The notes under the pieces are model-generated. The model saw only the letters and a list, made by a program, of their open reading frames with translations. It was not told where the DNA came from and did no database searches. The position numbers and the translations under genes are program-made. Positions 1-64,000 of a stretch of DNA of 64,000 nt are shown here, one piece after another (positions within the stretch are counted from its first letter, which is position 1; each line of letters starts with the position of its first letter). This DNA is from an uncultured Lachnospiraceae bacterium. GTDB lineage: Bacteria > Bacillota > Clostridia > Lachnospirales > Lachnospiraceae. The stretch is taken from the NCBI GenBank assembly GCA_951800685.1, contig CATOJY010000003.1, positions 1 through 64,000 on the forward strand. Direction: 5' to 3'.

Positions 1-24
1 AATAAATACCTTCACTTTCCATTC

Positions 25-50
25 GGCCGGCGTTCTGCGGCGGCCTTTTT
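25..50 (+). terminator. Probable intrinsic terminator of a gene left of the window
   Basis: A short GC stem (GGCCG at 25-29 with CGGCC at 41-45) is followed directly by TTTTT at 46-50. The T-tract lies on the plus-strand side, so it would end a rightward gene outside the window. If so, that gene converges on the leftward binding-protein gene that ends at 219. The stem is only 5 bp, hence moderate confidence. Confidence 0.45.
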
Positions 51-218
51 GTAGTGCTTATTTTTCAACCCGTATAAAATTTTCAAAGTTCTCTAATTTC
101 TGCTTGACTTTCTATTTGCAGACTATTCTTATTTTTCAATTTCTTTCCTATTTTCCGGCAGAGAAGAAAGGATGCATACTCCCCTGCCAGAACAAATCAC
201 AATTTCACAATATCACGG

Positions 219-1859
219 CTAGTTGGCCCAGCTCCAATCTGCAATTCTGTAGTTAGTTCCTGGAATTGCCCGACACCCGGCCACATCATCGTTGAATGCC
301 ATGGTATTACAATCCTGATATAAGAATAGGAAGCGAGCATGTTCATTGATGATATCAAACATTTGTGCAAAAAGTTCCTGCCTTTTGGCATGGTCCATCT
401 CTACCAGCGTTGCAAGACCCAGATCCGCCAGCTCTTCCTTATATTCAAAATTACTGTTCTCAAACATAGAGACACCCCGCATGAAATTCTGGTAGACCAG
501 ATTTGCATCATAGAGGGAAGGCAGCGTACTATAGACATTAATGTCATAATCTCCTTCTGACTGGTAGGTCATAAAAGTAGCGCCATCTACAGCCGCAAGT
601 TCCGCATTGATACCGATATCGAGCAGATTTCCCTGAATGATCTTACAGAGATTCTCTTCTTTGGAACCCTGTGTACAGATGATATTAAAGGCACGTCCGT
701 CATATGCAGAAGCTGCAAGATATGTTTTTGCTGCTTCTGTATCATATCCAAAGGGGGCAGTAAAAGTACCATCTTCTGGTCTGTCTGTGATTCCTGGTGC
801 CAGCAGACAGGAGACAGATTTCGTATGCCCAAAATTAAGGACGTTGTTGATGGAATCATAGTCAATCGCGCAGGCAACAGCTTTTCTTAAATTTTCATCA
901 GTGTCCAAGGTAGACTTCGCACCCCATCCCATGAAGCAGACTTTGAAGGAATCCGAATAGCTGACATTCAATCCTTCTTCCTTTTCTATGTTCGCGCAGC
1001 TCTGCAAAGAGGAATCCTGAAGAACATCAATCTCGCCTGTCTCCAGCGAAAGAACCTGTGCGCTGGAATCCGGCAGGATATTGATCCTGACATTCTTGAT
1101 ATCCGGCACGCCGTTCCAGTACGCCTCATTGGCAGACAATGTCATGGAACCGCCGATCACCCTGTCCTCAAATTTATAAGGGCCTGTGCCGATCGGGTGT
1201 TCTTCATAACCTTCCCATCCTACTTCGTTGTAATACTCTTCTGAGAGTACCAGAAGATGATAAGAAGCGAGGAAGTTTGGTACTGCTGCAAAAGGCTGTT
1301 CCATCACGATACGGCAATGGGTATCATCTATTACCTCAGCATAGTCAAATCCTGGAATATTTGCATCTGTAACAACCGGGTTTTCCGGGATCAGATTCAG
1401 TGTAAAGACAACGTCATTCACAGTCATCTTTGTACCATTATGAAAAGTAACATCATCTCTGATCGTAAGGATATATTCCAGACCATCTTCAGATGTTTCC
1501 CATTCCGTACAGATCCACGGTTTTAATTCTGCGGCTTCCGTGTCAAACCATAGAAGAGGATCATACAGAGCAAAAATCATTAGGCCATCCCGGTTCGCCA
1601 ATGCAACGTTGTTAGACATAGGCACGATGTTGGAAAATTCGGAACCAATACCGATCTGTAACATTCGATCTGAAACAGCGCTGTCAGAACCGCCGTTCTC
1701 CCCGTCAGGAACTGCCTCTGAATCTTCTGTGTTTCCTGATGTATTTGCTGCATCTGCAGCACTGTTTGCCGTACCCCCTTCTCCTGTTGCCCTGTTTCCG
1801 CATCCAGCCAGCATGACTACTGTAGAAAAAGTCAATAATGACAATAAAAGTCTCTTCAT
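219..1859 (-). CDS. ABC transporter substrate-binding lipoprotein, family 5 (OppA/DppA-like)
   Basis: A 546-residue exported solute-binding protein. The N terminus has a lipoprotein signal with lipobox LAGC, Cys about residue 20, followed by an acidic Ser/Gly/Asp-rich linker to about residue 65. The body has the SBP_bac_5 layout, including the TPWICTEWE-type and PIGTGPYKF stretches typical of peptide, nickel and some oligosaccharide binders. Its length is usual for the family. The ATG is preceded by GGAGG. The gene is divergent from a lacI-type gene and shares an operator with a DUF4038-type hydrolase, so an oligosaccharide ligand is likelier than a peptide; that is inference. No permease or ATPase genes are in view, and the terminator-like hairpin at the left edge suggests the gene may stand alone. 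Confidence 0.9.
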   Translation of the reverse strand: MKRLLLSLLTFSTVVMLAGCGNRATGEGGTANSAADAANTSGNTEDSEAVPDGENGGSDSAVSDRMLQIGIGSEFSNIVPMSNNVALANRDGLMIFALYDPLLWFDTEAAELKPWICTEWETSEDGLEYILTIRDDVTFHNGTKMTVNDVVFTLNLIPENPVVTDANIPGFDYAEVIDDTHCRIVMEQPFAAVPNFLASYHLLVLSEEYYNEVGWEGYEEHPIGTGPYKFEDRVIGGSMTLSANEAYWNGVPDIKNVRINILPDSSAQVLSLETGEIDVLQDSSLQSCANIEKEEGLNVSYSDSFKVCFMGWGAKSTLDTDENLRKAVACAIDYDSINNVLNFGHTKSVSCLLAPGITDRPEDGTFTAPFGYDTEAAKTYLAASAYDGRAFNIICTQGSKEENLCKIIQGNLLDIGINAELAAVDGATFMTYQSEGDYDINVYSTLPSLYDANLVYQNFMRGVSMFENSNFEYKEELADLGLATLVEMDHAKRQELFAQMFDIINEHARFLFLYQDCNTMAFNDDVAGCRAIPGTNYRIADWSWAN

Positions 1860-1911
1860 TTAATACACCTCCATTACATCTTTCGTTAGTTTTTGACAAT
1901 ACTCATTGATT

Positions 1912-1925
1912 TGTAAACGTTTTCA
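1912..1925. promoter_or_regulatory. LacI-family operator (cre-like), copy 1
   Basis: TGTAAACGTTTTCA fits the cre consensus TGWNANCGNTNWCA bound by LacI/CcpA-family regulators. The identical 14-mer (17 bp with the next TTT) recurs at 3165-3178. Both copies lie just downstream of the -10 of a strong promoter, which suits repression. The local LacI-type protein and a global CcpA are both candidates to bind it. Confidence 0.8.
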
Positions 1926-1937
1926 TTTTATGTTTTA

Positions 1938-1966
1938 TATATATCACTTCTTTTTGTATTAGTCAA
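1938..1966 (-). promoter_or_regulatory. Promoter of the family 5 binding-protein gene
   Basis: Read on the minus strand, a -35 TTGACT (1966-1961) is separated by 17 bp from a -10 TATATA (1943-1938). The operator at 1912-1925 starts 12 nt after the -10, so it covers the expected transcription start. The same arrangement occurs before the hydrolase gene at 3130-3178. Confidence 0.7.
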
Positions 1967-2013
1967 CCTGTTTTTTGTCTTTTCTATTTTTTCCCGTTTT
2001 TTCTATTTTATAA

Positions 2014-2042
2014 TTGACAGTAAAAAACATTTAGGTAAGAAT
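2014..2042 (+). promoter_or_regulatory. Possible promoter of the lacI-type gene
   Basis: A consensus -35 TTGACA lies at 2014-2019. At 17 bp spacing the -10 would be AAGAAT (2037-2042), a weak match. No cre-like operator overlaps it, so the regulator may not repress itself from this site. Confidence 0.4.
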
Positions 2043-2103
2043 AATACTATGATAAATGATTTTGTATGAAATACGTTCAATACACAGATAAAAGGGGTTT
2101 CCT

Positions 2104-3120
2104 ATGTCAGAGATCACAATAAAAGACATTGCTAAACATGCGGGCGTATCTGTCGCGACAGTCTCTCGGGTCGTCAATGGTTTCATGGGTGTTAGTCCTG
2201 CTACGATGGATAAAGTGAATAAAGCGATTGCAGATTTAAACTACGTGCCTAATGCAACAGCCCGTAGTTTGAAGATTGACCGGACGAATTTACTGGCTAT
2301 GCTGGTTTCCAATATATCTAACAGCCACTTTACTTCTATGGCCAAAACCATCGAATCCTGCTGTAGGCAGGAGCATTTTAATATCCTCCTTTGCAACACA
2401 GAAGACGACCCGGATATTGAATTAGAATATTTAAAGCGATTGACAGAACTGCGCGTTGACGGGATTATTCTAAATACAACAGGACTCAATGATGCTTACA
2501 TCTGCAGCTTAAGCCATACAATCCCAATGGTATTAGTAGACAGAAGCATCGATGATCCGGATTTTGCAGGAGATTTCGTGGGTTCCAATGGTTTTGACGG
2601 GATGAAACTGTTAACTTCACATCTGATCGAACGGGGGCACCGCAGAATTGGCATCATCTCCTCTAACCAGCATGTGAGCACTGGCAGGGAGCGCTATGCC
2701 GGTTTTGTGGACACCATGAAACTGGCGGGGATCTCCATTGACGATCAGTATCCTTATAAGTATGCCGGCAAACTTTTTAATGAGGAGGATGGAATCTCTG
2801 GTGCCCGCTATCTGATGAATTTGGAAGTTCCTCCTACTGCGATTATAGCTGCCAATAACAATATGGCGATTGGCGTCTACAAGTATCTTGGTTCCCAAAA
2901 TATTTCTGTACCCGATACCGTATCTGTCGTATCCTACGGCAATATCAGCAATTCAGATCTTTTTCCGGTCGTTCCTACCTTTACCACGTTGAATCCTACT
3001 TTCATCGGTGAAAAGACAGCTACTCTTCTGCTGTCCCGTATCCAGGACAATACCAGGAGCAAACGGGAAGTTATTTTCCAACCACTTCTTTTGGTCAACG
3101 AAAGTACGAAATCGATTTAA
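2104..3120 (+). CDS. LacI/GalR-family transcriptional regulator
   Basis: A 338-residue sugar-responsive DNA-binding protein. Residues 4-24 form the LacI helix-turn-helix (TIKDIAKHAGVSVATVSRVV), then the hinge (NATARSLK) and a periplasmic-binding-protein-like effector domain from about residue 60 to the end. The length is typical. The start codon follows AAAAGGGG with suitable spacing. It sits between the divergent binding-protein gene and the co-directional hydrolase gene. Each of those has a LacI-type operator at its transcription start, so this protein is the obvious local regulator. The effector sugar cannot be read from sequence. Confidence 0.95.
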   Translation: MSEITIKDIAKHAGVSVATVSRVVNGFMGVSPATMDKVNKAIADLNYVPNATARSLKIDRTNLLAMLVSNISNSHFTSMAKTIESCCRQEHFNILLCNTEDDPDIELEYLKRLTELRVDGIILNTTGLNDAYICSLSHTIPMVLVDRSIDDPDFAGDFVGSNGFDGMKLLTSHLIERGHRRIGIISSNQHVSTGRERYAGFVDTMKLAGISIDDQYPYKYAGKLFNEEDGISGARYLMNLEVPPTAIIAANNNMAIGVYKYLGSQNISVPDTVSVVSYGNISNSDLFPVVPTFTTLNPTFIGEKTATLLLSRIQDNTRSKREVIFQPLLLVNESTKSI

Positions 3121-3129
3121 TATTTGTAC

Positions 3130-3158
3130 TTGACAATTCCATCAGATTCCTGTATATA
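3130..3158 (+). promoter_or_regulatory. Strong promoter of the DUF4038-type hydrolase gene
   Basis: TTGACA (3130-3135), a 17-bp spacer and TATATA (3153-3158), with an extended -10 TG at 3151-3152. The operator at 3165-3178 begins 6 nt after the -10. The resulting 5' leader to the chosen start is about 220 nt. Confidence 0.75.
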
Positions 3159-3164
3159 TAAAAA

Positions 3165-3178
3165 TGTAAACGTTTTCA
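3165..3178. promoter_or_regulatory. LacI-family operator (cre-like), copy 2
   Basis: TGTAAACGTTTTCA, identical to the site at 1912-1925 and in the same position relative to its promoter. It links the hydrolase gene and the binding-protein gene into one regulon. Confidence 0.8.
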
Positions 3179-3232
3179 TTTCATTTTTATCTGTTGCTTA
3201 TTAACAAACTCTCTTTTTTAGGAGGGAGGAGA

Positions 3233-3361
3233 TTGAAATACGATTTTCAATCACGGGATTTGTGCGGTGCGCTGCCTGCCACAAACTCGTTAATGCACTG
3301 TCTCAGTCTAGAGATCTGCACAGAGAGTTTATATCAACTTACTGCCAGAGACAGGACTTGA
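3233..3361 (+). CDS. Possible 42-residue leader ORF with a strong ribosome binding site
   Basis: The strongest Shine-Dalgarno of this transcript, AGGAGGGAGGAG (3220-3231), is not at the hydrolase start but just before a TTG at 3233. That TTG opens a 42-codon frame ending in TGA at 3359-3361, which is 30 nt before the hydrolase ATG. The predicted peptide begins MKYDFQSRDL, has three cysteines and no membrane segment, and matches no family I recognise. It may be a leader peptide, the remnant of a lost gene, or chance. Spacing between the ribosome site and TTG is short. Confidence 0.25.
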   Translation: MKYDFQSRDLCGALPATNSLMHCLSLEICTESLYQLTARDRT

Positions 3362-3391
3362 GACGCAGACAGCGCAGAAATGAGGGAAATC

Positions 3392-5317
3392 ATGAAACAA
3401 AACGTTATCCATATGTGGGATATCCACGAGATCGTTCTCCAGGCAAGTCATTCTTATGAAAACCCTTATACGGATGTGACCGTATGGGCTGACCTTAAAG
3501 GGCCTGGATTCGACAAAAGAGTATACGGATTCTGGGACGGTGATACTACTTTCCGGATTAGAGTTACTGCAACTTGCCCTGGAACCTGGACTTATGTTAC
3601 GGGTTCTTCTGTGGAAGATCCTGGTCTGTGCGGACACTCCGGCGGCTATTTTGCACTGGAATGGACGGAGGAAGAAAAGAAACAGAACGTCTGCCGTCGT
3701 GGTATCATTCGTGCTACTGCTAACGGCCATGCCATGGAATATGCTGATGGAACGCCCTATATCATGGTCGGGGATACTTGGTGGGGATTGGCCTCCTACC
3801 GCTATCCATGGGTAGACGACGAAGAAGAACGTCCAATCGGTCCTGATATGTCAATGAAAGATATGGCCAGAGTCAGACTTTCACAAGGATACAATACTGT
3901 CGGAATCATTGCCGGTTTTCCGACATGGGCCAATGATGGCAGACCGGCAGCCATCAAATTAGATGATGAACATAATACCTATGTGAGAGGTGCATGGGCC
4001 AGCTGCTCTGTTGAAGAATGGCTTCGGAACGCTAATGCACCTGCAAGAGATATGCATAATGAGGGTGGCCGTCCGTTCCTGTTTCCTGGCAAAATAGAAG
4101 GCTACGAAGACCTTGTGCCTGATTATGATAGGATCAACCCTGAATATTTTAAGGTTCTTGATAAAAAAATGAACTGGCTTAACCAGCATGGCATTACCGT
4201 GTTTATTGAAGCGCTGCGCCGTGATTCGTCCAAAACCTGGAAATATTATTACGACTGGCCAATGGTCTACACAAGATATATCCAGTATCTGTTTGCACGT
4301 TACCAAGCGAATAATATTCTTTACAGTCCGATTCATTTTGACGGTAAGCTTCAGAGTATTGACTCCAGAGAGTTCAATGAGCCGATCAATCTGATGATCG
4401 ATCTTTATGGGCAGCCTCCTTTCGGGACCCTGTTTGGCACCAATGCGCCAGGCTCCACTAAGACTGCTTACGGCGGACCAGAAGAACAACACTGGAAGAC
4501 GTTTGACCAGACAGGCAACTGGCGGGATCACCAGTTTCACTGGCTTCTCACAGACATCTTTAACGATGAGAATCCAGTTCCGGCGATCAATGGAGAACCT
4601 TATTACTCTGGTCATATTATTATTAACAGGGAAGAGGATGGCACGATGAAACGTCTTCTTTTCGGCAATATCGATAGCAAGGAAGATCATTTGAATTCCC
4701 GGTCCTCCTTCTTCGGCAGTGCTCTCTGCGGCGCATATGGCGGTATCCTTTCTGGCTATGAAGCGGGCTGGAGCGGCAATGTTGAGCCGGAAGAAACGCC
4801 TTACAAAATATGGGATACCATGACTTTCCCGGCTTCTATACAGTTCCCTTATTTCCGGGATTTCCTTCTTTCAGAAGGCAAAAGATACCAGGAATTGATA
4901 CCAGATTCAGAATTGGCATCGCCCAACTTCTGCGGCCCTACTTTCGGCTGGAGAGGCTGGATTTCCGTATCTGCTACGAAAAAACGTGATCTGGTTATGG
5001 GATTTGCAGAGAAAGATTCTCCAAAAACAAGGATCAGAGGACTGCGTCCTTATGACACTTATGAACTGACTTGGTTCAGACCAGAAACCGGTGAATGGCT
5101 TCCGGAATCAGTCATGATAGAAGTAGATAATTATGGAATGATTGCTTTACCCGATTATCCGGACGAATTTGACTGGGCCTTCAAGTTGAAAAAGTGTAAC
5201 ACAGATCTTCCAATCCATATTGATTATGTTGACAAGGCAATTGAAAACAACAGAACCAGCAGCACTGGTATGGAAAACGTTAAATTTGAATATATAGAAA
5301 CAGATTCTGTCAAATAG
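3392..5317 (+). CDS. DUF5060/DUF4038 glycoside-hydrolase-like protein (GH140-related)
   Basis: A 641-residue protein without signal peptide, so probably cytoplasmic. The first ~80 residues form a beta-rich DUF5060-type domain (YTDVTVWADLKGPG, FWDGD). The central part, about 110-500, is the DUF4038 TIM-barrel type seen in apiosidase-like enzymes (PYIMVGDTWWGL, QGYNTVG). The last ~90 residues resemble the collagen-binding-like beta domain that often ends these proteins (PYDTYELTWFRPETGEW). The ATG at 3392 is preferred over 3380 because GAGGG lies 5 nt upstream of it. It shares an operator with the binding-protein gene. Characterised GH140 enzymes release apiose from pectin; the substrate here is unknown. 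Confidence 0.8.
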   Translation: MKQNVIHMWDIHEIVLQASHSYENPYTDVTVWADLKGPGFDKRVYGFWDGDTTFRIRVTATCPGTWTYVTGSSVEDPGLCGHSGGYFALEWTEEEKKQNVCRRGIIRATANGHAMEYADGTPYIMVGDTWWGLASYRYPWVDDEEERPIGPDMSMKDMARVRLSQGYNTVGIIAGFPTWANDGRPAAIKLDDEHNTYVRGAWASCSVEEWLRNANAPARDMHNEGGRPFLFPGKIEGYEDLVPDYDRINPEYFKVLDKKMNWLNQHGITVFIEALRRDSSKTWKYYYDWPMVYTRYIQYLFARYQANNILYSPIHFDGKLQSIDSREFNEPINLMIDLYGQPPFGTLFGTNAPGSTKTAYGGPEEQHWKTFDQTGNWRDHQFHWLLTDIFNDENPVPAINGEPYYSGHIIINREEDGTMKRLLFGNIDSKEDHLNSRSSFFGSALCGAYGGILSGYEAGWSGNVEPEETPYKIWDTMTFPASIQFPYFRDFLLSEGKRYQELIPDSELASPNFCGPTFGWRGWISVSATKKRDLVMGFAEKDSPKTRIRGLRPYDTYELTWFRPETGEWLPESVMIEVDNYGMIALPDYPDEFDWAFKLKKCNTDLPIHIDYVDKAIENNRTSSTGMENVKFEYIETDSVK

Positions 5318-5348
5318 TCTTCTGCTTCTATCATCCCAACTTAACCAC

Positions 5349-5394
5349 AGGACTGCCGTCAGTATTTTTAACCTGAAACGGCAGTCCTTTTTAT
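5349..5394 (+). terminator. Intrinsic terminator after the DUF4038-type gene
   Basis: A perfect 11-bp stem, AGGACTGCCGT (5349-5359) with ACGGCAGTCCT (5378-5388), an 18-nt loop and the tail TTTTATTG. The T-tract is on the plus strand only, so it serves the hydrolase gene. It lies between that gene and the convergent proA. Confidence 0.9.
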
Positions 5395-5413
5395 TGTCTG
5401 TGATAGAGGATCC

Positions 5414-6658
5414 TTATCTAATCTGCCCGTTTCCACGGATCAGATATTTATAAGCCGTCAATTCCTTAAGCCCCATCGGCCCTCTCGCATGCAGCTTCTG
5501 GGTACTAATCCCGATTTCTGCACCGAATCCGAATTCAAACCCGTCTGTAAATCTGGTAGACGCGTTGACATACACGCAGGCAGAATCAACCTCCCGCAAA
5601 AACTGTTCGGCATGTTCCCTATTTTCGGTGAGAATGGCGTCGGAATGTTTCGTATTATAGCGGTTAATATGAAGAATCGCTTCCTCCACGGAGGCTACCG
5701 TCTTCATAGATAAAATATAGTCCAGATACTCTGTACCATAATCTTCCTCTGTCGCTTCCATGGCATCCGGGAGCAGTTCCCGCACCCGCGCGTCTCCACG
5801 CATCTCTACGTTTTTCTCCCGCAACGCACAACCCAGCGCAGGAAGCAGCCTGTCTGCAATCTTCTCATGGATCAATAAGGACTCGCAGGCATTACATACC
5901 CCAATCCGCTGTGTCTTGGCGTTGATGATGATTGGTACAGCCTTATCCAAGTCTGCATTCTCATCCACATAGATATGACAGTTGCCAGTTCCGGTCTCGA
6001 TCACGGGAATGGTGCTGTTCTCCACCACTGCACGGATCAATCCTGCACCGCCTCTTGGGATCAGGACATCCACATACTCCTTCAATTTCATAAATGCTGT
6101 GGTAACTGCCCTGTCATTGTCCTCGATCAACTGCATGGCATCCGGCGTGATCTTCCTATCCGCCAGTGCCTTTCTGATGACTTCTGTGATGGCGGCATTC
6201 GAGTGCGTCGCATCCTTGCCGCCCTTTAAGATCACTGCATTGCCTGTCTTAAAGCATAATCCAAAGGCGTCTGCTGTCACATTGGGCCTGGCCTCATAAA
6301 TGATTCCAATCACGCCCATCGGCACTCTGACTTTATCGATTTTAAGCCCATTCGGTCTTTCGAAGGATTCCATGAGCGTACCGACGGGATCTTCTAATTG
6401 TACGATCTGGAGCAGTCCCTCTGCCATTCCCTTAATTCGTTCCGGGGTCAGTTTCAGCCGGTCCAGCAAACCTTCAGACATGCCGTTCGCCGCGGCCATT
6501 TCACAGTCTGCATGGTTTGCTTCAAGAATCCGTTCCGCCTCATCTGTCAATGCTGCCGCTGCGGCCCGCAGTGCCGCATTTTTATCCTCTGTCGATAATT
6601 TCTGCAATGCATATTTTGCCATAGCGGCCTTTTGTCCTAAATTGTTTAAATATTCCAT
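5414..6658 (-). CDS. proA: Glutamate-5-semialdehyde dehydrogenase (gamma-glutamyl phosphate reductase)
   Basis: NADPH-dependent reduction of gamma-glutamyl phosphate to glutamate-5-semialdehyde, the second step of proline synthesis. The 414 residues cover the whole aldehyde-dehydrogenase-like fold. Visible motifs are [23 protein letters not shown], and [12 protein letters not shown] with the catalytic Cys. The end has the family-typical [20 protein letters not shown]. The ATG at 6658 is chosen because GAGGAG sits 6 nt upstream; an in-frame ATG lies 7 codons earlier without a good site. proB is on the same strand but 14 kb upstream, so the usual proBA pair is separated by the carbohydrate and glycosyltransferase genes. 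Confidence 0.97.
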
Positions 6659-6857
6659 TCTGAACTCCTCAATTTGCATGCTGGTCTTTCCCTGGACATG
6701 CTATTCAAAAATTGTCTTAAAAACGGTTAACTGCTTTGGTACAATAATATATTAACAGTAATTTTCTGACTGTAGAAGTGACATACTATTATTCTAGTGG
6801 TTTTTGGAATATTTATCAATATTTTTGAGGCAACTTTCCCCAGATGGCTGACGCCTT

Positions 6858-6880
6858 CCCATAACAGATCTGTTTATGGG
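6858..6880. repeat. Inverted repeat downstream of the MBL-fold gene
   Basis: CCCATAA (6858-6864) and TTATGGG (6874-6880) flank CAGATCTG, giving an 11-bp arm pair with one bulge. No T-tract follows on either strand, so it may be an RNA 3'-end stabiliser or a protein site. The rest of 6659-6905 is AT-rich and presumably holds the proA promoter. Confidence 0.4.
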
Positions 6881-6905
6881 CTCCTATTCTCCTATGCCGC
6901 AAGTT

Positions 6906-7709
6906 TCACAAGTTCTGCAGCTGATAGGTAATAGAAACCCGCCCCATACGCCATAATTTGCCTTCTCCTAAATTGGAGCATATGTCTTCGCCTCTCTCTG
7001 GCCTCGTCAGGATCTGTTCCGCGCATTCTTCGTACATCTCTAGGTAATCCAGTCCCAAAGGCAGACTGTGATGACCAGGCCAGATTCTTTCAAAACGGGT
7101 TCTCCTCTCCTGCAGCGACCGTATACTCTTGAGATATTCCCTGACAGATGCCGAGTGCGTAAAGAAAAGCAGAATTCCCTGATCGCATACCGTGTCTGCT
7201 GAAAACAAATTTCTGCGTTCCCTGTCAAGGATGCATACACTTCCTATGGTATGGCCGGGAGTTGCAATCACCTCCAGGGTGCGGCTGCCAAGATCAAACA
7301 CCTGTCCGTCCATAATCTGGAAAAAGAATGGCATATCTCCTAGTTTCGCAAGTTCCTCCAGTTCTTCTTTCTTGAATGGCAGTTGGAATTCCTGTGCGAA
7401 TCCTTCCATCAGATGCTTTCGGAAAACAGGATCTGTGTGCTCCTGCAGGATTTCATGATCCGTCTGCATCATATAATACTTTTCAAACTGGCAATTTCCT
7501 CCCACATGATCCAGATGACCATGTGTGTTGATAACAATGACCGGTTTTTGGGTAAGCCTGCCCACATATTCCCTAAGCCCTGGTAATCCGATCCCTGAAT
7601 CAATCAAAACTGCCTGGGTATCGCCTTCTAACAGGTACATATAACTTTGGAAGCAGTCTTTGATCATCCATGTGTGTGCGTCGATTTGAACGGTAGAATA
7701 GAATTCCAT
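6906..7709 (-). CDS. MBL-fold metallo-hydrolase
   Basis: A 267-residue metallo-beta-lactamase-fold protein with the metal motif THGHLDHVGG (about residues 65-74) and the later ligands in ATPGHTIGSVCILD and IWPGHHSLPL. It lacks a signal peptide, so it acts in the cytoplasm. The ATG at 7709 has GGAGG 5 nt upstream; a GTG four codons earlier is the alternative. It is the last gene of an operon with an ABC sugar importer and a ChbG-type deacetylase, 59 nt after the latter. That suggests hydrolysis of an ester, lactone or thioester formed during breakdown of the imported compound. The family is too broad to name a substrate. Confidence 0.85.
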   Translation of the reverse strand: MEFYSTVQIDAHTWMIKDCFQSYMYLLEGDTQAVLIDSGIGLPGLREYVGRLTQKPVIVINTHGHLDHVGGNCQFEKYYMMQTDHEILQEHTDPVFRKHLMEGFAQEFQLPFKKEELEELAKLGDMPFFFQIMDGQVFDLGSRTLEVIATPGHTIGSVCILDRERRNLFSADTVCDQGILLFFTHSASVREYLKSIRSLQERRTRFERIWPGHHSLPLGLDYLEMYEECAEQILTRPERGEDICSNLGEGKLWRMGRVSITYQLQNL

Positions 7710-7768
7710 AGTAACCTCCACGATTAGGTTTAAACGATATCGCTAATCCATGCGTAAAATGCCCTGTT

Positions 7769-8560
7769 TTAACCAGGCTGCTTTATAAAATCCTGTGATC
7801 TGACCCGAATTGCCTCCGCCTCGTCATAGCGAAGTAATTTCACCTTATTCTCTTCACACATTCTCGCGTAGTCCTGGTTCGTCAGAAATCGGTAGTCCCT
7901 CTCCCGTGCCTGCGCAACGGTTTCCCCGCTGAAATGCTCATTGCCTGTCAAAAGCATTTCCTTTCCGTATTTGGCTGGATGCATCACAAGCAGATAGGAT
8001 CCCTCTATCTGGGAAAGCGTTTGCTTAAACAGAGAAGCATCTGATGCAAACTGGTCATTTCCTGGTATGATCTTATTATACCACTTGTGGTCAACCAGTC
8101 CTTCCTCTTTGATCAGCCTGCTCATGGCCTCACGCAGACCTGGTATAAAATTTTCCGGAAACATATGGGAATCCATATACAGAATCTCAAATCCAACATT
8201 CCGCGCCCGTTCCAGCTGGTATTTGTATTCTGTAACGATTTCCTCCAGGATAGGATTTTGTGCGGCTAACTTTTCAGGCGACTGGAAGAAAACGCCTCTG
8301 TCGTCAATCAGACTTGGAACCTTCTCTCTCGGCGCGACAGGTCCCCATACTACCCTGTCCCATTCCGAATTGATGCAGCCATGCAGTCCGAAGCAGATTT
8401 CTTTCCTGCCTGACAGCATTTCAGCCGCTTCCTCCAGATACTCTCCGCATGCCATCACAGACACATTTTTGACAAATCCGGCATCCAATGCTTCTAGAAT
8501 CGCTTGATTGGCTGCGTGGGAAGAACCACAGTCATCCGCTCTACTCAAAATTGCTCTCAT
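7769..8560 (-). CDS. ChbG/YdjC-family carbohydrate deacetylase
   Basis: A 263-residue polysaccharide-deacetylase-like protein. The N-terminal RADDCGSSHAAN carries the paired Asp of the YdjC/ChbG metal site, LHGCINSEWD gives a further His ligand region, and a later LVMHPAKYG holds another conserved His. ChbG removes an acetyl group from chitobiose and chitotriose and their phosphates; relatives act on other N- or O-acetylated sugars. It follows the permease gene by 48 nt and precedes the MBL-fold gene. This points to an importer for an acetylated oligosaccharide. The exact substrate is unknown. An AAGGTG ribosome site precedes the ATG. Confidence 0.85.
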   Translation of the reverse strand: MRAILSRADDCGSSHAANQAILEALDAGFVKNVSVMACGEYLEEAAEMLSGRKEICFGLHGCINSEWDRVVWGPVAPREKVPSLIDDRGVFFQSPEKLAAQNPILEEIVTEYKYQLERARNVGFEILYMDSHMFPENFIPGLREAMSRLIKEEGLVDHKWYNKIIPGNDQFASDASLFKQTLSQIEGSYLLVMHPAKYGKEMLLTGNEHFSGETVAQARERDYRFLTNQDYARMCEENKVKLLRYDEAEAIRVRSQDFIKQPG

Positions 8561-8608
8561 ATCTGCACCTTCTTTCTAAATCGCTCTTATACAGAAGACC
8601 TTCCACAC

Positions 8609-9457
8609 TCATCCCTTCACAGCGCCGTCTGCCATCCCCTTGATGATCTGCTTCTGAAAAAGAAGAAAGAAGACAAGCGCCGGTAAGATTGATAGTACCA
8701 GTGCCGGCATGATCAGATCCCACCGGTTCAGATAGGTACCGTAAAATACGCTCATAGATAACTGGATGGTCTTTAACCTCTCTGAATTGATCATAATCAA
8801 CGGCAGCATAAAGTCATTGAATACGCCAAGTATATTGATGATCGCCACTGTCGCCGTAATTGGTTTTAAGATTGGAAATACCACATAAAAGAAAGCCCTG
8901 AACTGACCACACCCATCGATCATCGCGGCCTCTTCCAGATCTTTGGGAACGCCTTTTATAAATCCGCAGTACAGAAAGACCGCCATTGGAAGAAGAAATC
9001 CCCAATACATGAAGATCATACCATATAGCGTATTTACAATATGCAGACTTCTTGCCACGATCACCACCGGCACCATCAATACCTGGAAAGGAATTGCCAT
9101 CGTGAAGAGAATTCCATAATAGATCACATTGCTTATCCTGTTCTTGACTCTTGTCACTTTATAAGCTGCCATAGAGGCAAAGAGAACAATGCCTGCCACT
9201 GACAAAACGGAGACGAGTACGGTATTGCCGAATTTTAGCAAAAAGTTCATTTTTGCAATCGCTTCCCGATAGTTCCCGAAGCTTAATCCTGTTGGAAGTG
9301 CAAGCATATCTGACAGGATCTCTCCATTGCTCTTAAAGCTGTTGATCAAGATGAGCAGCATTGGAAATACTACAAAGCACGCTGCCAAGGTAAGGATAAT
9401 TTCTATCATAAAAAGGCCCAGACCATATTTTTCTTTTGTTGTCGTTTGTTTTTTCAT
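8609..9457 (-). CDS. Carbohydrate ABC transporter permease, MalG/UgpE type
   Basis: The second membrane subunit of a CUT1 importer, 282 residues with six predicted transmembrane segments. The EAA loop, EAAMIDGCGQFRAFFYVVFPILKP, is present at about two thirds of the length and would contact the ATPase. It ends with the family-typical KQIIKGMADGAVKG. The start ATG overlaps the TGA of the upstream permease by one base, which implies translational coupling. No MsmX-like ATPase is encoded nearby, so a shared ATPase is likely, as in many Firmicute CUT1 systems. Confidence 0.95.
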   Translation of the reverse strand: MKKQTTTKEKYGLGLFMIEIILTLAACFVVFPMLLILINSFKSNGEILSDMLALPTGLSFGNYREAIAKMNFLLKFGNTVLVSVLSVAGIVLFASMAAYKVTRVKNRISNVIYYGILFTMAIPFQVLMVPVVIVARSLHIVNTLYGMIFMYWGFLLPMAVFLYCGFIKGVPKDLEEAAMIDGCGQFRAFFYVVFPILKPITATVAIINILGVFNDFMLPLIMINSERLKTIQLSMSVFYGTYLNRWDLIMPALVLSILPALVFFLLFQKQIIKGMADGAVKG

Positions 9458-10347
9458 CACATCTCTACCTCTTTTCTTCTTGTTACCCTCACCTGTGCAA
9501 TCGCTACGATTCCAATCACGATGGAGAAAATAACTGCTTTTGCGGAAGCATAGGATAATTGGTCTGCGTTAAACGCATCCAGAAAGATCTGGTAAGCGAT
9601 CGTCTTTGTTGTGCCATACGGACCGCCGGTTGTGAGCGAATAGTTCAGGTCGAATGCTTTTAGGCTGTTTACGATACTCAAAAACAGACAGATCGTGATG
9701 GAAGGACGGATCAAAGGAAGAATGATCTTAAAAAAACACGCCTTTGCGCCTGCCCCATCGATCTTCGCCGCTTCCAGAATATCCGACGGAACGTTCTGTA
9801 AGCCGGCAAGATAAATGATCATATAGTAGCCCGTTCCCTGCCATAGGCTGACGATGACCAACGATAAAAATGCTGTAACAGGATAGGCCAGCCAGTTTTT
9901 CTCGAAGATTCCAATTCCAACAGTCTTACCCATATATGGCATAAAGGTACCGATGATAAAATTCCACAAATATCCTACTGTTGCAGTTCCGATCACAATC
10001 GGCATAAAGTAAACTGCCCGAAGAATCCCTTTCAGCTTCAGGTTCCTGTTTAGCAATATTGCCAGCATAAGACCTAAAATATTGTAACTTATGACCATAA
10101 CCAACGCATACTTCAAGGTAAATCCAATGGTGCCCACAAATGCTTTATCCGATAATGCATTGCTGTAATTTCTGATCCCTACAAAATGAGAGCTGATACT
10201 GATACCATTCCAGTCACGGAAGGAATAATAGATTCCAATGAAAAGCGGCACAAATACAAAGAGTATGGTGAGCAGAATTGCCGGTGCCACAAATACAGTA
10301 TAGATCAGATTGTTTTTTGTTTTAAGGGTGGTCCTGTCTGTATTCAT
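9457..10347 (-). CDS. Sugar ABC transporter permease, MalF/UgpA type
   Basis: The first membrane subunit of the same CUT1 importer, 296 residues with six transmembrane segments and an EAA loop (EAAKIDGAGAKACFFKIILP). The ATG at 10347 has GAGGAG 6 nt upstream; the frame stays open 35 codons further, but that extension looks non-coding. It lies 65 nt after the binding-protein gene and is coupled to the next permease. Confidence 0.95.
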   Translation of the reverse strand: MNTDRTTLKTKNNLIYTVFVAPAILLTILFVFVPLFIGIYYSFRDWNGISISSHFVGIRNYSNALSDKAFVGTIGFTLKYALVMVISYNILGLMLAILLNRNLKLKGILRAVYFMPIVIGTATVGYLWNFIIGTFMPYMGKTVGIGIFEKNWLAYPVTAFLSLVIVSLWQGTGYYMIIYLAGLQNVPSDILEAAKIDGAGAKACFFKIILPLIRPSITICLFLSIVNSLKAFDLNYSLTTGGPYGTTKTIAYQIFLDAFNADQLSYASAKAVIFSIVIGIVAIAQVRVTRRKEVEM

Positions 10348-10412
10348 TCTTTTCTCCTCGAATAGGAAAACTGCTATGATTTTTGCGCACAGCAGTCTTC
10401 CTGTTGCTGTAT

Positions 10413-11720
10413 TTATTCGGTTACAGAAGAAGATGCTGCTCTGCTGTCCCACAACTGTTGCAGCGCTGTGCAGGTTGCTCCTCTGTCAGATGCGCCTGCC
10501 GCATAGGCCTGCAGTGGTTCCGCCTGGTCTGTATTAAATCCAGAAGGCCATTCCTCCACGCCAAATCCGTCAAAGGCCATCCCATCAGCCACATAACGGT
10601 TCATATCGATATTCAATGCACCAAGTTCTGACACATCCAGCGTATCATAGGGCGCAACAATGCTCATCTGTTCGATCATGTATTCCTGTGCGTGGTCTAC
10701 AAACCACTGTAAAAAATCCTTAGCCGCTTCTTCCTGTTTGGAAGTATTGGAAATACTCAAAAATCTTGTGGTCGATACCTGAAGCTTCGTCTGGCTGGCA
10801 TCATCTGTCAGCGGAACCGCGAACAATCCAATGTTCATATCGGGATTGATACTGGCGATCGTATCGGTATGCCAGGTTCCCTGTTTGATCATGGCGATTT
10901 CTCCCTTTGCGAAAGAATTTGCCTGATCGTCATAATGATATCCCACAGATTCAACGCCCCATCCATAATCCAGGGTCAGATCATAGAAATTAAAGAAATC
11001 ATCCATATACTTCATATCAGAAAAGCTTTCTTCTTTAGCGGACAGCCTTTGTGCGGTTTCCGAAGCGCCTTCGTAGGTAAAGGGAATCCCCAGGATATGC
11101 ATCAGAAATCCCCAATCGCCCCATGCCTCTCCAAATGGCTGGATCCCTGCACTCTGCAATTTCTCACATACCTCTTCCAGTTCGCTGATCGTCTGTGGAA
11201 TCTCTGTGATTCCTGCCTGCTCGAATAGATCCTTATTATAAATGATCCCACTGCCCTCCATTGCATAGGGAAGGCCATATACTTTTCCTTCCCAGGATCC
11301 GCCGTTTAAAGAAGCTTCGTATACATGTTCTGTCCATGATTCTCCGGAAAGATCTACACATCTCTCATACCAGGTATCATAATCGCCACACTGCAGATCA
11401 ATGATATCCGGCGCTTCTCCGGAGGCAAACCGTGCCTTTAATACCGTGTATGGCTCATCACCTGGAATCTCCCATTCCAGTGTGACTCCTGTCTCTTCTT
11501 TGTAATCCTGGCAGAGTTTCTCTACCATATCTGTATATTGTGCCGTTCCCTGGTACACAGTCAGTACAATATCCTCGTCTTTTTCTGTGCTGTTCCCAGC
11601 CGCTTCCTTCCCATCTCCCGGCTCTGTCGTCTCACCTTGTGCAGTGTTGCCGCATGCTGTAAGAAGTGATACGATCATCGTCATTGCTGTAAGATACGGC
11701 GCTATTTTTCTGGCTTTCAT
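10413..11720 (-). CDS. Sugar ABC transporter substrate-binding lipoprotein, family 1
   Basis: A 435-residue extracellular binding protein. The signal peptide ends in the lipobox LTAC (Cys at about residue 23), followed by a Thr/Glu/Asp/Gly linker. The rest is SBP_bac_1-like, with TVYQGTAQYTDMVEKL and the GSGIIYNKDLFEQAGI stretch common to sugar binders. The ATG at 11720 is supported by GGAGG 7 nt upstream. It is the first gene of an operon with two permeases, the deacetylase and the MBL-fold protein. A direct-repeat element with a matched -10 lies upstream at 11788-11853, next to the YesMN genes that probably control it. Confidence 0.95.
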   Translation of the reverse strand: MKARKIAPYLTAMTMIVSLLTACGNTAQGETTEPGDGKEAAGNSTEKDEDIVLTVYQGTAQYTDMVEKLCQDYKEETGVTLEWEIPGDEPYTVLKARFASGEAPDIIDLQCGDYDTWYERCVDLSGESWTEHVYEASLNGGSWEGKVYGLPYAMEGSGIIYNKDLFEQAGITEIPQTISELEEVCEKLQSAGIQPFGEAWGDWGFLMHILGIPFTYEGASETAQRLSAKEESFSDMKYMDDFFNFYDLTLDYGWGVESVGYHYDDQANSFAKGEIAMIKQGTWHTDTIASINPDMNIGLFAVPLTDDASQTKLQVSTTRFLSISNTSKQEEAAKDFLQWFVDHAQEYMIEQMSIVAPYDTLDVSELGALNIDMNRYVADGMAFDGFGVEEWPSGFNTDQAEPLQAYAAGASDRGATCTALQQLWDSRAASSSVTE

Positions 11721-11787
11721 ATTATTTCCTCCATCGTTCGAATATTTGTTCACAGGTCTTAGTATTTATCTCCTGTCTGATAATTTC

Positions 11788-11793
11788 ATTCTA
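11788..11793 (-). promoter_or_regulatory. -10 box of the ABC/deacetylase operon
   Basis: TAGAAT on the minus strand, 32 nt beyond the proximal half-site at 11826. The kinase gene shows TAAAAT 31 nt beyond its own half-site. Neither has a good -35, as expected for activator-dependent promoters. Confidence 0.5.
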
Positions 11794-11825
11794 AGCTCTG
11801 TGCAGCAATCTCTCTACGGAAGATC

Positions 11826-11853
11826 CGAACCACTTTCCAGCACAATTTGAAAC
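11826..11853 (-). promoter_or_regulatory. Direct-repeat activator site upstream of the ABC operon
   Basis: On the minus strand the element reads GTTTCA-N16-GGTTCG, two half-sites 22 bp apart. The inner part includes CAGCAC (plus-strand sense, 11838-11843). The element upstream of the histidine kinase gene (15209-15236) has the same half-sites, the same spacing and the same CAGCAC at the same place. Two helical turns between half-sites suits an AraC-type response regulator dimer. Confidence 0.65.
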
Positions 11854-11858
11854 TTTAT

Positions 11859-12542
11859 CTATTCAGAGCGTTCTCTTCTATACTGTGCAGGTGATTGACC
11901 AGTGTACTTCTTAAAGACTCTTCCGAAATAATTCTCATCTTCATAACCGACGATCTCTCCGACCTGGGCCACACTTTTTTCTCCGGCTTTAAGCAGCTCA
12001 CATGCCTTTTCCATGCGTACTTCCATAATCGAATTGACAACCGTCTTATGATATTTCGCCTTAAAAATACGCGCCACATATTGAGGAGTCTGGTAGAAAT
12101 CTGCTGCGATCGTAGAAAGCGTGATATTTTCAGCATAATGTTCTTTGATATAAGAATAAATTCTGTCTGCTGGTTCCTCTTTGCTCCTGAAACTGCTCAT
12201 AAGGGTATCTAGGCGTTTCAACGTTTCCATTTCCCACAGATCAATATCATTGATCCACAAAGACAATGGTTCCAGTTTGTTGTCCTGTTCCTGCTGGGAG
12301 GCGATTCTGTGCAGCAGCAGATTCATATCTGCAGTACAGTTTTGCAGTTCCTGCAGCCTTAAGTCGGTACTCTTTAAAGAAAGACAGTAATCTTCTATGA
12401 TTTCCCGTAGTCTATCGCCATCTTTCTGCCTCATTGCACTTACAATACGCAGCTCCAGAGTGAGTACACTATTTCTCTGTACAGTATCTGGTTCTATTAC
12501 AGAAGCAGGCATACTGCAGCCCCAGACATTTCGCTGCCGCAA
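11859..12542 (-). CDS. YesN-like response regulator, C-terminal AraC DNA-binding fragment
   Basis: This is the downstream part of a broken gene. It carries the end of the central domain and a complete AraC-type double helix-turn-helix (NITLSTIAADFYQTPQYVARIFK and VAQVGEIVGYEDENYFGRVFKK, ending TGQSPAQYRRE). It is in the same frame as the receiver fragment and separated from it only by TAA at 12555-12557 and four codons. No ribosome site precedes the TTG at 12542 or the ATG at 12512, so independent translation is doubtful. The DNA-binding part looks undamaged, so the break is recent, suppressed, or a base error in the sequence. Confidence 0.8.
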   Translation of the reverse strand: MRQRNVWGCSMPASVIEPDTVQRNSVLTLELRIVSAMRQKDGDRLREIIEDYCLSLKSTDLRLQELQNCTADMNLLLHRIASQQEQDNKLEPLSLWINDIDLWEMETLKRLDTLMSSFRSKEEPADRIYSYIKEHYAENITLSTIAADFYQTPQYVARIFKAKYHKTVVNSIMEVRMEKACELLKAGEKSVAQVGEIVGYEDENYFGRVFKKYTGQSPAQYRRERSE

Positions 12543-12554
12543 AAGCCCGTTCTG

Positions 12555-13400
12555 TTAATGGATTGTTCTTCCTAGATCTAATAAGGACACAGGCTCCAGG
12601 CTCACTACAAAGGTAATGTCAAGCCCGATCGTATTTTTGATCTTCTTCTCGAAGATTTTCATCTTTTCTGTCACTCTAAAAGGATTTGCCTCGTTCTCCT
12701 GCAGGAAAAACTGCCAATTAAAATCATCGATTGCAATCTCCTGTTTAAATAGATAAGTTTTGAAAACATCCCGCAAGACATTTCCTATTGTAAAAAAGAA
12801 GAGATCCTTGTCGCCTTCATACCGCTCTTCTATGATCGCTCCCGCATTCCGGTTTAGAACAGACACTAGTAAGAAACGCTCTTCTTTGGATGCTCCTAAC
12901 TTCCCAAAAGCCGACAGTATCTGTTCTGATGCAACGTTTTCTTCTCTGCAGAAATTTTGCAGTACCTGAACTGCCATAGCAAGTCCCATCTGTTCATGCT
13001 GCCTGTTCTTGACAGCATCTTCCTTTTCCCCCTGGATTCTCATAATTGCTTTTTCTATTGCATTTACTAATGTCTCCCGGTTAAACGGTTTTAGAATATA
13101 GTCGACACCATTAGCCAGTAAGGCCGCGTGCACATACTGGAAATCACTGTAGCCGCTGATCGCGACCACCTGAATTCTGATTTGTCTTTCCACAATCTCA
13201 TGCAGAAGTTCCCTGCCGCCCATTACCGGCATTTCCATATCACAGAGCAGAAGTTTCGGTTTCCTGTCTTCGATGATCTGCAGAGCCTCCTTTCCGTTTT
13301 GCGCATAGAAGACCTCTGTTACGCCATAATTCTCCCAATCGATCATGAATTCAATGGCTTCCCGCATGTGAATTTCATCATCAGCAATTATCACTCTCAT
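12555..13400 (-). CDS. YesN-like response regulator, N-terminal receiver fragment
   Basis: The first 281 residues of a response regulator: receiver domain with acidic pair D7/D8, phospho-acceptor D54 (LLCDMEMP) and Lys in DYILKPF, then the central domain usual in YesN-type proteins. The frame ends at TAA (12555-12557), but the same frame continues with an intact AraC-type domain. A CAA to TAA change would restore a 512-residue protein, the usual size. The start overlaps the end of the kinase gene by 20 nt, the normal yesM-yesN coupling. As it stands the product can be phosphorylated but cannot bind DNA. Confidence 0.85.
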   Translation of the reverse strand: MRVIIADDEIHMREAIEFMIDWENYGVTEVFYAQNGKEALQIIEDRKPKLLLCDMEMPVMGGRELLHEIVERQIRIQVVAISGYSDFQYVHAALLANGVDYILKPFNRETLVNAIEKAIMRIQGEKEDAVKNRQHEQMGLAMAVQVLQNFCREENVASEQILSAFGKLGASKEERFLLVSVLNRNAGAIIEERYEGDKDLFFFTIGNVLRDVFKTYLFKQEIAIDDFNWQFFLQENEANPFRVTEKMKIFEKKIKNTIGLDITFVVSLEPVSLLDLGRTIH

Positions 13401-15138
13401 GATGTTCCCTTTCTTTTCCTTTCAAAACCACAAGTTCAACCATCGTCTCCACTTCTGGAATACTTCTGATCTCCCAGCGGAATCTTTCCCCATAATAGAT
13501 ACTGCATCGCTGCAACACATTCAACAAGCCAATTCCATGATCTGAATTAGACAGAAACCCATAGTTGTCATAATCCTCTTTCAACTTTTGGATCTGCTCT
13601 GCACGCATGCCGGCTCCATTGTCAATAACACGGATCAGATATTGCTCTGCTTTCTCCACGATGGAGATCATGATATTTCCCATACCGTCTTTTTGGTCTA
13701 TTCCGTGTTTAATACTGTTTTCTACGGGCGGTTGAAGGATCATCTTGGGGATCAGCAGACTGCCGGTTTTCTCTGAACAGTGTATGATAAAATGCAGCCG
13801 GCCGGCAAACCGCCCTTCCTGTAGTGCAATGTAATTCTCCAGATGTCTTAATTCTTTCTTGAGCGTAACAACATCATCTCCGGTGTTCATTGTATACTGG
13901 AACAGTTCTCCAAGTTGTGTCAGCTGCCTTGACACTTCCGGGCAATGTCCTTTTAAAGCGGTGGTACTGATATATTGCAGCATATTGTATAGAAAATGCG
14001 GATTGATCTGTGCCTGCAGCATATGAAACCGGGATCTTGTGACTTCTAATTGATAACGGTAATTCTTGTTAATTAATTCATCCAAGCTTGTCATCATCTC
14101 TGCATACTGATTTTCCAACATACCAAGTTCGTCTTTTCGGTTTGTCTCAGATTTGTATACAAATTCCGGTTTCTGTTTGACCATTTTCATATTGTGCAGC
14201 ATCCTTCTGACTGGGGAAATGAACAGATTAAACACCAGAAAAAGAAATAAGACCGATACTGCCAGTAGACAGCCCTGTACTGCGATCGCTCCAAGCACCA
14301 CCCGCTTTGCAGGATCCGCAAACCAGTGGTCATGCACGAACATAAGAAGCCGGATCTCTGTCCCCTTATAGAAATCCCTTTTCAGAAAAAACATGCCCTC
14401 TGCACCGTCAAGCCTGCCCTTCGCATATTGGTGATCTAGAAGCGCTTTTTCATCGTAGTCTGCCTCCAGAAAAGGAACGGATGTGTAAGCCAGTTCTTTC
14501 CCACCTTCTCCTAAGTATGCCATCACGGCGCTATCCTTATATTGCCCACATAGTGTCTCAGCTAAATCCTGCATCTCCTTGTTATCCACGTAGATGCGCA
14601 TGCTTACTATCGTGTCATAAGCTGGTACGTTCTGGAGATCCGCATGGTAGATGAGAAATGCTGGTTTTTTGGCTTCATCTTTTCCCACCTGAAACATTTC
14701 TCCGTTTGGTTCCGGATCCTGGTATTGGCCAATTCTTTTTCTATTATGGTCATCGGCATAGATTCCTTCAATGATTTCTCCGTTTTGGCAGTACATGACA
14801 ACACGAAATACGGAAGAATTCCTGTCGCTGACAGATTTTCCATAGTTACGGATCACATAACGCTCCATATCGGTAAAAGGCGTTTGGAGACTCAAGATCC
14901 TGACCACATCTGGATGTTCATATAAGTTCAGCGGCGCCTGTTCAATCTGCCTGATCTTCCCTTTGGCCTGCTCCATGCCAATCTCCATCCTGTTCTCATT
15001 CCAGTCAATGATCTGCTGCTGGATCATATAATAATTCTGCCGGTATGCTATCACATTGGATACAATACTCGGCAGAATGATAACCAGCATCACTAACAGG
15101 ATTAGCTTCGAAAAAAGACTGTTTCTGATTTTCTCCAT
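13381..15138 (-). CDS. YesM-like sensor histidine kinase
   Basis: A 585-residue membrane kinase. A transmembrane helix at about 8-30, an extracellular sensor region of about 250 residues, a second helix at about 281-308, then a HAMP-like segment. The His_kinase domain has QAQINPHFLYNML with phospho-acceptor H381, and the ATP-binding part shows N (PVENSIKHG), DNGAGM and HGIGLLNV. This is the sugar-sensing kinase type usually paired with a YesN regulator and a CUT1 importer. Both lie downstream. GAGGG precedes the ATG by 7 nt. A direct-repeat element at 15209-15236 suggests autoregulation. Confidence 0.95.
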   Translation of the reverse strand: MEKIRNSLFSKLILLVMLVIILPSIVSNVIAYRQNYYMIQQQIIDWNENRMEIGMEQAKGKIRQIEQAPLNLYEHPDVVRILSLQTPFTDMERYVIRNYGKSVSDRNSSVFRVVMYCQNGEIIEGIYADDHNRKRIGQYQDPEPNGEMFQVGKDEAKKPAFLIYHADLQNVPAYDTIVSMRIYVDNKEMQDLAETLCGQYKDSAVMAYLGEGGKELAYTSVPFLEADYDEKALLDHQYAKGRLDGAEGMFFLKRDFYKGTEIRLLMFVHDHWFADPAKRVVLGAIAVQGCLLAVSVLFLFLVFNLFISPVRRMLHNMKMVKQKPEFVYKSETNRKDELGMLENQYAEMMTSLDELINKNYRYQLEVTRSRFHMLQAQINPHFLYNMLQYISTTALKGHCPEVSRQLTQLGELFQYTMNTGDDVVTLKKELRHLENYIALQEGRFAGRLHFIIHCSEKTGSLLIPKMILQPPVENSIKHGIDQKDGMGNIMISIVEKAEQYLIRVIDNGAGMRAEQIQKLKEDYDNYGFLSNSDHGIGLLNVLQRCSIYYGERFRWEIRSIPEVETMVELVVLKGKEREHHESDNC

Positions 15139-15171
15139 GGCAATACCCTCTGCATATCATAAATGATGTCC

Positions 15172-15177
15172 ATTTTA
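15172..15177 (-). promoter_or_regulatory. -10 box of the kinase gene
   Basis: TAAAAT on the minus strand, 31 nt beyond the proximal half-site at 15209. The distance matches the ABC operon promoter within one base. The -35 position (about 15200-15195) is poor, and it falls within the terminator of the preceding gene. Confidence 0.45.
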
Positions 15178-15186
15178 TCACATTAC

Positions 15187-15241
15187 ACACAAAAAACCAG
15201 GGACAATCTGAACCTGATTTCAGCACGATTTGAACCCTGGT
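15187..15241 (-). terminator. Intrinsic terminator of the GT39-like gene
   Basis: On the minus strand, ACCAGGG (15241-15235) pairs with CCCTGGT (15202-15196), followed by TTTTTTGTGTG. The gene ending at 15252 lies directly upstream. The 32-nt loop contains the direct-repeat regulatory element of the kinase gene, so terminator and operator are nested. Confidence 0.75.
15209..15236 (-). promoter_or_regulatory. Direct-repeat activator site upstream of the kinase gene
   Basis: TGAACC (15209-15214) and TGAACC (15231-15236) on the plus strand, that is GGTTCA-N16-GGTTCA on the coding strand. CAGCAC lies between them at 15221-15226. It aligns without gaps with the element at 11826-11853. The likely binder is the YesN-like regulator. 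Confidence 0.65.
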
Positions 15242-15251
15242 AATATTTGTT

Positions 15252-17459
15252 CTATTCTATCGTTTCCTGCAGCGGGATCACCACAAACTCTGTCTTTTCC
15301 TTCCCTGTAAGCCCAGCCGCCAGCTTGCGTGTCACGCTTTCCTTGTACTCGCCGGATTCTAACATCGCTTCGGCAAACTCCGCGCGGATGCACAGATGGT
15401 CGGAACCATAATAGGTGTTCTGCAGATCCGCAAACTCATCTCCCGGTGTGATCATTCCTTCCACCACATCTGGACGATAATAGGAAGAGCGGAAATCAAT
15501 ATCGTTAAAGATGATCACTGACTTTTGTGGAACTCCCTGATAGGCCGTTTCCCACTGTTCTTCCAGCGCAAGATAATAATTATCTTTCCGGTCCATGCCG
15601 CCGTTTGCAAAGACAGACCAGACTGCAGCAAACACAAGCAATGTCACCATTCCTGCAAAGTAACGAAATCCCTTTGTGCCCCGGAGATAAGGGAGTAGGA
15701 GTCCAATCAAGGCAATGCACAACAGGAATGTTGCTGGTTCGAAGAAACGGAAATAGAAACTGTCCATGGAAGACACATACCGGATGCCGATAAAGACCAC
15801 ATCATAGACCACCGCCGTAACGATCAATACAGACTCTCTTGTAAAGCGCCTGCAGTTTGCAGCGATCAGCCAGCCAATCCCAGCCAGAATACCTACTACC
15901 GCAAACACCTTGATCTGATACGGGAATCCCTCTATCAACTCCGGAATCTGCATGGAAAAGATATTGAAAAATTCCGTCAACAGACTCTCGATCAGGTCGT
16001 CCGTCAGGATCCTGTAATCATCCCACCACATGGTACGGCTTACGCCGGATGCCATGCCGTTCTTCACTTTATTTACAAAAAGATAAGCTAGACTTAAGAT
16101 ACCGGATATAAAAGCGGTGGCCGTCAATCTGACAAGTTTGGACAAGTCGGCCTGCATTTTTTTGCGCCGGTAGGCGGCAAACAGGGCAAGCAGATAACAT
16201 CCCACCACAATCCAAACGAAGACTCCGTAATATCTTGTCAAAAAACAACATAATCCCATAATGCCTAAAGAGATATACCAGCCAATCGATGACTGCTCTT
16301 CCCGCAGTATCTTTGCTAAAATCAGAGCAAAACAGAAGAGAAACAAAATAAAAGGAATTTCACTCCATGTATAGTAGCTCAGATTCAGATAACCGATATT
16401 GGTCAGGCACAGGCTATACAGCCAGGCGTCTTTGCCAAAGCATCTGCGCATCAGCAACAGAAGAAGGCCGGCAGTCAGCATTGCCACGATCTTGGATGCC
16501 AGATAAGCCTCTGTACCAGTGACAAGCATCACGGCTGCAATCAACACAGGATATAGGATGGGCCAGTTGGCGAACCAGGTATCATATCCTGCAAGTCCAT
16601 CATAAGAGAATCCATTGCCTGCTGCAAGATTGACTGCTTCCCGCAGATATCCTGTAGAATCCGCAGAAATATAAGCGCCTTTCAGATAAGCCCTGGAATA
16701 GATACTGATACAGATAGTACCGAATAAAATCAGCAGAAAAAGATCACTGCCGTGTTTTTTGGCGAAGATATCAAATCTGCTTTGGGCATGACAGACCACT
16801 GTCCATATTCTCTGCCATCCTGCCCAGATACAGAGCAGACCCACAGCAGCAAACAGGAAAGAAAGAGGTACCGAATAATAAAAAATATCTCCATAGGTGA
16901 TGCGGATTGGTTCTACCCGGTTAATTCCCATAGAAATACCACACTCCAGCACTTCCCCGTTCTTGATGACTTGTTCATAGAAAGGCAGCAAATCTCCTTT
17001 TTCGGCGGGCACCTGCATAAAATACGGGGAACTTCCGTCTGCAAAAACAGAGATCCGATATGTCTGTCCAGCTATAAAAGAGGCCTCTCCTGAAATTAGA
17101 AACCATTTCCCTGGAGTGATCGTCTCTACCGGAATCACCTGATTCATAAGAACATTGGACGAGTCATCCGTCAACGTAAAGCGCACGGTACCTCTGCTGT
17201 CCTGTGCAATATTTACCAGAAGAACCTGAAATCCGCTGCTTTGGAAATCCTCTTTTGCCGTCAGAGAGACTTCTAATGTCTCGCCTTTCTCACAAGTGAC
17301 ATATACCGGATCTGGGTTGATCTGTGGCAGAATCTCTGTTGTCGCCATTCCGTTCTGTGCTGTATGTGTCAGTACAAGCATAACTGCGCCCAACAAGATA
17401 CACACAATAAAGCTATAGATTATTTTTCTAATGATTGCTTTTTTCATTTGAATAACCAT
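15252..17459 (-). CDS. GT39-like polytopic membrane glycosyltransferase
   Basis: A 735-residue membrane protein. After one N-terminal helix there is a beta-rich extracytoplasmic part (about 35-190), then about ten transmembrane helices. The first loop of the helical part has the acidic stretch SADSTGYLREAVNLAAGNG, at the place where GT39/PMT-type enzymes hold their catalytic acids. Such enzymes move a sugar from a lipid carrier to a target outside the membrane. It follows genes for a flavoprotein and a GT2 enzyme that could make the lipid-linked donor. Start choice is open: ATG at 17459 or 17447, neither with a good ribosome site. The acceptor is unknown. Confidence 0.75.
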   Translation of the reverse strand: MVIQMKKAIIRKIIYSFIVCILLGAVMLVLTHTAQNGMATTEILPQINPDPVYVTCEKGETLEVSLTAKEDFQSSGFQVLLVNIAQDSRGTVRFTLTDDSSNVLMNQVIPVETITPGKWFLISGEASFIAGQTYRISVFADGSSPYFMQVPAEKGDLLPFYEQVIKNGEVLECGISMGINRVEPIRITYGDIFYYSVPLSFLFAAVGLLCIWAGWQRIWTVVCHAQSRFDIFAKKHGSDLFLLILFGTICISIYSRAYLKGAYISADSTGYLREAVNLAAGNGFSYDGLAGYDTWFANWPILYPVLIAAVMLVTGTEAYLASKIVAMLTAGLLLLLMRRCFGKDAWLYSLCLTNIGYLNLSYYTWSEIPFILFLFCFALILAKILREEQSSIGWYISLGIMGLCCFLTRYYGVFVWIVVGCYLLALFAAYRRKKMQADLSKLVRLTATAFISGILSLAYLFVNKVKNGMASGVSRTMWWDDYRILTDDLIESLLTEFFNIFSMQIPELIEGFPYQIKVFAVVGILAGIGWLIAANCRRFTRESVLIVTAVVYDVVFIGIRYVSSMDSFYFRFFEPATFLLCIALIGLLLPYLRGTKGFRYFAGMVTLLVFAAVWSVFANGGMDRKDNYYLALEEQWETAYQGVPQKSVIIFNDIDFRSSYYRPDVVEGMITPGDEFADLQNTYYGSDHLCIRAEFAEAMLESGEYKESVTRKLAAGLTGKEKTEFVVIPLQETIE

Positions 17460-17571
17460 GCCTTTCTATTCAACCTGCAAGGCTGCAGTTACAACACATA
17501 AGCCTGTAGTCTATCTTTTATCCAGGACACTTTCCAAAGTGCAGTCCTCATCAATACGAAATTCCCTGGAG

Positions 17572-18876
17572 TCACACATGTATGATCCTATCGGCAAGGC
17601 GCATCGCGAGATCCACTACCACATCGGAATTATAGTGGCAGTGTTCCCCCCAGCGTCCCAGCCCATAAATCTGTCTTGTCCTGCAGAAGGCAAGCAGCTT
17701 TGCCATTATTTCCGGCTTACCGACAGTATTCAACGGATATGCATACGAATTCAAATAATGATATTCTTCCTCTTGCCCTGTGTTCGTTATACCCAGATCA
17801 CATGTATAGCGCTTCTCGTTCGCATATTCTGAGACACCTGGAAGTTTTAACGCAGCATCCTTGAACAAGTCCGTCCGCTCTTTTCTTGTTTCCAGCCAGT
17901 AGCCTCTGCTTCCTAGACAGAAATTATGCCTAACGAGGATCCTGTGCCATGGAAGACACAGATCCGGCTCATAAATCCACTGGGCCGCAGTATCCAGACG
18001 TTTTGGCACATACCGTATCTCTATGGCGTTGGATTTCAGGCTGGATATTAACGCTTTGATCTGTTCCGGCATACCGACGATCTGTTCGAAACTTTGCCAA
18101 GGAACTGTAGTGATCACAGTTTCCGCTTCGAATAGTTCTCCTGTCCTTGTCTTGACCCGGCGATTCTCACAATCCAGCATAACAACTTCCGCTCCGTATA
18201 TTACTTTCGGCGAAAGCGCCTCTGCCATACGGAGCCACACTTCCCCATAGCCGTGTTTCCTTGGGTAATAGAAGGACGCATGTCCTGGCTGTGTTCCATA
18301 GGGTTTATGGGTCAGACAAGATAACAATGTCTCCTCGAAGTTTACATTCGGAAGTTTCTCCAGCCAGTATGTCCCCAATTCGTCCAATTCATCCGCAAAC
18401 ATCTTCTGATTATAGGGAATCATGTAGTGATCGGCGACCCGTTTCCCAAGCTTCCAGGTGATCCATTCCACAAAACGCTCCGGCATAGGCTGATCCAGAT
18501 TACAGCCTGCCTTTGCAATCGAAGTCAGGTATGCTACCTGTTCCTGCAGGTCAAATTGCCAGATATTCGCTTCCAATGGGTGGCTGATTTCCCTTCCGCT
18601 CATCCAGATGCGGCTGTCCCGCTCAAAGAGCGACCACTCTTCCTTTGGCATAAACTGAAAGAGAAACGAAGTAACTTCCGGCCTTCTGACATCCAAAAAA
18701 TGTCCGCCTCCCAGATCCAATGGGCTGCCATCTACACAAACGCAGCGGCACAAGCCGCCCGCTTCTTCTTCCTTTTCCAACAGCAGAAAAGACGTTTCTC
18801 CCCGCTCCTTTAACCGGTGCGCCAGCGTAAGTCCAGATGGCCCGGCCCCTAAAATCAGATACTTTATTTTTTCCAT
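17572..18876 (-). CDS. FAD-dependent oxidoreductase, protoporphyrinogen-oxidase/UDP-galactopyranose-mutase-like
   Basis: A 434-residue flavoprotein with an N-terminal dinucleotide fold (LILGAGPSGLTLAHRL), followed by LLEKEEEAGGLCR and LGGGHFLD as in amine-oxidase and UGM-type enzymes. The central YYPRKHGYGEVWLRM resembles the PxxGxG region of this superfamily. The C terminus, IYGLGRWGEHCHYNSDVVVDLAMRLAD, closes the FAD fold. It lies between GT2 and GT39-like genes, so a sugar-nucleotide or lipid-linked sugar substrate is likelier than a porphyrin; no other heme gene is near. AGGA precedes the ATG. Confidence 0.75.
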   Translation of the reverse strand: MEKIKYLILGAGPSGLTLAHRLKERGETSFLLLEKEEEAGGLCRCVCVDGSPLDLGGGHFLDVRRPEVTSFLFQFMPKEEWSLFERDSRIWMSGREISHPLEANIWQFDLQEQVAYLTSIAKAGCNLDQPMPERFVEWITWKLGKRVADHYMIPYNQKMFADELDELGTYWLEKLPNVNFEETLLSCLTHKPYGTQPGHASFYYPRKHGYGEVWLRMAEALSPKVIYGAEVVMLDCENRRVKTRTGELFEAETVITTVPWQSFEQIVGMPEQIKALISSLKSNAIEIRYVPKRLDTAAQWIYEPDLCLPWHRILVRHNFCLGSRGYWLETRKERTDLFKDAALKLPGVSEYANEKRYTCDLGITNTGQEEEYHYLNSYAYPLNTVGKPEIMAKLLAFCRTRQIYGLGRWGEHCHYNSDVVVDLAMRLADRIIHV

Positions 18877-18914
18877 GTTGATAATCCTGTTTCTCTTTGC
18901 CCTTATTGAAACTC

Positions 18915-19643
18915 CTAATGTCGTCCAGACTGTGATGAAGTGATGCAGCGCTCGTTTTTCTTTAACTTAAATAGCAGACGAAGTGCTTCCAGAACAGAAC
19001 TGCCTTTCAGACTGGATGCAGTTCCTACATAATGAATAGGCACTTCGATTGTCCGTAAATTCCTGCAGTAAAAACGCATTTCCGTCTGATACATATGTCC
19101 GGTAGACAAAAACGCATCTAAGTTCATGCGTTCTAACACGCTGCATTTAAAACACTCAAATCCACTGGTCATATCTTTGAGTCTGGTTCCCAACACAAAA
19201 TTGGCAAGAAAAGTACCGCCCTGGCTTAGAATACGCCTGTAAAAAGGCTGTTCCCGCATGGATCCGCCTTTCATAAAGCGGGATCCCCACACACAGTCAT
19301 AGCCTTCCTCCATCTTCTCAAGAAACTGCGGTATTTCAGATGGCATATGGCTTCCGCCACCGTCCATTTCCAGAATCTGTTCCGCCCCGTCTGCCAGTGC
19401 CTGGCGGAACCCTTCCAGATAACAGCTGATGACACCCTTTGATTCCTTATAAAAAATACATTTCACCCGGTCGCTTTCTGCCGCCTTCTTACGAATAATT
19501 TCTTCTGTCCTATCCTTGGAATAGCTGTCTACTACCGGGTAAATAAATAAATTGTCATAAGGAAGCGCCAAAATTTCCTCTAAGATCTGTTCCATAGTCG
19601 ACTCTTCATTGGCTACCGGCATAACGATAATTGTTTTCTTCAT
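18915..19643 (-). CDS. Glycosyltransferase family 2 (polyprenyl-phosphate sugar synthase-like)
   Basis: A 242-residue GT-A enzyme. It begins IIVMPVANEESTMEQIL, has YPVVDSYSKDRTEEII, and a central EMDGGGSHMPSEIP at the DxD position. It has no long C-terminal membrane domain. This matches dolichol-phosphate-mannose-synthase-like proteins, which charge a polyprenyl phosphate with one sugar. With the downstream flavoprotein and GT39-like gene it forms a three-gene module that could decorate a surface polymer or protein. GAGGGG lies 5 nt before the ATG. Confidence 0.85.
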   Translation of the reverse strand: MKKTIIVMPVANEESTMEQILEEILALPYDNLFIYPVVDSYSKDRTEEIIRKKAAESDRVKCIFYKESKGVISCYLEGFRQALADGAEQILEMDGGGSHMPSEIPQFLEKMEEGYDCVWGSRFMKGGSMREQPFYRRILSQGGTFLANFVLGTRLKDMTSGFECFKCSVLERMNLDAFLSTGHMYQTEMRFYCRNLRTIEVPIHYVGTASSLKGSSVLEALRLLFKLKKNERCITSSQSGRH

Positions 19644-19745
19644 AATATCCCCTCATATGTAATGGCTGATCAATCGAGAATGCCAAATCTTACAGACATT
19701 CACGCTAACACACAAATATCATTTCTACAAAAAATATGCGTAGTA

Positions 19746-20504
19746 TCACGTCAAAATCTCTGTCTCTGTAATCACCAGATCTGGCAGTATATCATGACCT
19801 TCGTAAGGAAGTTGTGAAACCACCTGGCAGCTATAGGCAAGCGCCATTATAGTCAATGATACTTCCTCCCCATTTTCACCAGAAAACAGTTTTGCACGGT
19901 GGAACCATCTGGCAAGATACCGGTCATAGAATCCTTTTCCATAGCCAATCCGGTGTTTCTTTCTGTCAAATACCGCTCCTGGCATCCACATCATTGCCTG
20001 GCATAACGTCCGTTGCTGCTCTGGAATGTTCTCCTGCACCGTATGTGTCCAAATCCCCTGCTTTTCTATCCATTTTGGAAAAGAAATATCCGTTCTCGGT
20101 TCAGGAATCCCTTTATAGCCGCTGCACAAATCCTCTAACGACATGATCTGCCAGAATTCCATCTCCTCACCCACAACCTTTGGTACAAACACATACTTTC
20201 CGTCAGCCAATGCCTGCCTGATCAGTTCTGTTGTAGCTACCTCACTTCGGTAACTCGCATAGGCAAGCACAATCTGTGTTTTCTGGTAAGCAGGATGCCC
20301 AAAGACTCTCTTTCGTATTTCCCTATCATAACACGTTTTTATTTTTGGTTCCAGTTGGTCTCTTCTGGCTAGTATTTGCCTGCGGATCACGCTTTTACTC
20401 AGTGTATCTGCTTCTGTGGGCGGTGTCTGCCCACAGGTAAAATGACAATCTTCCATCTGCCCTTGCTCCAATAATCCTTTCCATTCAGAAACTTCCGCTG
20501 TCAT
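19746..20504 (-). CDS. 5-formyltetrahydrofolate cyclo-ligase
   Basis: Converts 5-formyl-THF to 5,10-methenyl-THF with ATP, salvaging a folate storage form. SKSVIRRQILARRDQL, VLAYASYRSEVAT, MPGAVFDRKKHRIGYGKGFYDRYL and LPYEGHDILPDLVITE are the family signatures. At 252 residues it is longer than the usual ~185. The excess is about 35 residues at the N terminus and an insert near FHRAKLFSGENGEE. The start could be the ATG at 20504, which overlaps the DUF896 stop by 4 nt, or at 20456. It ends the proB-DUF896 run. Confidence 0.9.
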   Translation of the reverse strand: MTAEVSEWKGLLEQGQMEDCHFTCGQTPPTEADTLSKSVIRRQILARRDQLEPKIKTCYDREIRKRVFGHPAYQKTQIVLAYASYRSEVATTELIRQALADGKYVFVPKVVGEEMEFWQIMSLEDLCSGYKGIPEPRTDISFPKWIEKQGIWTHTVQENIPEQQRTLCQAMMWMPGAVFDRKKHRIGYGKGFYDRYLARWFHRAKLFSGENGEEVSLTIMALAYSCQVVSQLPYEGHDILPDLVITETEILT

Positions 20505-20740
20505 CCCTTTTTTCCATGCTTTTTACCAAGATCAGTAATGGAACCATCCTTCTCTATAATAGAGATGTTGTCAAGCTGCCCTCTTAAGTTTGCCCGCACA
20601 TTCGCTACATAGGCGCTGCGCAGCTGCTTCTGTTCCTCTTTCTCCGCATCGTTCAGTCCTTCCGCCTGTGATTTATGATATAATGCATTGATTCTTGCTG
20701 TCATCTGTTCTACGGTCATTTTTTGATTACTTTTCTCCAT
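20501..20740 (-). CDS. DUF896 (YnzC-family) small protein
   Basis: A 79-residue cytoplasmic protein, mostly helical: ARINALYHKSQAEGLNDAEKEEQKQLRSAYV is the DUF896 core, followed by VRANLRGQLDNI. Function is not established; structures of family members show a helical hairpin. The ATG at 20740 is favoured by AGGA 4 nt upstream and gives the usual family length. It starts 16 nt after proB and its stop overlaps the cyclo-ligase start. Confidence 0.9.
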   Translation of the reverse strand: MEKSNQKMTVEQMTARINALYHKSQAEGLNDAEKEEQKQLRSAYVANVRANLRGQLDNISIIEKDGSITDLGKKHGKKG

Positions 20741-20756
20741 AATTCCTAACCATCCT

Positions 20757-21626
20757 CTACTCATGTGCCATCTGCTGTACATACAGCGGCAGATCAAACC
20801 CGTCCTCTTTATGGGCCAGGAACAACGTCCCGATGTTCTGTCCTGCCAGAATTCTGTGGATCACCTTAATGTCTGCGCTGTTTGCAATTACCATATCTAC
20901 ACCCATATTACCAGCGATTCTGGCCGCCTGCAGCTTCGTATTCATGCCGCCCGTACCAGAAGAACTCCCAGTAGATGCTTTTCCCATCTCCATCAGTTCA
21001 TCTGTCAGTCCGTCCACTACTTCTATATAGCTCGCATCTGGGTTCTTTCTCGGATCGTCGGTGTAGAGTCCGTCAATATCCGATAACAGAATCAGCATAT
21101 CAGCATCAATTAATGCTGCAACGATGGCAGATAACGTATCATTGTCTCCAATTCCCAACTCATAGGTAGCTACTGTATCATTTTCATTGACGATCGGCAC
21201 CACGCCCAGCTTGAATAATTCCGCAAATGTATTGCGGGCGTTAAAACGGTTCAGATTATCGATAATCGTATTCTTCGTCATCAAGATTTGCGCTGCCACC
21301 TGGTTATATTCGGCAAAGATCTTCTGATAAGTCATCATCAGTCTAGCCTGACCAATGGCCGCACAGGCCTGTTTCACCGCGGTGGGATCATCCTGGTCGA
21401 TTCCTTGCATCATTACTGCTTTTCTGCCTACCGCCACAGCGCCAGATGTCACTAATACCACATCCTTACCGCGGTTTCTGATATCGCACAGCTCACGCAC
21501 CAGCACATCCAGTTTCGTGTAGTCCAGATCTCCCGTCTGCATATGCTGCAAGGACGATGAGCCGATCTTGATTACGATTCTTTTCTTATCTTTCATCATT
21601 TCTCTGATTTGTGTATTCTCTGACAT
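20757..21626 (-). CDS. proB: Glutamate 5-kinase (without PUA domain)
   Basis: ATP-dependent phosphorylation of glutamate, the first step of proline synthesis. The 289 residues hold the amino-acid kinase fold: RIVIKIGSSSL, LVTSGAVAVGRK, PIVNENDTVAT, LSDIDGLYTDDPR and STGSSSGTGGMNTKLQAA. The C-terminal PUA domain of longer ProB proteins (about 367 residues) is missing, as in many Clostridia. GGAGAGG lies 5 nt before the ATG. proA is not next to it but 14 kb downstream. Confidence 0.96.
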   Translation of the reverse strand: MSENTQIREMMKDKKRIVIKIGSSSLQHMQTGDLDYTKLDVLVRELCDIRNRGKDVVLVTSGAVAVGRKAVMMQGIDQDDPTAVKQACAAIGQARLMMTYQKIFAEYNQVAAQILMTKNTIIDNLNRFNARNTFAELFKLGVVPIVNENDTVATYELGIGDNDTLSAIVAALIDADMLILLSDIDGLYTDDPRKNPDASYIEVVDGLTDELMEMGKASTGSSSGTGGMNTKLQAARIAGNMGVDMVIANSADIKVIHRILAGQNIGTLFLAHKEDGFDLPLYVQQMAHE

Positions 21627-21740
21627 ACTGTCCTCTCCTGTTTCCGGATTTCCTGATCTTTATCGGATTTTAAGCTTGAAAATCCAATACATAAAATCAC
21701 ACAGGATAGTATACCATAAAAAAACATAATTCAACAGAGA

Positions 21741-21770
21741 AAACCACCGACAGTATGCAATCGGTGGTTT
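21741..21770 (-). terminator. Terminator of the sialic acid ABC operon
   Basis: A perfect 10-bp stem, AAACCACCGA (21741-21750) with TCGGTGGTTT (21761-21770), and a 10-nt loop. On the minus strand it is followed by the moderately T-rich TCTCTGTTG. It lies 45 nt beyond the permease stop at 21815. Confidence 0.7.
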
Positions 21771-21814
21771 CCTTTCTTATCACTGCACTTTTTTAGTAGC
21801 CAGAATAGTATCAT

Positions 21815-22750
21815 CTAACCCTTTACAGCACCCATGGCAATTCCCTGCGTGAAGTACTTCTGGAAGATAATAAATATCGTAATGATTGGTACTGCGGCCA
21901 ACGATGCACCTGCCATGATCAGACCAAAGTCGGTAGAGTTCTCTGCCTGCAGTTTCGCAATACCAAGTGATATTGTCAGTTTGCCTGTACTGTTAAGCAT
22001 GATCAACTGCATGAAATAATCGTTCCAACTGGTAATAAATGTAAAGATAGCCAGAGCACCAATTCCCGGTTTGATCATTGGTAATACGATCTCAATAAAT
22101 GTCTTTGCCTCTCCTGCGCCATCGATCCTGGCAGCCTCAAGCATTTCTCCTGGAACGCCTTCTGAAAACTGCTTCATAAGAAATACACCAAAAGGCCATC
22201 CGACTGTCGGAAAGATAACTGCCCAAATCGTATTATAAAGCGACAGGGCCGACATTTCCCGCAATAGAGGAATCAGAATCACCTGTTTGGGTAATGCCAT
22301 CGCACACACAATCAGCGTAAAAAGCAATGCACGGCCGCGGAAACGTTTCTTAGCTAGCGCATATCCAGCCATAGCGGATGTGATACAAGTCAGTATCATC
22401 GCCATCACAGCCATAAATACTGTATTGACCAGCCAACGAATGGCCGCCGGTACAACAGGGCCAGCAGTGAAGATGTAAGGTTTCCCATCTGCAGTAAATT
22501 TGCTGCTAAAGGGAACTGCCAGTTCCCATAAAGGTGCCGACTGCTTACTGAAAAGTTTAGTGAAATTATCCAATACCCATTCCTTTGGGAACCAATCTGG
22601 AGATGTTGCATTGATCGATGCATTTGTCTTGAAAGCGCCTGTAATAATCCAATACAGAGGGAAAGCAAACAGAATCGCCAGAATCACCAAAACAATGACC
22701 GATACGATCTTATACAAACTTGTACGTTTTATACCTGAATCTGAATTCAT
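21815..22750 (-). CDS. Carbohydrate ABC transporter permease, MalG type (sialic acid locus)
   Basis: A 311-residue inner-membrane subunit with six transmembrane segments and the EAA loop EAARIDGAGEAKTFIEIVLPMIKP. It ends KYFTQGIAMGAVKG. GGAGG lies 7 nt before the ATG, only 11 nt after the upstream permease stop, so the two are coupled. It is the last gene of the RpiR-YesL-importer unit. As in the other importer here, no ATPase gene is adjacent. Confidence 0.95.
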   Translation of the reverse strand: MNSDSGIKRTSLYKIVSVIVLVILAILFAFPLYWIITGAFKTNASINATSPDWFPKEWVLDNFTKLFSKQSAPLWELAVPFSSKFTADGKPYIFTAGPVVPAAIRWLVNTVFMAVMAMILTCITSAMAGYALAKKRFRGRALLFTLIVCAMALPKQVILIPLLREMSALSLYNTIWAVIFPTVGWPFGVFLMKQFSEGVPGEMLEAARIDGAGEAKTFIEIVLPMIKPGIGALAIFTFITSWNDYFMQLIMLNSTGKLTISLGIAKLQAENSTDFGLIMAGASLAAVPIITIFIIFQKYFTQGIAMGAVKG

Positions 22751-22761
22751 ACTTTCACCTC

Positions 22762-23673
22762 CTACTTTTCCTTGGCCAGCTTAAACTGCACAGCAGAGAG
22801 AAGTGCGATAAAGATAGCAAGAACAACGCCCATCGCATTTCCGTAACCGTAACGGTACAGCTTGAATGCCGAATAATAGATATAGAACATGACCGTGTCT
22901 GTGCTGTGGTTCGGTCCACCTGAAGTTAAGAGCTGGATCAGCGTAAAGCACTGGAAACTATTGATCGTAGTGATGACCAAAATATACAGTGTTGTTGGCA
23001 TGATTAACGGCCACTTGATCTTCCAGAATTTCTGAATATTGTTGGCTCCGTCTACTTCAGAAGCCTCTACCAACGAAGAATCCACATTTCCCAGCGCAGA
23101 GACATACAATACGATCGGCTGTCCTACAGAAGTGGTAAAGAGAATTAGTATGATACACCATAACGCAAATCTTTCATCCCCCAGCCAGTTAATATTGTTA
23201 TCGATCAGGCCAAGACCTTTTCCTACATAGTTGAAAATACCGTAATAATTATTAAACATCCATTTCCATACTACAGTAACCGCTACTGAACCTGTAACCA
23301 CCGGCAGATAGAAAATACAGCGGAACGTAGATAGAACAGCACCCTTCATCTTATAAATGAGAGCTGACACCCATAGAGAAAAGATACACACGCTAGGAAC
23401 CGCAACAATCACGATGATAAAGGTATTCTTTAAAGCGCGCAAAAATACTGGATCTTTCCAAAGTTCTGTATAGTTTTTTAGACCGATAAAAATGTCCTCT
23501 GCGTCCTTGCCCATTGTGGAATCAAAAAAACTTGTATAGATACACAGGACCATCGGTATAATAACAAATCCCACGAAAAAAATTAAATTAGGCAGAAGAA
23601 AAAGATACGCCGAACGTGTTTCTCTTCTTACCAGCGCCTTACTTCTGCCTGTCACAACGGATGATTTAGCCAT
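22762..23673 (-). CDS. Sugar ABC transporter permease, MalF type (sialic acid locus)
   Basis: A 303-residue membrane subunit with six transmembrane helices and the EAA-type loop EASEVDGANNIQKFWKIKWPLIMP. The ATG at 23673 is preferred over a GTG two codons upstream because GAGGGG stands 6-7 nt before it. It follows the binding-protein gene after a 198-nt gap that holds a strong hairpin but no gene. Confidence 0.95.
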   Translation of the reverse strand: MAKSSVVTGRSKALVRRETRSAYLFLLPNLIFFVGFVIIPMVLCIYTSFFDSTMGKDAEDIFIGLKNYTELWKDPVFLRALKNTFIIVIVAVPSVCIFSLWVSALIYKMKGAVLSTFRCIFYLPVVTGSVAVTVVWKWMFNNYYGIFNYVGKGLGLIDNNINWLGDERFALWCIILILFTTSVGQPIVLYVSALGNVDSSLVEASEVDGANNIQKFWKIKWPLIMPTTLYILVITTINSFQCFTLIQLLTSGGPNHSTDTVMFYIYYSAFKLYRYGYGNAMGVVLAIFIALLSAVQFKLAKEK

Positions 23674-23788
23674 GAACACACCCCTCTCATTTACTAATAC
23701 TGCACAGGATAAGGAACACGCGCCTCCTCATCCATTCCAGCCAGATCTTTTGCTGACTGAAAAACCTCTGATCTGTCTAGGGGCAGCT

Positions 23789-23815
23789 GCTGAAACCAGA
23801 GAACCTGGTTCCAGC
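23789..23815 (-). promoter_or_regulatory. Intercistronic hairpin between binding-protein and permease genes
   Basis: GCTGAAACCAG (23789-23799) and CTGGTTCCAGC (23805-23815) pair at 10 of 11 positions around a 5-nt loop. No T-tract follows, so it is unlikely to be a simple terminator. Such hairpins after binding-protein genes often protect the upstream message and raise its level over that of the permeases. Confidence 0.55.
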
Positions 23816-23871
23816 CCGCTGACCATAACAGTCAAAACTCATTTTCCTTCAAAAATTTCCTGCTCAGTTGA

Positions 23872-25290
23872 TTACTGTGCAGCCGCCGCATTTGCATTGG
23901 TCACAAAGGTCTCTACTTCTGTTGCAACATCTCCGCCTGTGCCTACACGCTGGAGCATATTCCACCATTCTGTACGAGCTTCTGCCCAGCCCGGAACTAC
24001 CTGATAGTAGTCACCCATAGAAGGCATAAAGTGTGTAGAGAATGTATTCATAACCTCTGCTGTATCTGTTCCATCATAAATGCCTGTCAGGGTAGGACGT
24101 ACCGGGAAGTATGTAGAAGCTTTAACGCTCTCATTTACCTGGTCGGGATCATTGCAGATAAAGTCGATAAATGTCTTAGCAGCATCAATTTTAGCCTGAT
24201 CGCCGTTATCAAAAATACCAAATCCCCAGATACCGCCGCAAAGCTCTGTCTTACCATCATCGGAAGGGAATAACATCGGGATAATCGTATCGCCGTTGTT
24301 TGTCTTGCCAGCCTCTCCATTATCGGTGTTGGTCTGCTGTGCCGCATTCCAGCACAGGGACATTGCCAGAGTGCCGTTACGGAACAACGTAATTTCCTCG
24401 CCACCGTTGATGGAAGCGTCAAAGTTAATGCCATCCTGAGCATACAGTGTTTCTAAAGCCTTGATATTCTCTGGTGTGTTAGCTGTATACTCTGTATGAT
24501 CTGCATTTGTGAAAGTACTGCTGTACAGATTATTGATCAACGCTCTTGTTCCCTGGTCTCCACCCTGTCCAGAGCAGTAGACCGCTGCAACGTTCTGCTG
24601 TCCAGAATCATATACTGCCTGTACAGCTTTCAGGAAATCATCTGTTGTCCAGGTGTGTGTTTCAAGATCCAGATACTGCATAGCATCTGCTGCTTCAAAC
24701 ATTGTCTGGTTAATCGCCATACAATGTGCTACCATACAAAGCGGATACTCGTAGTACGCTCCATCAGTTGACTTACATGCCGACTCAACGGAGTCATAGA
24801 TCTCGCCACCAGCCTCTGTCGCAAACAGCTCTGCCAAATCTACCATCAAACCACGTGCACCCCAGTTAGCCACAAGACGCTCCGGTCCTTCCATTACAAT
24901 ATCAGGAGCCTGGCCACCTTCGATGGCTGTATTTACCTGATCATCACCATTGGTGTAGTCAAGATACTCCACTGCTACGGTAACTCCAGGATATTTTGCG
25001 TTGAAGCTGGCAATCAGGCTGTCAACCGTTGCAGAATCACCCCAGTTTCCAATCGGATAAGTCCACAGTGTAATGGATGCATTCAGGTCTGAAGCCGCGC
25101 CATCCTCAGCAGGCGTTTCTGTTTCGGCCGCATCCTCAGCAGGTGCTTCCTCAGGTGTCTCAGCGGGTGCCTCTTCTGTCGCTGTTTCCTGTGTTGCTGG
25201 CTCGGCTGCGCTATTGCCACAGGCTGTCAATGACAGCAGCATGGTCATTGACAGACCAAGTGCAAATAACTTTTTCATCGTTTTTTTCAT
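23872..25290 (-). CDS. Sugar ABC transporter substrate-binding lipoprotein (probable sialic acid binder)
   Basis: A 472-residue family 1 binding protein. Signal peptide with lipobox LTAC (Cys at about 25), then a long Ala/Glu/Pro/Thr linker to about residue 70. The mature part includes ITLWTYPIGNWGD and YTNGDDQVNTAIEGGQAPDIVMEG. GGAG lies 8 nt before the ATG. Being in one unit with two permeases and next to nanA/nanE/nanK, it most likely binds sialic acid or a derivative. The 2,7-anhydro-Neu5Ac oxidoreductase known from some gut species is not in this locus, which favours free Neu5Ac; that is inference. Confidence 0.93.
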   Translation of the reverse strand: MKKTMKKLFALGLSMTMLLSLTACGNSAAEPATQETATEEAPAETPEEAPAEDAAETETPAEDGAASDLNASITLWTYPIGNWGDSATVDSLIASFNAKYPGVTVAVEYLDYTNGDDQVNTAIEGGQAPDIVMEGPERLVANWGARGLMVDLAELFATEAGGEIYDSVESACKSTDGAYYEYPLCMVAHCMAINQTMFEAADAMQYLDLETHTWTTDDFLKAVQAVYDSGQQNVAAVYCSGQGGDQGTRALINNLYSSTFTNADHTEYTANTPENIKALETLYAQDGINFDASINGGEEITLFRNGTLAMSLCWNAAQQTNTDNGEAGKTNNGDTIIPMLFPSDDGKTELCGGIWGFGIFDNGDQAKIDAAKTFIDFICNDPDQVNESVKASTYFPVRPTLTGIYDGTDTAEVMNTFSTHFMPSMGDYYQVVPGWAEARTEWWNMLQRVGTGGDVATEVETFVTNANAAAAQ

Positions 25291-25354
25291 TCTTTTTTCT
25301 CCTTTTCTTCTCCCTTAATATTTATTTTTTCAGACAACAAGATGGAATACCCTG

Positions 25355-26026
25355 CTATCTGTCAAAACCTATAATTTCTTCCGGTGGTTCTGCCCGGTCC
25401 CCCAAAAGCGCTTTTTCCTCCTCATTCAGATATTTGGAGAAAATACGTTCAAGAAACAACGACAATAGAAGCATTGTGACCACTGGCACGACCAGAACCG
25501 GCCACCACCATTGTATCGTAAAAATTACCATCTCTACCGTTAACATCACCATGACCACAGTGGATGGCAGATGCTTAAATGTCAAGATAAACGCTGTTCG
25601 CAGCACGTCCCGTACCTGGAACGTAAATCTTCCCATCAACGGAAATAGATAACACAGAATACCAGCCGGTATCAAAAGCAGTACATAGTATGTCATATAC
25701 ATGACCGCACCGGCCGAAGTGGCTGTATTACTGTCCATAACATGATAACCCCATGCCAGAAAAGTCAACACTGGTATACAAATGCAGCTAACCGGTATTC
25801 CAATTTTCAGGTTATCACGAAACGCTCTAAAATACATTCCGAAAGCGCCCTCTTTTCTATTGCGAAAGGTCTTCACGACTGTATAATATAATGCCGCAGT
25901 TGCCGGTCCGGCTGTGATAAGCGGCATGCAAAGCAATAGCCAAAGCAGAGAAAGCCCTACCAGATCCACTCCTTTTGCCATCATCCGAAAGAACAGATTC
26001 TCCGGATCAAAAATATCCTGCCCCAT
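25355..26026 (-). CDS. YesL-family (DUF624) membrane protein
   Basis: A 223-residue protein with about five transmembrane segments. The start MGQDIFDPENLFFRMMAKGVD and LLCMPLITAGPATAALYYTV are typical of YesL/DUF624. These proteins are often next to Firmicute sugar importers and YesMN systems, but no biochemical function is established. The ATG at 26026 is chosen because AAGGA lies 9 nt upstream and family members begin there; two ATGs lie three and two codons earlier. It sits between the RpiR regulator and the binding protein and is probably co-transcribed with both. Confidence 0.85.
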   Translation of the reverse strand: MGQDIFDPENLFFRMMAKGVDLVGLSLLWLLLCMPLITAGPATAALYYTVVKTFRNRKEGAFGMYFRAFRDNLKIGIPVSCICIPVLTFLAWGYHVMDSNTATSAGAVMYMTYYVLLLIPAGILCYLFPLMGRFTFQVRDVLRTAFILTFKHLPSTVVMVMLTVEMVIFTIQWWWPVLVVPVVTMLLLSLFLERIFSKYLNEEEKALLGDRAEPPEEIIGFDR

Positions 26027-26058
26027 TGGCATCATTCCTTTCCCAGCAGTATCAAATC

Positions 26059-26898
26059 CTAAATGATACGGGAATCATATTCAATTCCCGATTTTAACGC
26101 CCGCAGTGTGTCGTCGTACATATCAGCCTTCTCGTAGCTTTCATGACGGATGTAATAGTTGTAAATAATATCGATCATGACGAGGATTGGGTACTGGGGA
26201 GATATCATATTACCATGATTTAAATGCTGTAAAGATGCCAGAAGCACCACTTCACTACAGAAATCGGTATAGATATCCTTATCATTGGCAGTAAAGATTA
26301 CTGTCCTGGCCCCTTTTTTGTGTGCCTCGCGAAGCAGATAAAGTACCCCTTTCGTCTCCCCGCTTAAAGAAAAACCACATACCAGACTTCTCTTATTCTG
26401 GAACACTGCCTGCATACGCATTCTGTCTGTATCCTGAAGCGAATCAATATCTACACCGATCCGCATGAATCTGCTTTCCATCTCGCTTGCCGCCAGACCA
26501 GAACTGCCAATCCCACACGCTACTACCCTGTCCGCCTCAAAAAGATACTGGACAATCCTTGCAATCTGTGCCTCATCCATGAGACTGTAGGTTTTATTCA
26601 GCAGATCCTGATAGGTATTCAGCACCATTCTGGTACTGTCCGCTGTTACTTCTCCTCTTCTCATGAAAGTTCTTTCATATTGATAAATAAATTCCCTGTA
26701 CCCGTGAAAGCCACATTTCTTTGCAAACCTTGAAAGAGACGCTTCGGATACAAATACTTCCTTCGCAATATTCTGCGCTGAAAAATCAGTGTTGTTTTTA
26801 TTATTGATAAAAAAATCAGCTATATTTTTTTCTACATTTGTTAGACTGTCATATTTTGCTTCTATGATCGGTATGATCGATTTATTGTAACTATTCAT
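26059..26898 (-). CDS. MurR/RpiR-family transcriptional regulator
   Basis: A 279-residue regulator with an N-terminal RpiR helix-turn-helix (TDFSAQNIAKEVFVSEASLSRFAKKCGFHGYREF, about 34-68) and a C-terminal SIS sugar-phosphate domain (about 120-250; VVACGIGSSGLAASEM, GFSLSGETKG). NanR regulators of several Firmicutes belong to this family and sense ManNAc-6-P or related compounds. It heads the unit with yesL and the importer and is divergent from the SGNH gene. A palindrome of RpiR type lies inside its own coding sequence and also before nanE. It is the likely local regulator, mode unknown. Confidence 0.93.
   Translation of the reverse strand: MNSYNKSIIPIIEAKYDSLTNVEKNIADFFINNKNNTDFSAQNIAKEVFVSEASLSRFAKKCGFHGYREFIYQYERTFMRRGEVTADSTRMVLNTYQDLLNKTYSLMDEAQIARIVQYLFEADRVVACGIGSSGLAASEMESRFMRIGVDIDSLQDTDRMRMQAVFQNKRSLVCGFSLSGETKGVLYLLREAHKKGARTVIFTANDKDIYTDFCSEVVLLASLQHLNHGNMISPQYPILVMIDIIYNYYIRHESYEKADMYDDTLRALKSGIEYDSRII
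26663..26680. promoter_or_regulatory. RpiR-like palindrome inside the regulator gene
   Basis: ATGAAAGTTCTTTCATAT, identical over 18 bases to 29378-29395 before nanE. Here it encodes YERTFM within the regulator. Its centre has TGAAAG-TT-CTTTCA, the arm type reported for several RpiR operators. Whether it is bound is untested. Confidence 0.5.
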
Positions 26899-26919
26899 CC
26901 TCTGTTACTCTTTAAGTCA

Positions 26920-26937
26920 ATGATTGCTCTTTCATTT
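26920..26937. promoter_or_regulatory. Degenerate RpiR-like site in the divergent rpiR/SGNH region
   Basis: ATGATTGCTCTTTCATTT matches 14 of 18 positions of the palindrome found at 29378 and 26663. One arm (CTTTCAT) is intact and the other is degraded. It lies 22 nt upstream of the regulator ATG and 44 nt upstream of the SGNH ATG, so it could act on both. Confidence 0.4.
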
Positions 26938-26980
26938 CATTTAATGCTATGATATAAAAAAATCTAAAGGAGGGATTTCT

Positions 26981-27631
26981 ATGACCACTACATCCAAAAC
27001 CATCGTCTGTTACGGTGACTCCAACACCCACGGCTACAATTCTGCAACTTTAGGACGCTTTAGCGAGAAAGAACGCTGGACTTGCCTGCTGGCGGATCTG
27101 CTGGGTACAGACTATCTTGTCCGTGAGGAGGGATTAAGCGGAAGAACTACTTCTTTTGACGATCCTCTCTTTGAGGGCTTAAATGGTTTCGCTTATCTCC
27201 ATTCCTGTATGATGACCCATGAGCCATTGGATCTTCTGATCATCATGCTTGGCACCAACGATGTGAAGATACGATTCAGCGCTACACCTGGCAATATTGC
27301 CAAGGGAATGGAGCGTCTTGTGACTAAGGCTCTGCATACGCCGGAAGCATGGAGGAATCATCCCAATATCCTGATTATTGCACCGCCTCCTATCGAAGAA
27401 GGTTATTATGAAACCAGCATTGGTCCTGAAATGGGTCCAGATTGTATTGAAAAATCAAAAAAACTTGCACCTCTGTTTCAGGAGATCGCTGGAAGGCTAA
27501 ACTGCCATTTCTTAGATGCCGCATCCATCCCAGGTGTAGGTATGTACCCTCACGACCATATGCATCTGAGCCTTAATTCCCACAGGCTTTTGGCAGAAAA
27601 ACTTGCGGTACTGATCCCTACACTTTGTTAA
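26981..27631 (+). CDS. SGNH/GDSL-family hydrolase
   Basis: A 216-residue cytoplasmic esterase-type protein. The nucleophile block is CYGDSNTHGYN (Ser about 14), followed by block III LGTNDVKIRF and a C-terminal DHMHLSLNSHRLLA with the catalytic Asp/His pair. It is compact, with no export signal. It is the only plus-strand gene of the sialic acid locus. Its TAA shares bases with the nanA stop (27628-27631). A sialate O-acetylesterase role would fit, since host sialic acids are often O-acetylated, but the family also includes arylesterases and carbohydrate esterases. GGAGGG lies 7 nt before the ATG. Confidence 0.88.
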   Translation: MTTTSKTIVCYGDSNTHGYNSATLGRFSEKERWTCLLADLLGTDYLVREEGLSGRTTSFDDPLFEGLNGFAYLHSCMMTHEPLDLLIIMLGTNDVKIRFSATPGNIAKGMERLVTKALHTPEAWRNHPNILIIAPPPIEEGYYETSIGPEMGPDCIEKSKKLAPLFQEIAGRLNCHFLDAASIPGVGMYPHDHMHLSLNSHRLLAEKLAVLIPTLC

Positions 27632-28545
27632 TTGAGTTCTGACCTTGCCTCCCGGATCATTCTCGCTGCCTCTTCCGCGATTGGCATATCTTCTTTAGTC
27701 AGATTGGTCAAGGGCCTGCGTACACCACCGATGTCCAGGCCTTCATTGATCCGAAGGACTTCTTTGATGACAGCATACATATTGCCGTGTGCTTCACACA
27801 TCTTATAGATGACCGCATCTGCCTGACACTGTATTGCATAAGCGCTCTTTAAATCTCCTGCTTCTACCAACTCATTCATCTTGAGAAACAGCTCCGGCAT
27901 AACACCATAAGTTCCACCGATACCGCCTTCTGCACCAATCACACGACCACTGATGAACTGCTCATCGGGACCATTGAAGATGATATAATCTTCTCCACCT
28001 GCCTGCTTGAACTGCTGGATATCCTGTACCGGCATGGAAGAATTCTTGACGCCGATCACCCTTGGATTCTCCCGCATCCTGGCAAAGAGACTCAACGTCA
28101 AAGAAACACCGGCCAACTGTGGTATATTATAGATAATAAAATCTGTATCTGGTGCTGCATCACTGATGTCGTTCCAATATTCCGCAATAGCGTATTCTGG
28201 TAAATGGAAATAGATTGGCGGAATACAGGCGATAGCATCGACACCAAGTTTCTGCGCATGGGATGCCAGCTCTCTGCTGTCCTTCGTATTATTGCAGGCC
28301 ACGTGGGCAATTACAGTCAATTTACTCTTTGCTGCTTCCATCACATTCTCCAGAACAATCTTGCGATCTTCTACACTCTGGTAAATACATTCGCCGGAAG
28401 AACCGTTGACATAGATTCCTTTCACGCCTTTTCTGATAAAATATTCTGTCAATGCACGAACCCTATCCGGGCTGATATTTCCTTCCTTATCATAACAGGC
28501 ATAAAATGCAGGGATGATTCCCTTATATTTATCCAGATTTCTCAT
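27628..28545 (-). CDS. nanA: N-acetylneuraminate lyase
   Basis: Class I aldolase of the DHDPS family that splits Neu5Ac into ManNAc and pyruvate. The 305 residues show the family marks: YVNGSSGECIYQS (the GSSGE pocket), the Tyr in FIIYNIPQLAG (about residue 137) and the Schiff-base Lys in VIGVKNSS (about 165), then GPDEQFISGRVIGAEGGIGGTY. The neighbours nanE and nanK make sialic acid lyase much likelier than dihydrodipicolinate synthase. It starts 51 nt after nanE and ends against the convergent SGNH gene. Confidence 0.93.
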   Translation of the reverse strand: MRNLDKYKGIIPAFYACYDKEGNISPDRVRALTEYFIRKGVKGIYVNGSSGECIYQSVEDRKIVLENVMEAAKSKLTVIAHVACNNTKDSRELASHAQKLGVDAIACIPPIYFHLPEYAIAEYWNDISDAAPDTDFIIYNIPQLAGVSLTLSLFARMRENPRVIGVKNSSMPVQDIQQFKQAGGEDYIIFNGPDEQFISGRVIGAEGGIGGTYGVMPELFLKMNELVEAGDLKSAYAIQCQADAVIYKMCEAHGNMYAVIKEVLRINEGLDIGGVRRPLTNLTKEDMPIAEEAARMIREARSELN

Positions 28546-28596
28546 ATTTTATATTTCTCCCCCTTCTCTGAATTGCACCTTGTACTTTTGATACTC

Positions 28597-29286
28597 TTAT
28601 TCCAAAGCTTCTGCAAAAGACTTTGTGATCAGCTGCGGCCTGGTAATGATCGAACCGACTACAACACTGAATACGCCCAATTCCACTACCCGTTTTGCCT
28701 TCTCTGGCGTATTGATATTGCCTTCCGCAATCACTTTATGTTTAGCTTTTGCAATAATTTTACGGATAATCTCGAAATCATTGGTTTCTATCTTGTCATT
28801 CTGGCTTTGTTCTGTGTACCCGACCATCGTGGTTCCTATAAAGTCAAACCCAAGTTCATCTGCATGAAGCGCCTCTTCCACGGTAGAGCAGTCAGCCATC
28901 AGAAGTTGATCTGGATATTTCTCCTTGATCTGATGAAAAAATTCATCGAGCGTCAATCCCTCCGGCCGCAGGGCACCTGTAGCATCCAGTGCTATAATCT
29001 CCGGCCTAACTTCCATGAGTTCGTCAATCTCTTTCATAGTTGGTGTTATGTAAACTCCGCTTCCTTCATAATCACGTTTTACGATACCAATAATTGGCAA
29101 ATCAACCTGTGATTGGATCTCCCTGATATCCTCTTTGGTATTTGCGCGGATTCCACGTGCGCCACCCTCTCTTGCTGCCACAGCCATTCTCCCCATGATA
29201 AAGGAAGAATGCAGCGGTTCATGCGGAAGCGCCTGGCAGGATACAATCAGCTTGCCTTTTAGTTGTTCTACTCTACTCTCTACCAC
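28597..29286 (-). CDS. nanE: N-acetylmannosamine-6-phosphate 2-epimerase
   Basis: Turns ManNAc-6-P into GlcNAc-6-P. The 229-residue TIM barrel has IVSCQALPHEPLH, PIIGIVKRDYEGSGVYITPT, IIALDATGALRP, LLMADCSTVEEA and VIAEGNINTPEKAK, all NanE signatures with the catalytic Lys in IVKRDY. The start is a GTG at 29286 with GAGG 10 nt upstream; no in-frame ATG fits the family start better. It has its own promoter (29335-29363) and an RpiR-like palindrome further upstream. Confidence 0.95.
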   Translation of the reverse strand: MVESRVEQLKGKLIVSCQALPHEPLHSSFIMGRMAVAAREGGARGIRANTKEDIREIQSQVDLPIIGIVKRDYEGSGVYITPTMKEIDELMEVRPEIIALDATGALRPEGLTLDEFFHQIKEKYPDQLLMADCSTVEEALHADELGFDFIGTTMVGYTEQSQNDKIETNDFEIIRKIIAKAKHKVIAEGNINTPEKAKRVVELGVFSVVVGSIITRPQLITKSFAEALE

Positions 29287-29334
29287 TTATTCATCGCCTC
29301 TTTTCTCATCACAATATTTATATCTGTAGTTTAC

Positions 29335-29363
29335 ATTATATCTATCAAAGAAATTAATTTCAA
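29335..29363 (-). promoter_or_regulatory. Promoter of nanE-nanA
   Basis: On the minus strand, -35 TTGAAA (29363-29358), a 17-bp spacer and a perfect -10 TATAAT (29340-29335). The palindrome at 29377-29394 ends 13 nt upstream of the -35, a place that suits activation more than simple blocking. Confidence 0.75.
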
Positions 29364-29376
29364 CACATTATATTTT

Positions 29377-29394
29377 TATGAAAGTTCTTTCATA
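29377..29394. promoter_or_regulatory. RpiR-like palindromic operator upstream of nanE
   Basis: TATGAAAGTTCTTTCATA is a perfect palindrome with 8-bp arms and a 2-nt centre. The TGAAA/TTTCA arms resemble known RpiR-family sites. An identical core lies within the rpiR gene at 26663-26680. Confidence 0.65.
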
Positions 29395-29493
29395 TTATTT
29401 GTGCACTACGCCCTGAAATACGTTTCTCAAACATATTTTTTGTCATATCCATACAAAATCTTGTTTATGATTTCATTATTATGCCTTATACAC

Positions 29494-29527
29494 ACAAAAA
29501 ACCTGCCTATCATACAATCGGCAGGTT
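29494..29527 (-). terminator. Intrinsic terminator after nanK
   Basis: On the minus strand, AACCTGCC (29527-29520) pairs with GGCAGGTT (29507-29500) and is followed by a TTTTTTGTGTG tail. It lies just past the nanK stop at 29534 and separates the yhcH-nanK transcript from nanE-nanA. Confidence 0.88.
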
Positions 29528-29533
29528 CTGTCT

Positions 29534-30433
29534 TCAACATAGTGTTTTTCTTTTCTGATATTCTTTATGTGCCGCCCATGCTGCTCCAAGCATGCCGGCT
29601 CGATTGCCAAGTCCGGCTTGTACCACACGGACATTTCTAAATGAAGGAATCAGCTGCTCCTGCAGCAGTTCCTGTATCTTCTGGATTACATATTCCTGTT
29701 CCATAATGCCCCCTCCCAGAACAGCAAGGGCAGGATTAAAAATATGTACAAGAGTAACCAGTCCATAAACAATCTCACTGATCCATTGATCAACCAGCTG
29801 TCCCACCTCTGGTTTCTCTATCTGCGCAAAGATGTCACGACCGTTTTGTAGTTTTGGAAAACGTGCACTGACTTGCTTCACCAGAGCTGTTGTTGACGCA
29901 TACCGTTCATAACATCCGCTGAACATATCTACCTTTGGATCCCGGCATTCAGGATGTATTACGATGCCGCCGAATTCTCCTGCTGAGTAACTGGAGCCGG
30001 TATAAACTTCTCCATTCACGACAATGGCGCCTCCAACACCAGTTCCGTAAGTCAGACACAGAAAATCTTTTGCACCTATTCCTGCCCCGTAGTGGGCCTC
30101 TCCAATCGCCGCACTGTTTACATCATTCTGAACAGCTACCGGCACGGGAAACCGCTCTTCGATCCGCTCTCGGATCTTCATACCAGTATAGCCTGGAATA
30201 TTTTCATTGGCATACAGGATTGACCCCTGTTCTACATTCACCTGCCCCGCCGTGCTGACCCCAACTGCCTGAAACTCTTCATACTCATCAAGAATGCCCA
30301 ATACTTTCTGCATCACGTACTCTCCACCTGATCGGGCATTCGTGTCCGTCTCACGGATTTCAACGATTTGTCCATCCTGCCAGATGCCGGATTTGATACT
30401 AGTTCCTCCAATGTCTACTACCGCTATTCTCAT
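29534..30433 (-). CDS. nanK: ROK-family sugar kinase, probable N-acetylmannosamine kinase
   Basis: Phosphorylates ManNAc released by NanA to ManNAc-6-P. The 299 residues have the ROK phosphate motif (AVVDIGGTSIKSG), the VQNDVNSAAIGE active-site stretch with catalytic Asp, LTYGTGVGGAIVVNG and LAVLGGGIM. The zinc motif is incomplete: HPECRDPK and FSGCYERYAS keep two Cys, where the usual pattern has CxCGxxGC. Such loss occurs in other Firmicute NanK-like kinases. The ATG at 30433 has GGAAGGAG 13 nt upstream, slightly far; a TTG nine codons earlier is less likely. Assignment as NanK rests on context. Confidence 0.85.
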   Translation of the reverse strand: MRIAVVDIGGTSIKSGIWQDGQIVEIRETDTNARSGGEYVMQKVLGILDEYEEFQAVGVSTAGQVNVEQGSILYANENIPGYTGMKIRERIEERFPVPVAVQNDVNSAAIGEAHYGAGIGAKDFLCLTYGTGVGGAIVVNGEVYTGSSYSAGEFGGIVIHPECRDPKVDMFSGCYERYASTTALVKQVSARFPKLQNGRDIFAQIEKPEVGQLVDQWISEIVYGLVTLVHIFNPALAVLGGGIMEQEYVIQKIQELLQEQLIPSFRNVRVVQAGLGNRAGMLGAAWAAHKEYQKRKTLC

Positions 30434-30471
30434 CTTTATAACTTTACTCCTTCCTGCCAACTATATCCCGG

Positions 30472-30927
30472 TCAGCATCCTTTCCGTACTTTGATCACAG
30501 CTTTACGAATCCTCTCTTCCTGCCCCTCAGCCGCAACACCTGGCATATGTGGTTCCAATGGTACACAGACAGCAAACATCCCCGGTGCCAGATGACAGAC
30601 AGTCTCACATCTGCAGAGCCCCATACCAATATCTCCATCCTTGCAGTATGGTTTCGTCGTCTCGTGCAGTTCTTGTGAAAAAAGAATATCTTCTTTTCCT
30701 GAAAGATCAATTTGAATATCATAATAATTTTCATGAAACTCATATTCTGTCTTATCCGCCTTTGTATCTGCATGCATTACATTCACAAAAACAGCGTCCC
30801 CGTCAATTTCATGCCTGCCATCCTCCAGCAAAGATAAGTCCGTTTCCATCATATAACGCAAAGCCTGGTCCAGATTCCTGCTGATACCCATATACCGTTG
30901 TGCATTTCCTATTTTGTCATAAATCAT
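30472..30927 (-). CDS. YhcH/YjgK/YiaL-family protein (NanQ-like)
   Basis: A 151-residue cupin-like protein. The stretches HADTKADKTEYEFHENYYDIQIDLSGKEDI and MFAVCVPLEPHMPGV mark the family, with His and Glu residues that hold a metal in structures of members. The E. coli homologue YhcH (NanQ) is reported to speed sialic acid anomer conversion. The ATG at 30927 follows GGAGAGG closely; the frame is open upstream, but that part overlaps the flavoprotein gene and is not family-like. It lies 32 nt after that gene and 38 nt before nanK. Confidence 0.9.
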   Translation of the reverse strand: MIYDKIGNAQRYMGISRNLDQALRYMMETDLSLLEDGRHEIDGDAVFVNVMHADTKADKTEYEFHENYYDIQIDLSGKEDILFSQELHETTKPYCKDGDIGMGLCRCETVCHLAPGMFAVCVPLEPHMPGVAAEGQEERIRKAVIKVRKGC

Positions 30928-30958
30928 ACCCCTCTCTCCTTTCTTTCTACGATCCCAA

Positions 30959-32629
30959 TTACCGGTCCTCTTCTTCTGCTGTCCTTGCAGACGGGATAAA
31001 TTCTGATGCAATCCTCTCCGCAGCCACCATGCCGTCCATCGCCGCAGAAGTAATACCTCCCGCATACCCAGCGCCTTCTCCACATGGATATAATCCGCGA
31101 AGAGAAGACTGCCCTGTCTCATCCCGCAGGATTCTCACAGGAGAAGAAGTTCTGCTCTCTACGCCGGACAGATACGCGTCACCATCCGAAAAACCATGCA
31201 GGGTTTGACCGACCAGGTCGATTCCTTCTACCAACGCACGGTTAAGTTCCATCGGCAGAATATCATGTACTGGCGCCATACAGTAATTTCCTTTCACTGC
31301 CGGCGCGAACGAAGAATAGCATTTTCTGATAGCTGCCTGCTTTTCTGACCGGCCGTCCTCCTCCTCTTCCTTTGTCACAAAGCGTTTGAACGCTCCATAA
31401 GTCTCCACCGGGACAGCCCCCATTCCAATTCGGTACGCCCGCTCCTCCAGTTCCCGCTGAAAAGCAATCCCGCCAAGCGGCGTCTTATCTGCAAAGTCTT
31501 TTGGTGTTACTGTGACAATCATGGCGCTGTTGCTGTTATCTCCATTTCGTCCACTATAACTCATGCCGTTTACTGCCAGTCGTCCAGACTCGGAAGACGC
31601 ATTGACCACATAGCCGCCAGGACACATGCAGAAAGAATAGACGCCTCTGCCCGAAGAAGTCTGTGCTGTCACCTTGTAACTGGCGGCGGGAAGGGATGGA
31701 TGATCTACACTGCCATACTGGATCTGGTCAATCATCCTGCGCGGATGTTCCATACGCAGCCCAACGGCAAACGCCTTCGCTTCCATAGGCACCTGTTTTT
31801 GGTACAACATCTCAAAAGTATCTCTTGCGCTGTGTCCGATTGCCAGCACAATCGTTTCACTCTCTATGACATAATCGCTTTCCTTCTCCCTGACAACAAC
31901 ACCTCTTACTTGTTCTTCCTGGGAAAGCAGATCCACCACCTGTGCGCTGAATCTCACCTCGCCACCCCAGGAAATGATATGTTCCCGTATGTTTTTGACT
32001 ACCGAAACCAGAATATCTGTACCAATATGTGGTTTCGCCTCGTACAGGATCTGTTCCGGTGCACCGGCTTCCACAAAGATCCGAAGAACTTCTTTGTTTC
32101 TTCCAAATTTATCTTTTACCAAGGTATTCAACTTACCATCTGAGAAGGTGCCCGCGCCTCCTTCTCCAAACTGTACATTGGAAGCTGGATCAAGCACCCC
32201 CTCCTGCCAAAACTTTTCCACATCCGTGATCCGTCTTTCCACACAGTTTCCCCGCTCTAAAAGAAGCGGTTTGTAACCATGTTTTGCCAGTAGATAGCCG
32301 CAAAACAGGCCCGCTGGTCCCGTACCTACAATAACAGGCCTGCTGTGGAGCTGCCGGCTGCCCGGCATTGGAAACTTGTATGTTTTCTCTTCTACTGCTT
32401 GCACCTGTTTACTTCTGCATTTGGCAAGCACTTTTTTGGGTGACATAACAGATACGTCCAGAGAATAGTTGATCCAGATCTCTGGCTTTTTTCTGGCATC
32501 GATCGACTTTTTTACAATTTGCCAGTCCAGAATCTCTGAGGGCGCAATGCGCAGCACAGCCGCCGCCTTTCGTTCAATATCCTGTCTGGTATGTTCCAGT
32601 GGAACTTTAATCTGATTGATTCGAATCAT
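30959..32629 (-). CDS. NAD(P)/FAD-dependent oxidoreductase (COG2509 type)
   Basis: A 556-residue flavoprotein. The first ~95 residues form a small alpha/beta domain (RINQIKVPLEHT, KKSIDARKKPEIWINYSLDV). The FAD fold starts at VIVGTGPAGLFCGYLLAKHG (about 99-118) and continues with SNVQFGEGGAGTFSDGKLNT, a hallmark of this family. The end, LYPCGEGAGYAGGITSAAMDGM, completes the fold. Function is not established; members are common in Clostridia. It starts 36 nt after another flavoprotein gene and ends 31 nt before yhcH, so it may share a transcript with the kinase part of the sialic acid locus. Confidence 0.88.
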   Translation of the reverse strand: MIRINQIKVPLEHTRQDIERKAAAVLRIAPSEILDWQIVKKSIDARKKPEIWINYSLDVSVMSPKKVLAKCRSKQVQAVEEKTYKFPMPGSRQLHSRPVIVGTGPAGLFCGYLLAKHGYKPLLLERGNCVERRITDVEKFWQEGVLDPASNVQFGEGGAGTFSDGKLNTLVKDKFGRNKEVLRIFVEAGAPEQILYEAKPHIGTDILVSVVKNIREHIISWGGEVRFSAQVVDLLSQEEQVRGVVVREKESDYVIESETIVLAIGHSARDTFEMLYQKQVPMEAKAFAVGLRMEHPRRMIDQIQYGSVDHPSLPAASYKVTAQTSSGRGVYSFCMCPGGYVVNASSESGRLAVNGMSYSGRNGDNSNSAMIVTVTPKDFADKTPLGGIAFQRELEERAYRIGMGAVPVETYGAFKRFVTKEEEEDGRSEKQAAIRKCYSSFAPAVKGNYCMAPVHDILPMELNRALVEGIDLVGQTLHGFSDGDAYLSGVESRTSSPVRILRDETGQSSLRGLYPCGEGAGYAGGITSAAMDGMVAAERIASEFIPSARTAEEEDR

Positions 32630-32665
32630 TTTCCCGTCTTCTCTCCTGTAAGGGCAAAGGCAGCT

Positions 32666-34246
32666 TTATACACCCTGCTTTTTATGTGCTGTAATGATCG
32701 TATAGCTGTACGCGTTGACTGTAATCACACAGCCATCAACTTCAATATACCAGTTCTTCCCCTGTCTCGTGATCATTGCCTGTCCAGAGGCAATCTTTGC
32801 CCTGCACCATGCTACAACGTCTTCTGTCTTCAGGGCAAGATTCTTTCTGATCCTAATACCACCCAGCTCCGTCGTATGTAATCTGTCCAGATGGTCAGCC
32901 AGCGAATCCTGTCCTGGTTTTATCGTGTTTTCTTCCTTCTTCTTTGCTTCTGTCTTCCCATCTGTATCTGCATTCTTTTCGGATCCTGCGGCCGCAAAGC
33001 CGGCTACAGCCCCACTGCTCCATGCCCACTGCAGGTTATATCCGCCGCAGATTCCATCGATATCCAACAATTCCCCTGCAAAGAAGACTCCTGGTACCCT
33101 GACTGACTGCAGGCTCTCTGTAACTTCCCTAAAATCAACGCCGCCGGCACATACCTGCGCTTGCTCATAAGAATTCGTCTCTGCTACCGTCACTTTAAGA
33201 GAACGGAAAAGTTTCTCGAACTTCTCTCTTCGGGAAACAGAAATCTCACACGCCCGCTCTGTCTCATTGATGCCAGCCAGTTTTAATAACAGCAATCCTA
33301 CCTTCTTGTTGACGATCCCCGTTACAAACTGCTCCATTGACTGTTTGCCCTGCTGTGTCCATCTCTTCGTCCAAAATGCAGCGTTGCTATCCGGCATAAA
33401 ATCGATCTCTGCCGTAACGCATCTCTTTTCCAGCAGTGCATAGGCAGCAATTCTGCTGAACTGGAAAACCGGAATTCCTGAGATTCCATACTCTGTCAGC
33501 TGCAGCTCTCCATACACTTGGCTTGCAGCGATTCCATCTATGTACAGTGTTATGCCTGCCTCGCAGCGTACCCCCGCTGTCTGTTTTAGAAAAGCTTCCT
33601 TGCACCGAAGCGCTGTAAGCGCCGGTACCGTCGGTATAATCTGGTGTCCCAGTCTCTTAGCAAGCGCGAATCCATTACCATCTGATCCTGTCTTCGGAGC
33701 CGCCCTGCCGCCACAGGCCAGGATTACCGCATCATAAGTCCGCCTTCTGGGTTTGAAAGACTCTGTCTCTACCACTAACAGGCGTGCCTGCCCGCCTTCA
33801 CTGCCCATAGTACCCTCATTTACCGTCTTATCCTGTGATAAAGAGCTGACTGCGGCGACACGGCATCCAAGGAGGAGTGTGATTCCAAGTCTTTCCATCT
33901 CATACCGCAGCACATCCAGCACCGTCGCCGCCTGCTCACTGGCCGGATACAGATAACCATTCTTATCTTTGATCCTCATTCCCAGCTTCTGGAAAAAGAC
34001 TTTTGTTTCCGCCAACCCAAAACGACTATAAATCCTGTCCACACAGGCCGCTCCGCCTCCATAATAACAGTTTGCGTCCATGAATTCATTGGAGAAGTTA
34101 CACTTACCGTTTCCTGTAGAGAGAATCTTCTTCCCAACTCTTTCATTCCGCTCATATACGGTCACGTGAGCCCCTGCGTAGGTAGCACAAATGGCCGCCA
34201 TCATGCCGGCTGCTCCTCCCCCGACCACGGCAATCTCTTTACCCAT
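32666..34246 (-). CDS. HI0933/BaiN-family flavoprotein fused to a DUF3781-like domain
   Basis: A 526-residue protein. Residues 1-422 are a full HI0933-type flavoprotein: VVGGGAAGMMAAICA (7-21), KKILSTGNGKCNFSN (39-53), and the closing GVFFAGELLDIDGICGGYNLQWAWSSG (386-412). Members of this family include BaiN, linked to bile acid reduction, but most have no known role. After a charged linker (423-448) there is a ~75-residue extra domain with LHTTELGGIRIRKNL, VAWC, GKNWYIEVDGCVITVNAYSYTIITAH. That pattern is what I know from stand-alone DUF3781 proteins. The join is in one open frame with no sign of a sequencing slip. Confidence 0.87.
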   Translation of the reverse strand: MGKEIAVVGGGAAGMMAAICATYAGAHVTVYERNERVGKKILSTGNGKCNFSNEFMDANCYYGGGAACVDRIYSRFGLAETKVFFQKLGMRIKDKNGYLYPASEQAATVLDVLRYEMERLGITLLLGCRVAAVSSLSQDKTVNEGTMGSEGGQARLLVVETESFKPRRRTYDAVILACGGRAAPKTGSDGNGFALAKRLGHQIIPTVPALTALRCKEAFLKQTAGVRCEAGITLYIDGIAASQVYGELQLTEYGISGIPVFQFSRIAAYALLEKRCVTAEIDFMPDSNAAFWTKRWTQQGKQSMEQFVTGIVNKKVGLLLLKLAGINETERACEISVSRREKFEKLFRSLKVTVAETNSYEQAQVCAGGVDFREVTESLQSVRVPGVFFAGELLDIDGICGGYNLQWAWSSGAVAGFAAAGSEKNADTDGKTEAKKKEENTIKPGQDSLADHLDRLHTTELGGIRIRKNLALKTEDVVAWCRAKIASGQAMITRQGKNWYIEVDGCVITVNAYSYTIITAHKKQGV

Positions 34247-34377
34247 ATTTTCTATGTGTACCTTTCTTCAATTTCCAACGTCTGCGATTCTCTGCGTAGC
34301 CTATTCAACAGCAGACATTCTTCTGATTTCTACCTGAGCGTTCGCTTTGCGTTGCGTTACACCTTTTTATCTTATTC

Positions 34378-35025
34378 TCAACTGGAATAAGATTCAAGGA
34401 AATTATACAATTCCTCATCATTTTCTATATATTTTCCCTGTATGATCTCCGCTTTTAAACTGTCATTCAGATCATTCAATAGAATATCTGTATTCATATG
34501 CAGACGCTGTTTATCTTCTTTATATACGACGATAAAGTGGTCTTCTACCATGAGATAATAGCCTTTCTGCGTCTCTTCCTTATAATACTTACAGATTACG
34601 ACCCTGTCCTTAGAAAAGGCAGTCAGTTCGATCGTCTCAAACCCAAGTTCCAATTCGCGCAGCGGCGGATTTTTGTCATAAGATTCCAATTCTTTGATCA
34701 GACTCTCACGGTCCAGCCCGATATATTTCACTGGAACCTCTTCCTGTTTCTCCTGGATCGATCCATCGATCAGGTTAATCTCCTCGATCAGATAGGTGGT
34801 ATCCGCCGTAACCACAGGAACTTTCTCCACCGCCGTCTCTATCACTTGTTCATGCAATATTTCTTCCGCTGGCTGTCTTTGCTGCTCTATTTGATTCTTA
34901 ACCTCTTTTTCCTGATATCTGTTTGGATAAAAGAACTGCTCTGCCTTCAGCGCAGCATACCCTCCTGTTCCCAGTAAAAGAACTGATATTACAAGAAAAA
35001 GACTGACACGTCTTACAAACTTCAT
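34378..35025 (-). CDS. Exported or membrane-anchored protein, faintly BofC-like
   Basis: A 215-residue protein with one N-terminal hydrophobic helix (about 8-27) and no lipobox, so it is probably anchored facing outward. The Gln/Glu-rich stretch at about 35-60 precedes a beta-rich part. The C-terminal GYYLMVEDHFIVVYKEDKQ resembles the end domain of BofC, a forespore protein of the sigma-K checkpoint, but the likeness is weak. It lies 81 nt after a SpoVB-like flippase gene, which would suit a sporulation or envelope role. Confidence 0.6.
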   Translation of the reverse strand: MKFVRRVSLFLVISVLLLGTGGYAALKAEQFFYPNRYQEKEVKNQIEQQRQPAEEILHEQVIETAVEKVPVVTADTTYLIEEINLIDGSIQEKQEEVPVKYIGLDRESLIKELESYDKNPPLRELELGFETIELTAFSKDRVVICKYYKEETQKGYYLMVEDHFIVVYKEDKQRLHMNTDILLNDLNDSLKAEIIQGKYIENDEELYNFLESYSS

Positions 35026-35106
35026 CCTTCCTCAGGCCCTTCTTATCGGATTCTCTGTAATCAGTATCAGTCAATTCACAAATTTTATACAGCCAGATTC
35101 TATATT

Positions 35107-36774
35107 TTATAGAACACCAATATTTTTGCCAAACATAATAAAGAAAAAACCAAGCGGCATCCTGGACAGCTCCTCTTCACCGATCACCCGTAAGATCATC
35201 AGCATAGTCAGATAGACAAACAGTCCGGTAATAATTCCGGTCAGGACAGTCACTGCCGCACCTGCCGGTTCTAACAGGAACCTGCCAATCAGCATGACCA
35301 CAATGCCTGACACACCAGCCGCCACTGCTGGAAAAGCTACACCAGCCAGCCAGTTCTGTCTATATTTCAGGTTTCTGCTGATAAACAAGAAATTCAATGC
35401 ACCAAAAACTGCAAAATACGCGATCAACGCATAGATAATACCATCCGCTCCAAGCAGAGCCTTCTGTACAAACAAATACGCCACTACTACATGTGTCAGC
35501 GTGGATGCAAGCACAGACAAAAACAACTCCTTAAGCATATGCATCCTGAAGAGAAGCTGTGCCAGGAAAAAACTGAAACTGCATAACACAATAATGACCG
35601 CTCCCTCTCTCATCCATAACGCTGCCGCCTCTGTCTCCCCCTGATACAGACATTTAACGATCGCTTCCGCAAGCGCTGCCATATACACAGTGACTGGAAA
35701 CGCCACGATAGACAATCGTTGGACTGCACGTTCCATCCGCTCCCTCATCATATGGTATTCTTTCCTGTCATAAGAACCCTTGATCCTTCCTGTCATAGCA
35801 GATACACTAAGCAGGCTGAACGCTGCTCCTATACCAATCAACACTGCAAATTTACTGTAATAGGCCCCCCACGTAGCCGTACGGATTTCTCCCAGCTCTT
35901 CCACTCTCTTGTTCATACAGTAGTTGAAGATGCGCTGGTCTGCCAACATAAACAAATTCGTAAAAACTGCAACAATCGCCATCGGCAGCGCGTTGAGCAG
36001 CACCGTTCTTTGTATTGAATACTGTGACTCCCCGCGTTTGCCGCTATCTGCCTTTATTTTCCCCCGCAGCGTGCCAGAATAAAACACATAAATGACCAAA
36101 AGATAAAGCGTGGTGAGTACCTGTGACAGCATGACACCAAGCATTGCTCCCAGGGCACCATACGCATAACTGTATTCTGTTTTCTGCAACAAGTCGGAAA
36201 CCTTAACGCCATAGGTATAGAAGACCCTGCCACATCCCAAAGAAAAAAAGATCATGGATATTTTTTCTATGTATTGGGAATGTGCCGTAAGCGTGCCCAG
36301 GCCATATCCATTGAAATATCCGCGGAAAGTTCCTATAACCGCAGCAAAAACGATCGCTGGCGCGACAGGAAACAACACCATTTTGCTCAAAGCTTCCAGT
36401 ATCCAGAATTCCGCAATTCTGGTGGATGCGAGAACCAGAACCGTTGCAACAACCGCGCTGATCAGAAGATCCATCCAAAATACCGCGCTAAATACTCTCT
36501 TCGCATTTCCATGCTGTTCACGTTTTACTCTGTAACGTACCACACCGCTCATAGCGCCAGTCACACTATACGATGTGATCAAAGTGATGACGATAAATAT
36601 CTCGAAAGCCGGTGCGAACAGTCCCATACCTGCATCACCGATCGCTTTTGACAGCGGAATCCGCATCAAAAGTAAGATCACATAGGACAAAACTCCCGCA
36701 GACTGGATTAAGGGCGTCCTGACTGCCGTTACCACAGAAGTTCTCTGGGATTTTTCTCTCTTTCGTAATTTCAT
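35107..36774 (-). CDS. MOP-superfamily lipid flippase, SpoVB/Wzx-like
   Basis: A 555-residue membrane protein with about 14 transmembrane helices. The start (TPLIQSAGVLSYVILLLMRIPLSKAIGDAGMGLFAPAFEIF) and the central FRGYFNGYGLGTLTAHSQYIEKI resemble SpoVB-type oligosaccharide flippases of spore formers; the latter is close to their FRGYFQGxxxMxPTAxSQxxEQ signature. It would carry lipid-linked glycans across the membrane. It follows ybeY by 46 nt. Usual neighbours of ybeY in Clostridia (dgkA, cdd, era) are absent here. Confidence 0.82.
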   Translation of the reverse strand: MKLRKREKSQRTSVVTAVRTPLIQSAGVLSYVILLLMRIPLSKAIGDAGMGLFAPAFEIFIVITLITSYSVTGAMSGVVRYRVKREQHGNAKRVFSAVFWMDLLISAVVATVLVLASTRIAEFWILEALSKMVLFPVAPAIVFAAVIGTFRGYFNGYGLGTLTAHSQYIEKISMIFFSLGCGRVFYTYGVKVSDLLQKTEYSYAYGALGAMLGVMLSQVLTTLYLLVIYVFYSGTLRGKIKADSGKRGESQYSIQRTVLLNALPMAIVAVFTNLFMLADQRIFNYCMNKRVEELGEIRTATWGAYYSKFAVLIGIGAAFSLLSVSAMTGRIKGSYDRKEYHMMRERMERAVQRLSIVAFPVTVYMAALAEAIVKCLYQGETEAAALWMREGAVIIVLCSFSFFLAQLLFRMHMLKELFLSVLASTLTHVVVAYLFVQKALLGADGIIYALIAYFAVFGALNFLFISRNLKYRQNWLAGVAFPAVAAGVSGIVVMLIGRFLLEPAGAAVTVLTGIITGLFVYLTMLMILRVIGEEELSRMPLGFFFIMFGKNIGVL

Positions 36775-36820
36775 AAGCTCATCCTTACCTCTTTATCCTT
36801 CCTGTTTTCTCAGAAGGCTT

Positions 36821-37324
36821 TTACGCATCACGCCTGATGTCAAGCTGCTGCAGCGTATCTTCCTGTTTCCGCTCCATAACCGCTGCCTCCTCAGGTGTCA
36901 TATGATCGTAACCGCACAGGTGGTACATGCTGTGCGCAGTCAAAAAAGCAAATTCACGCAATACTGAATGCCCATATTCCTTTGCCTGCATCATGATCCG
37001 GTCAACTGAAAGAATGATATCCCCCAAAAGCAGCTCACCGCTGTCTGGATCAAAATAGTCGGCCTCGTCCTTTTCCACAACAGTGAAATCACCCGCTTCC
37101 TCAAAAGAGATATTCGGAAAAGACAGTACATCTGTTTCTTGATCTAGTCCCCGGTAATCCCTGTTATATTCCCGGATTCCTGCATTATCTGTGAGAAGAA
37201 GGTTCACTGAAGTTTCATAAAGACAGTTCTCCAATTCCATAACTTTCCCCATGATCTTGTCCAGAATCTCTTTCATATCAAAAGGAAGTGTCACATCTGT
37301 TTCATTCTCAACGTAAGAAGTCAT
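36821..37324 (-). CDS. ybeY: Endoribonuclease YbeY (rRNA maturation factor)
   Basis: A zinc-dependent single-strand RNase needed for 16S rRNA 3' processing and ribosome quality control. The 167 residues include DYRGLDQETDVLSFP and the metal-binding HSMYHLCGYDHMTPEE with its three His; the second residue is Ser instead of the common Gly. The ATG follows GAGGAG with 10-nt spacing and overlaps the end of the HD-domain gene by 17 nt. The phoH-HD-ybeY order is conserved in Firmicutes. Confidence 0.96.
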   Translation of the reverse strand: MTSYVENETDVTLPFDMKEILDKIMGKVMELENCLYETSVNLLLTDNAGIREYNRDYRGLDQETDVLSFPNISFEEAGDFTVVEKDEADYFDPDSGELLLGDIILSVDRIMMQAKEYGHSVLREFAFLTAHSMYHLCGYDHMTPEEAAVMERKQEDTLQQLDIRRDA

Positions 37325-38513
37325 AGTATAATTTCTCCTCGACGAATATCTTTTTCATCTCCCAGAGCTGTGCCAATGAGATCTCATTTTCCCACAGTTC
37401 TTCCGTTTCCAGTTTCTTTTTGAACACTGTATCGATCAGCTGTCTGTAATCTAATTGCGCCTTTGGATCTTTCTCAAATAAATAGAGAATAGACGATACA
37501 ATACAATCAGCAAACAATACGATGATCGTTTCCTTTGACACCACTTTCTCCGACCCATCTACATACTCTTTCAAGATTCTTTTCGTACTTGCTGGAAAAT
37601 GATATTCCTCGCAGATTGCCGATACATTTTCCCAGGTGTTTTCTCCTCTGAGTTTACCGATTCTGTGGTAATAACCGCATGCCTTCACCGCTGCATCGTC
37701 AAGCTGCAGGCGTTTGGCAATCCGGTCTCCCAGATATGCTGTATGGATTGCGTGGTAATATTCTTCTTTAGACAGATTCTTAAGCTGTACCAGCAGGGGA
37801 CACTCTGGATCATTAATCTCCATATATTTTTCCTGGTCCTTATGGATGACCGAGGAGCTGAACGCCTTAAGAATAATTAGCAGAAGAACACAACACACCA
37901 TTAAATTAAGTGCTGGAATTGTAAATTGGTCTAATTTAAGCGGCTCTTTGGAAAACAAAACGATATTGGCAGTTAGGCATAAAAGTAACACCAGCAGGGA
38001 AATGATAACCGGCATCCCCACCAGAAAATCATCGTTCAGGTTAGAGAATACTAGAATCCCGGTCAAACCACTAATAAAATAAAGCCAAAAGATTGTCATG
38101 TCTCCGCCTGAAAAATTGACTGCCAGAAGCAGACATACACTGCCAGCCGCCATGCCTGTCACACTGTTACTGAACACTCCAAGAAGAACAAAGAGTACTA
38201 GAAATGGCCAGCCTGTCACCGGCAATACCGGAAAGAAAACCGCCGCTGCCAGGCTTACCAGATATACAAAAGCGAATTTACCATATTTTCCTTCATTACG
38301 ATACAGAAATAGCCCCATCGCCTCACTGACCAGATAGGCATAAATCACAATCCCTGTACCTGCCAATACCATGATCGTATTGCGTATCAAAGTCTCCTCT
38401 TCCGGCTGGTACAGCATGCTTCCTCCGAAGGCTGTTCCTCCAGCGAACAGAAACATCATACCAAAAATCAATATTCTCTTTACATGAATTGTCCTATTTT
38501 TTTCCACGGTCAT
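37308..38513 (-). CDS. Degenerate PgpH-like membrane HD-domain protein
   Basis: A 401-residue protein at the place where Firmicutes carry pgpH, a c-di-AMP phosphodiesterase gene. It has about seven transmembrane helices (13-220) and a cytoplasmic HD-like domain, but lacks the ~300-residue extracellular domain of PgpH. The HD site looks broken: H254 remains, the HD doublet reads H283-R284 (YYHRIGKL), the HHGT-type position is YVDG (317-320), and D336 (LFAD) remains. It therefore probably does not hydrolyse c-di-AMP, though it may still bind a ligand or partner. Start overlaps the phoH end by 20 nt, with AGGA upstream. Confidence 0.82.
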   Translation of the reverse strand: MTVEKNRTIHVKRILIFGMMFLFAGGTAFGGSMLYQPEEETLIRNTIMVLAGTGIVIYAYLVSEAMGLFLYRNEGKYGKFAFVYLVSLAAAVFFPVLPVTGWPFLVLFVLLGVFSNSVTGMAAGSVCLLLAVNFSGGDMTIFWLYFISGLTGILVFSNLNDDFLVGMPVIISLLVLLLCLTANIVLFSKEPLKLDQFTIPALNLMVCCVLLLIILKAFSSSVIHKDQEKYMEINDPECPLLVQLKNLSKEEYYHAIHTAYLGDRIAKRLQLDDAAVKACGYYHRIGKLRGENTWENVSAICEEYHFPASTKRILKEYVDGSEKVVSKETIIVLFADCIVSSILYLFEKDPKAQLDYRQLIDTVFKKKLETEELWENEISLAQLWEMKKIFVEEKLYYDFLR

Positions 38514-39507
38514 ATTTCCTGCTTCTTTGTTTTAATTCACTGCGTCTTGTTTCTTTGGCTTCATAATCCTCATATGCCTTCACAATCTTCTGCACAAGAG
38601 GATGACGCACCACATCTTTACTGGTCAGTTTACAAAACGCGATATCATCAATTCTCGACAACACCCGCGCCGCCACATCTAATCCTGATCGCATATCCGG
38701 CGCAAGATCTTTCTGGGAGGCGTCGCCAGTCACCACCACCTTGGAGCCAAATCCAATACGGGTCAGAAACATCTTCATCTGTGCCGGCGTCGTATTCTGC
38801 GCCTCATCCAGAATAATATAAGCGTTGTCCAAAGTCCGTCCGCGCATATAGGCCAGGGGCGCAACCTCGATCAACCCCTTCTCCATATTCTTTGTAAAAC
38901 TATCCGCCCCCATAATCTGATAAAGGGCATCGTATAATGGACGCAAGTATGGATCTACCTTGCTCTGGAGGTCACCAGGCAAAAAGCCTAGTTTCTCTCC
39001 GGCCTCGATTGCTGGCCTTGTCAGGATAATGCGGCTCACCTCGTTATTCTTAAAGGCAGTAATTGCCATCGCCATAGCCAGATACGTCTTGCCAGTTCCT
39101 GCCGGGCCAATGCCAAATACGATCATATGATCCCTGATCGCATCCACATACTTCTTCTGTCCCATTGTCTTTGGCTTGATCGGTTTCCCATTAACCGTGT
39201 GACAGATGCAGTCACTGTCTATCTCCAGAAGAATGTCCTCCCCACTTTCTTTTTCGATCTCCAGCGCATAATCTACGTTCTGTTCTTCCAAAAGATTGCC
39301 TCTCTCCGACAAAGTTAACAGTTCACGCACAATATGCGAAGCTTTCATGACTGATTCCCGCTCTCCACTGATCTTTACTGCCCCATCACGATCCACAATC
39401 ATCACATGAAGATCATCTTCTATTTTCTTAATATGGGCATCGCTCCTGCCAAAAAGATTCTGCATATGCTCCATTGGCATATCCATACTGACTGTAAATT
39501 GTTCCAT
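38494..39507 (-). CDS. PhoH family protein (PhoH-like ATPase)
   Basis: A 337-residue cytoplasmic ATPase with an N-terminal KH-like RNA-binding part (about 15-70) and a C-terminal P-loop domain. Walker A is GPAGTGKT, Walker B ILDEAQN, followed by GDASQKDL. It is usually linked to RNA metabolism together with YbeY, whose gene is two positions downstream. It lies 96 nt after yqfD. Confidence 0.93.
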   Translation of the reverse strand: MEQFTVSMDMPMEHMQNLFGRSDAHIKKIEDDLHVMIVDRDGAVKISGERESVMKASHIVRELLTLSERGNLLEEQNVDYALEIEKESGEDILLEIDSDCICHTVNGKPIKPKTMGQKKYVDAIRDHMIVFGIGPAGTGKTYLAMAMAITAFKNNEVSRIILTRPAIEAGEKLGFLPGDLQSKVDPYLRPLYDALYQIMGADSFTKNMEKGLIEVAPLAYMRGRTLDNAYIILDEAQNTTPAQMKMFLTRIGFGSKVVVTGDASQKDLAPDMRSGLDVAARVLSRIDDIAFCKLTSKDVVRHPLVQKIVKAYEDYEAKETRRSELKQRSRKYDRGKK

Positions 39508-39603
39508 CTATCTTCTGCCTCTCCGTCCTAAAAGTCATCTTGCAGCAGTTCAGAGTTCATCTCTGCTGCATCGATTTCACTGGCTGCCTTCCGTACATGG
39601 ACC

Positions 39604-40857
39604 TCATTCGGTTACTTCTTCTATAGACGTCTCTTCCTCATCAGATACCACTGGTTTTGTCTCTGTCGGCACTGACCGCACGGCTTCCTCCTCTAACTGC
39701 ATACGGGCATTCAGCACCCAGCTATCATCATTCTTTTTTATTGTAACATTTTTTTGTGTAATTTGTACCCCTTTTTCCTCTAAAGTTGTTATAATTTTAT
39801 GCCACTCCTCCTGCATGATTGCATTCATTTCTTCCTCTGTATAGTTCTGTTGTACTGTTTCATATTCCTGAATCGTCTTACTGCCATAAAAAACAGGCAG
39901 ATAGAGGCCATCCAACAGACAAACCTGCTTCTTCTCCCCACTGATATCATACTCGTCATAGGGAATTTTACCAAGCCTGAGATTCCACTCTTTGTCACGG
40001 ACACCAAACAAGATCATCTTCTTTTGTCTTCCGGAATATCTTTTTTCTTCATAGAGAAGATCCCTCTTCACCGAAACCGATTCTGTGTAGCGCAGCATGA
40101 TATCTGCATCTGATTCTACAAACTGATATTTTCTGACCGTAGTATCTTCATTGTAAACTGGCACCGCGCCGCTGACAAGAACATCCCCTTTCTCTACAGT
40201 ATCTCCCAATGCCACCTGCGGCACTCCTTTCCTTGTAATAATATAGGATACGACACCGGATCTGTCTGCAACAAGATCCACCCCACTTTCCCCATTTGAT
40301 TGACTGGTTTGGTCATAAACAGGCATCTCATTTTCCTTGATGTAGATCTGCAAAGTAGTGCCTTTCACCTGAACAGATGTCCAGGTGATAATATCGTAAT
40401 CCTCCCGCAGCGCTTTCTCCAACTCCTCAATCTGCAGCTTGTTCTTTTTCATCGCTACATGTACCTTTTTCTCTTCAAGATAGTCCAGCAGCACATCTTC
40501 TGTCAGGACGTAGTTTCCTTCAATCCGGATATTCCATATGTATCCAGCTGTAAGCATCCAAAACAGAAGACAACAGAATAGACCTGCAACGAACACCTTG
40601 CGCCGCTGCATTTTAGACATAAAAAAAGGCAGTCCATATTTTTTTAAAATAACTGCCCTGGTTCCAGTCTTTTTTAACAGTGGTTTCAACGCAAAGAACC
40701 CTCGTACACTGATATTCATGGTATTATAGTCCCCATGATCTGTAATGTCCCACACTAAAATATCGTGATTCCCGCACAGATTCAACAGTCTTTCTGTGGA
40801 GTACCCCCACACTTTAATTGTCACATACCCCCGAATATACTGTACCCAATGAAGCAT
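39604..40857 (-). CDS. yqfD: Sporulation protein YqfD
   Basis: A 417-residue protein of the spore-former YqfD family. It has an N-terminal cytoplasmic part (YIRGYVTIKVWGYSTERLLNLC), a transmembrane helix at about 85-108, and a large outer domain (RSGVVSYIITRKGVPQVALGDTVEKGDVLVSG, a barrel-sandwich-like stretch). In Bacillus subtilis yqfD is sigma-E controlled; its exact role is unclear. GGAGG lies 5 nt before the ATG at 40857. It follows yqfC by 45 nt. Confidence 0.94.
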   Translation of the reverse strand: MLHWVQYIRGYVTIKVWGYSTERLLNLCGNHDILVWDITDHGDYNTMNISVRGFFALKPLLKKTGTRAVILKKYGLPFFMSKMQRRKVFVAGLFCCLLFWMLTAGYIWNIRIEGNYVLTEDVLLDYLEEKKVHVAMKKNKLQIEELEKALREDYDIITWTSVQVKGTTLQIYIKENEMPVYDQTSQSNGESGVDLVADRSGVVSYIITRKGVPQVALGDTVEKGDVLVSGAVPVYNEDTTVRKYQFVESDADIMLRYTESVSVKRDLLYEEKRYSGRQKKMILFGVRDKEWNLRLGKIPYDEYDISGEKKQVCLLDGLYLPVFYGSKTIQEYETVQQNYTEEEMNAIMQEEWHKIITTLEEKGVQITQKNVTIKKNDDSWVLNARMQLEEEAVRSVPTETKPVVSDEEETSIEEVTE

Positions 40858-40902
40858 TCCAACCTCCAAAGATTCCAAAAGTCATTCTTCACTTTACTCA
40901 CG

Positions 40903-41202
40903 CTATAAGTAGCGTACAGCATCAATATTCCCGCTGATTTTCATGTCTTCATTGGTATAATAGTCAATCGACAACTGTCTTCCTTCGAAACAGATCCTGC
41001 AGTTTTTGCCTTGCAGCACAATAGATTCCTTCGTATATTCCAGGATTCCTTTATAATTTTCTATGAAGGCCTCCCTGTTTCCGGTAAGCGTAACAATCGA
41101 TGCCCCAAGCATCGTGTCTTTTGGAAGCTTCAAGGATTCCACAATTAGCTCTTTGGAACCAGATAGAGTTGGTATGGATAATTTTCTGCTATTCCTTTTC
41201 AT
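40903..41202 (-). CDS. yqfC: YabP/YqfC-family sporulation protein
   Basis: A 99-residue protein of the YabP/YqfC family, with LPKDTMLGASIVTLTGNREAFIENYKGILEYTKESIVLQ as its core. YqfC is made in the mother cell under sigma-E in Bacillus. The pair with yqfD is conserved and supports that the organism makes spores. Confidence 0.93.
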   Translation of the reverse strand: MKRNSRKLSIPTLSGSKELIVESLKLPKDTMLGASIVTLTGNREAFIENYKGILEYTKESIVLQGKNCRICFEGRQLSIDYYTNEDMKISGNIDAVRYL

Positions 41203-41273
41203 AGTTTACTATATGTTGCAGTCTATAAAATCATGCCTGGATTCCCTTTTATTCACAAATCCTTTGCTCTGTC

Positions 41274-41753
41274 TTATTTATGATAAGGTTCCCTATGAAT
41301 GATACGATATCCTCTATAGATCTGCTCTAACAGAATCACTCTCATCAACTGGTGCGGAAATGTCATTTTAGAAAAGCTGACCGCCTGGTCAGCTTTCTTC
41401 TTTATTTCTTCATGCAGTCCGAGAGAACCGCCTATGATGAACTGTATATGGCTGATCCCCTGGATTGCCATCCTCTCTAATTCGGAGGCAAATTGTTCAG
41501 AATCGTATTCTTTGCCCAAAATCTCCAAGGTGATCACACAGGCGTCTTCTCTGATATGCTTCAGGATTCTTTCAGCCTCCTTCTTACGGATCAGCTGTTC
41601 AACTGCTGCACCTGCCCTATCTGGTGTCTTCTCATCCTCTACTTCCACGATCTCCAATTTACAATAGCGTCCAAGGCGTTTGGCATATTCTGCCAAGGCT
41701 TCCCGGTAGAATTTCTCCTTTACCCTGCCAACTGCAATTACTGTTATCTTCAT
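41274..41753 (-). CDS. rlmH: 23S rRNA (pseudouridine-1915-N3)-methyltransferase
   Basis: Methylates pseudouridine 1915 in helix 69 of 23S rRNA using SAM. The 159-residue SPOUT-fold protein begins KITVIAVGRVKEKFYREALAEYAKRL and has FIIGGSLGLHEEIKKKAD and the closing MTFPHQLMRVILLEQIYRGYRI with the knot residues. The length is standard. The start overlaps the stop of the zinc-ribbon gene by 4 nt. Confidence 0.97.
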   Translation of the reverse strand: MKITVIAVGRVKEKFYREALAEYAKRLGRYCKLEIVEVEDEKTPDRAGAAVEQLIRKKEAERILKHIREDACVITLEILGKEYDSEQFASELERMAIQGISHIQFIIGGSLGLHEEIKKKADQAVSFSKMTFPHQLMRVILLEQIYRGYRIIHREPYHK

Positions 41754-42454
41754 TCGCCCTCAAATAACCTCTGATAATACTCGTCCACAAAATGTTCCAG
41801 AAACGCTTCGTCCAGATTCATGAACTTATTGTTAATGATCTTCCGCATTCTGTCCGTGCGCATGAAATATTTCTGTTCCTCTCTGGTCCCATCCTCGAAA
41901 AGATTTGTATCTACCTGCTCTGCAGACAGATTATTTTCACACCATTTCGTCAATTCACTTAGCAGGGAATCCTCTGACTTCGCCTTTATGAGCAAAATTT
42001 TAGAATTACGCATGGAAACAACGCCAAATACAATAAATAATACAAACATCGCCCCCATAACACCACACACCAGATATTTCGTAGTACTTTCACTCTGATA
42101 GAGGGGGATAATACCAGTAAAGATTAGAAGTACAGCAAGAAATCCTATGATGCCCATAAACAATAATATGTAGGCAGAGGACCTGTTATCTTCTGCTCTG
42201 GAGGCACTGTTCTGATAAGGATGATAGACCGGTCTCTCTTCTTCCTCCTGTCCGCCATCACCGTTATCCTCATACTCTTGTTTCTGAAGCTCAGCGTATA
42301 TAGCGCGTAAACGCGCGATATTCTCCTGCTCTTTTCGTGTGTCGTCCGCTCTTTCGTCTGTCTCGTCAAGACATTCTACCAGTTCGACCTTACACTCCGC
42401 ACAGCGTTCTATTCCTTCCCTGTACTCATTCTTACACACCGGACACCAAGGCAT
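41750..42454 (-). CDS. Zinc-ribbon membrane protein of unknown function
   Basis: A 234-residue protein with an N-terminal four-Cys zinc ribbon (CPVCKNEYREGIERCAECKVEL), an acidic coiled region to about residue 85, two transmembrane helices at about 95-115 and 125-148, and a C-terminal helical domain (KSEDSLLSELTKWCENN, FMNLDEAFLEHFVDEYYQRLFEGE). The ATG at 42454 is favoured by AAGGAG 10 nt upstream over the GTG at 42463. It is coupled to rlmH. Similar proteins occur beside rlmH in Lachnospiraceae, as far as I recall. Confidence 0.75.
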   Translation of the reverse strand: MPWCPVCKNEYREGIERCAECKVELVECLDETDERADDTRKEQENIARLRAIYAELQKQEYEDNGDGGQEEEERPVYHPYQNSASRAEDNRSSAYILLFMGIIGFLAVLLIFTGIIPLYQSESTTKYLVCGVMGAMFVLFIVFGVVSMRNSKILLIKAKSEDSLLSELTKWCENNLSAEQVDTNLFEDGTREEQKYFMRTDRMRKIINNKFMNLDEAFLEHFVDEYYQRLFEGE

Positions 42455-42673
42455 ATCTTTCACACTCCTTATTGCAATTCGGCTTTTCTCTTATGTGAAA
42501 ATCTCCACATATTGTCTAAAATTCCCATTTCACAAGTTTATTTTATAATCATTTTGCACGAATTGCAATATAAACCTATATTTTACCGCCATTTTTCTCG
42601 ATTCAGAACAAAACAGACGAACTTCTGACTCCTTATGGCGCATCTATAGATTCAGACACAGTACATATAGGCA

Positions 42674-43891
42674 CTATTTTGATTCAAGCTTTAACAGTTC
42701 ACGGATTCCCTGGTTCTTATTCTCAGACTGATCGATATCCATACACAGAGAATGATCATCATTTTTCCGCCATACAGAACATTCACCAATTGCACTCATG
42801 TCTCTCCACAGTGTGAACACCCCTTTGGTGGTAACACCGCTCCATTCCTCTACATTTCCTGTATAATCCACCGTATTGGCATACAGCTCACCATCATATA
42901 AGCCATCGCTGAAATTGCCCACAATATTCTGCAAAATCCGTTCCCGTACCTGCAGTTTTGAGACATCTACGTCATAGTGCTCAGCTCCTTGTCCATTAGG
43001 CATATCATTTGCCCAGTTTCCAGAATAGCTATGCGCCATATATTTTCCCATGGCATTGTCCTTATCCTTCTGCCCGATATAAAACCGGAACCAGGATCCT
43101 TCGCCGTTCCTTTTTCCGTCAGTCCAGCTGCCGTAATAGTAACTATTCTTCTCATAAATTGCAAGGCCCTTGCCTTCCGGTCTGCCGCTGCTGTTGACAT
43201 CTCCCATATAATAATACTGATTAGTACCCTCCAGCTGGGAAGAGAGCTTCACGTACCGTTTTAAGTGTGCCAGATCCCAGATTGCATCCTGGTTATTATC
43301 TGCAAAATATGGCAGCGCCTCATTCAGAATGAATTCCTTCGTGTATGCCACGTCATTTTCATCCTCAATGTCAACTACAACCGCTGTCTTGTCCCCGTCT
43401 GCGGAAACGAACTGATCACTTTCCGGCATTTTCTCTTGCTGCGGTTTCTTTCCCGTCTGTGATTCCTGCCCGCTGATCGTGCCAGGCTTCTTCTTGCCAT
43501 CCTCCTCATCTGGGATTTTAACAACATTATCCTCTCCCGATCCATTCTGTCCATCGTTCTGCTTCTGTTCCTGCGCATATTCTGTTATATTCTGCTGCAG
43601 ATTGCCATTGACATCGGATACCTCTTTCCGTCTCGGCATCAGGACCAACAAAATAATGATGCAAAGCAAAAGCAATACGATCACACCTAACAGCACGGTT
43701 GTCATATAAGGACGTTGCAGCAGACCATTTATACCGGACTCTCTTTCCTCCAACTCCTCATTCTCTTCTTCGTCCAGATCTTCCACCACAAGGTCACTGT
43801 CCTCTTCTTCCTGCTCTTTCATCTGGTTGGATCTGATATCGTCCCTCCAGTCTTGTTTCTTTGAACGGTCATTTCTTTCCATCAAATTCAT
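42674..43891 (-). CDS. Membrane-anchored MORN-repeat protein
   Basis: A 405-residue protein. Residues 1-55 are acidic and cytoplasmic, a transmembrane helix lies at about 63-85, and a Gln/Glu/Lys-rich linker follows to about 160. The outer C-terminal part has MORN-type repeats at about 225-320: YYMGDVNSSGRPEGKGLAI, YYYGSWTDGKRNGEGSWF and YSGNWANDMPNGQGAEHY. Such repeats usually bind lipids or proteins, or act as scaffolds. The ATG at 43891 follows GAGG. It lies alone between terminator-bounded neighbours; the function is unknown. Confidence 0.72.
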   Translation of the reverse strand: MNLMERNDRSKKQDWRDDIRSNQMKEQEEEDSDLVVEDLDEEENEELEERESGINGLLQRPYMTTVLLGVIVLLLLCIIILLVLMPRRKEVSDVNGNLQQNITEYAQEQKQNDGQNGSGEDNVVKIPDEEDGKKKPGTISGQESQTGKKPQQEKMPESDQFVSADGDKTAVVVDIEDENDVAYTKEFILNEALPYFADNNQDAIWDLAHLKRYVKLSSQLEGTNQYYYMGDVNSSGRPEGKGLAIYEKNSYYYGSWTDGKRNGEGSWFRFYIGQKDKDNAMGKYMAHSYSGNWANDMPNGQGAEHYDVDVSKLQVRERILQNIVGNFSDGLYDGELYANTVDYTGNVEEWSGVTTKGVFTLWRDMSAIGECSVWRKNDDHSLCMDIDQSENKNQGIRELLKLESK

Positions 43892-44010
43892 ATCACACAC
43901 CTCATCTTTCCCGGTCTTTGCAAATTATATCCGTCTCCTACATCCTCATTATTCTATAGTATACTTGTCAATCCTTAATAAACTACTATCCAAATTATTA
44001 AGATTTTCCT

Positions 44011-44043
44011 AAAGAAAAGAGTCCACCGCCCGGCAGACTCTTT
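44011..44043 (-). terminator. Intrinsic terminator after the gltA/nfnB-like gene
   Basis: On the minus strand, AAAGAGTC (44043-44036) pairs with GACTCTTT (44023-44016), with an inner CCG/CGG pairing in the loop, then TTTTCTTT. It lies 8 nt past the stop at 44051. Confidence 0.88.
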
Positions 44044-44050
44044 CTCTCTT

Positions 44051-45439
44051 CTATTTACTCAAATACGCATCAATTCCCCTCGCTGCCGCTTTTCCTGCAC
44101 CCATAGCCAGAATCACTGTCGCCGCACCCGTAACTGCGTCGCCGCCAGCATAAACGCCTTCCTTGGAAGTACGGCCAAATTCTTCTTCCGCCACAATGCA
44201 CTTATATTTGTTGATTTCAAGTCCTTTCGTTGTAGAAGAAATCAGTGGATTCGGAGATGTTCCCAGAGACATGATGACTGTATCTACTTCCATCATAAAC
44301 TCAGAACCTTCAATCACAACAGGCCTTCTTCTTCCAGAAGCATCCGGTTCCCCAAGCTCCATTCTGACGCATCTAATTCCGGAAACCCAGCCATCATCAT
44401 CCGCCAGGATTTCTGTAGGATTGGTCAACAGATCAAAAATGATCCCTTCCTCCTTCGCATGATGCACTTCTTCCACACGGGCAGGCAGCTCTTCTTCACT
44501 CCTGCGGTATACAATATGTACCTCAGCGCCAAGACGCAGCGCCGTTCTGGCAGCATCCATTGCAACATTGCCGCCACCTACAACAGCTACCTTTCTGCCT
44601 TTCATAATGGGTGTATTGGATTCCTCATCAAAGGCTTTCATCAGATTGCTTCTTGTCAGATATTCATTGGCAGAAAATACACCGTTCGCCTGTTCACCCG
44701 GAATTCCCATAAATTTGGGAAGTCCTGCTCCTGAGCCGATAAAGACTGCCTCAAATCCTTCTTCCTCCATCAGCTCATCGATTGTCACAGATTTTCCCAC
44801 GACTACATTGGTCTCAATCTTAACTCCAAGAGCGCGTACATTTTCAATCTCTTTCGCAACTACCTCCTGCTTTGGAAGACGAAATTCAGGGATCCCATAT
44901 ACAAGTACACCGCCCGGCTCATGCAATGCTTCGAAAATCGTGACATCGTATCCCATCTTAGCCAGATCACCAGCACAAGTCAAACCTGACGGACCTGACC
45001 CGATTACCGCTACTTTCTTCCCTTTCTTCTCCTTAGCGCCTTCCGGCTTAATATTATTCTCTCTCGCCCAATCTGCAACAAAGCGCTCCAATTTACCGAT
45101 CGATACCGGTTCGCCCTTGATTCCGCGGATACACTTTCCTTCACACTGGCTTTCCTGTGGACAGACCCGACCACATACGGCAGGAAGCGCGGAATCTTCA
45201 CTGATAATCTGGTAAGCCGCTGCAATATCCCCTTCTTTTACTTTCTCTATAAATCCTGGAATGTTAATAGCCACGGGACATCCCTTGATACACTGTGCAT
45301 TTTTACAGTTGATACAGCGGGTTGCCTCACACATCGCTTCTTCTTTATCATAACCAAGGCATACCTCTTCAAAGTTCGTTGCACGCACCTTTGCATCCTG
45401 CTCCCGGACAGGCACCTTCTTTAATACATCTGCTGTCAT
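44051..45439 (-). CDS. NfnB/GltA-type NADPH-dependent flavoprotein
   Basis: A 462-residue iron-sulfur flavoprotein. The N terminus has the two [4Fe-4S] motifs CINCKNAQCIKGCP and CGRVCPQESQCEGKC. An FAD fold (AVIGSGPSGLTCAGDLAKMG) and an NAD(P)H fold (VAVVGGGNVAMDAARTALRLGAEVHIVYRR) follow. It is often named glutamate synthase small subunit, but no large subunit is near. The gene directly upstream encodes an NfnA-like partner, so this is probably the large subunit of electron-bifurcating ferredoxin:NADP+ oxidoreductase, balancing NADH, NADPH and ferredoxin. Confidence 0.93.
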   Translation of the reverse strand: MTADVLKKVPVREQDAKVRATNFEEVCLGYDKEEAMCEATRCINCKNAQCIKGCPVAINIPGFIEKVKEGDIAAAYQIISEDSALPAVCGRVCPQESQCEGKCIRGIKGEPVSIGKLERFVADWARENNIKPEGAKEKKGKKVAVIGSGPSGLTCAGDLAKMGYDVTIFEALHEPGGVLVYGIPEFRLPKQEVVAKEIENVRALGVKIETNVVVGKSVTIDELMEEEGFEAVFIGSGAGLPKFMGIPGEQANGVFSANEYLTRSNLMKAFDEESNTPIMKGRKVAVVGGGNVAMDAARTALRLGAEVHIVYRRSEEELPARVEEVHHAKEEGIIFDLLTNPTEILADDDGWVSGIRCVRMELGEPDASGRRRPVVIEGSEFMMEVDTVIMSLGTSPNPLISSTTKGLEINKYKCIVAEEEFGRTSKEGVYAGGDAVTGAATVILAMGAGKAAARGIDAYLSK

Positions 45440-45534
45440 TCTATAACCATGCTCCTTTCTCGATCCGTAAGCTTATTGACCTGGCCACTGGCCATCACAC
45501 TGGCCTTGTATGACCTATTTGTAATGAAGATAGA

Positions 45535-46428
45535 TTACTCTGTCTCATCGCCGCAGTTGCCGCATCCACCATGATGCGTGTTGCCTTCCTGCGCCTTTAA
45601 GTATGCTCTTCCTTCTTTTGTCTTATACATCTGCTGACGCTTCATGGCCTGATCAAAGTCCACTTTATGCCCATCGAACTCCGGACCGTCAACACAGGCA
45701 AATTTCACTTCCCCGTCCACCGTCAGGCGGCACGCGCCACACATACCAGTACCGTCTACCATAATCGGATTCATACTGACTGTCGTCGGCAGATCATATT
45801 TCTTTGTTGTAAGACAGACGAACTTCATCATGATCATTGGTCCAATCGCAACGCAAAGATCATATGTTTTTCCTTCTTGTGTCAACAAGTCGTCGATCAC
45901 CTTAGTTACCATACCACTTCTGCCATAGGATCCGTCATCCGTAGTAATATAAAGATTTCCAGCAACAGCTTGCATCTCCTCCTCCATGATTAGGAGATCT
46001 TTCGTTTTCGCACCAACAATCACGTCTGCAGCAACACCATGCTCATGAAGCCATTTCACCTGCGGATAGACCGGCGCAGTACCAAGCCCGCCTGCCACAA
46101 AAAGAATCTTTTTCTGGCGAAGATTTTCAATCTCATCCAACACAAATTCAGAAGGACAGCCCAGCGGTCCGACAAAATCATGGAAACTGTCGCCTGCTCT
46201 AAGATTTCTCATCATTTCTGTGGCGGCGCCAACTACCTGAAACACAATGGTGATCGTTCCAAGGTCTCTGTTATAATCGCAAATCGTAAGCGGTATACGC
46301 TCTCCCTCTTCGCCCATTCTGACGATCACAAATTGTCCTGGCTGACAAGACTTGGCAACGCGCGGTGCTTCAACGTCCATAAGATAAATGTTCGTTGTAA
46401 GTTCTTCTGCTTTTACTATCTTGTACAT
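45535..46428 (-). CDS. NfnA-type FAD/NAD-binding subunit (sulfide dehydrogenase-like)
   Basis: A 297-residue protein of the ferredoxin-reductase/PyrK type. It has an FAD-binding barrel (YKIVKAEELTTNIYLMDVEAP, ERIPLTICDYN), an NAD-binding fold (LFVAGGLGTAPVYPQVKWL) and the [2Fe-2S] ligands in GTGMCGACRLT plus FACVDGPEFDGHKVDF. The C-terminal GGCGNCG adds further cysteines. GGAGGAG lies 8 nt before the ATG at 46428; the frame is open upstream but not family-like. It is followed by the NfnB-like gene after 95 nt. Confidence 0.92.
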   Translation of the reverse strand: MYKIVKAEELTTNIYLMDVEAPRVAKSCQPGQFVIVRMGEEGERIPLTICDYNRDLGTITIVFQVVGAATEMMRNLRAGDSFHDFVGPLGCPSEFVLDEIENLRQKKILFVAGGLGTAPVYPQVKWLHEHGVAADVIVGAKTKDLLIMEEEMQAVAGNLYITTDDGSYGRSGMVTKVIDDLLTQEGKTYDLCVAIGPMIMMKFVCLTTKKYDLPTTVSMNPIMVDGTGMCGACRLTVDGEVKFACVDGPEFDGHKVDFDQAMKRQQMYKTKEGRAYLKAQEGNTHHGGCGNCGDETE

Positions 46429-46575
46429 CGCTGTTTCTCCTCCTAGATTCTTTTCTACTGTTATGTAAACCGCCTGTATCTCCCGATCCATGCGGTTATT
46501 CACTGGTCTTTCCATGTATCTTACTAATCATAATGGAACTCTTTTCATTTTGCAACTGTTTTTCTTTTCCTGTTT

Positions 46576-48018
46576 TCATAAGGGCACCGCTACAAAGTCG
46601 CCATTCTCATCATATCCAAGCTGTGCTGCTTCACCTGTATAGATCTGGACAAGAAAAACTTTATCTGTCCGGTTCAGAATTCCTGTACCATCATCATAAT
46701 ACTCGTTGATCGTATAATAGCCCACGCCACTAATTCCAAGCACGGAACTGAACTGATAACTCAACATCCCGCTTAGCCGCTTGCTGTTACCAGCCGTATC
46801 TTCGAGATACTCTGTCTCCACCAGGCGTTCTACTAGCTTTATAACCGCTTGGTCTGTTGGAATCGCATCCCTAAGGCGTAAAGTATAGGTACGCATCGTC
46901 ACCTCACTGGACACCCCTTCTTCACTGATATTGACAAATTTAAACAAAGTCCTGCCAAGCGGCATAGGAATCGGACCCGTATAGGGAACGCTGTCGGCCG
47001 TCGGCTCTGACTCATCCGTCGTATAAAAAATCTTACAGCCTTCTACACCTTCCGCAACGATCATCATAGGCTCCGTATACTCTCCGCTGTACAATTCCAC
47101 TTCTGGAGCATTCGGCACAGACAGATTAATCATATATTCCTTTGTGACGATGTCGCTCTCTATACCGTAATCATTCACAAAAAAGGCACTGATCGTATGC
47201 TCTCCATCTTCTAGAAACAATGGCGCTGTATAAATCTCACTATGTTTATTTGGTTTTGAACCATCTGTTGTATAATAGATCGTACCTGATGTGTTGGAAC
47301 TAAGCTTTAAGGGGATCACCTCGGCATAACTGCCCTCCACGTAACTGAATTCCGGCTCCATAGCCAGATAACTTTGAAACATATTCACGATATTATCTTC
47401 AGGGCAACTTCTTAGAAGTTCATTGATCTGTCCGTACTGCTCCTGATTCGCATAGATCGTAATGATCTTGTTATAGGCTTCTTCTACCTCCTCATATGAA
47501 AAAATAGTATTCTCTATGATCCTGAATAGTACTTGAAGAGCTGCTTCGTTATCTTGCTGTACATAATAATAGTCTGCTTCCTGAAAAAGAAGTTCTGCCC
47601 TGGAAGGATTCTTTTCATATGCTGTTTCCAGACAGGCAATTGCTTCTGTATAAAATCCGTTCGCGGCATATTCCCTAGCTTTATCAATCTGATAATCTAC
47701 TGTACCGATATGATAAGCGTATGCGCTGTAAGTCACTAGCGCAACGATAAAGAATAGGACAAGACTGGCAATAACCCATACTTTCCTGCCGTCCGCCGCC
47801 GTATCTTCCGCTTCTATGAATTCCTCATCTGTTTTTGTATCTGCCTGCTCCTGTGTGCTGTCTTCTCCATCCTGTCCTGCAACCAGTGTCGATAAAGTTT
47901 CCGTTATACTGTTTTCTATTTCCGGCTCAAAATCTGGAACGATTCTGATCTCTTCTCCACATGTTTCACAGATCAGATGCCCATCTAACATTTCATTGCC
48001 GCAATGTGGACACTTCAT
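46576..48018 (-). CDS. Zinc-ribbon, TPR and chitobiase-C-like repeat membrane protein
   Basis: A 480-residue multi-domain protein. Residues 3-22 form a zinc ribbon (CPHCGNEMLDGHLICETC), an acidic stretch follows, and a transmembrane helix lies at about 80-102. Outside there are TPR-like helices at about 108-215 (GFYTEAIACLETAYEKNPSRAEL) and two chitobiase/beta-hexosaminidase C-terminal-like repeats at about 230-300 and 310-385, each with the IYYTTDGSKP-type motif. The end (YTINEYYDDGTGILNRTDKVFLVQIYTGE) is extra. A surface scaffold or sensor is plausible. It is 16 nt after folD but has no metabolic link to it. Confidence 0.78.
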   Translation of the reverse strand: MKCPHCGNEMLDGHLICETCGEEIRIVPDFEPEIENSITETLSTLVAGQDGEDSTQEQADTKTDEEFIEAEDTAADGRKVWVIASLVLFFIVALVTYSAYAYHIGTVDYQIDKAREYAANGFYTEAIACLETAYEKNPSRAELLFQEADYYYVQQDNEAALQVLFRIIENTIFSYEEVEEAYNKIITIYANQEQYGQINELLRSCPEDNIVNMFQSYLAMEPEFSYVEGSYAEVIPLKLSSNTSGTIYYTTDGSKPNKHSEIYTAPLFLEDGEHTISAFFVNDYGIESDIVTKEYMINLSVPNAPEVELYSGEYTEPMMIVAEGVEGCKIFYTTDESEPTADSVPYTGPIPMPLGRTLFKFVNISEEGVSSEVTMRTYTLRLRDAIPTDQAVIKLVERLVETEYLEDTAGNSKRLSGMLSYQFSSVLGISGVGYYTINEYYDDGTGILNRTDKVFLVQIYTGEAAQLGYDENGDFVAVPL

Positions 48019-48034
48019 AAACAGTTCCTTTCTA

Positions 48035-48886
48035 TCATTCTAACCTGACGGTTCCTGCTTCAACACAATTATGCATCAGCATGGCGATCGTCATTGGACC
48101 CACCCCGCCTGGTACGGGAGTGATCGCACTGCAGACCGGTGCAACATCATCGTAATCCACATCGCCGCATAACTTATTATCCTCATTCCTATGAATACCC
48201 ACGTCTATTACGACAGCGCCTTCTTTGACATACTCCCGTGTGATCATCTTAGGTTTCCCGACTGCCACTACAAGAATATCCGCCCGTTTTGTTACTTCTT
48301 TCAGATCTTCTGTCCTGGAATGAGCAACCGTCACCGTTGCATTCTCCCTGATCAGAAGAAGTGCCATAGGTTTTCCAACAATGTTGCTTCTGCCAATAAC
48401 AACGCATTCTTTACCAGCAATCTTTATGCCGGAACGTTTCAGAAGCTGTATGATGCCTGCCGGCGTGCAGGAAACAAAACCTGGCTGTCCAATACAGAGT
48501 GCACCGACACTTTGTGGATGAAACCCATCCACATCCTTCTTCGGGTCAATTGCACGTATCACTTCATCCTCATGAATCTGGTCTGGTAGTGGTAATTGTA
48601 CCAAAATACCGTTCACCTTATCATTATGGTTTAATGCATCGATCAGCGCAAGCAGTTCCTCCTGCGTCGTTTCCTCCGGCAGCTCATAAGCAAGGGATTC
48701 AATCCCGATATAAGCGCATGCCTTTTTTTTATTTCCTACGTAAACTGTGGATGCAGGATCACTGCCAACCTGAATCACTGCCAGACAGATTTCCGTTTTC
48801 TGTGTTTTTTTAAGCATTGCGACTTTACGCTGCAATTCTTCCTTGATCTGTGCTGAAATTGCCTTTCCATCTATTATCTGCGGCAT
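48035..48886 (-). CDS. folD: Bifunctional methylenetetrahydrofolate dehydrogenase/methenyltetrahydrofolate cyclohydrolase
   Basis: Interconverts 5,10-methylene-THF, 5,10-methenyl-THF and 10-formyl-THF with NADP+. The 283-residue protein has the catalytic YVGNKKKAC with Lys, the PLPDQIHEDEVIRAIDPKKDVDGFHP signature, and VVIGRSNIVGKPMALLL for the dinucleotide. The end, PVPGGVGPMTIAMLMHN, is the second family signature. GGAGG lies 4 nt before the ATG at 48886. It is 62 nt after fhs, forming a one-carbon operon. Confidence 0.97.
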   Translation of the reverse strand: MPQIIDGKAISAQIKEELQRKVAMLKKTQKTEICLAVIQVGSDPASTVYVGNKKKACAYIGIESLAYELPEETTQEELLALIDALNHNDKVNGILVQLPLPDQIHEDEVIRAIDPKKDVDGFHPQSVGALCIGQPGFVSCTPAGIIQLLKRSGIKIAGKECVVIGRSNIVGKPMALLLIRENATVTVAHSRTEDLKEVTKRADILVVAVGKPKMITREYVKEGAVVIDVGIHRNEDNKLCGDVDYDDVAPVCSAITPVPGGVGPMTIAMLMHNCVEAGTVRLE

Positions 48887-48948
48887 AATACCTCCATTCT
48901 GAAACACTTTCCTACAAACGGCTTGCGCGCTTCTTAGTTCTCCCATTG

Positions 48949-50625
48949 TCAAAACAAGCCGGTTATTTTACCATCTTCCTCCACATCAATCAAGTAAGCT
49001 GCTGGTTTCTTTGGTAGTCCCGGCATCGTCATGACTGCTCCAGTCAAAACTACTACAAATCCCGCACCGGCAGATACATACACTTCCCGGACATTCATCT
49101 GGAATCCTACTGGTCTACCTAAGAGCGTAGGATCATCCGATAAGGAATACTGTGTCTTAGCCATACAGACTGGAAGCTTCCCAAATCCTAGTTTTTCCAG
49201 ATTTTGCAGTTGTTTTAAAGCCGCTGCAGAATAGGTCACTCCACCTGCGCCATAAATCTGATCCGCGATTGTCTCTATTTTTTCCTGTAAGGATAACGAA
49301 TCCTCATATAATACCCGGAAATGACTTTTCTTGTGCTCCAGCGTCTCTAGAACTTTCGAAGCAAGTTCTATTCCGCCTTCCCCGCCCTTTTCCCATACTT
49401 GTGAGATGGCAAACGCACAATTTCTTTCCTGGCAGAACCGCTCAACGAAAGCAATCTCCTCCGCTGTATCCGTCACAAAGGAATTCAAGGTAACTACGAT
49501 CGGCACACCATATTTATGTAGATTCTCAATATGTTTTTCCAGATTGACGATTCCTGTCTGTAATGCCTGCAGATTCTCTACAGATAATTTTTCTTTCGCA
49601 ATACCGCCATTATACTTCAATGCACGGATCGTAGCCACGAGTACCACTGCATCCGGCTTTAAGCCGGCCATACGGCATTTGATGTCAAAGAACTTCTCCG
49701 CGCCAAGATCAGCGCCAAATCCTGCCTCTGTTACAACGTAATCCGCCATCTTGAGCGCCGCTTTTGTGGCGCGTACGGAATTACATCCGTGCGCGATATT
49801 GGCAAAGGGCCCGCCATGTACCAACGCAGGCGTATGTTCTAGCGTCTGGATTAGATTCGGTTTCATTGCATCCTTTAATAGTGCCGCCATAGCGCCTACC
49901 GCTTTCAGATCAGATGCGGTCACCGGCTCGCCTTTTCCATTGTAGGCAACAATAATCCGGCCAAGTCGCTCCTTTAAGTCTTTCAGATCAGATGCCAGGC
50001 ATAAGATCGCCATAATTTCTGATGCCACTGTGATGACGAAATGATCTTCCCGCACCACCCCGTCAGCCTTTGCCCCAAGTCCAACAACAATATTCCTGAG
50101 AACACGGTCATTCATATCCAGACATCTTTTCCAAACAATTTGTCTTGTATCAATTCCCAACTCATTCCCCTGTTGGATATGGTTATCCAAAATTGCTGCC
50201 AGCAGATTGTTAGCCGAAGTGATTGCATGGAAATCCCCTGTAAAATGCAGATTTAAATCTTCCATTGGCACCACCTGTGCATAGCCGCCTCCTGCAGCGC
50301 CGCCCTTAATTCCAAAACATGGTCCAAGAGATGGCTCCCTGAGCGCAATAAGAGATCTTAATCCCAATTTACCAAAAGCCTGTCCCAATCCTACGCTTGT
50401 AGTTGTCTTCCCCTCTCCCGCAGGTGTCGGGTTGATCGCTGTCACAAGAATCAGCTTTCCATCGGGATTTTTCTGAATGCGGCCCATATACTCATCTGAA
50501 ATCTTTGCCTTATATTTTCCGTACAATTCAAGATCATCAGGCGCTATTCCTATCTTACCGGCAACATCCACAATACTCTCCAGTTTTGCTTCCTGTGCGA
50601 TTTCAATATCTGATTTCATGCTCAT
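48949..50625 (-). CDS. fhs: Formate-tetrahydrofolate ligase
   Basis: Joins formate to THF with ATP, giving 10-formyl-THF. The 558 residues are the usual length. The ATP loop is [15 protein letters not shown], and [37 protein letters not shown] is the family signature. The enzyme is central to purine synthesis and to the Wood-Ljungdahl methyl branch of acetogens. Start at 50625 or 50619; AGGGA suits the first slightly better. folD follows. Confidence 0.97.
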
Positions 50626-50743
50626 GCATTCCCTGCCTTTCCTTATTTATTGAGATCTGTTTCATACCAACAGACAACATACTATACTGCCCCACAGGAT
50701 GACTTCCCCTTCACCATATGGTTACTTGACCATCTTCGCTATC

Positions 50744-53539
50744 TTAAATTGTTTCTTCTACAAACTGTTCGAACTCCTCCGCACTCATCAATACTTTACG
50801 CGGTTTCGTACCCTCTTCTTCCCCAACGACGCCAGCTTCACACAACTGATCCATAATGCGGGCCGCCCTGTTGAATCCGATTTTAAAGACCCTTTGGAGC
50901 ATGCCGATGGAAGCTTTGTCTTTATCGATGATAAAGCGTCCTGCCTCCGCAAAATACTGATCATATTCCGAACCGCTCTCACCATTGCCAGCACTGCCAG
51001 ATCCTCCTGTGCCTGCACCGATATTCTTAATTTTCTCCTCAATATCGTCGCTATAAACATTGCCAATCGCCTGATTCTTCAGGAAATCTACAACATCTGA
51101 TACTTCCTTATCTGACACAAAAGCGCCCTGCATACGCGCTGGTTTTGGATAGCCCTGAGGATAGAAAAGCATATCACCTTTACCCAGCAGTTTCTCAGCG
51201 CCCACCATATCCAAAATTGTACGGGAATCCACACCACTTGATACCGCAAACGCGACCCGGCTTGGCATATTCGCCTTAATCAATCCGGTAATAACATCCA
51301 CCGACGGACGCTGTGTTGCTATGATCAGATGGATACCGCATGCGCGGGCAAGTTGTGCCAGTCGGCAGATCGATTCCTCCACCTCACCTGGCGACACCAT
51401 CATCAAATCTGCAAGCTCGTCCACAATGATCAGAATCTGCGGCAGCTTCGCAGGCGCCTCAGGATCCCCAGCTTCCCGCATACTTTCTACTTTCTTATTA
51501 TATCCTTTCAGATCGCGCACATTATAATCTGCAAATTTCTTATAGCGGTCCGTCATCTCTGCAACACCCCAATGGAGCGCACCCGCCGCCTTCTTTGGAT
51601 CCGTCACGACTGGAATCAACAAATGTGGAATGCCATTATAGACGCTTAATTCTACCACCTTCGGATCAATCATAATCATCTTTACATCTTCCGGTTTCGC
51701 TTTATACAATATTCCCATGATGATCGTATTGATGCAGACTGATTTGCCAGATCCAGTGGCTCCAGCAATAAGCATATGAGGCATTTTGGCAATATCTGTT
51801 ACTACGATCTTACCACCGATATCCTTACCCACAGCAAAAGCCAGGTTAGATGGAAATTCCCGAAACTCTTTAGACTCCACCAGCTCCCTGAAAGACACAG
51901 CCGTATTTTCCTTATTTGGCACCTCAATGCCGACAGCTGCCTTGCCTGGAATCGGCGCCTCAATCCGGATATCCGTGGCCGCCAAATTCAGTTTAATATC
52001 ATCTGCCAATCCCACGATCTTACTGACTTTAACCCCTTGTTCTGGCTGCAATTCATACCGTGTAACAGACGGTCCCTGGCTGATGTCCGTGATTGTCACC
52101 TTGACACCAAATGTAGCAAGCGTCTGTTGCAAATGCATAGCAGTTTCCTTCAACTCCCGTGCAGAATCTCCGCCTCCTTTATTCTTTGCCTTAATCAGCA
52201 AATCATAGGACGGGAATTTGTATGGTTTTGGAAGTGCAGGCTTCTTGTCAGCTGCCTCCTTCTGCGTAGATGTCCCTGCATTATCCGTTATTTGGGATGC
52301 TGTTTGTCCCGTCTGCTCTCCCCCTCTGCCTGTAAAAGCAGGAACACGCTTTTCGTTGGGTGTCTGCCCCATGGTATTGACGGGCAAACTGGCCTGACTT
52401 GCTGCAATTGTTGTTCCATTCTGATGAATCGAAGGCTCTTCAATGGCTTCTTCCTGATCAAATCCCACAGATGGTTCAAAACCAGGCTGCTCTTCTAGCT
52501 CCAATATTTCCTGTGCAACTCCATGTATGCGGATTTCACTCAGATCATCTGATTCATTCTCTATGTAATGCCGTGAATAGGATTCTTTCACTGTAGCTGG
52601 CGCTATCCATTCCTCTTCTTCTGGTATCTGCAGCGTGATCTCATGAATATCATCCCGGATCTTTTCTACCGGTTCCTTCTTCTTGTCCATATCCAGCGCA
52701 GTATTGATCATGACACCAGCCACCTTCTTGTCCATGCGCAGAATCTTTTCATTCTCGATCTCTTCTTCCTTAAGTCTGCGTTCCTCAGCGGCTCTGGCCC
52801 GTTTCTCTTCCGCCTTCGCCCGTTTCTCCTCCATGGCAAGGCGTCTTTCCTTCGCCCGTTCTCTGCGGTACTCAGCATCTTCTACTGACCTTTCATACAT
52901 CCTGCGTCCCTGCTTCGTAACACCACCGATAAAGGATTTCTCTGTAACAATTACCATACAGATCACACCCAGAACGAGAATAGCCAGTACCGTCCCCACC
53001 ATACCCAAAAATTTATGGGACGCATACAGAAGAGAGCCTGCTATGACACCTCCTCCATTATGGTGCTCACTGCACCGCTCATAGATCTCCTTGATCTGGT
53101 AGCTCTCTACAAGCGCCAGCTCGATGCTAAACAGTTCACATACCATACCGATCAGCAAAAATAATATGCCTCCCGCAATCAGTTTTCTGGCGGCAATGGT
53201 ACTTCCCATATTGATCATACCGAAAGCAATCGCCAGAAAAATGATCACTGGTGCAATATATGCCAACAATCCAAAAATGCCAAACATCACGTCGCTGACA
53301 ACATCTCCTGCTTTGCCAACTACTCCGAAATTACAAAGAAAAAGGATGATCGCAAGCGCAAGAAACACGATCAGTAATATCTCATTGCGGATTGCCACAT
53401 CCATTGGTTCTGCTTTGGTATTCCTACTGCCGGTACTTTTCCTTCTCGTCTGTACATTTCTATTTTTAGCCGTACTTCTGCTTGAAGTACCTGTTTTTTT
53501 CTTTGCGGAAGAACGATTTCCTCCTTGTCCTGATGCCAT
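50744..53539 (-). CDS. DNA translocase FtsK/SpoIIIE
   Basis: A 931-residue membrane-bound DNA pump that moves chromosome ends or the forespore chromosome through the septum. The N terminus is basic and Ser/Lys-rich, then four to five transmembrane helices at about 45-200. A charged coiled region follows (about 205-265), then a variable linker to about 445. The motor has [20 protein letters not shown] (Walker A), [13 protein letters not shown] (Walker B) and [12 protein letters not shown]. The gamma domain at the end ([30 protein letters not shown]) reads KOPS/SRS sites. AGGAGG lies 7 nt before the ATG at 53539. The gene order after tepA matches Bacillus, which favours SpoIIIE. Confidence 0.95.
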
Positions 53540-53624
53540 TACTATGCCTCCTGACCAAAATAAGACTTCATATAGTATAGCATTTTCGTTTTCTGTTGTC
53601 ATCCTTTATTTTGTCTCTGTCCTA

Positions 53625-54398
53625 TCAGCTTTGGTCAGCTTTTCTCTTATCTACCATTTCGTGAAGTTTTGCTACCGCGTCTTTGATCCCTCCTACTTCA
53701 CAGATGATCCCTTCCTCTACTGCTTCTTGACCAACGAGTATTGTACCCACATCTTTCGTCAACACTCCCGTCTCCATCATCAGCTCTTCAATTCTGGATT
53801 TCGATACTTTACAATGTTCACATACAAATCCTGTGATTCTATTCTGGATCTGCCTGAAATAGTCAAAAGTCTGCTGTACACCAATCACCATTCCCGTCAA
53901 ACGCACCGGATGAATCACCATTGTCCCTGTCGGCACGATATAAGAATAATCTGTACTGACAGCGATCGGTACACCGATGGAGTGACTGCCGCCCAGAACA
54001 AGAGATACCGTAGGCTTGCTCAAAGATGCAATCATCTCAGCGATTGCCAGTCCTGCTTCCACATCCCCGCCCATGGTGTTTAACAAGATCAGCACACCAT
54101 CGATTTCCTTGCTGTCCTCAATCGCTGCCAGCTGTGGCAGCACATGTTCATATTTCGTTGTCTTAGAAGAGCTGCTCAGATTGTCATGTCCCTCAATCTC
54201 TCCGATGATCGTAATCAGGTGGATCTTATGGTTTTTGTCATTTTCATCCAACGTAATCTGTCCGTTTTCTTCAATCCGCTCATCCTTGTGCTTTTCTTTC
54301 TCCCGCTGTTTTTCCTGTTCCTCACATTTTTCCTCTCTTGCATTCTTGTCAGTTTTGTTTTCTTTCCCATTGTGTTTATGGTTCTCTTTATTCCCCAT
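53625..54398 (-). CDS. TepA/ClpP-like serine protease
   Basis: A 257-residue ClpP-fold protein of the TepA (YmfB) group. The first ~60 residues are very polar, rich in Lys, Glu, His and Asn, and probably disordered. The protease part has LLNTMGGDVEAGLAIAEMI, the nucleophile in VLGGSHSIGVPIAV, and the His in MVIHPV. In Bacillus TepA has been linked to secretion and spore outgrowth. It stands before ftsK/spoIIIE, the same order as in Bacillus. Start at 54398 or 54401; GGAGG is 6 or 3 nt upstream. Upstream codons are not family-like. Confidence 0.88.
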   Translation of the reverse strand: MGNKENHKHNGKENKTDKNAREEKCEEQEKQREKEKHKDERIEENGQITLDENDKNHKIHLITIIGEIEGHDNLSSSSKTTKYEHVLPQLAAIEDSKEIDGVLILLNTMGGDVEAGLAIAEMIASLSKPTVSLVLGGSHSIGVPIAVSTDYSYIVPTGTMVIHPVRLTGMVIGVQQTFDYFRQIQNRITGFVCEHCKVSKSRIEELMMETGVLTKDVGTILVGQEAVEEGIICEVGGIKDAVAKLHEMVDKRKADQS

Positions 54399-54503
54399 CA
54401 TGTACCTCCGCTTCTTCTTTCCTATAGTTCGTTCTGACCTCCATGATGCCTCACGATCTTTCACACCCATATAATGAGTGCCTGTTTTCACACATTCTAT
54501 CCA

Positions 54504-54534
54504 TAAAAAAAGAGGACCACAGCTTATCTGTGAT
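54504..54534 (-). terminator. Intrinsic terminator after the GT39-like/acidic-tail gene
   Basis: On the minus strand, ATCACAG (54534-54528) pairs with CTGTGGT (54522-54516) with one wobble, and TTTTTTT (54510-54504) follows after a few bases. It lies between the membrane-protein stop at 54602 and the tepA start at 54398. Confidence 0.75.
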
Positions 54535-54601
54535 TCTCTCATAGTTTGTGTTATCTTCTAATATTTATACACATTCCTGTCTGCTCTTCAAAAATTTTAA
54601 A

Positions 54602-56302
54602 TCAGATATCGAAATCGTCATCCTCTCTGACTTCCACATCATACTTCATGTCCTCATCTTCCACACTGTGCTGGTAATCCATCTGGCGAGGCACATGTTT
54701 CTTAGGCAGTGGAAGCGGATTTTCTAAAAAACGCGGCTTTGAGAAAACGACCGTCTCCTCATCTTGTGAACTCACTTCTGCACTCTCGGTTTCCGTCCCC
54801 TGCACATCCCCTTCCACATTCTCAGTGTCTGTTGTCCCTGTATTCTCTTCCAGCCTCTTATCTTCTATTCTTTGTACATTCTCTTCTTCTGGAGATTGCT
54901 CTTCCTTCTTCTGCAAAATTTCTTCTGCGGTTTGGTTGATCTGCTCTACCATCGTTTTCACCAGCTTGGCCTTACCACCAAAAATACAATTCTGCAGACC
55001 GAGGCCAGCAAGAACACCCCAAAAATACATGGATAGCAGTCCAAATGGCTGTACGCCAAATACCGCCAGAGGTGTAGGCGCTGTCACAATGCAAAACAGT
55101 ATCCACAGCATATAATTCTGTTCCCTGCCGCTGCGAAAAAACTCAAACACAAGAAACGTCGCCATAACTGTCAGTGCACCAAACAAAAGCATATCCAAAG
55201 AATACGGATAAAAAGGCTGGAAACCAAACGTATGGTTGTTCCCAATCTGCAGATTTACCCAGTTACCAATTTCCTCTGGGAAAGTTGTCCCTCTGACCAG
55301 AGAAAAAATGCGCAGTGTCCCACACAAACCTGCCACACAGGACAATAAAACCAGTAGGATCACCGAGACGCTAATCCCTGGTGAATTACTGACTTCTGTA
55401 CCAGCCAAACGTTTTTTCTTTCCAACTGCTACCGCTGTCATGACTAGCAGGAGCGTAAATGCTGTCAGATCCAGATAAGCCAGCATACCGATCAACCCAC
55501 CTGCAGCTAAAGCGCCCGCGTACGAAAGAACTTTCGTAAGCCGGTTACCACAATATGCTTTTACATAACTGGCTGCCACCAGCATAATGAGCAGGTACAA
55601 ATCAAAAAAGAAGCATTCCGGCCCAAGAACCTTAAGCATTTCCAGATAAGCCGGAGAACAAGATAAATAAAGCAGTATCATTCCCGCTGGAAGCCTTCCA
55701 GCAAGTTTTCTGGTCACACCATATGCAAGAACCAGTCCTGCCACCTGCAAAAATACCTGGAATATGACAGCTGAAGCCACTTTATTACCCAAAAAGGACA
55801 ATAGAAAAGACAGACAGCCTACATAACAATAAGCTCCTCCATAAGAGATTGGTTCTACTAAGCCGCCTGCTGTTACAACTGCCCTTTCAAAATACTCTAT
55901 TCCATTAACATAATTCTGCGCACTGTTCTCCGCTGTTTTCTGAAGCTGGATATAGTTCAGCGCACACATAACTCTTAAGAATACGCCCAGTGTAAAGAAA
56001 GCCCATACTATGACACATTCCAGAATCTTTCTGGCCCTCTCTCCACCAATATGCTGCTTCTTTCTGATCTTGGCCGCTGTTCCTCTTATAATCCAATACA
56101 CCGCTACAGTAGCCGGAAGCATCAGGAACCCGAACCACTGCACAGCAAGATTTTCTACCGGTACCAAAAGACTGCTGCTCCAAAAGCTGTCTGAGAGATA
56201 ACTGATACAGACATAATTTCCCGCAAAGACAAGAAATATGATACACAGCATCGTATAGATCACCCAGAGCACGTAGCTAAACCATGTTTTACGATAAGTC
56301 AT
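54602..56302 (-). CDS. Polytopic membrane protein, GT39-like, with acidic C-terminal tail
   Basis: A 566-residue protein with about ten to eleven transmembrane helices in residues 1-450. The layout and the external loop YFERAVVTAGGLVEPISYGGAYCYVG are like membrane glycosyltransferases of the GT39/PMT type, but no certain catalytic Asp/Glu pair is seen. The last ~110 residues are acidic and disordered. They end with FLENPLPLPKKHVPRQMDY and a terminal EDDDFDI, a tail I recall from related Lachnospiraceae membrane proteins. It starts 16 nt after metY. The function is unknown. Confidence 0.65.
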   Translation of the reverse strand: MTYRKTWFSYVLWVIYTMLCIIFLVFAGNYVCISYLSDSFWSSSLLVPVENLAVQWFGFLMLPATVAVYWIIRGTAAKIRKKQHIGGERARKILECVIVWAFFTLGVFLRVMCALNYIQLQKTAENSAQNYVNGIEYFERAVVTAGGLVEPISYGGAYCYVGCLSFLLSFLGNKVASAVIFQVFLQVAGLVLAYGVTRKLAGRLPAGMILLYLSCSPAYLEMLKVLGPECFFFDLYLLIMLVAASYVKAYCGNRLTKVLSYAGALAAGGLIGMLAYLDLTAFTLLLVMTAVAVGKKKRLAGTEVSNSPGISVSVILLVLLSCVAGLCGTLRIFSLVRGTTFPEEIGNWVNLQIGNNHTFGFQPFYPYSLDMLLFGALTVMATFLVFEFFRSGREQNYMLWILFCIVTAPTPLAVFGVQPFGLLSMYFWGVLAGLGLQNCIFGGKAKLVKTMVEQINQTAEEILQKKEEQSPEEENVQRIEDKRLEENTGTTDTENVEGDVQGTETESAEVSSQDEETVVFSKPRFLENPLPLPKKHVPRQMDYQHSVEDEDMKYDVEVREDDDFDI

Positions 56303-56318
56303 AATCTATGTACCCTTC

Positions 56319-57605
56319 TCATGAAACTTTTGAAACTGCCTGCTCCAAATCCGCAATAATGTCCTCTACATGCTCAAGTCCCACTGACAAACGGATTAGA
56401 TCTGGTGCAACCCCAGCTTCTCTTAACTGTTCATCGTTCATCTGTCTATGGGTATGGCTTGCCGGGTGCAGCACACTGGTTCTTGCATCTGCCACATGAG
56501 TAACAATTGCTGCCAGCTTAAGATGATCCATCATCTGTGCCGCAGCGTTGCGCCCTCCTTTCAATCCAAAGGAAATAACACCACAGGTTCCATTCGGCAT
56601 ATACTTTTGCGCGAGTTCATAATACCGGTTATCTTTCAGACCTGGATAATTTACCCAGGCTACCTTATCATTTTCTTGAAGCCATTCTGCCACTTTAAGT
56701 GCATTGTAGCAATGCCTCTCCATACGCAATGGCAGTGTTTCCAAGCCAACATTTAATAGGAATGCGTTCTGTGGCGATTGTATGGAACCCAAATCCCGCA
56801 TCAGCTGGCTTGTGGCCTTAGTAATGTATGCCGCCTTACCGAATTTCTCTGTGTAAGTGATACCATGGTAGGATTCGTCCGGGGTACATAATCCTGGAAA
56901 TTTCTCTGGATAAGCTGTCCAATCAAAATTGCCGGAATCTATAATACAGCCGCCTACCGCCATAGCATGGCCATCCATATATTTTGTTGTGGAGTGGATC
57001 ACAATATCTGCTCCCCATACAAAAGGATTACAGTTGATTGGCGTCGCAAAAGTGTTGTCAACAATCAAAGGCACCTGATGTTCATGGGCGAGACTGGCAA
57101 ATTTCCCAATATCCAGAACAACCAGCGCCGGATTAGCAATCGTCTCCGCGAAAACGCATTTGGTGTTCGGTCTAAAAGCCCTCGCAATGTCCTCTGCGGA
57201 TGCGTCAGGATCTACTACTGTACAACTGATGCCCATTTTCTTCATCGTACATGTAATCAGATTAAATGTGCCGCCATAAACAGTAGAAGACAATACCACG
57301 TGGTCCCCTGCTTCACAGATATTAAACACCGCGTAATGACAGGCTGCCTGGCCCGATGCGGTCAGCATTGCCGCCACACCACCCTCCAATTCACAGATCT
57401 TCGCTGCAACATGATCGTTGGTAGGATTCTGCAGCCTGCTGTAAAAGTAACCGCTTTCCTCCAGATCAAACAGCCGTCCCATCTGCTCCGAAGACTCATA
57501 TTTAAAAGTTGTACTCTGATAGATCGGCAGCACGCGTGGTTCCCCATTCTTCGGCTGCCACCCCGACTGGACACATATCGTTTCTTTCTTATACTGTCTG
57601 CTCAT
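56319..57605 (-). CDS. O-acetylhomoserine sulfhydrylase/aminocarboxypropyltransferase
   Basis: A PLP enzyme of the Cys/Met metabolism family that makes homocysteine from O-acetylhomoserine and sulfide. The 428 residues have SGQAACHYAVFNICEAGDHVVLSSTVYGGTFNL (PLP phosphate site), VDNTFATPINCNPFVWGADIVIHSTTKYMDGH with the Schiff-base Lys, and the closing ARTSVLHPASHTHRQM and IRLSVGLEHVEDIIADLEQA. This matches MetY better than MetB. No SAM riboswitch was seen; only 55 nt separate it from the upstream gene. Confidence 0.94.
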   Translation of the reverse strand: MSRQYKKETICVQSGWQPKNGEPRVLPIYQSTTFKYESSEQMGRLFDLEESGYFYSRLQNPTNDHVAAKICELEGGVAAMLTASGQAACHYAVFNICEAGDHVVLSSTVYGGTFNLITCTMKKMGISCTVVDPDASAEDIARAFRPNTKCVFAETIANPALVVLDIGKFASLAHEHQVPLIVDNTFATPINCNPFVWGADIVIHSTTKYMDGHAMAVGGCIIDSGNFDWTAYPEKFPGLCTPDESYHGITYTEKFGKAAYITKATSQLMRDLGSIQSPQNAFLLNVGLETLPLRMERHCYNALKVAEWLQENDKVAWVNYPGLKDNRYYELAQKYMPNGTCGVISFGLKGGRNAAAQMMDHLKLAAIVTHVADARTSVLHPASHTHRQMNDEQLREAGVAPDLIRLSVGLEHVEDIIADLEQAVSKVS

Positions 57606-57660
57606 CAGTCTATGCCCCTTTCACGTTTTCTCATAGGTCATCTTCATGCGGCTGTTATAA

Positions 57661-58470
57661 TCATGCACTAACCTGCCGTTTCCTCTCCCGCATATCCGTC
57701 ACCATATATTCCTGCCTTAATTCGGTCATCATAGCCTTGTATAACTGGCTGCACTGATCGTTCTGTCCAAGCTCGATAAGGTCAACACATTTCTTAATAT
57801 ATGTATTCCACAAATACAGATATTTTGTCTCTGGCTCCGTCTCTCTAGCAATTCTCTTTACAATCGTAGGCGCAATATCATAATACTCCTGGATTAGCTT
57901 CTTTCCCTCTTCACTTTTCGAAAAATAAACATCACGAAACTGTTTCATCAAGGTGATCTCTTTACAGTCCTGGGATTTCTGCAGCCCCCGGCATACCGCT
58001 GTCGTGACAAAACAAAGCTTCTGTTTGAATCCTGCCTGAATCGATTCGTGATCAGACGCCTGTATGCGCGCTCCAAAAGCAGTCTGCCATCTGCTGCATA
58101 TAGCATCTAACAGCTCCTTTATTTCCTCTTCTCTCCTGCCACACCGTCTCTGCCATGCCAAAAGTGCTGGCAGAACATAAGATACCATATACAGATTCAG
58201 GTTATACTGCATTGTCTCTCTTTGGCCTCGGCCCTTAACAGCCCCCACTCGATCTTGTGCTACTTGAACCAGGGTATCTGCAATTTGTTCCACTACCTGC
58301 CCATGCTCCTGTAACAGCATGGAATCTGCCGTAGCTTCCCCGATCCTGTCCCACAATGCCATATTACTTTCCAAATAATCGCGAAAAGACGCCGCATAGG
58401 TCTCCTTCTTAAATTCAGCAATCCTTGCTTCTGCCTGATCAAATAATCCTGAAATCTGTCCCGGTTCCAT
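57661..58470 (-). CDS. CFI-box-like helical protein of unknown function
   Basis: A 269-residue, mostly helical, cytoplasmic protein. Residues 152-205 carry a CFI-box-like pattern: LCFVTTAVCRGLQKSQDC, then LMKQFRDVYFSKSEEGKKLIQEYYDIAP. In other proteins this pattern (CFIATA, FRD, YY..SP) forms a C-terminal box of unknown role. Here about 60 more residues follow. The N-terminal 130 residues match nothing I know. It lies between yebC and metY, 28 nt after the former. Confidence 0.7.
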   Translation of the reverse strand: MEPGQISGLFDQAEARIAEFKKETYAASFRDYLESNMALWDRIGEATADSMLLQEHGQVVEQIADTLVQVAQDRVGAVKGRGQRETMQYNLNLYMVSYVLPALLAWQRRCGRREEEIKELLDAICSRWQTAFGARIQASDHESIQAGFKQKLCFVTTAVCRGLQKSQDCKEITLMKQFRDVYFSKSEEGKKLIQEYYDIAPTIVKRIARETEPETKYLYLWNTYIKKCVDLIELGQNDQCSQLYKAMMTELRQEYMVTDMRERKRQVSA

Positions 58471-58498
58471 CTTAAACCTCCATTACTCGGCTATAAAC

Positions 58499-59230
58499 TC
58501 ATCCCTCGTCCCAGTTATGGTACACTGCCTGAACATCATCATCATCTTCCAGCATATCCAAGGTCTTCTGCAAATTCTTGACAGCAGTTTCATCTGTCAG
58601 GGAAACCCAATTCTGAGGAATCATTGTAACTTCTGAAGAAACCGGTATAATGCCAGCTTCCTTAAGAGCAGCATCAACTTCCCCCCATTGATCGGGGTCT
58701 GTATACACTTCATAGCTATCTTCTTCTTCTGAAAAATCTTCCGCTCCCGCATCCAGTGCCATCATCATTAAGTCATCTGCATCCATATCATACTCTTCTT
58801 TATCAATGATGATTAACCCTTTCTTGTCAAACATAAAGGAAACACAACCTGGAGTTCCCACATTTCCCTGTCCTTTTGTGAAAGCGCTTCTCACATTGGC
58901 GGCAGTCCTGTTAGCATTATCGGTCAGAGCATCCACAATAATGGCAATACCATTAGGCCCATACCCCTCATAGGTGACATATTTATAATTGACATTGCCG
59001 CCTTCGCCGGCCGCCTTTTTGATTCCCCTGTCAATTGTGTCATTCGGCATATTATTGGCCTTCGCTTTTGCGATCACCTGCGCCAACTTGAAATTATTGG
59101 CCGGATCCGGGCCGCCTTCCTTTACCGCTACCGCAATCTCCCGGCCTATAATCGTAAAGATTTTTCCTTTAGCCGCATCGTTTTTCTCTTTCTTATGTTT
59201 GATATTTGCAAATTTTGAATGTCCTGACAT
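58499..59230 (-). CDS. YebC/PmpR-family protein
   Basis: A 243-residue, three-domain protein. [26 protein letters not shown] is the N-terminal family signature, followed by [18 protein letters not shown] and [24 protein letters not shown]. Members were named as DNA-binding regulators; more recent work ties YebC proteins to translation of proline-rich stretches. The length is standard. Confidence 0.95.
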
Positions 59231-59332
59231 CGTATGCTCTCCTTTGCTTTCTCTGTTTTCTCCCTATTTGGATCGTAGATTCACAGATAAGAATCCACCA
59301 AATAATTATCATATCATTTGCTGTGGAAGGAT

Positions 59333-60724
59333 TCAACCTCCCCCTTCTTCTTTGTCCTGCTCTTGCCCTGTACGCGGTACAGCAAGCACACTCTGGATCA
59401 TGCGGTCTTTTACTTCCAGAATCCGGAATGTATACCCTTCATATTCAAACTCAAAATCCTCGCCTTCTTCCGGTATGCGCTCCAATCTGGAAATCACAAA
59501 TCCATTAACCGTGTCAAAAGGTTCCTCTTCAAAACTGATTTGCAGTTGTTCCTCCAGTTCTTCCAACGGCATCTTACCTTGGATCACATACCCATCCGTA
59601 TCATTCTTAGCGATGTAGCTGGCCTCCTCATCATACTCATCTTCTATGTTGCCGACGATTTCTTCCAGGATATCTTCCAATGCAACTAAGCCTGCTGTCT
59701 GTCCGTATTCATCTACAACAATAACCATCTGGATTTTCTCTGCCCGCATCACCCGAAACAAATCGTCTATTTTTCTCTTTTCTGTAATAAATCTGGGTTC
59801 TCGAAGCAGCCCTTTGATCTTCCCAAGTGGACGGTTCTTCATCCTATTGTTCATCTGCATACGCATCACATCTTTAAGATGCAGAATGCCAATGATGTGA
59901 TCGATTGTCCCATCATACACAGGAAATCTGCTGTTATGGGCATCTACTATAAAAGCCGCCGCTTCCTGCAGCGTCATGGTAGACTCTATACCTACCATAT
60001 TATTGCGGTTGATCATGATATCTTTCGCTTCCTTATCTCCAAACTCAAAGATATTGCTGATCATTTCCGCCTCATTGGCTTCCAGGATCCCCTGCTCATG
60101 CCCTACACTGACCATAGAGAGTATCTTCTCTTCTGTCACATCAGCCTGCCTGCCTGCACCCTTGATCCCAAAAAGCCGCAGGATTGTTCCTGCAGTTGCA
60201 GAGATCAAAGCAGTGAGTGGAGATGTAAGACGTACATAGAAATAGATTGGTGTGACAAAGACCCTAAACCATTTCTCCGGATTACGCGATGTGACTTTCT
60301 TAGGAATCGAAATACCAAACGTCACAATTATGTACAACAGCACAAAAGTAACCAAAACAGCTGTCCCAATGGCAAACAATTTGATATGCCATCCATAAAG
60401 ATGGTCGATGTTTCCAGTGGCCATCCGATAGACCATGTAGCCAAAATAACTGTTCAACCGATACAAGTACAATGCACCGAACAAAATATTGACTGTTACA
60501 ATCCCCAGCTGGACAGCGCTGGTATATTGCGGCAGATGACACAACAGATAGGCGATTCTCGCCTGCTTCTTATCCATCCTGCCCGATTCATCTTTCTCTT
60601 CTTCGCTCCGTTTTTCTTCCTTTCTGTATTGGAATGCAGAATCAAAGCTGTAAAATAACATCTCCAACAACAACAAAACAATAAACCACACTATACTGCT
60701 ACTACTCGCGACACCATCGTCCAT
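59333..60724 (-). CDS. CNNM/CorC-type hemolysin-family membrane protein with CBS pair
   Basis: A 463-residue protein with a DUF21/CNNM membrane domain (about 1-180, four helices), a CBS pair (about 215-345: DIMINRNNMVGIE, RFPVYDGTIDHIIGILHLKDVM, VVDEYGQTAGLVALEDILEEIVG) and a C-terminal CorC_HlyC domain (about 365-450: GKMPLEELEEQLQI, FDTVNGFVISRLERIPEEGE). Members are linked to Mg2+ transport. An acidic/basic insert follows the first helix (EEKRSEEEKDES). It lies between mazF and yebC. Confidence 0.92.
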   Translation of the reverse strand: MDDGVASSSSIVWFIVLLLLEMLFYSFDSAFQYRKEEKRSEEEKDESGRMDKKQARIAYLLCHLPQYTSAVQLGIVTVNILFGALYLYRLNSYFGYMVYRMATGNIDHLYGWHIKLFAIGTAVLVTFVLLYIIVTFGISIPKKVTSRNPEKWFRVFVTPIYFYVRLTSPLTALISATAGTILRLFGIKGAGRQADVTEEKILSMVSVGHEQGILEANEAEMISNIFEFGDKEAKDIMINRNNMVGIESTMTLQEAAAFIVDAHNSRFPVYDGTIDHIIGILHLKDVMRMQMNNRMKNRPLGKIKGLLREPRFITEKRKIDDLFRVMRAEKIQMVIVVDEYGQTAGLVALEDILEEIVGNIEDEYDEEASYIAKNDTDGYVIQGKMPLEELEEQLQISFEEEPFDTVNGFVISRLERIPEEGEDFEFEYEGYTFRILEVKDRMIQSVLAVPRTGQEQDKEEGGG

Positions 60725-60831
60725 ACGGTTTCATCCTCTCCCTTGCCATTTTCTACAATTTTTGAACAGTCTGTTATATTAATATAGCAAGGAATAGAAT
60801 CGGTGTCAAATAGATGACAAAGATGCTCTTC

Positions 60832-61179
60832 TTATGTATTTAATTCAAGGCTGACCATCAAGCCCACATTGACGGTTTTCATAATATCCTGGTCAAGATG
60901 GCAGATTCTGTCTTTCAGCCGCTTCTTATCAATCGTCCTAAGCTGTTCCAGCAGGATCACAGAATCTTTAACCATATCATATTTACTTGCGTTTAATTCA
61001 ATATGGGTAGGCAGTTTTGCCTTATTCATCTTTGATGTAATTGCTGCACAGATTACGGTCGGGCTGTGTTTATTGCCGATATCATTCTGTATGATCAGAA
61101 CTGGCCGGATCCCTCCCTGCTCAGAACCAATCACAGGTCTTAAATCTGCGTAGTAAATATCTCCTCTTCTCATCACCAT
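60832..61179 (-). CDS. MazF/PemK-family endoribonuclease toxin
   Basis: A 115-residue mRNA interferase. [31 protein letters not shown] is the family start with the catalytic Arg, followed by [10 protein letters not shown] and [17 protein letters not shown]. The ATG at 61179 has AAGGA 5 nt upstream. In Bacillus the order is alr-ndoAI-ndoA, with an antitoxin of about 93 residues between; here only 146 nt separate alr and the toxin gene, so no such antitoxin fits. Any antitoxin must be elsewhere or very small. Confidence 0.95.
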
Positions 61180-61249
61180 ACACTTCCTTACACTCATTTT
61201 CGTATCTGCATAGATACTATGCTCCGCTTGAAGCAGATCCTGCAGTTAC

Positions 61250-61271
61250 CTGACAACCATATTATTGTCAG
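61250..61271. repeat. Inverted repeat between alr and the mazF-type gene
   Basis: CTGACAA (61250-61256) and TTGTCAG (61265-61271) around an 8-nt AT-rich spacer. No T-tract follows directly. It could be an operator for the toxin gene or a hairpin in an alr-mazF transcript. Confidence 0.4.
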
Positions 61272-61325
61272 TTTATCTTAAGGATATACAATATGGGAAG
61301 AATTCTTTCGGAACCGGTCCGCATA

Positions 61326-62516
61326 CTAGCGATAATCGTTGTAATAGTCTTTTGTGGCCACAATCTGGCCGTTTTTGACATAGACGCGGGGAATCCTTTT
61401 TCCCAAATCACAGGCAAGCTCGTAGTTAAATCTTCCCGATAGTTCACCAAGCTCCTCCATCGTGATCTTTTCCCTGCCATCTGTACCAATTAGAGTCACC
61501 TCATCTCCTTCTTCCGCTTCTGGAACGTCCTCCAGGCTGACCATGAACTGATCCATGCAGATTCTGCCGATGACAGGTGCCTTTCTACCACGTATGAGTA
61601 CATACCCCCGGTTGGACAATCCCCTTGGATAGCCATCGCCATAGCCAATGGGTATGGTTGCGATCTTCATTTTTGTCGTCGTCACGTATGTACCACCATA
61701 GCTGACAGCAGTTCCGGCCTCTGCTTCTTTTATGTAGACAATACGGCTCTTGAGGGACAATACTGGCTGCAGCGGCACAATATCCCTGGATACTTCCGCC
61801 GACGGCCAAAGCCCATAGATTGTAATGCCGGCTCTGACTGCATCCAGATTTGCTTCAGGAAATTCTACGATTCCTGCACTGTTAGAGCAGTGTTTCACTG
61901 GAATGTGATAGCTAAATTTCTGCTCTACCCTCGCCATAAAATCCTGCAGAAGCATAAGCTGACGCCTGGAGGCAGACTTATCTGTCTCATCTGCTCTCGC
62001 AAAATGGGTGAACATCCCTTCCAGCTTGAGTCCTTCACTGTGCAGTACTTTCTCAACAAAAGCAAGCCCGCTTTCATCCGGACGAATGCCAATCCTTGTC
62101 ATTCCGGTTTCCACTTTAATATGCACGCAAGCCGTTTTTCCCATCCTGCGTGCGCATGCTGCCAGCTCTTCGATACTGTCCTCCCTAAAGACCGTGGAGC
62201 GTATGTTGTACCGGATCAGATCTTCAAAACAATAGGGAAACGTATATCCAAGGATCAGGATAGGTTTTTGCAGACCTGCATGCCGCAGGATCACAGCCTC
62301 CTCTGCCGTGGCTACTGCATAACCAGACACGTAGGGAAGAGCCTCCAGTTCCCGTCCAATCTGTACTGCGCCATGCCCATAGGCATCTGTCTTGATTACG
62401 CCAATCATCTTTGTTCCCGGTGATAGATTCTGGTGCATCTGCTCCATATTATAATGAATGGCATCCAAATCGATCAAAGCATACCCTCTCTGATAGTTTT
62501 CGTTAATCTTGAGCAT
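61326..62516 (-). CDS. alr: Alanine racemase
   Basis: A PLP enzyme giving D-alanine for peptidoglycan. The 396 residues have the Lys motif MIGVIKTDAYGHGAVQIG (Asp where Asn is common), the barrel with KVETGMTRIGIRPDE, the second catalytic Tyr in GTAVSYGGTYVT, and RICMDQFMVSLEDVPEAEEGDEVTLIG in the C-terminal domain. Its start overlaps the end of the nnr gene by 14 nt. The nnr-alr-mazF order is common in Firmicutes. Confidence 0.97.
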   Translation of the reverse strand: MLKINENYQRGYALIDLDAIHYNMEQMHQNLSPGTKMIGVIKTDAYGHGAVQIGRELEALPYVSGYAVATAEEAVILRHAGLQKPILILGYTFPYCFEDLIRYNIRSTVFREDSIEELAACARRMGKTACVHIKVETGMTRIGIRPDESGLAFVEKVLHSEGLKLEGMFTHFARADETDKSASRRQLMLLQDFMARVEQKFSYHIPVKHCSNSAGIVEFPEANLDAVRAGITIYGLWPSAEVSRDIVPLQPVLSLKSRIVYIKEAEAGTAVSYGGTYVTTTKMKIATIPIGYGDGYPRGLSNRGYVLIRGRKAPVIGRICMDQFMVSLEDVPEAEEGDEVTLIGTDGREKITMEELGELSGRFNYELACDLGKRIPRVYVKNGQIVATKDYYNDYR

Positions 62517-64000
62517 GTGATCCTCCCCTCCTTATGGCTTCCCCAATCCAATCAATGATATCTGTTGCCATCATGGACGTCTCTGTCTTCTGTTCTGCTG
62601 CCAAATCCCCAGCCAGTCCATGCAGGTAAACGCCAGACACAGCCGCCTCCATCCCTGTCACTCCCTGGGCAAGCAGCCCTGTGACCATACCAGCCAGCAC
62701 ATCACCAGATCCCGCCGTAGCCATACCGGAATTGCCGGTCGTATTGAGATAACCCTGTCTTTCTTCCCACTGCTCCACGATAGTCCTTGCATCTTTGCAG
62801 ACCACTGTGCAGTGCAGTTTCCCGCTAAGTTGTCTGGGATATTCGGTCAAATGTGTCTTCACCTGTGCTGTCGTACATCCATACAGCCTTGCGAATTCTC
62901 TCAGGTGAGGCGTCAAAATAACCGGTCTATCCTGTGCTTTCCTATCCGCCAGAGCAGTCTGCAGCTCTTTATTCTGCGCCAGTAGATTGAGCCCATCCGC
63001 ATCGATGACGAGTGGCAGATCGCTCTCCATGATACAAAAACGAAGCAGTCGCAGCGCTGTCTGCTCCATACCGATGCCTGGCCCAACTAAAATACAATCT
63101 GCCCATGTTTCTGCCTTTCTAAGAGATGTCATAAACTGTTCTCTTTCCCTGTCAATATCCTCCTCAGTGTAGGTCAGAAGCATCGTTTCCGGTAGAAACT
63201 GTTGCAATGCTGTCCTGTTCTTCTCTGCTGTGACCACCTTTACCATACCAGCTCCCGTTCGGAATACGCTCTTGGCAGCCAGCATGGCAGCTCCAGCAAT
63301 TTCTTCATTTCCTGCGACCACCAGTACCTTTCCAAAACTTCCTTTGTTCCCATCTGCTGGACGTGCTGGAAGCATCCCGTATTTCCTTCCATGATAAGTA
63401 TACCAATGCGGCGGTTTCTCGAAAAAGCTATGCTCATCAATTCCCATCTGCCTGCAAACGAGCTTCCCCTGATACAATACACCTGGATATAACATCTGTC
63501 CGATCTTTCGAAATCCGTAAGTGACCGTCAGATCTGCCCAGACACCACACCCCATCACTTCTCCCGTGTCTGCATGAACTCCGGAAGGGATATCCACACT
63601 GCACACAAAGGCATTGCTGCGTCCGATCCACTCGACCGCTTCCCGCAAACGCCCCTCTACCGACTTGGATAATCCGATCCCCAAAAGAGCATCCACTACT
63701 ATATCATATTCATCTTCCTGTATCATGCTAAAAATCTGTACCTGATATCCATGAAGAATATCGATCTGACATCTCGTTTCCTCCGTGCACCGGTCGTAGA
63801 AATCCTCCATGGGGATCACATAAGTTACCTCATAACCCTGCAGCATGAGCAGACGTCCCACTGCCAACCCGTCGCCCCCATTGTTTCCACATCCTGCCAG
63901 CACCAGCACCTTGCAAGGCGTACTGCCATACAGCCGCTGGATCTCTTCTACCGTAACTAATGCTGCCCGCTCCATAAGAAGCAGTGCTGGCATATGCAGC
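62503..64000 (-). CDS. Bifunctional NAD(P)H-hydrate epimerase/dehydratase (5' end outside window)
   Basis: Repairs hydrated NAD(P)H. The N-terminal YjeF_N epimerase part has LMERAALV, VLAGCGNNGGDGLAVGRLL and VDALLGIGLSK. The C-terminal ADP/ATP-dependent dehydratase part has GNKGSFGKVLVVAGNEEIAGAAML, LVIDADGLNLLA, VILTPHLREFARLYG and NSGMATAGSGDVLAGMV. The frame runs to the right edge. The family normally has about 20-30 residues before the LMERAA motif, so the real start is beyond position 64000; the ATG at 63993 is probably internal. Confidence 0.93.
   Translation of the reverse strand, partial: LHMPALLLMERAALVTVEEIQRLYGSTPCKVLVLAGCGNNGGDGLAVGRLLMLQGYEVTYVIPMEDFYDRCTEETRCQIDILHGYQVQIFSMIQEDEYDIVVDALLGIGLSKSVEGRLREAVEWIGRSNAFVCSVDIPSGVHADTGEVMGCGVWADLTVTYGFRKIGQMLYPGVLYQGKLVCRQMGIDEHSFFEKPPHWYTYHGRKYGMLPARPADGNKGSFGKVLVVAGNEEIAGAAMLAAKSVFRTGAGMVKVVTAEKNRTALQQFLPETMLLTYTEEDIDREREQFMTSLRKAETWADCILVGPGIGMEQTALRLLRFCIMESDLPLVIDADGLNLLAQNKELQTALADRKAQDRPVILTPHLREFARLYGCTTAQVKTHLTEYPRQLSGKLHCTVVCKDARTIVEQWEERQGYLNTTGNSGMATAGSGDVLAGMVTGLLAQGVTGMEAAVSGVYLHGLAGDLAAEQKTETSMMATDIIDWIGEAIRRGGSHAQD

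What the first reader, a model, noticed from the sequence alone, without database searches (positions are those of the whole stretch)
11788..15236. Matched GGTTCA-N16-GGTTCA elements before the kinase gene and the ABC operon
Plus-strand sites 15209-15236 (TGAACC-N16-TGAACC) and 11826-11853 (CGAACC-N16-TGAAAC) have half-sites exactly 22 bp apart and share CAGCAC at the same inner position. A -10 box lies 31 or 32 nt beyond the proximal half-site in each case (TAAAAT 15177-15172, TAGAAT 11793-11788). Both promoters lack a good -35. This is what an AraC-type response regulator that activates its own kinase gene and its target operon should look like.
Basis: partly seen in the sequence, partly recalled or inferred. 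Interest (0 to 1): 0.72.

Follow-up and report, generated by a model that had tools for sequence, protein, structure and literature searches.

The report
Paired operators of a sugar-uptake switch
Two matching DNA elements, one before a sensor-kinase gene and one before a sugar-import operon, look like docking sites where a two-component regulator switches on both itself and its transporter: a well-supported prediction of an ordinary kind, not yet shown by experiment.

Summary
The two minus-strand elements match at 24 of 31 positions (27 of 36); 0 of 2000 shuffles reach either value. In the 3.88-Mb genome only these two places fit their consensus with up to 3 mismatches. The unit is longer than reported: about 16 bp (GGTTCARATYGTSCYK), twice, 22 bp apart, with the -10 box 37 or 38 nt from the start of the proximal copy. 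That is the geometry of an AraC-type activator at promoters with a poor -35. In three congeners another kinase/ABC locus carries a different 22-bp tandem, with a -10 at 38 nt. Best reading: operators of the YesN-type response regulator encoded between them. The kind is known; binding is inferred.

The parts
15221..15236 (-). operator 1, distal half-site GGTTCAAATCGTGCTG
   Evidence: 24/31 match with operator 2, 0 of 2000 shuffles; genome scans
15199..15214 (-). operator 1, proximal half-site GGTTCAGATTGTCCCT, 22 bp from the distal one, reaching the -35 position
15172..15177 (-). -10 box TAAAAT of the predicted kinase promoter, 37 nt from the proximal half-site start
15191..15241 (-). intrinsic terminator of the upstream gene: stem 15241-15235 / 15202-15196, T run 15196-15191; most of operator 1 lies within it
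   Evidence: -17 to -18 kcal/mol, z -2.98 and -3.31; not listed, which allows loops of 3-8 only
13381..15138 (-). YesM/LytS-type sensor histidine kinase, 585 aa
   Evidence: PF06580 E 1.4e-22, PF02518
12555..13400 (-). receiver part of the YesN-type response regulator, ending at an in-frame stop
   Evidence: PF00072 E 1.7e-24; translation
11859..12542 (-). AraC-type DNA-binding part of the same regulator, same frame after the stop
   Evidence: PF12833 E 3.5e-18, PF00165; homologue P0121 is one 513-aa chain
11838..11853 (-). operator 2, distal half-site GTTTCAAATTGTGCTG
11816..11831 (-). operator 2, proximal half-site GGTTCGGATCTTCCGT
11788..11793 (-). -10 box TAGAAT of the predicted ABC-operon promoter, 38 nt from the proximal half-site start; weak -35 TAGAGA at 17 bp
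10413..11753 (-). sugar-binding lipoprotein of an ABC importer; likely true start ATG at 11720 after GGAGG
   Evidence: PF01547, PF13416; best solved relatives are sugar-binding proteins; start judged
9457..10452 (-). ABC permease 1
   Evidence: PF00528
8609..9460 (-). ABC permease 2
   Evidence: PF00528
7769..8560 (-). YdjC-like carbohydrate deacetylase
   Evidence: PF04794
6906..7721 (-). metallo-beta-lactamase-fold hydrolase
   Evidence: PF00753

Best explanation
The two elements are operators of the YesN-type response regulator encoded between them. Each holds two direct-repeat half-sites of about 16 bp, 22 bp apart, one AraC-type HTH domain per half-site. The proximal half-site ends where a -35 box would begin, so the phosphorylated dimer would stand in for the missing or weak -35 and recruit RNA polymerase to the -10. 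One operator drives the kinase-regulator genes (positive autoregulation), the other the sugar ABC importer operon with YdjC and the hydrolase. Shown: the elements, their likeness, rarity, spacing and gene context. Inferred: which protein binds, the sign (activation), the role of phosphorylation, and the substrate (an oligosaccharide). In this genome the regulator gene has an in-frame stop, so the circuit may be silent here while working in close relatives.
For: 24/31 match, 0 of 2000 shuffles. Only two such places in the genome; none with 0 or 1 mismatch in 24 congeners, in which this kinase was not found either. Gene families. -10 at 37 and 38 nt from the proximal half-site start. In three congeners another kinase/ABC locus has a 22-bp tandem in the divergent intergenic region, 31 of 38 columns invariant against 50 of 278 alignment columns outside (many of these gapped), with -10 boxes TACAAT, TATAAT and TATACT at 38 nt. 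In 634 intergenic promoter gaps of loci with YesM-type kinases, 14-bp repeats with 11 or more matches number 24 at lag 21 against 6.7 (sd 3.2, maximum 13) at other lags; coding windows show 20 at lag 21, the same as at lag 18. PMC8579813 (passages): in C. bescii three of five two-component regulators with AraC-type domains have tandem repeats with large spacers upstream of the promoter, taken as activators. Ten binding-protein clusters and ten regulator clusters list the same longest-contig lengths, and so do nine kinase and nine regulator clusters. 26 of 41 regulator hits are full-length homologues within the orthologous set.
Against: No binding or expression data. No orthologous DNA was found, so conservation of these very sites is untested. 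The two halves of operator 2 agree at only 8 of 16 positions by eye (operator 1: 11 of 16), and lag 22 is not among the four best lags in that stretch. As a group, gaps next to kinase/ABC genes in 20 loci were not richer in lag-20-to-23 repeats than other gaps (3 of 40 against 5 of 78 at p up to 0.05; 2 against 1 at p up to 0.01). In the wider survey the lag-21 excess was not confined to binding-protein (4 of 44 regions) or kinase promoters (3 of 72): other promoters had 21 of 516. Lag 22, the lag seen here, was only mildly raised (14). The half-site register in the congeners was chosen by me after the fact, and L128 has an equally good -10 candidate at 31 nt. The regulator is interrupted in this assembly.
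Confidence: 0.75

Rival explanations
1. The elements are operators, but of another DNA-binding protein of the genome, with the local regulator dead because of its stop.
For: The regulator gene carries an in-frame stop here.
Against: Only two such sites were found in the genome, both at this cluster; a global regulator would be expected to have more. The tandem spacing fits the local AraC-type domain. An intact near-identical regulator is known.
Confidence: 0.1
2. Element 1 is mainly an intrinsic terminator of the upstream membrane-protein gene; its likeness to element 2 is coincidence or descent.
For: Stem ACCAGGG/CCCUGGU with a T run, -17 to -18 kcal/mol, z about -3, beginning 10 nt after the stop codon.
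Against: Most of the 31-bp likeness lies inside the outer stem, not in its arms, and element 2 folds no better than shuffles (z -0.07 and 0.18). The terminator and operator readings are compatible.
Confidence: 0.08
3. The two elements are direct repeats left by insertion or recombination of the kinase-regulator module.
For: They flank that module as direct repeats, and the whole cluster is a 13-kb insert relative to the 8 congeners examined.
Against: The insert's ends are elsewhere (between the 5-formyltetrahydrofolate cyclo-ligase gene and proA). The likeness is patterned as half-sites, each pair with a -10 at matching distance. No recombinase appears among the genes annotated (the 735-aa membrane protein had no NCBIfam match and was not run against Pfam).
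Confidence: 0.04
4. An RNA element (riboswitch or attenuator) in the leaders.
For: Element 1 folds as RNA.
Against: No Rfam match up to E 1 in 11000-18000; both elements lie upstream of the predicted -10, outside the leader; element 2 has no stable fold.
Confidence: 0.03

Closest known systems
Two-component systems with AraC-type regulators next to carbohydrate ABC importers in Firmicutes (AviRS, MosSQ, BxgRS of Caldicellulosiruptor bescii, PMC8579813; passages seen)
   Same: Kinase, AraC-type response regulator and importer in one cluster; tandem-repeat sites upstream of the promoter reported for three of five; predicted activation
   Different: I did not see their site letters, so no comparison of sequence; here operator 1 sits inside a terminator and the regulator gene is interrupted; no expression data
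CuaDSR of Ruminiclostridium cellulolyticum (PMC10384115; abstract and passages seen)
   Same: YesN/AraC-family regulator with its sensor, inducing a sugar ABC operon
   Different: The sensor operon is described there as constitutively expressed; here the kinase gene has the same element as the target operon
XydS/XydR of Clostridium cellulolyticum (PMC3572039; passages seen)
   Same: AraC-type response regulator; its two target regions share direct repeats and homologies at predicted -35 boxes
AraC of Escherichia coli at araI1-I2 (recalled, from no call)
   Same: Two direct-repeat half-sites about 21 bp apart, the proximal one overlapping the -35
   Different: One-component arabinose sensor; 21 rather than 22 bp

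Membership tests
YesN-type (AraC-family) response regulator system | Receiver domain with phospho-acceptor Asp | tested here: met
   PF00072; D54 invariant in the 26 aligned homologues
YesN-type (AraC-family) response regulator system | C-terminal AraC-type HTH | tested here: met
   PF12833 and PF00165
YesN-type (AraC-family) response regulator system | Both domains in one chain | tested here: not met
   In-frame stop at codon 282 in this genome; met in homologues, including P0121, which differs at two positions
YesN-type (AraC-family) response regulator system | Partner kinase of the YesM/LytS type | tested here: met
   PF06580 E 1.4e-22
AraC-type tandem operator | Two direct-repeat half-sites about 21 bp apart (recalled criterion) | tested here: met
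   22 bp; 11 of 16 identical in operator 1, only 8 of 16 in operator 2 (by eye)
AraC-type tandem operator | Proximal half-site at the -35 of a promoter with a poor -35 (recalled criterion) | tested here: met
   Geometry; the promoters themselves are predictions
AraC-type tandem operator | Same site at several promoters of one regulon, rare elsewhere | tested here: met
   Two sites, both here
AraC-type tandem operator | Conserved before orthologous genes | tested here: inconclusive
AraC-type tandem operator | Bound by the regulator | not testable with these tools
   Needs gel shift or footprint
Intrinsic terminator (element 1) | Stable G+C-rich stem followed by a T run | tested here: met

The most novel reading that the evidence does not exclude
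YesN-type response regulators of these Firmicutes share one spacing rule whatever their half-site letters: two half-sites of about 16 bp at a 21- or 22-bp lag, with the -10 at 37 or 38 nt from the start of the proximal half-site. At the kinase gene the operator is folded into the upstream gene's terminator, so that binding of the regulator and read-through from upstream could influence each other.
Probability: 0.25. Interest if true: 0.5.

Novelty: new member of a known kind. Interest (0 to 1): 0.34.

Why it matters
Kinases of this type are numerous (this genome had 10 matches to the kinase, itself included), and two papers seen in part report no clear site: the XydR paper says that no consensus could be identified for the AraC/XylS family, and the pneumococcal study found no clear repeat motif for YesN. 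A testable site with a spacing rule would let targets of such regulators be predicted from sequence.

Tried and rejected
Orthologous loci: the kinase or the natural homologue P0131 of the regulator was sought in 61, 392, 397, 77, 396, 245 and 396 genomes; the sets overlap, and each includes the window's own genome. At the strict cut-offs only the own genome matched; searches scored at most 3 candidates per genome and at most 5. In one search (E up to 0.001) 49 of 61 genomes matched, but the listed matches outside the window's own kinase were distant (25 to 37% identity; the list is cut). A single sequence might have served better there. Viral contigs gave nothing.

Chance matches looked at and dropped: 56158(-) with 22/31 to element 2 and 58436(+) with 20/31 to element 1 are inside reading frames. 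The repeat finder did not list the pair among the 20 families shown of 32; by eye it shares no exact 9-base seed.

Group tests: one search did not favour the reading (3 of 40 against 5 of 78), and one search showed the lag-21 excess spread over all promoters. One search compared 206 promoter pairs in 20 loci; only pairs with 23 or more of 36 matches were shuffled (60 times each), and 11 pairs passed p up to 0.034, against about 7 expected if all had been tested by chance; I did not pursue the L134 and L138 pairs. One search showed a lag-21 excess mixed with triplet periodicity, hence the stricter. For the regulator alignment I used 26 of 41 hits, leaving out three partial ones (P0139, P0148, P0149) and twelve distant ones (P0150-P0161).
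Full report
What is there. Reading the minus strand, the stretch before the kinase gene holds GGTTCAAATCGTGCTGAAATCAGGTTCAGATTGTCC (15236-15201), and the stretch before the sugar-binding-protein gene holds GTTTCAAATTGTGCTGGAAAGTGGTTCGGATCTTCC (11853-11818) (both printed). The match is 24 of 31 and 27 of 36; 0 of 2000 dinucleotide-preserving shuffles of the two upstream stretches reach either value, the shuffle maxima being 21 and 26. The consensus with up to 3 mismatches finds only these two places in the window's genome (3,884,860 bases, 111 contigs, about 95% complete), control 0. The looser tandem pattern finds these two at 0 mismatches and five places at 3, control 1. In a 25-genome search with up to 2 mismatches, the 24 congeners had no place with 0 or 1 mismatch and 9 places with 2, in 6 genomes; the reversed control pattern had 3. 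The consensus was derived from the two elements, so these scans test rarity; the shuffle test is the one for likeness.

The unit. The reported hexamers and the shared CAGCAC are parts of a half-site of about 16 bp, present four times: GGTTCAAATCGTGCTG, GGTTCAGATTGTCCCT, GTTTCAAATTGTGCTG, GGTTCGGATCTTCCGT (summary GGTTCARATYGTSCYK, by eye). The two halves of operator 1 agree at 11 of 16 positions, those of operator 2 at 8 of 16 (by eye), so the second tandem rests largely on its likeness to the first; in that stretch lag 22 is not among the four best lags. The -10 boxes start 37 and 38 nt from the start of the proximal half-site. A 17-bp spacer would put the -35 at 15200-15195 and 11816-11811, that is, at the very end of the proximal half-sites. 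The kinase promoter has no listed -35; the ABC promoter has TAGAGA.

Operator 1 and the terminator. The kinase's upstream neighbour, a 735-aa membrane protein on the same strand, ends at 15252. ACCAGGG (15241-15235) pairs with CCCUGGU (15202-15196), followed by a run of six T (15196-15191). The fold is -18 kcal/mol in a 61-nt stretch (z -2.98) and -17 in 50 nt (z -3.31). Operator 1 fills the interior and part of both arms. Element 2 has no such fold (z -0.07 and 0.18). The simple terminator scan did not list it, because it allows loops of 3 to 8 nt only. No Rfam family matches 11000-18000 up to E 1.

Genes. Kinase: PF06580 and PF02518. Regulator: PF00072, then PF12833/PF00165, with an in-frame stop at codon 282 of 513. 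ABC importer: PF01547/PF13416 and two PF00528; YdjC PF04794; PF00753. The binding protein's best solved relatives are sugar-binding proteins, the top one (9xor) named a maltose-binding protein; its best NCBIfam hit is the diacetylchitobiose-binding NgcE, far below that model's cut-off (63 against 399.65), so the substrate is not assigned. An intact near-identical regulator exists: P0121 (513 aa; its cluster holds 4 sequences on 4 contigs, no source named) differs from the window's translation at residue 49 and at the stop position. I infer that the stop is particular to this genome or to this assembly.

Setting. In the 8 congeners examined (8 of 8) the 5-formyltetrahydrofolate cyclo-ligase gene is followed directly by proA; here about 13 kb lie between them, holding three glycan-type genes, the kinase and regulator, the importer, YdjC and the hydrolase. 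None of the 76 other genomes of the genus that were searched has this kinase at E up to 1e-70. Base composition is not distinct. The cluster is thus accessory and may have been acquired.

Relatives. Kinase orthologues at 53-75% identity and regulator orthologues at 49-74% exist, mostly from metagenome assemblies. Ten binding-protein clusters (P0163, P0164, P0166, P0167, P0168, P0169, P0170, P0172, P0175, P0176; of 73 hits) list the same longest-contig length as a regulator cluster (P0122, P0135, P0134, P0142, P0141, P0138, P0140, P0144, P0145, P0143; of 41 hits). Nine kinase clusters (P0002, P0004, P0006, P0011, P0013, P0015, P0016, P0017, P0020) do so with P0128, P0127, P0130, P0123, P0135, P0136, P0140, P0141 and P0146. 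One contig shared by regulator and binding protein would be only 3,426 bp long, so the two must be close neighbours there. Equal contig length is strong but indirect evidence for one contig. The receiver and HTH regions are better kept than the linker (mean 71.6% and 71.1% against 57.6%).

A rule of spacing. Because orthologous DNA was missing, I looked at other kinases of the type. In three congeners (L128, L129, L135; kinases 71-83% identical to one another) the divergent region between kinase and importer has a tandem of GTTTGGAAATTTCC type at lag 22. There 31 of 38 columns are invariant, against 50 of 278 alignment columns outside, many of which are gapped. The -10 of the importer operon lies at 38 nt from the proximal half-site start in all three (TACAAT, TATAAT, TATACT), against 37 and 38 in the window; L128 also has an equally good candidate at 31 nt. 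I chose the register of the half-site there by analogy, so the exact equality is partly of my making; the lag, and the constancy of the distance among the three, are not. Across 634 intergenic promoter gaps in loci with YesM-type kinases, 14-bp repeats with at least 11 matches number 24 at lag 21 and 14 at lag 22, against 6.7 (sd 3.2, maximum 13) at other lags; coding windows show only triplet periodicity (20, 20 and 18 at lags 18, 21 and 24). Against this: in 20 loci, gaps next to kinase or ABC genes were not richer in such repeats than other gaps (3 of 40 against 5 of 78 at p up to 0.05), and the lag-21 excess in the wider survey was spread over all promoters (binding protein 4 of 44, kinase 3 of 72, other 21 of 516).

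What is known. I saw passages of PMC8579813, PMC11034029, PMC3572039 and PMC10766802, and the abstract and passages of PMC10384115. The first says that in C. bescii all four single-component AraC regulators and three of five two-component ones have tandem repeats with large spacers upstream of promoter elements, suggesting activation. That is the kind this finding belongs to. In CuaDSR the sensor operon is described as constitutively expressed; here the kinase gene carries the operator, which suggests positive autoregulation. The 21-bp spacing of araI1-I2 and its overlap with the -35 are recalled, from no call; a search for a citable source found nothing.

Verdict. The most likely reading, at about 0.75, is a pair of operators of the local YesN-type regulator, activating its own kinase gene and the importer. 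It is a new member of a known kind, with two touches that stand out: the operator within a terminator, and a regulator that is interrupted in this genome.

Noticed in passing
6680-19745: A block of about 13 kb lies between the 5-formyltetrahydrofolate cyclo-ligase gene and proA; in the 8 congeners examined (8 of 8) these two are neighbours. No recombinase among its genes annotated.
   Followed up: partly
12555-12557: In-frame stop between the receiver and DNA-binding parts of the response regulator; an intact near-identical copy exists in public data.
   Followed up: partly
15252-19643: A polyprenyl-phosphate-type glycosyltransferase, an FAD oxidoreductase with a weak match to UDP-galactopyranose mutase and a 735-aa membrane protein without an NCBIfam match stand together upstream of the kinase; possibly a surface-glycan module.
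   Followed up: no
3380-5317: Apiosidase-like glycoside hydrolase (PF16586 DUF5060, PF13204) on the opposite strand, downstream of proA.
   Followed up: no
L134 5094-5332 and 11526-11780; L138 7257-7420 and 14531-14755: In two congeners a matched CACCATTTT-type element stands before the binding-protein gene and before another gene of a kinase/ABC locus; it may be a further matched operator pair.
   Followed up: no
L002 1501-1528: The only other GGTTCA-N16-GGTTCA of the genome is inside a tRNA-Met gene.
   Followed up: yes
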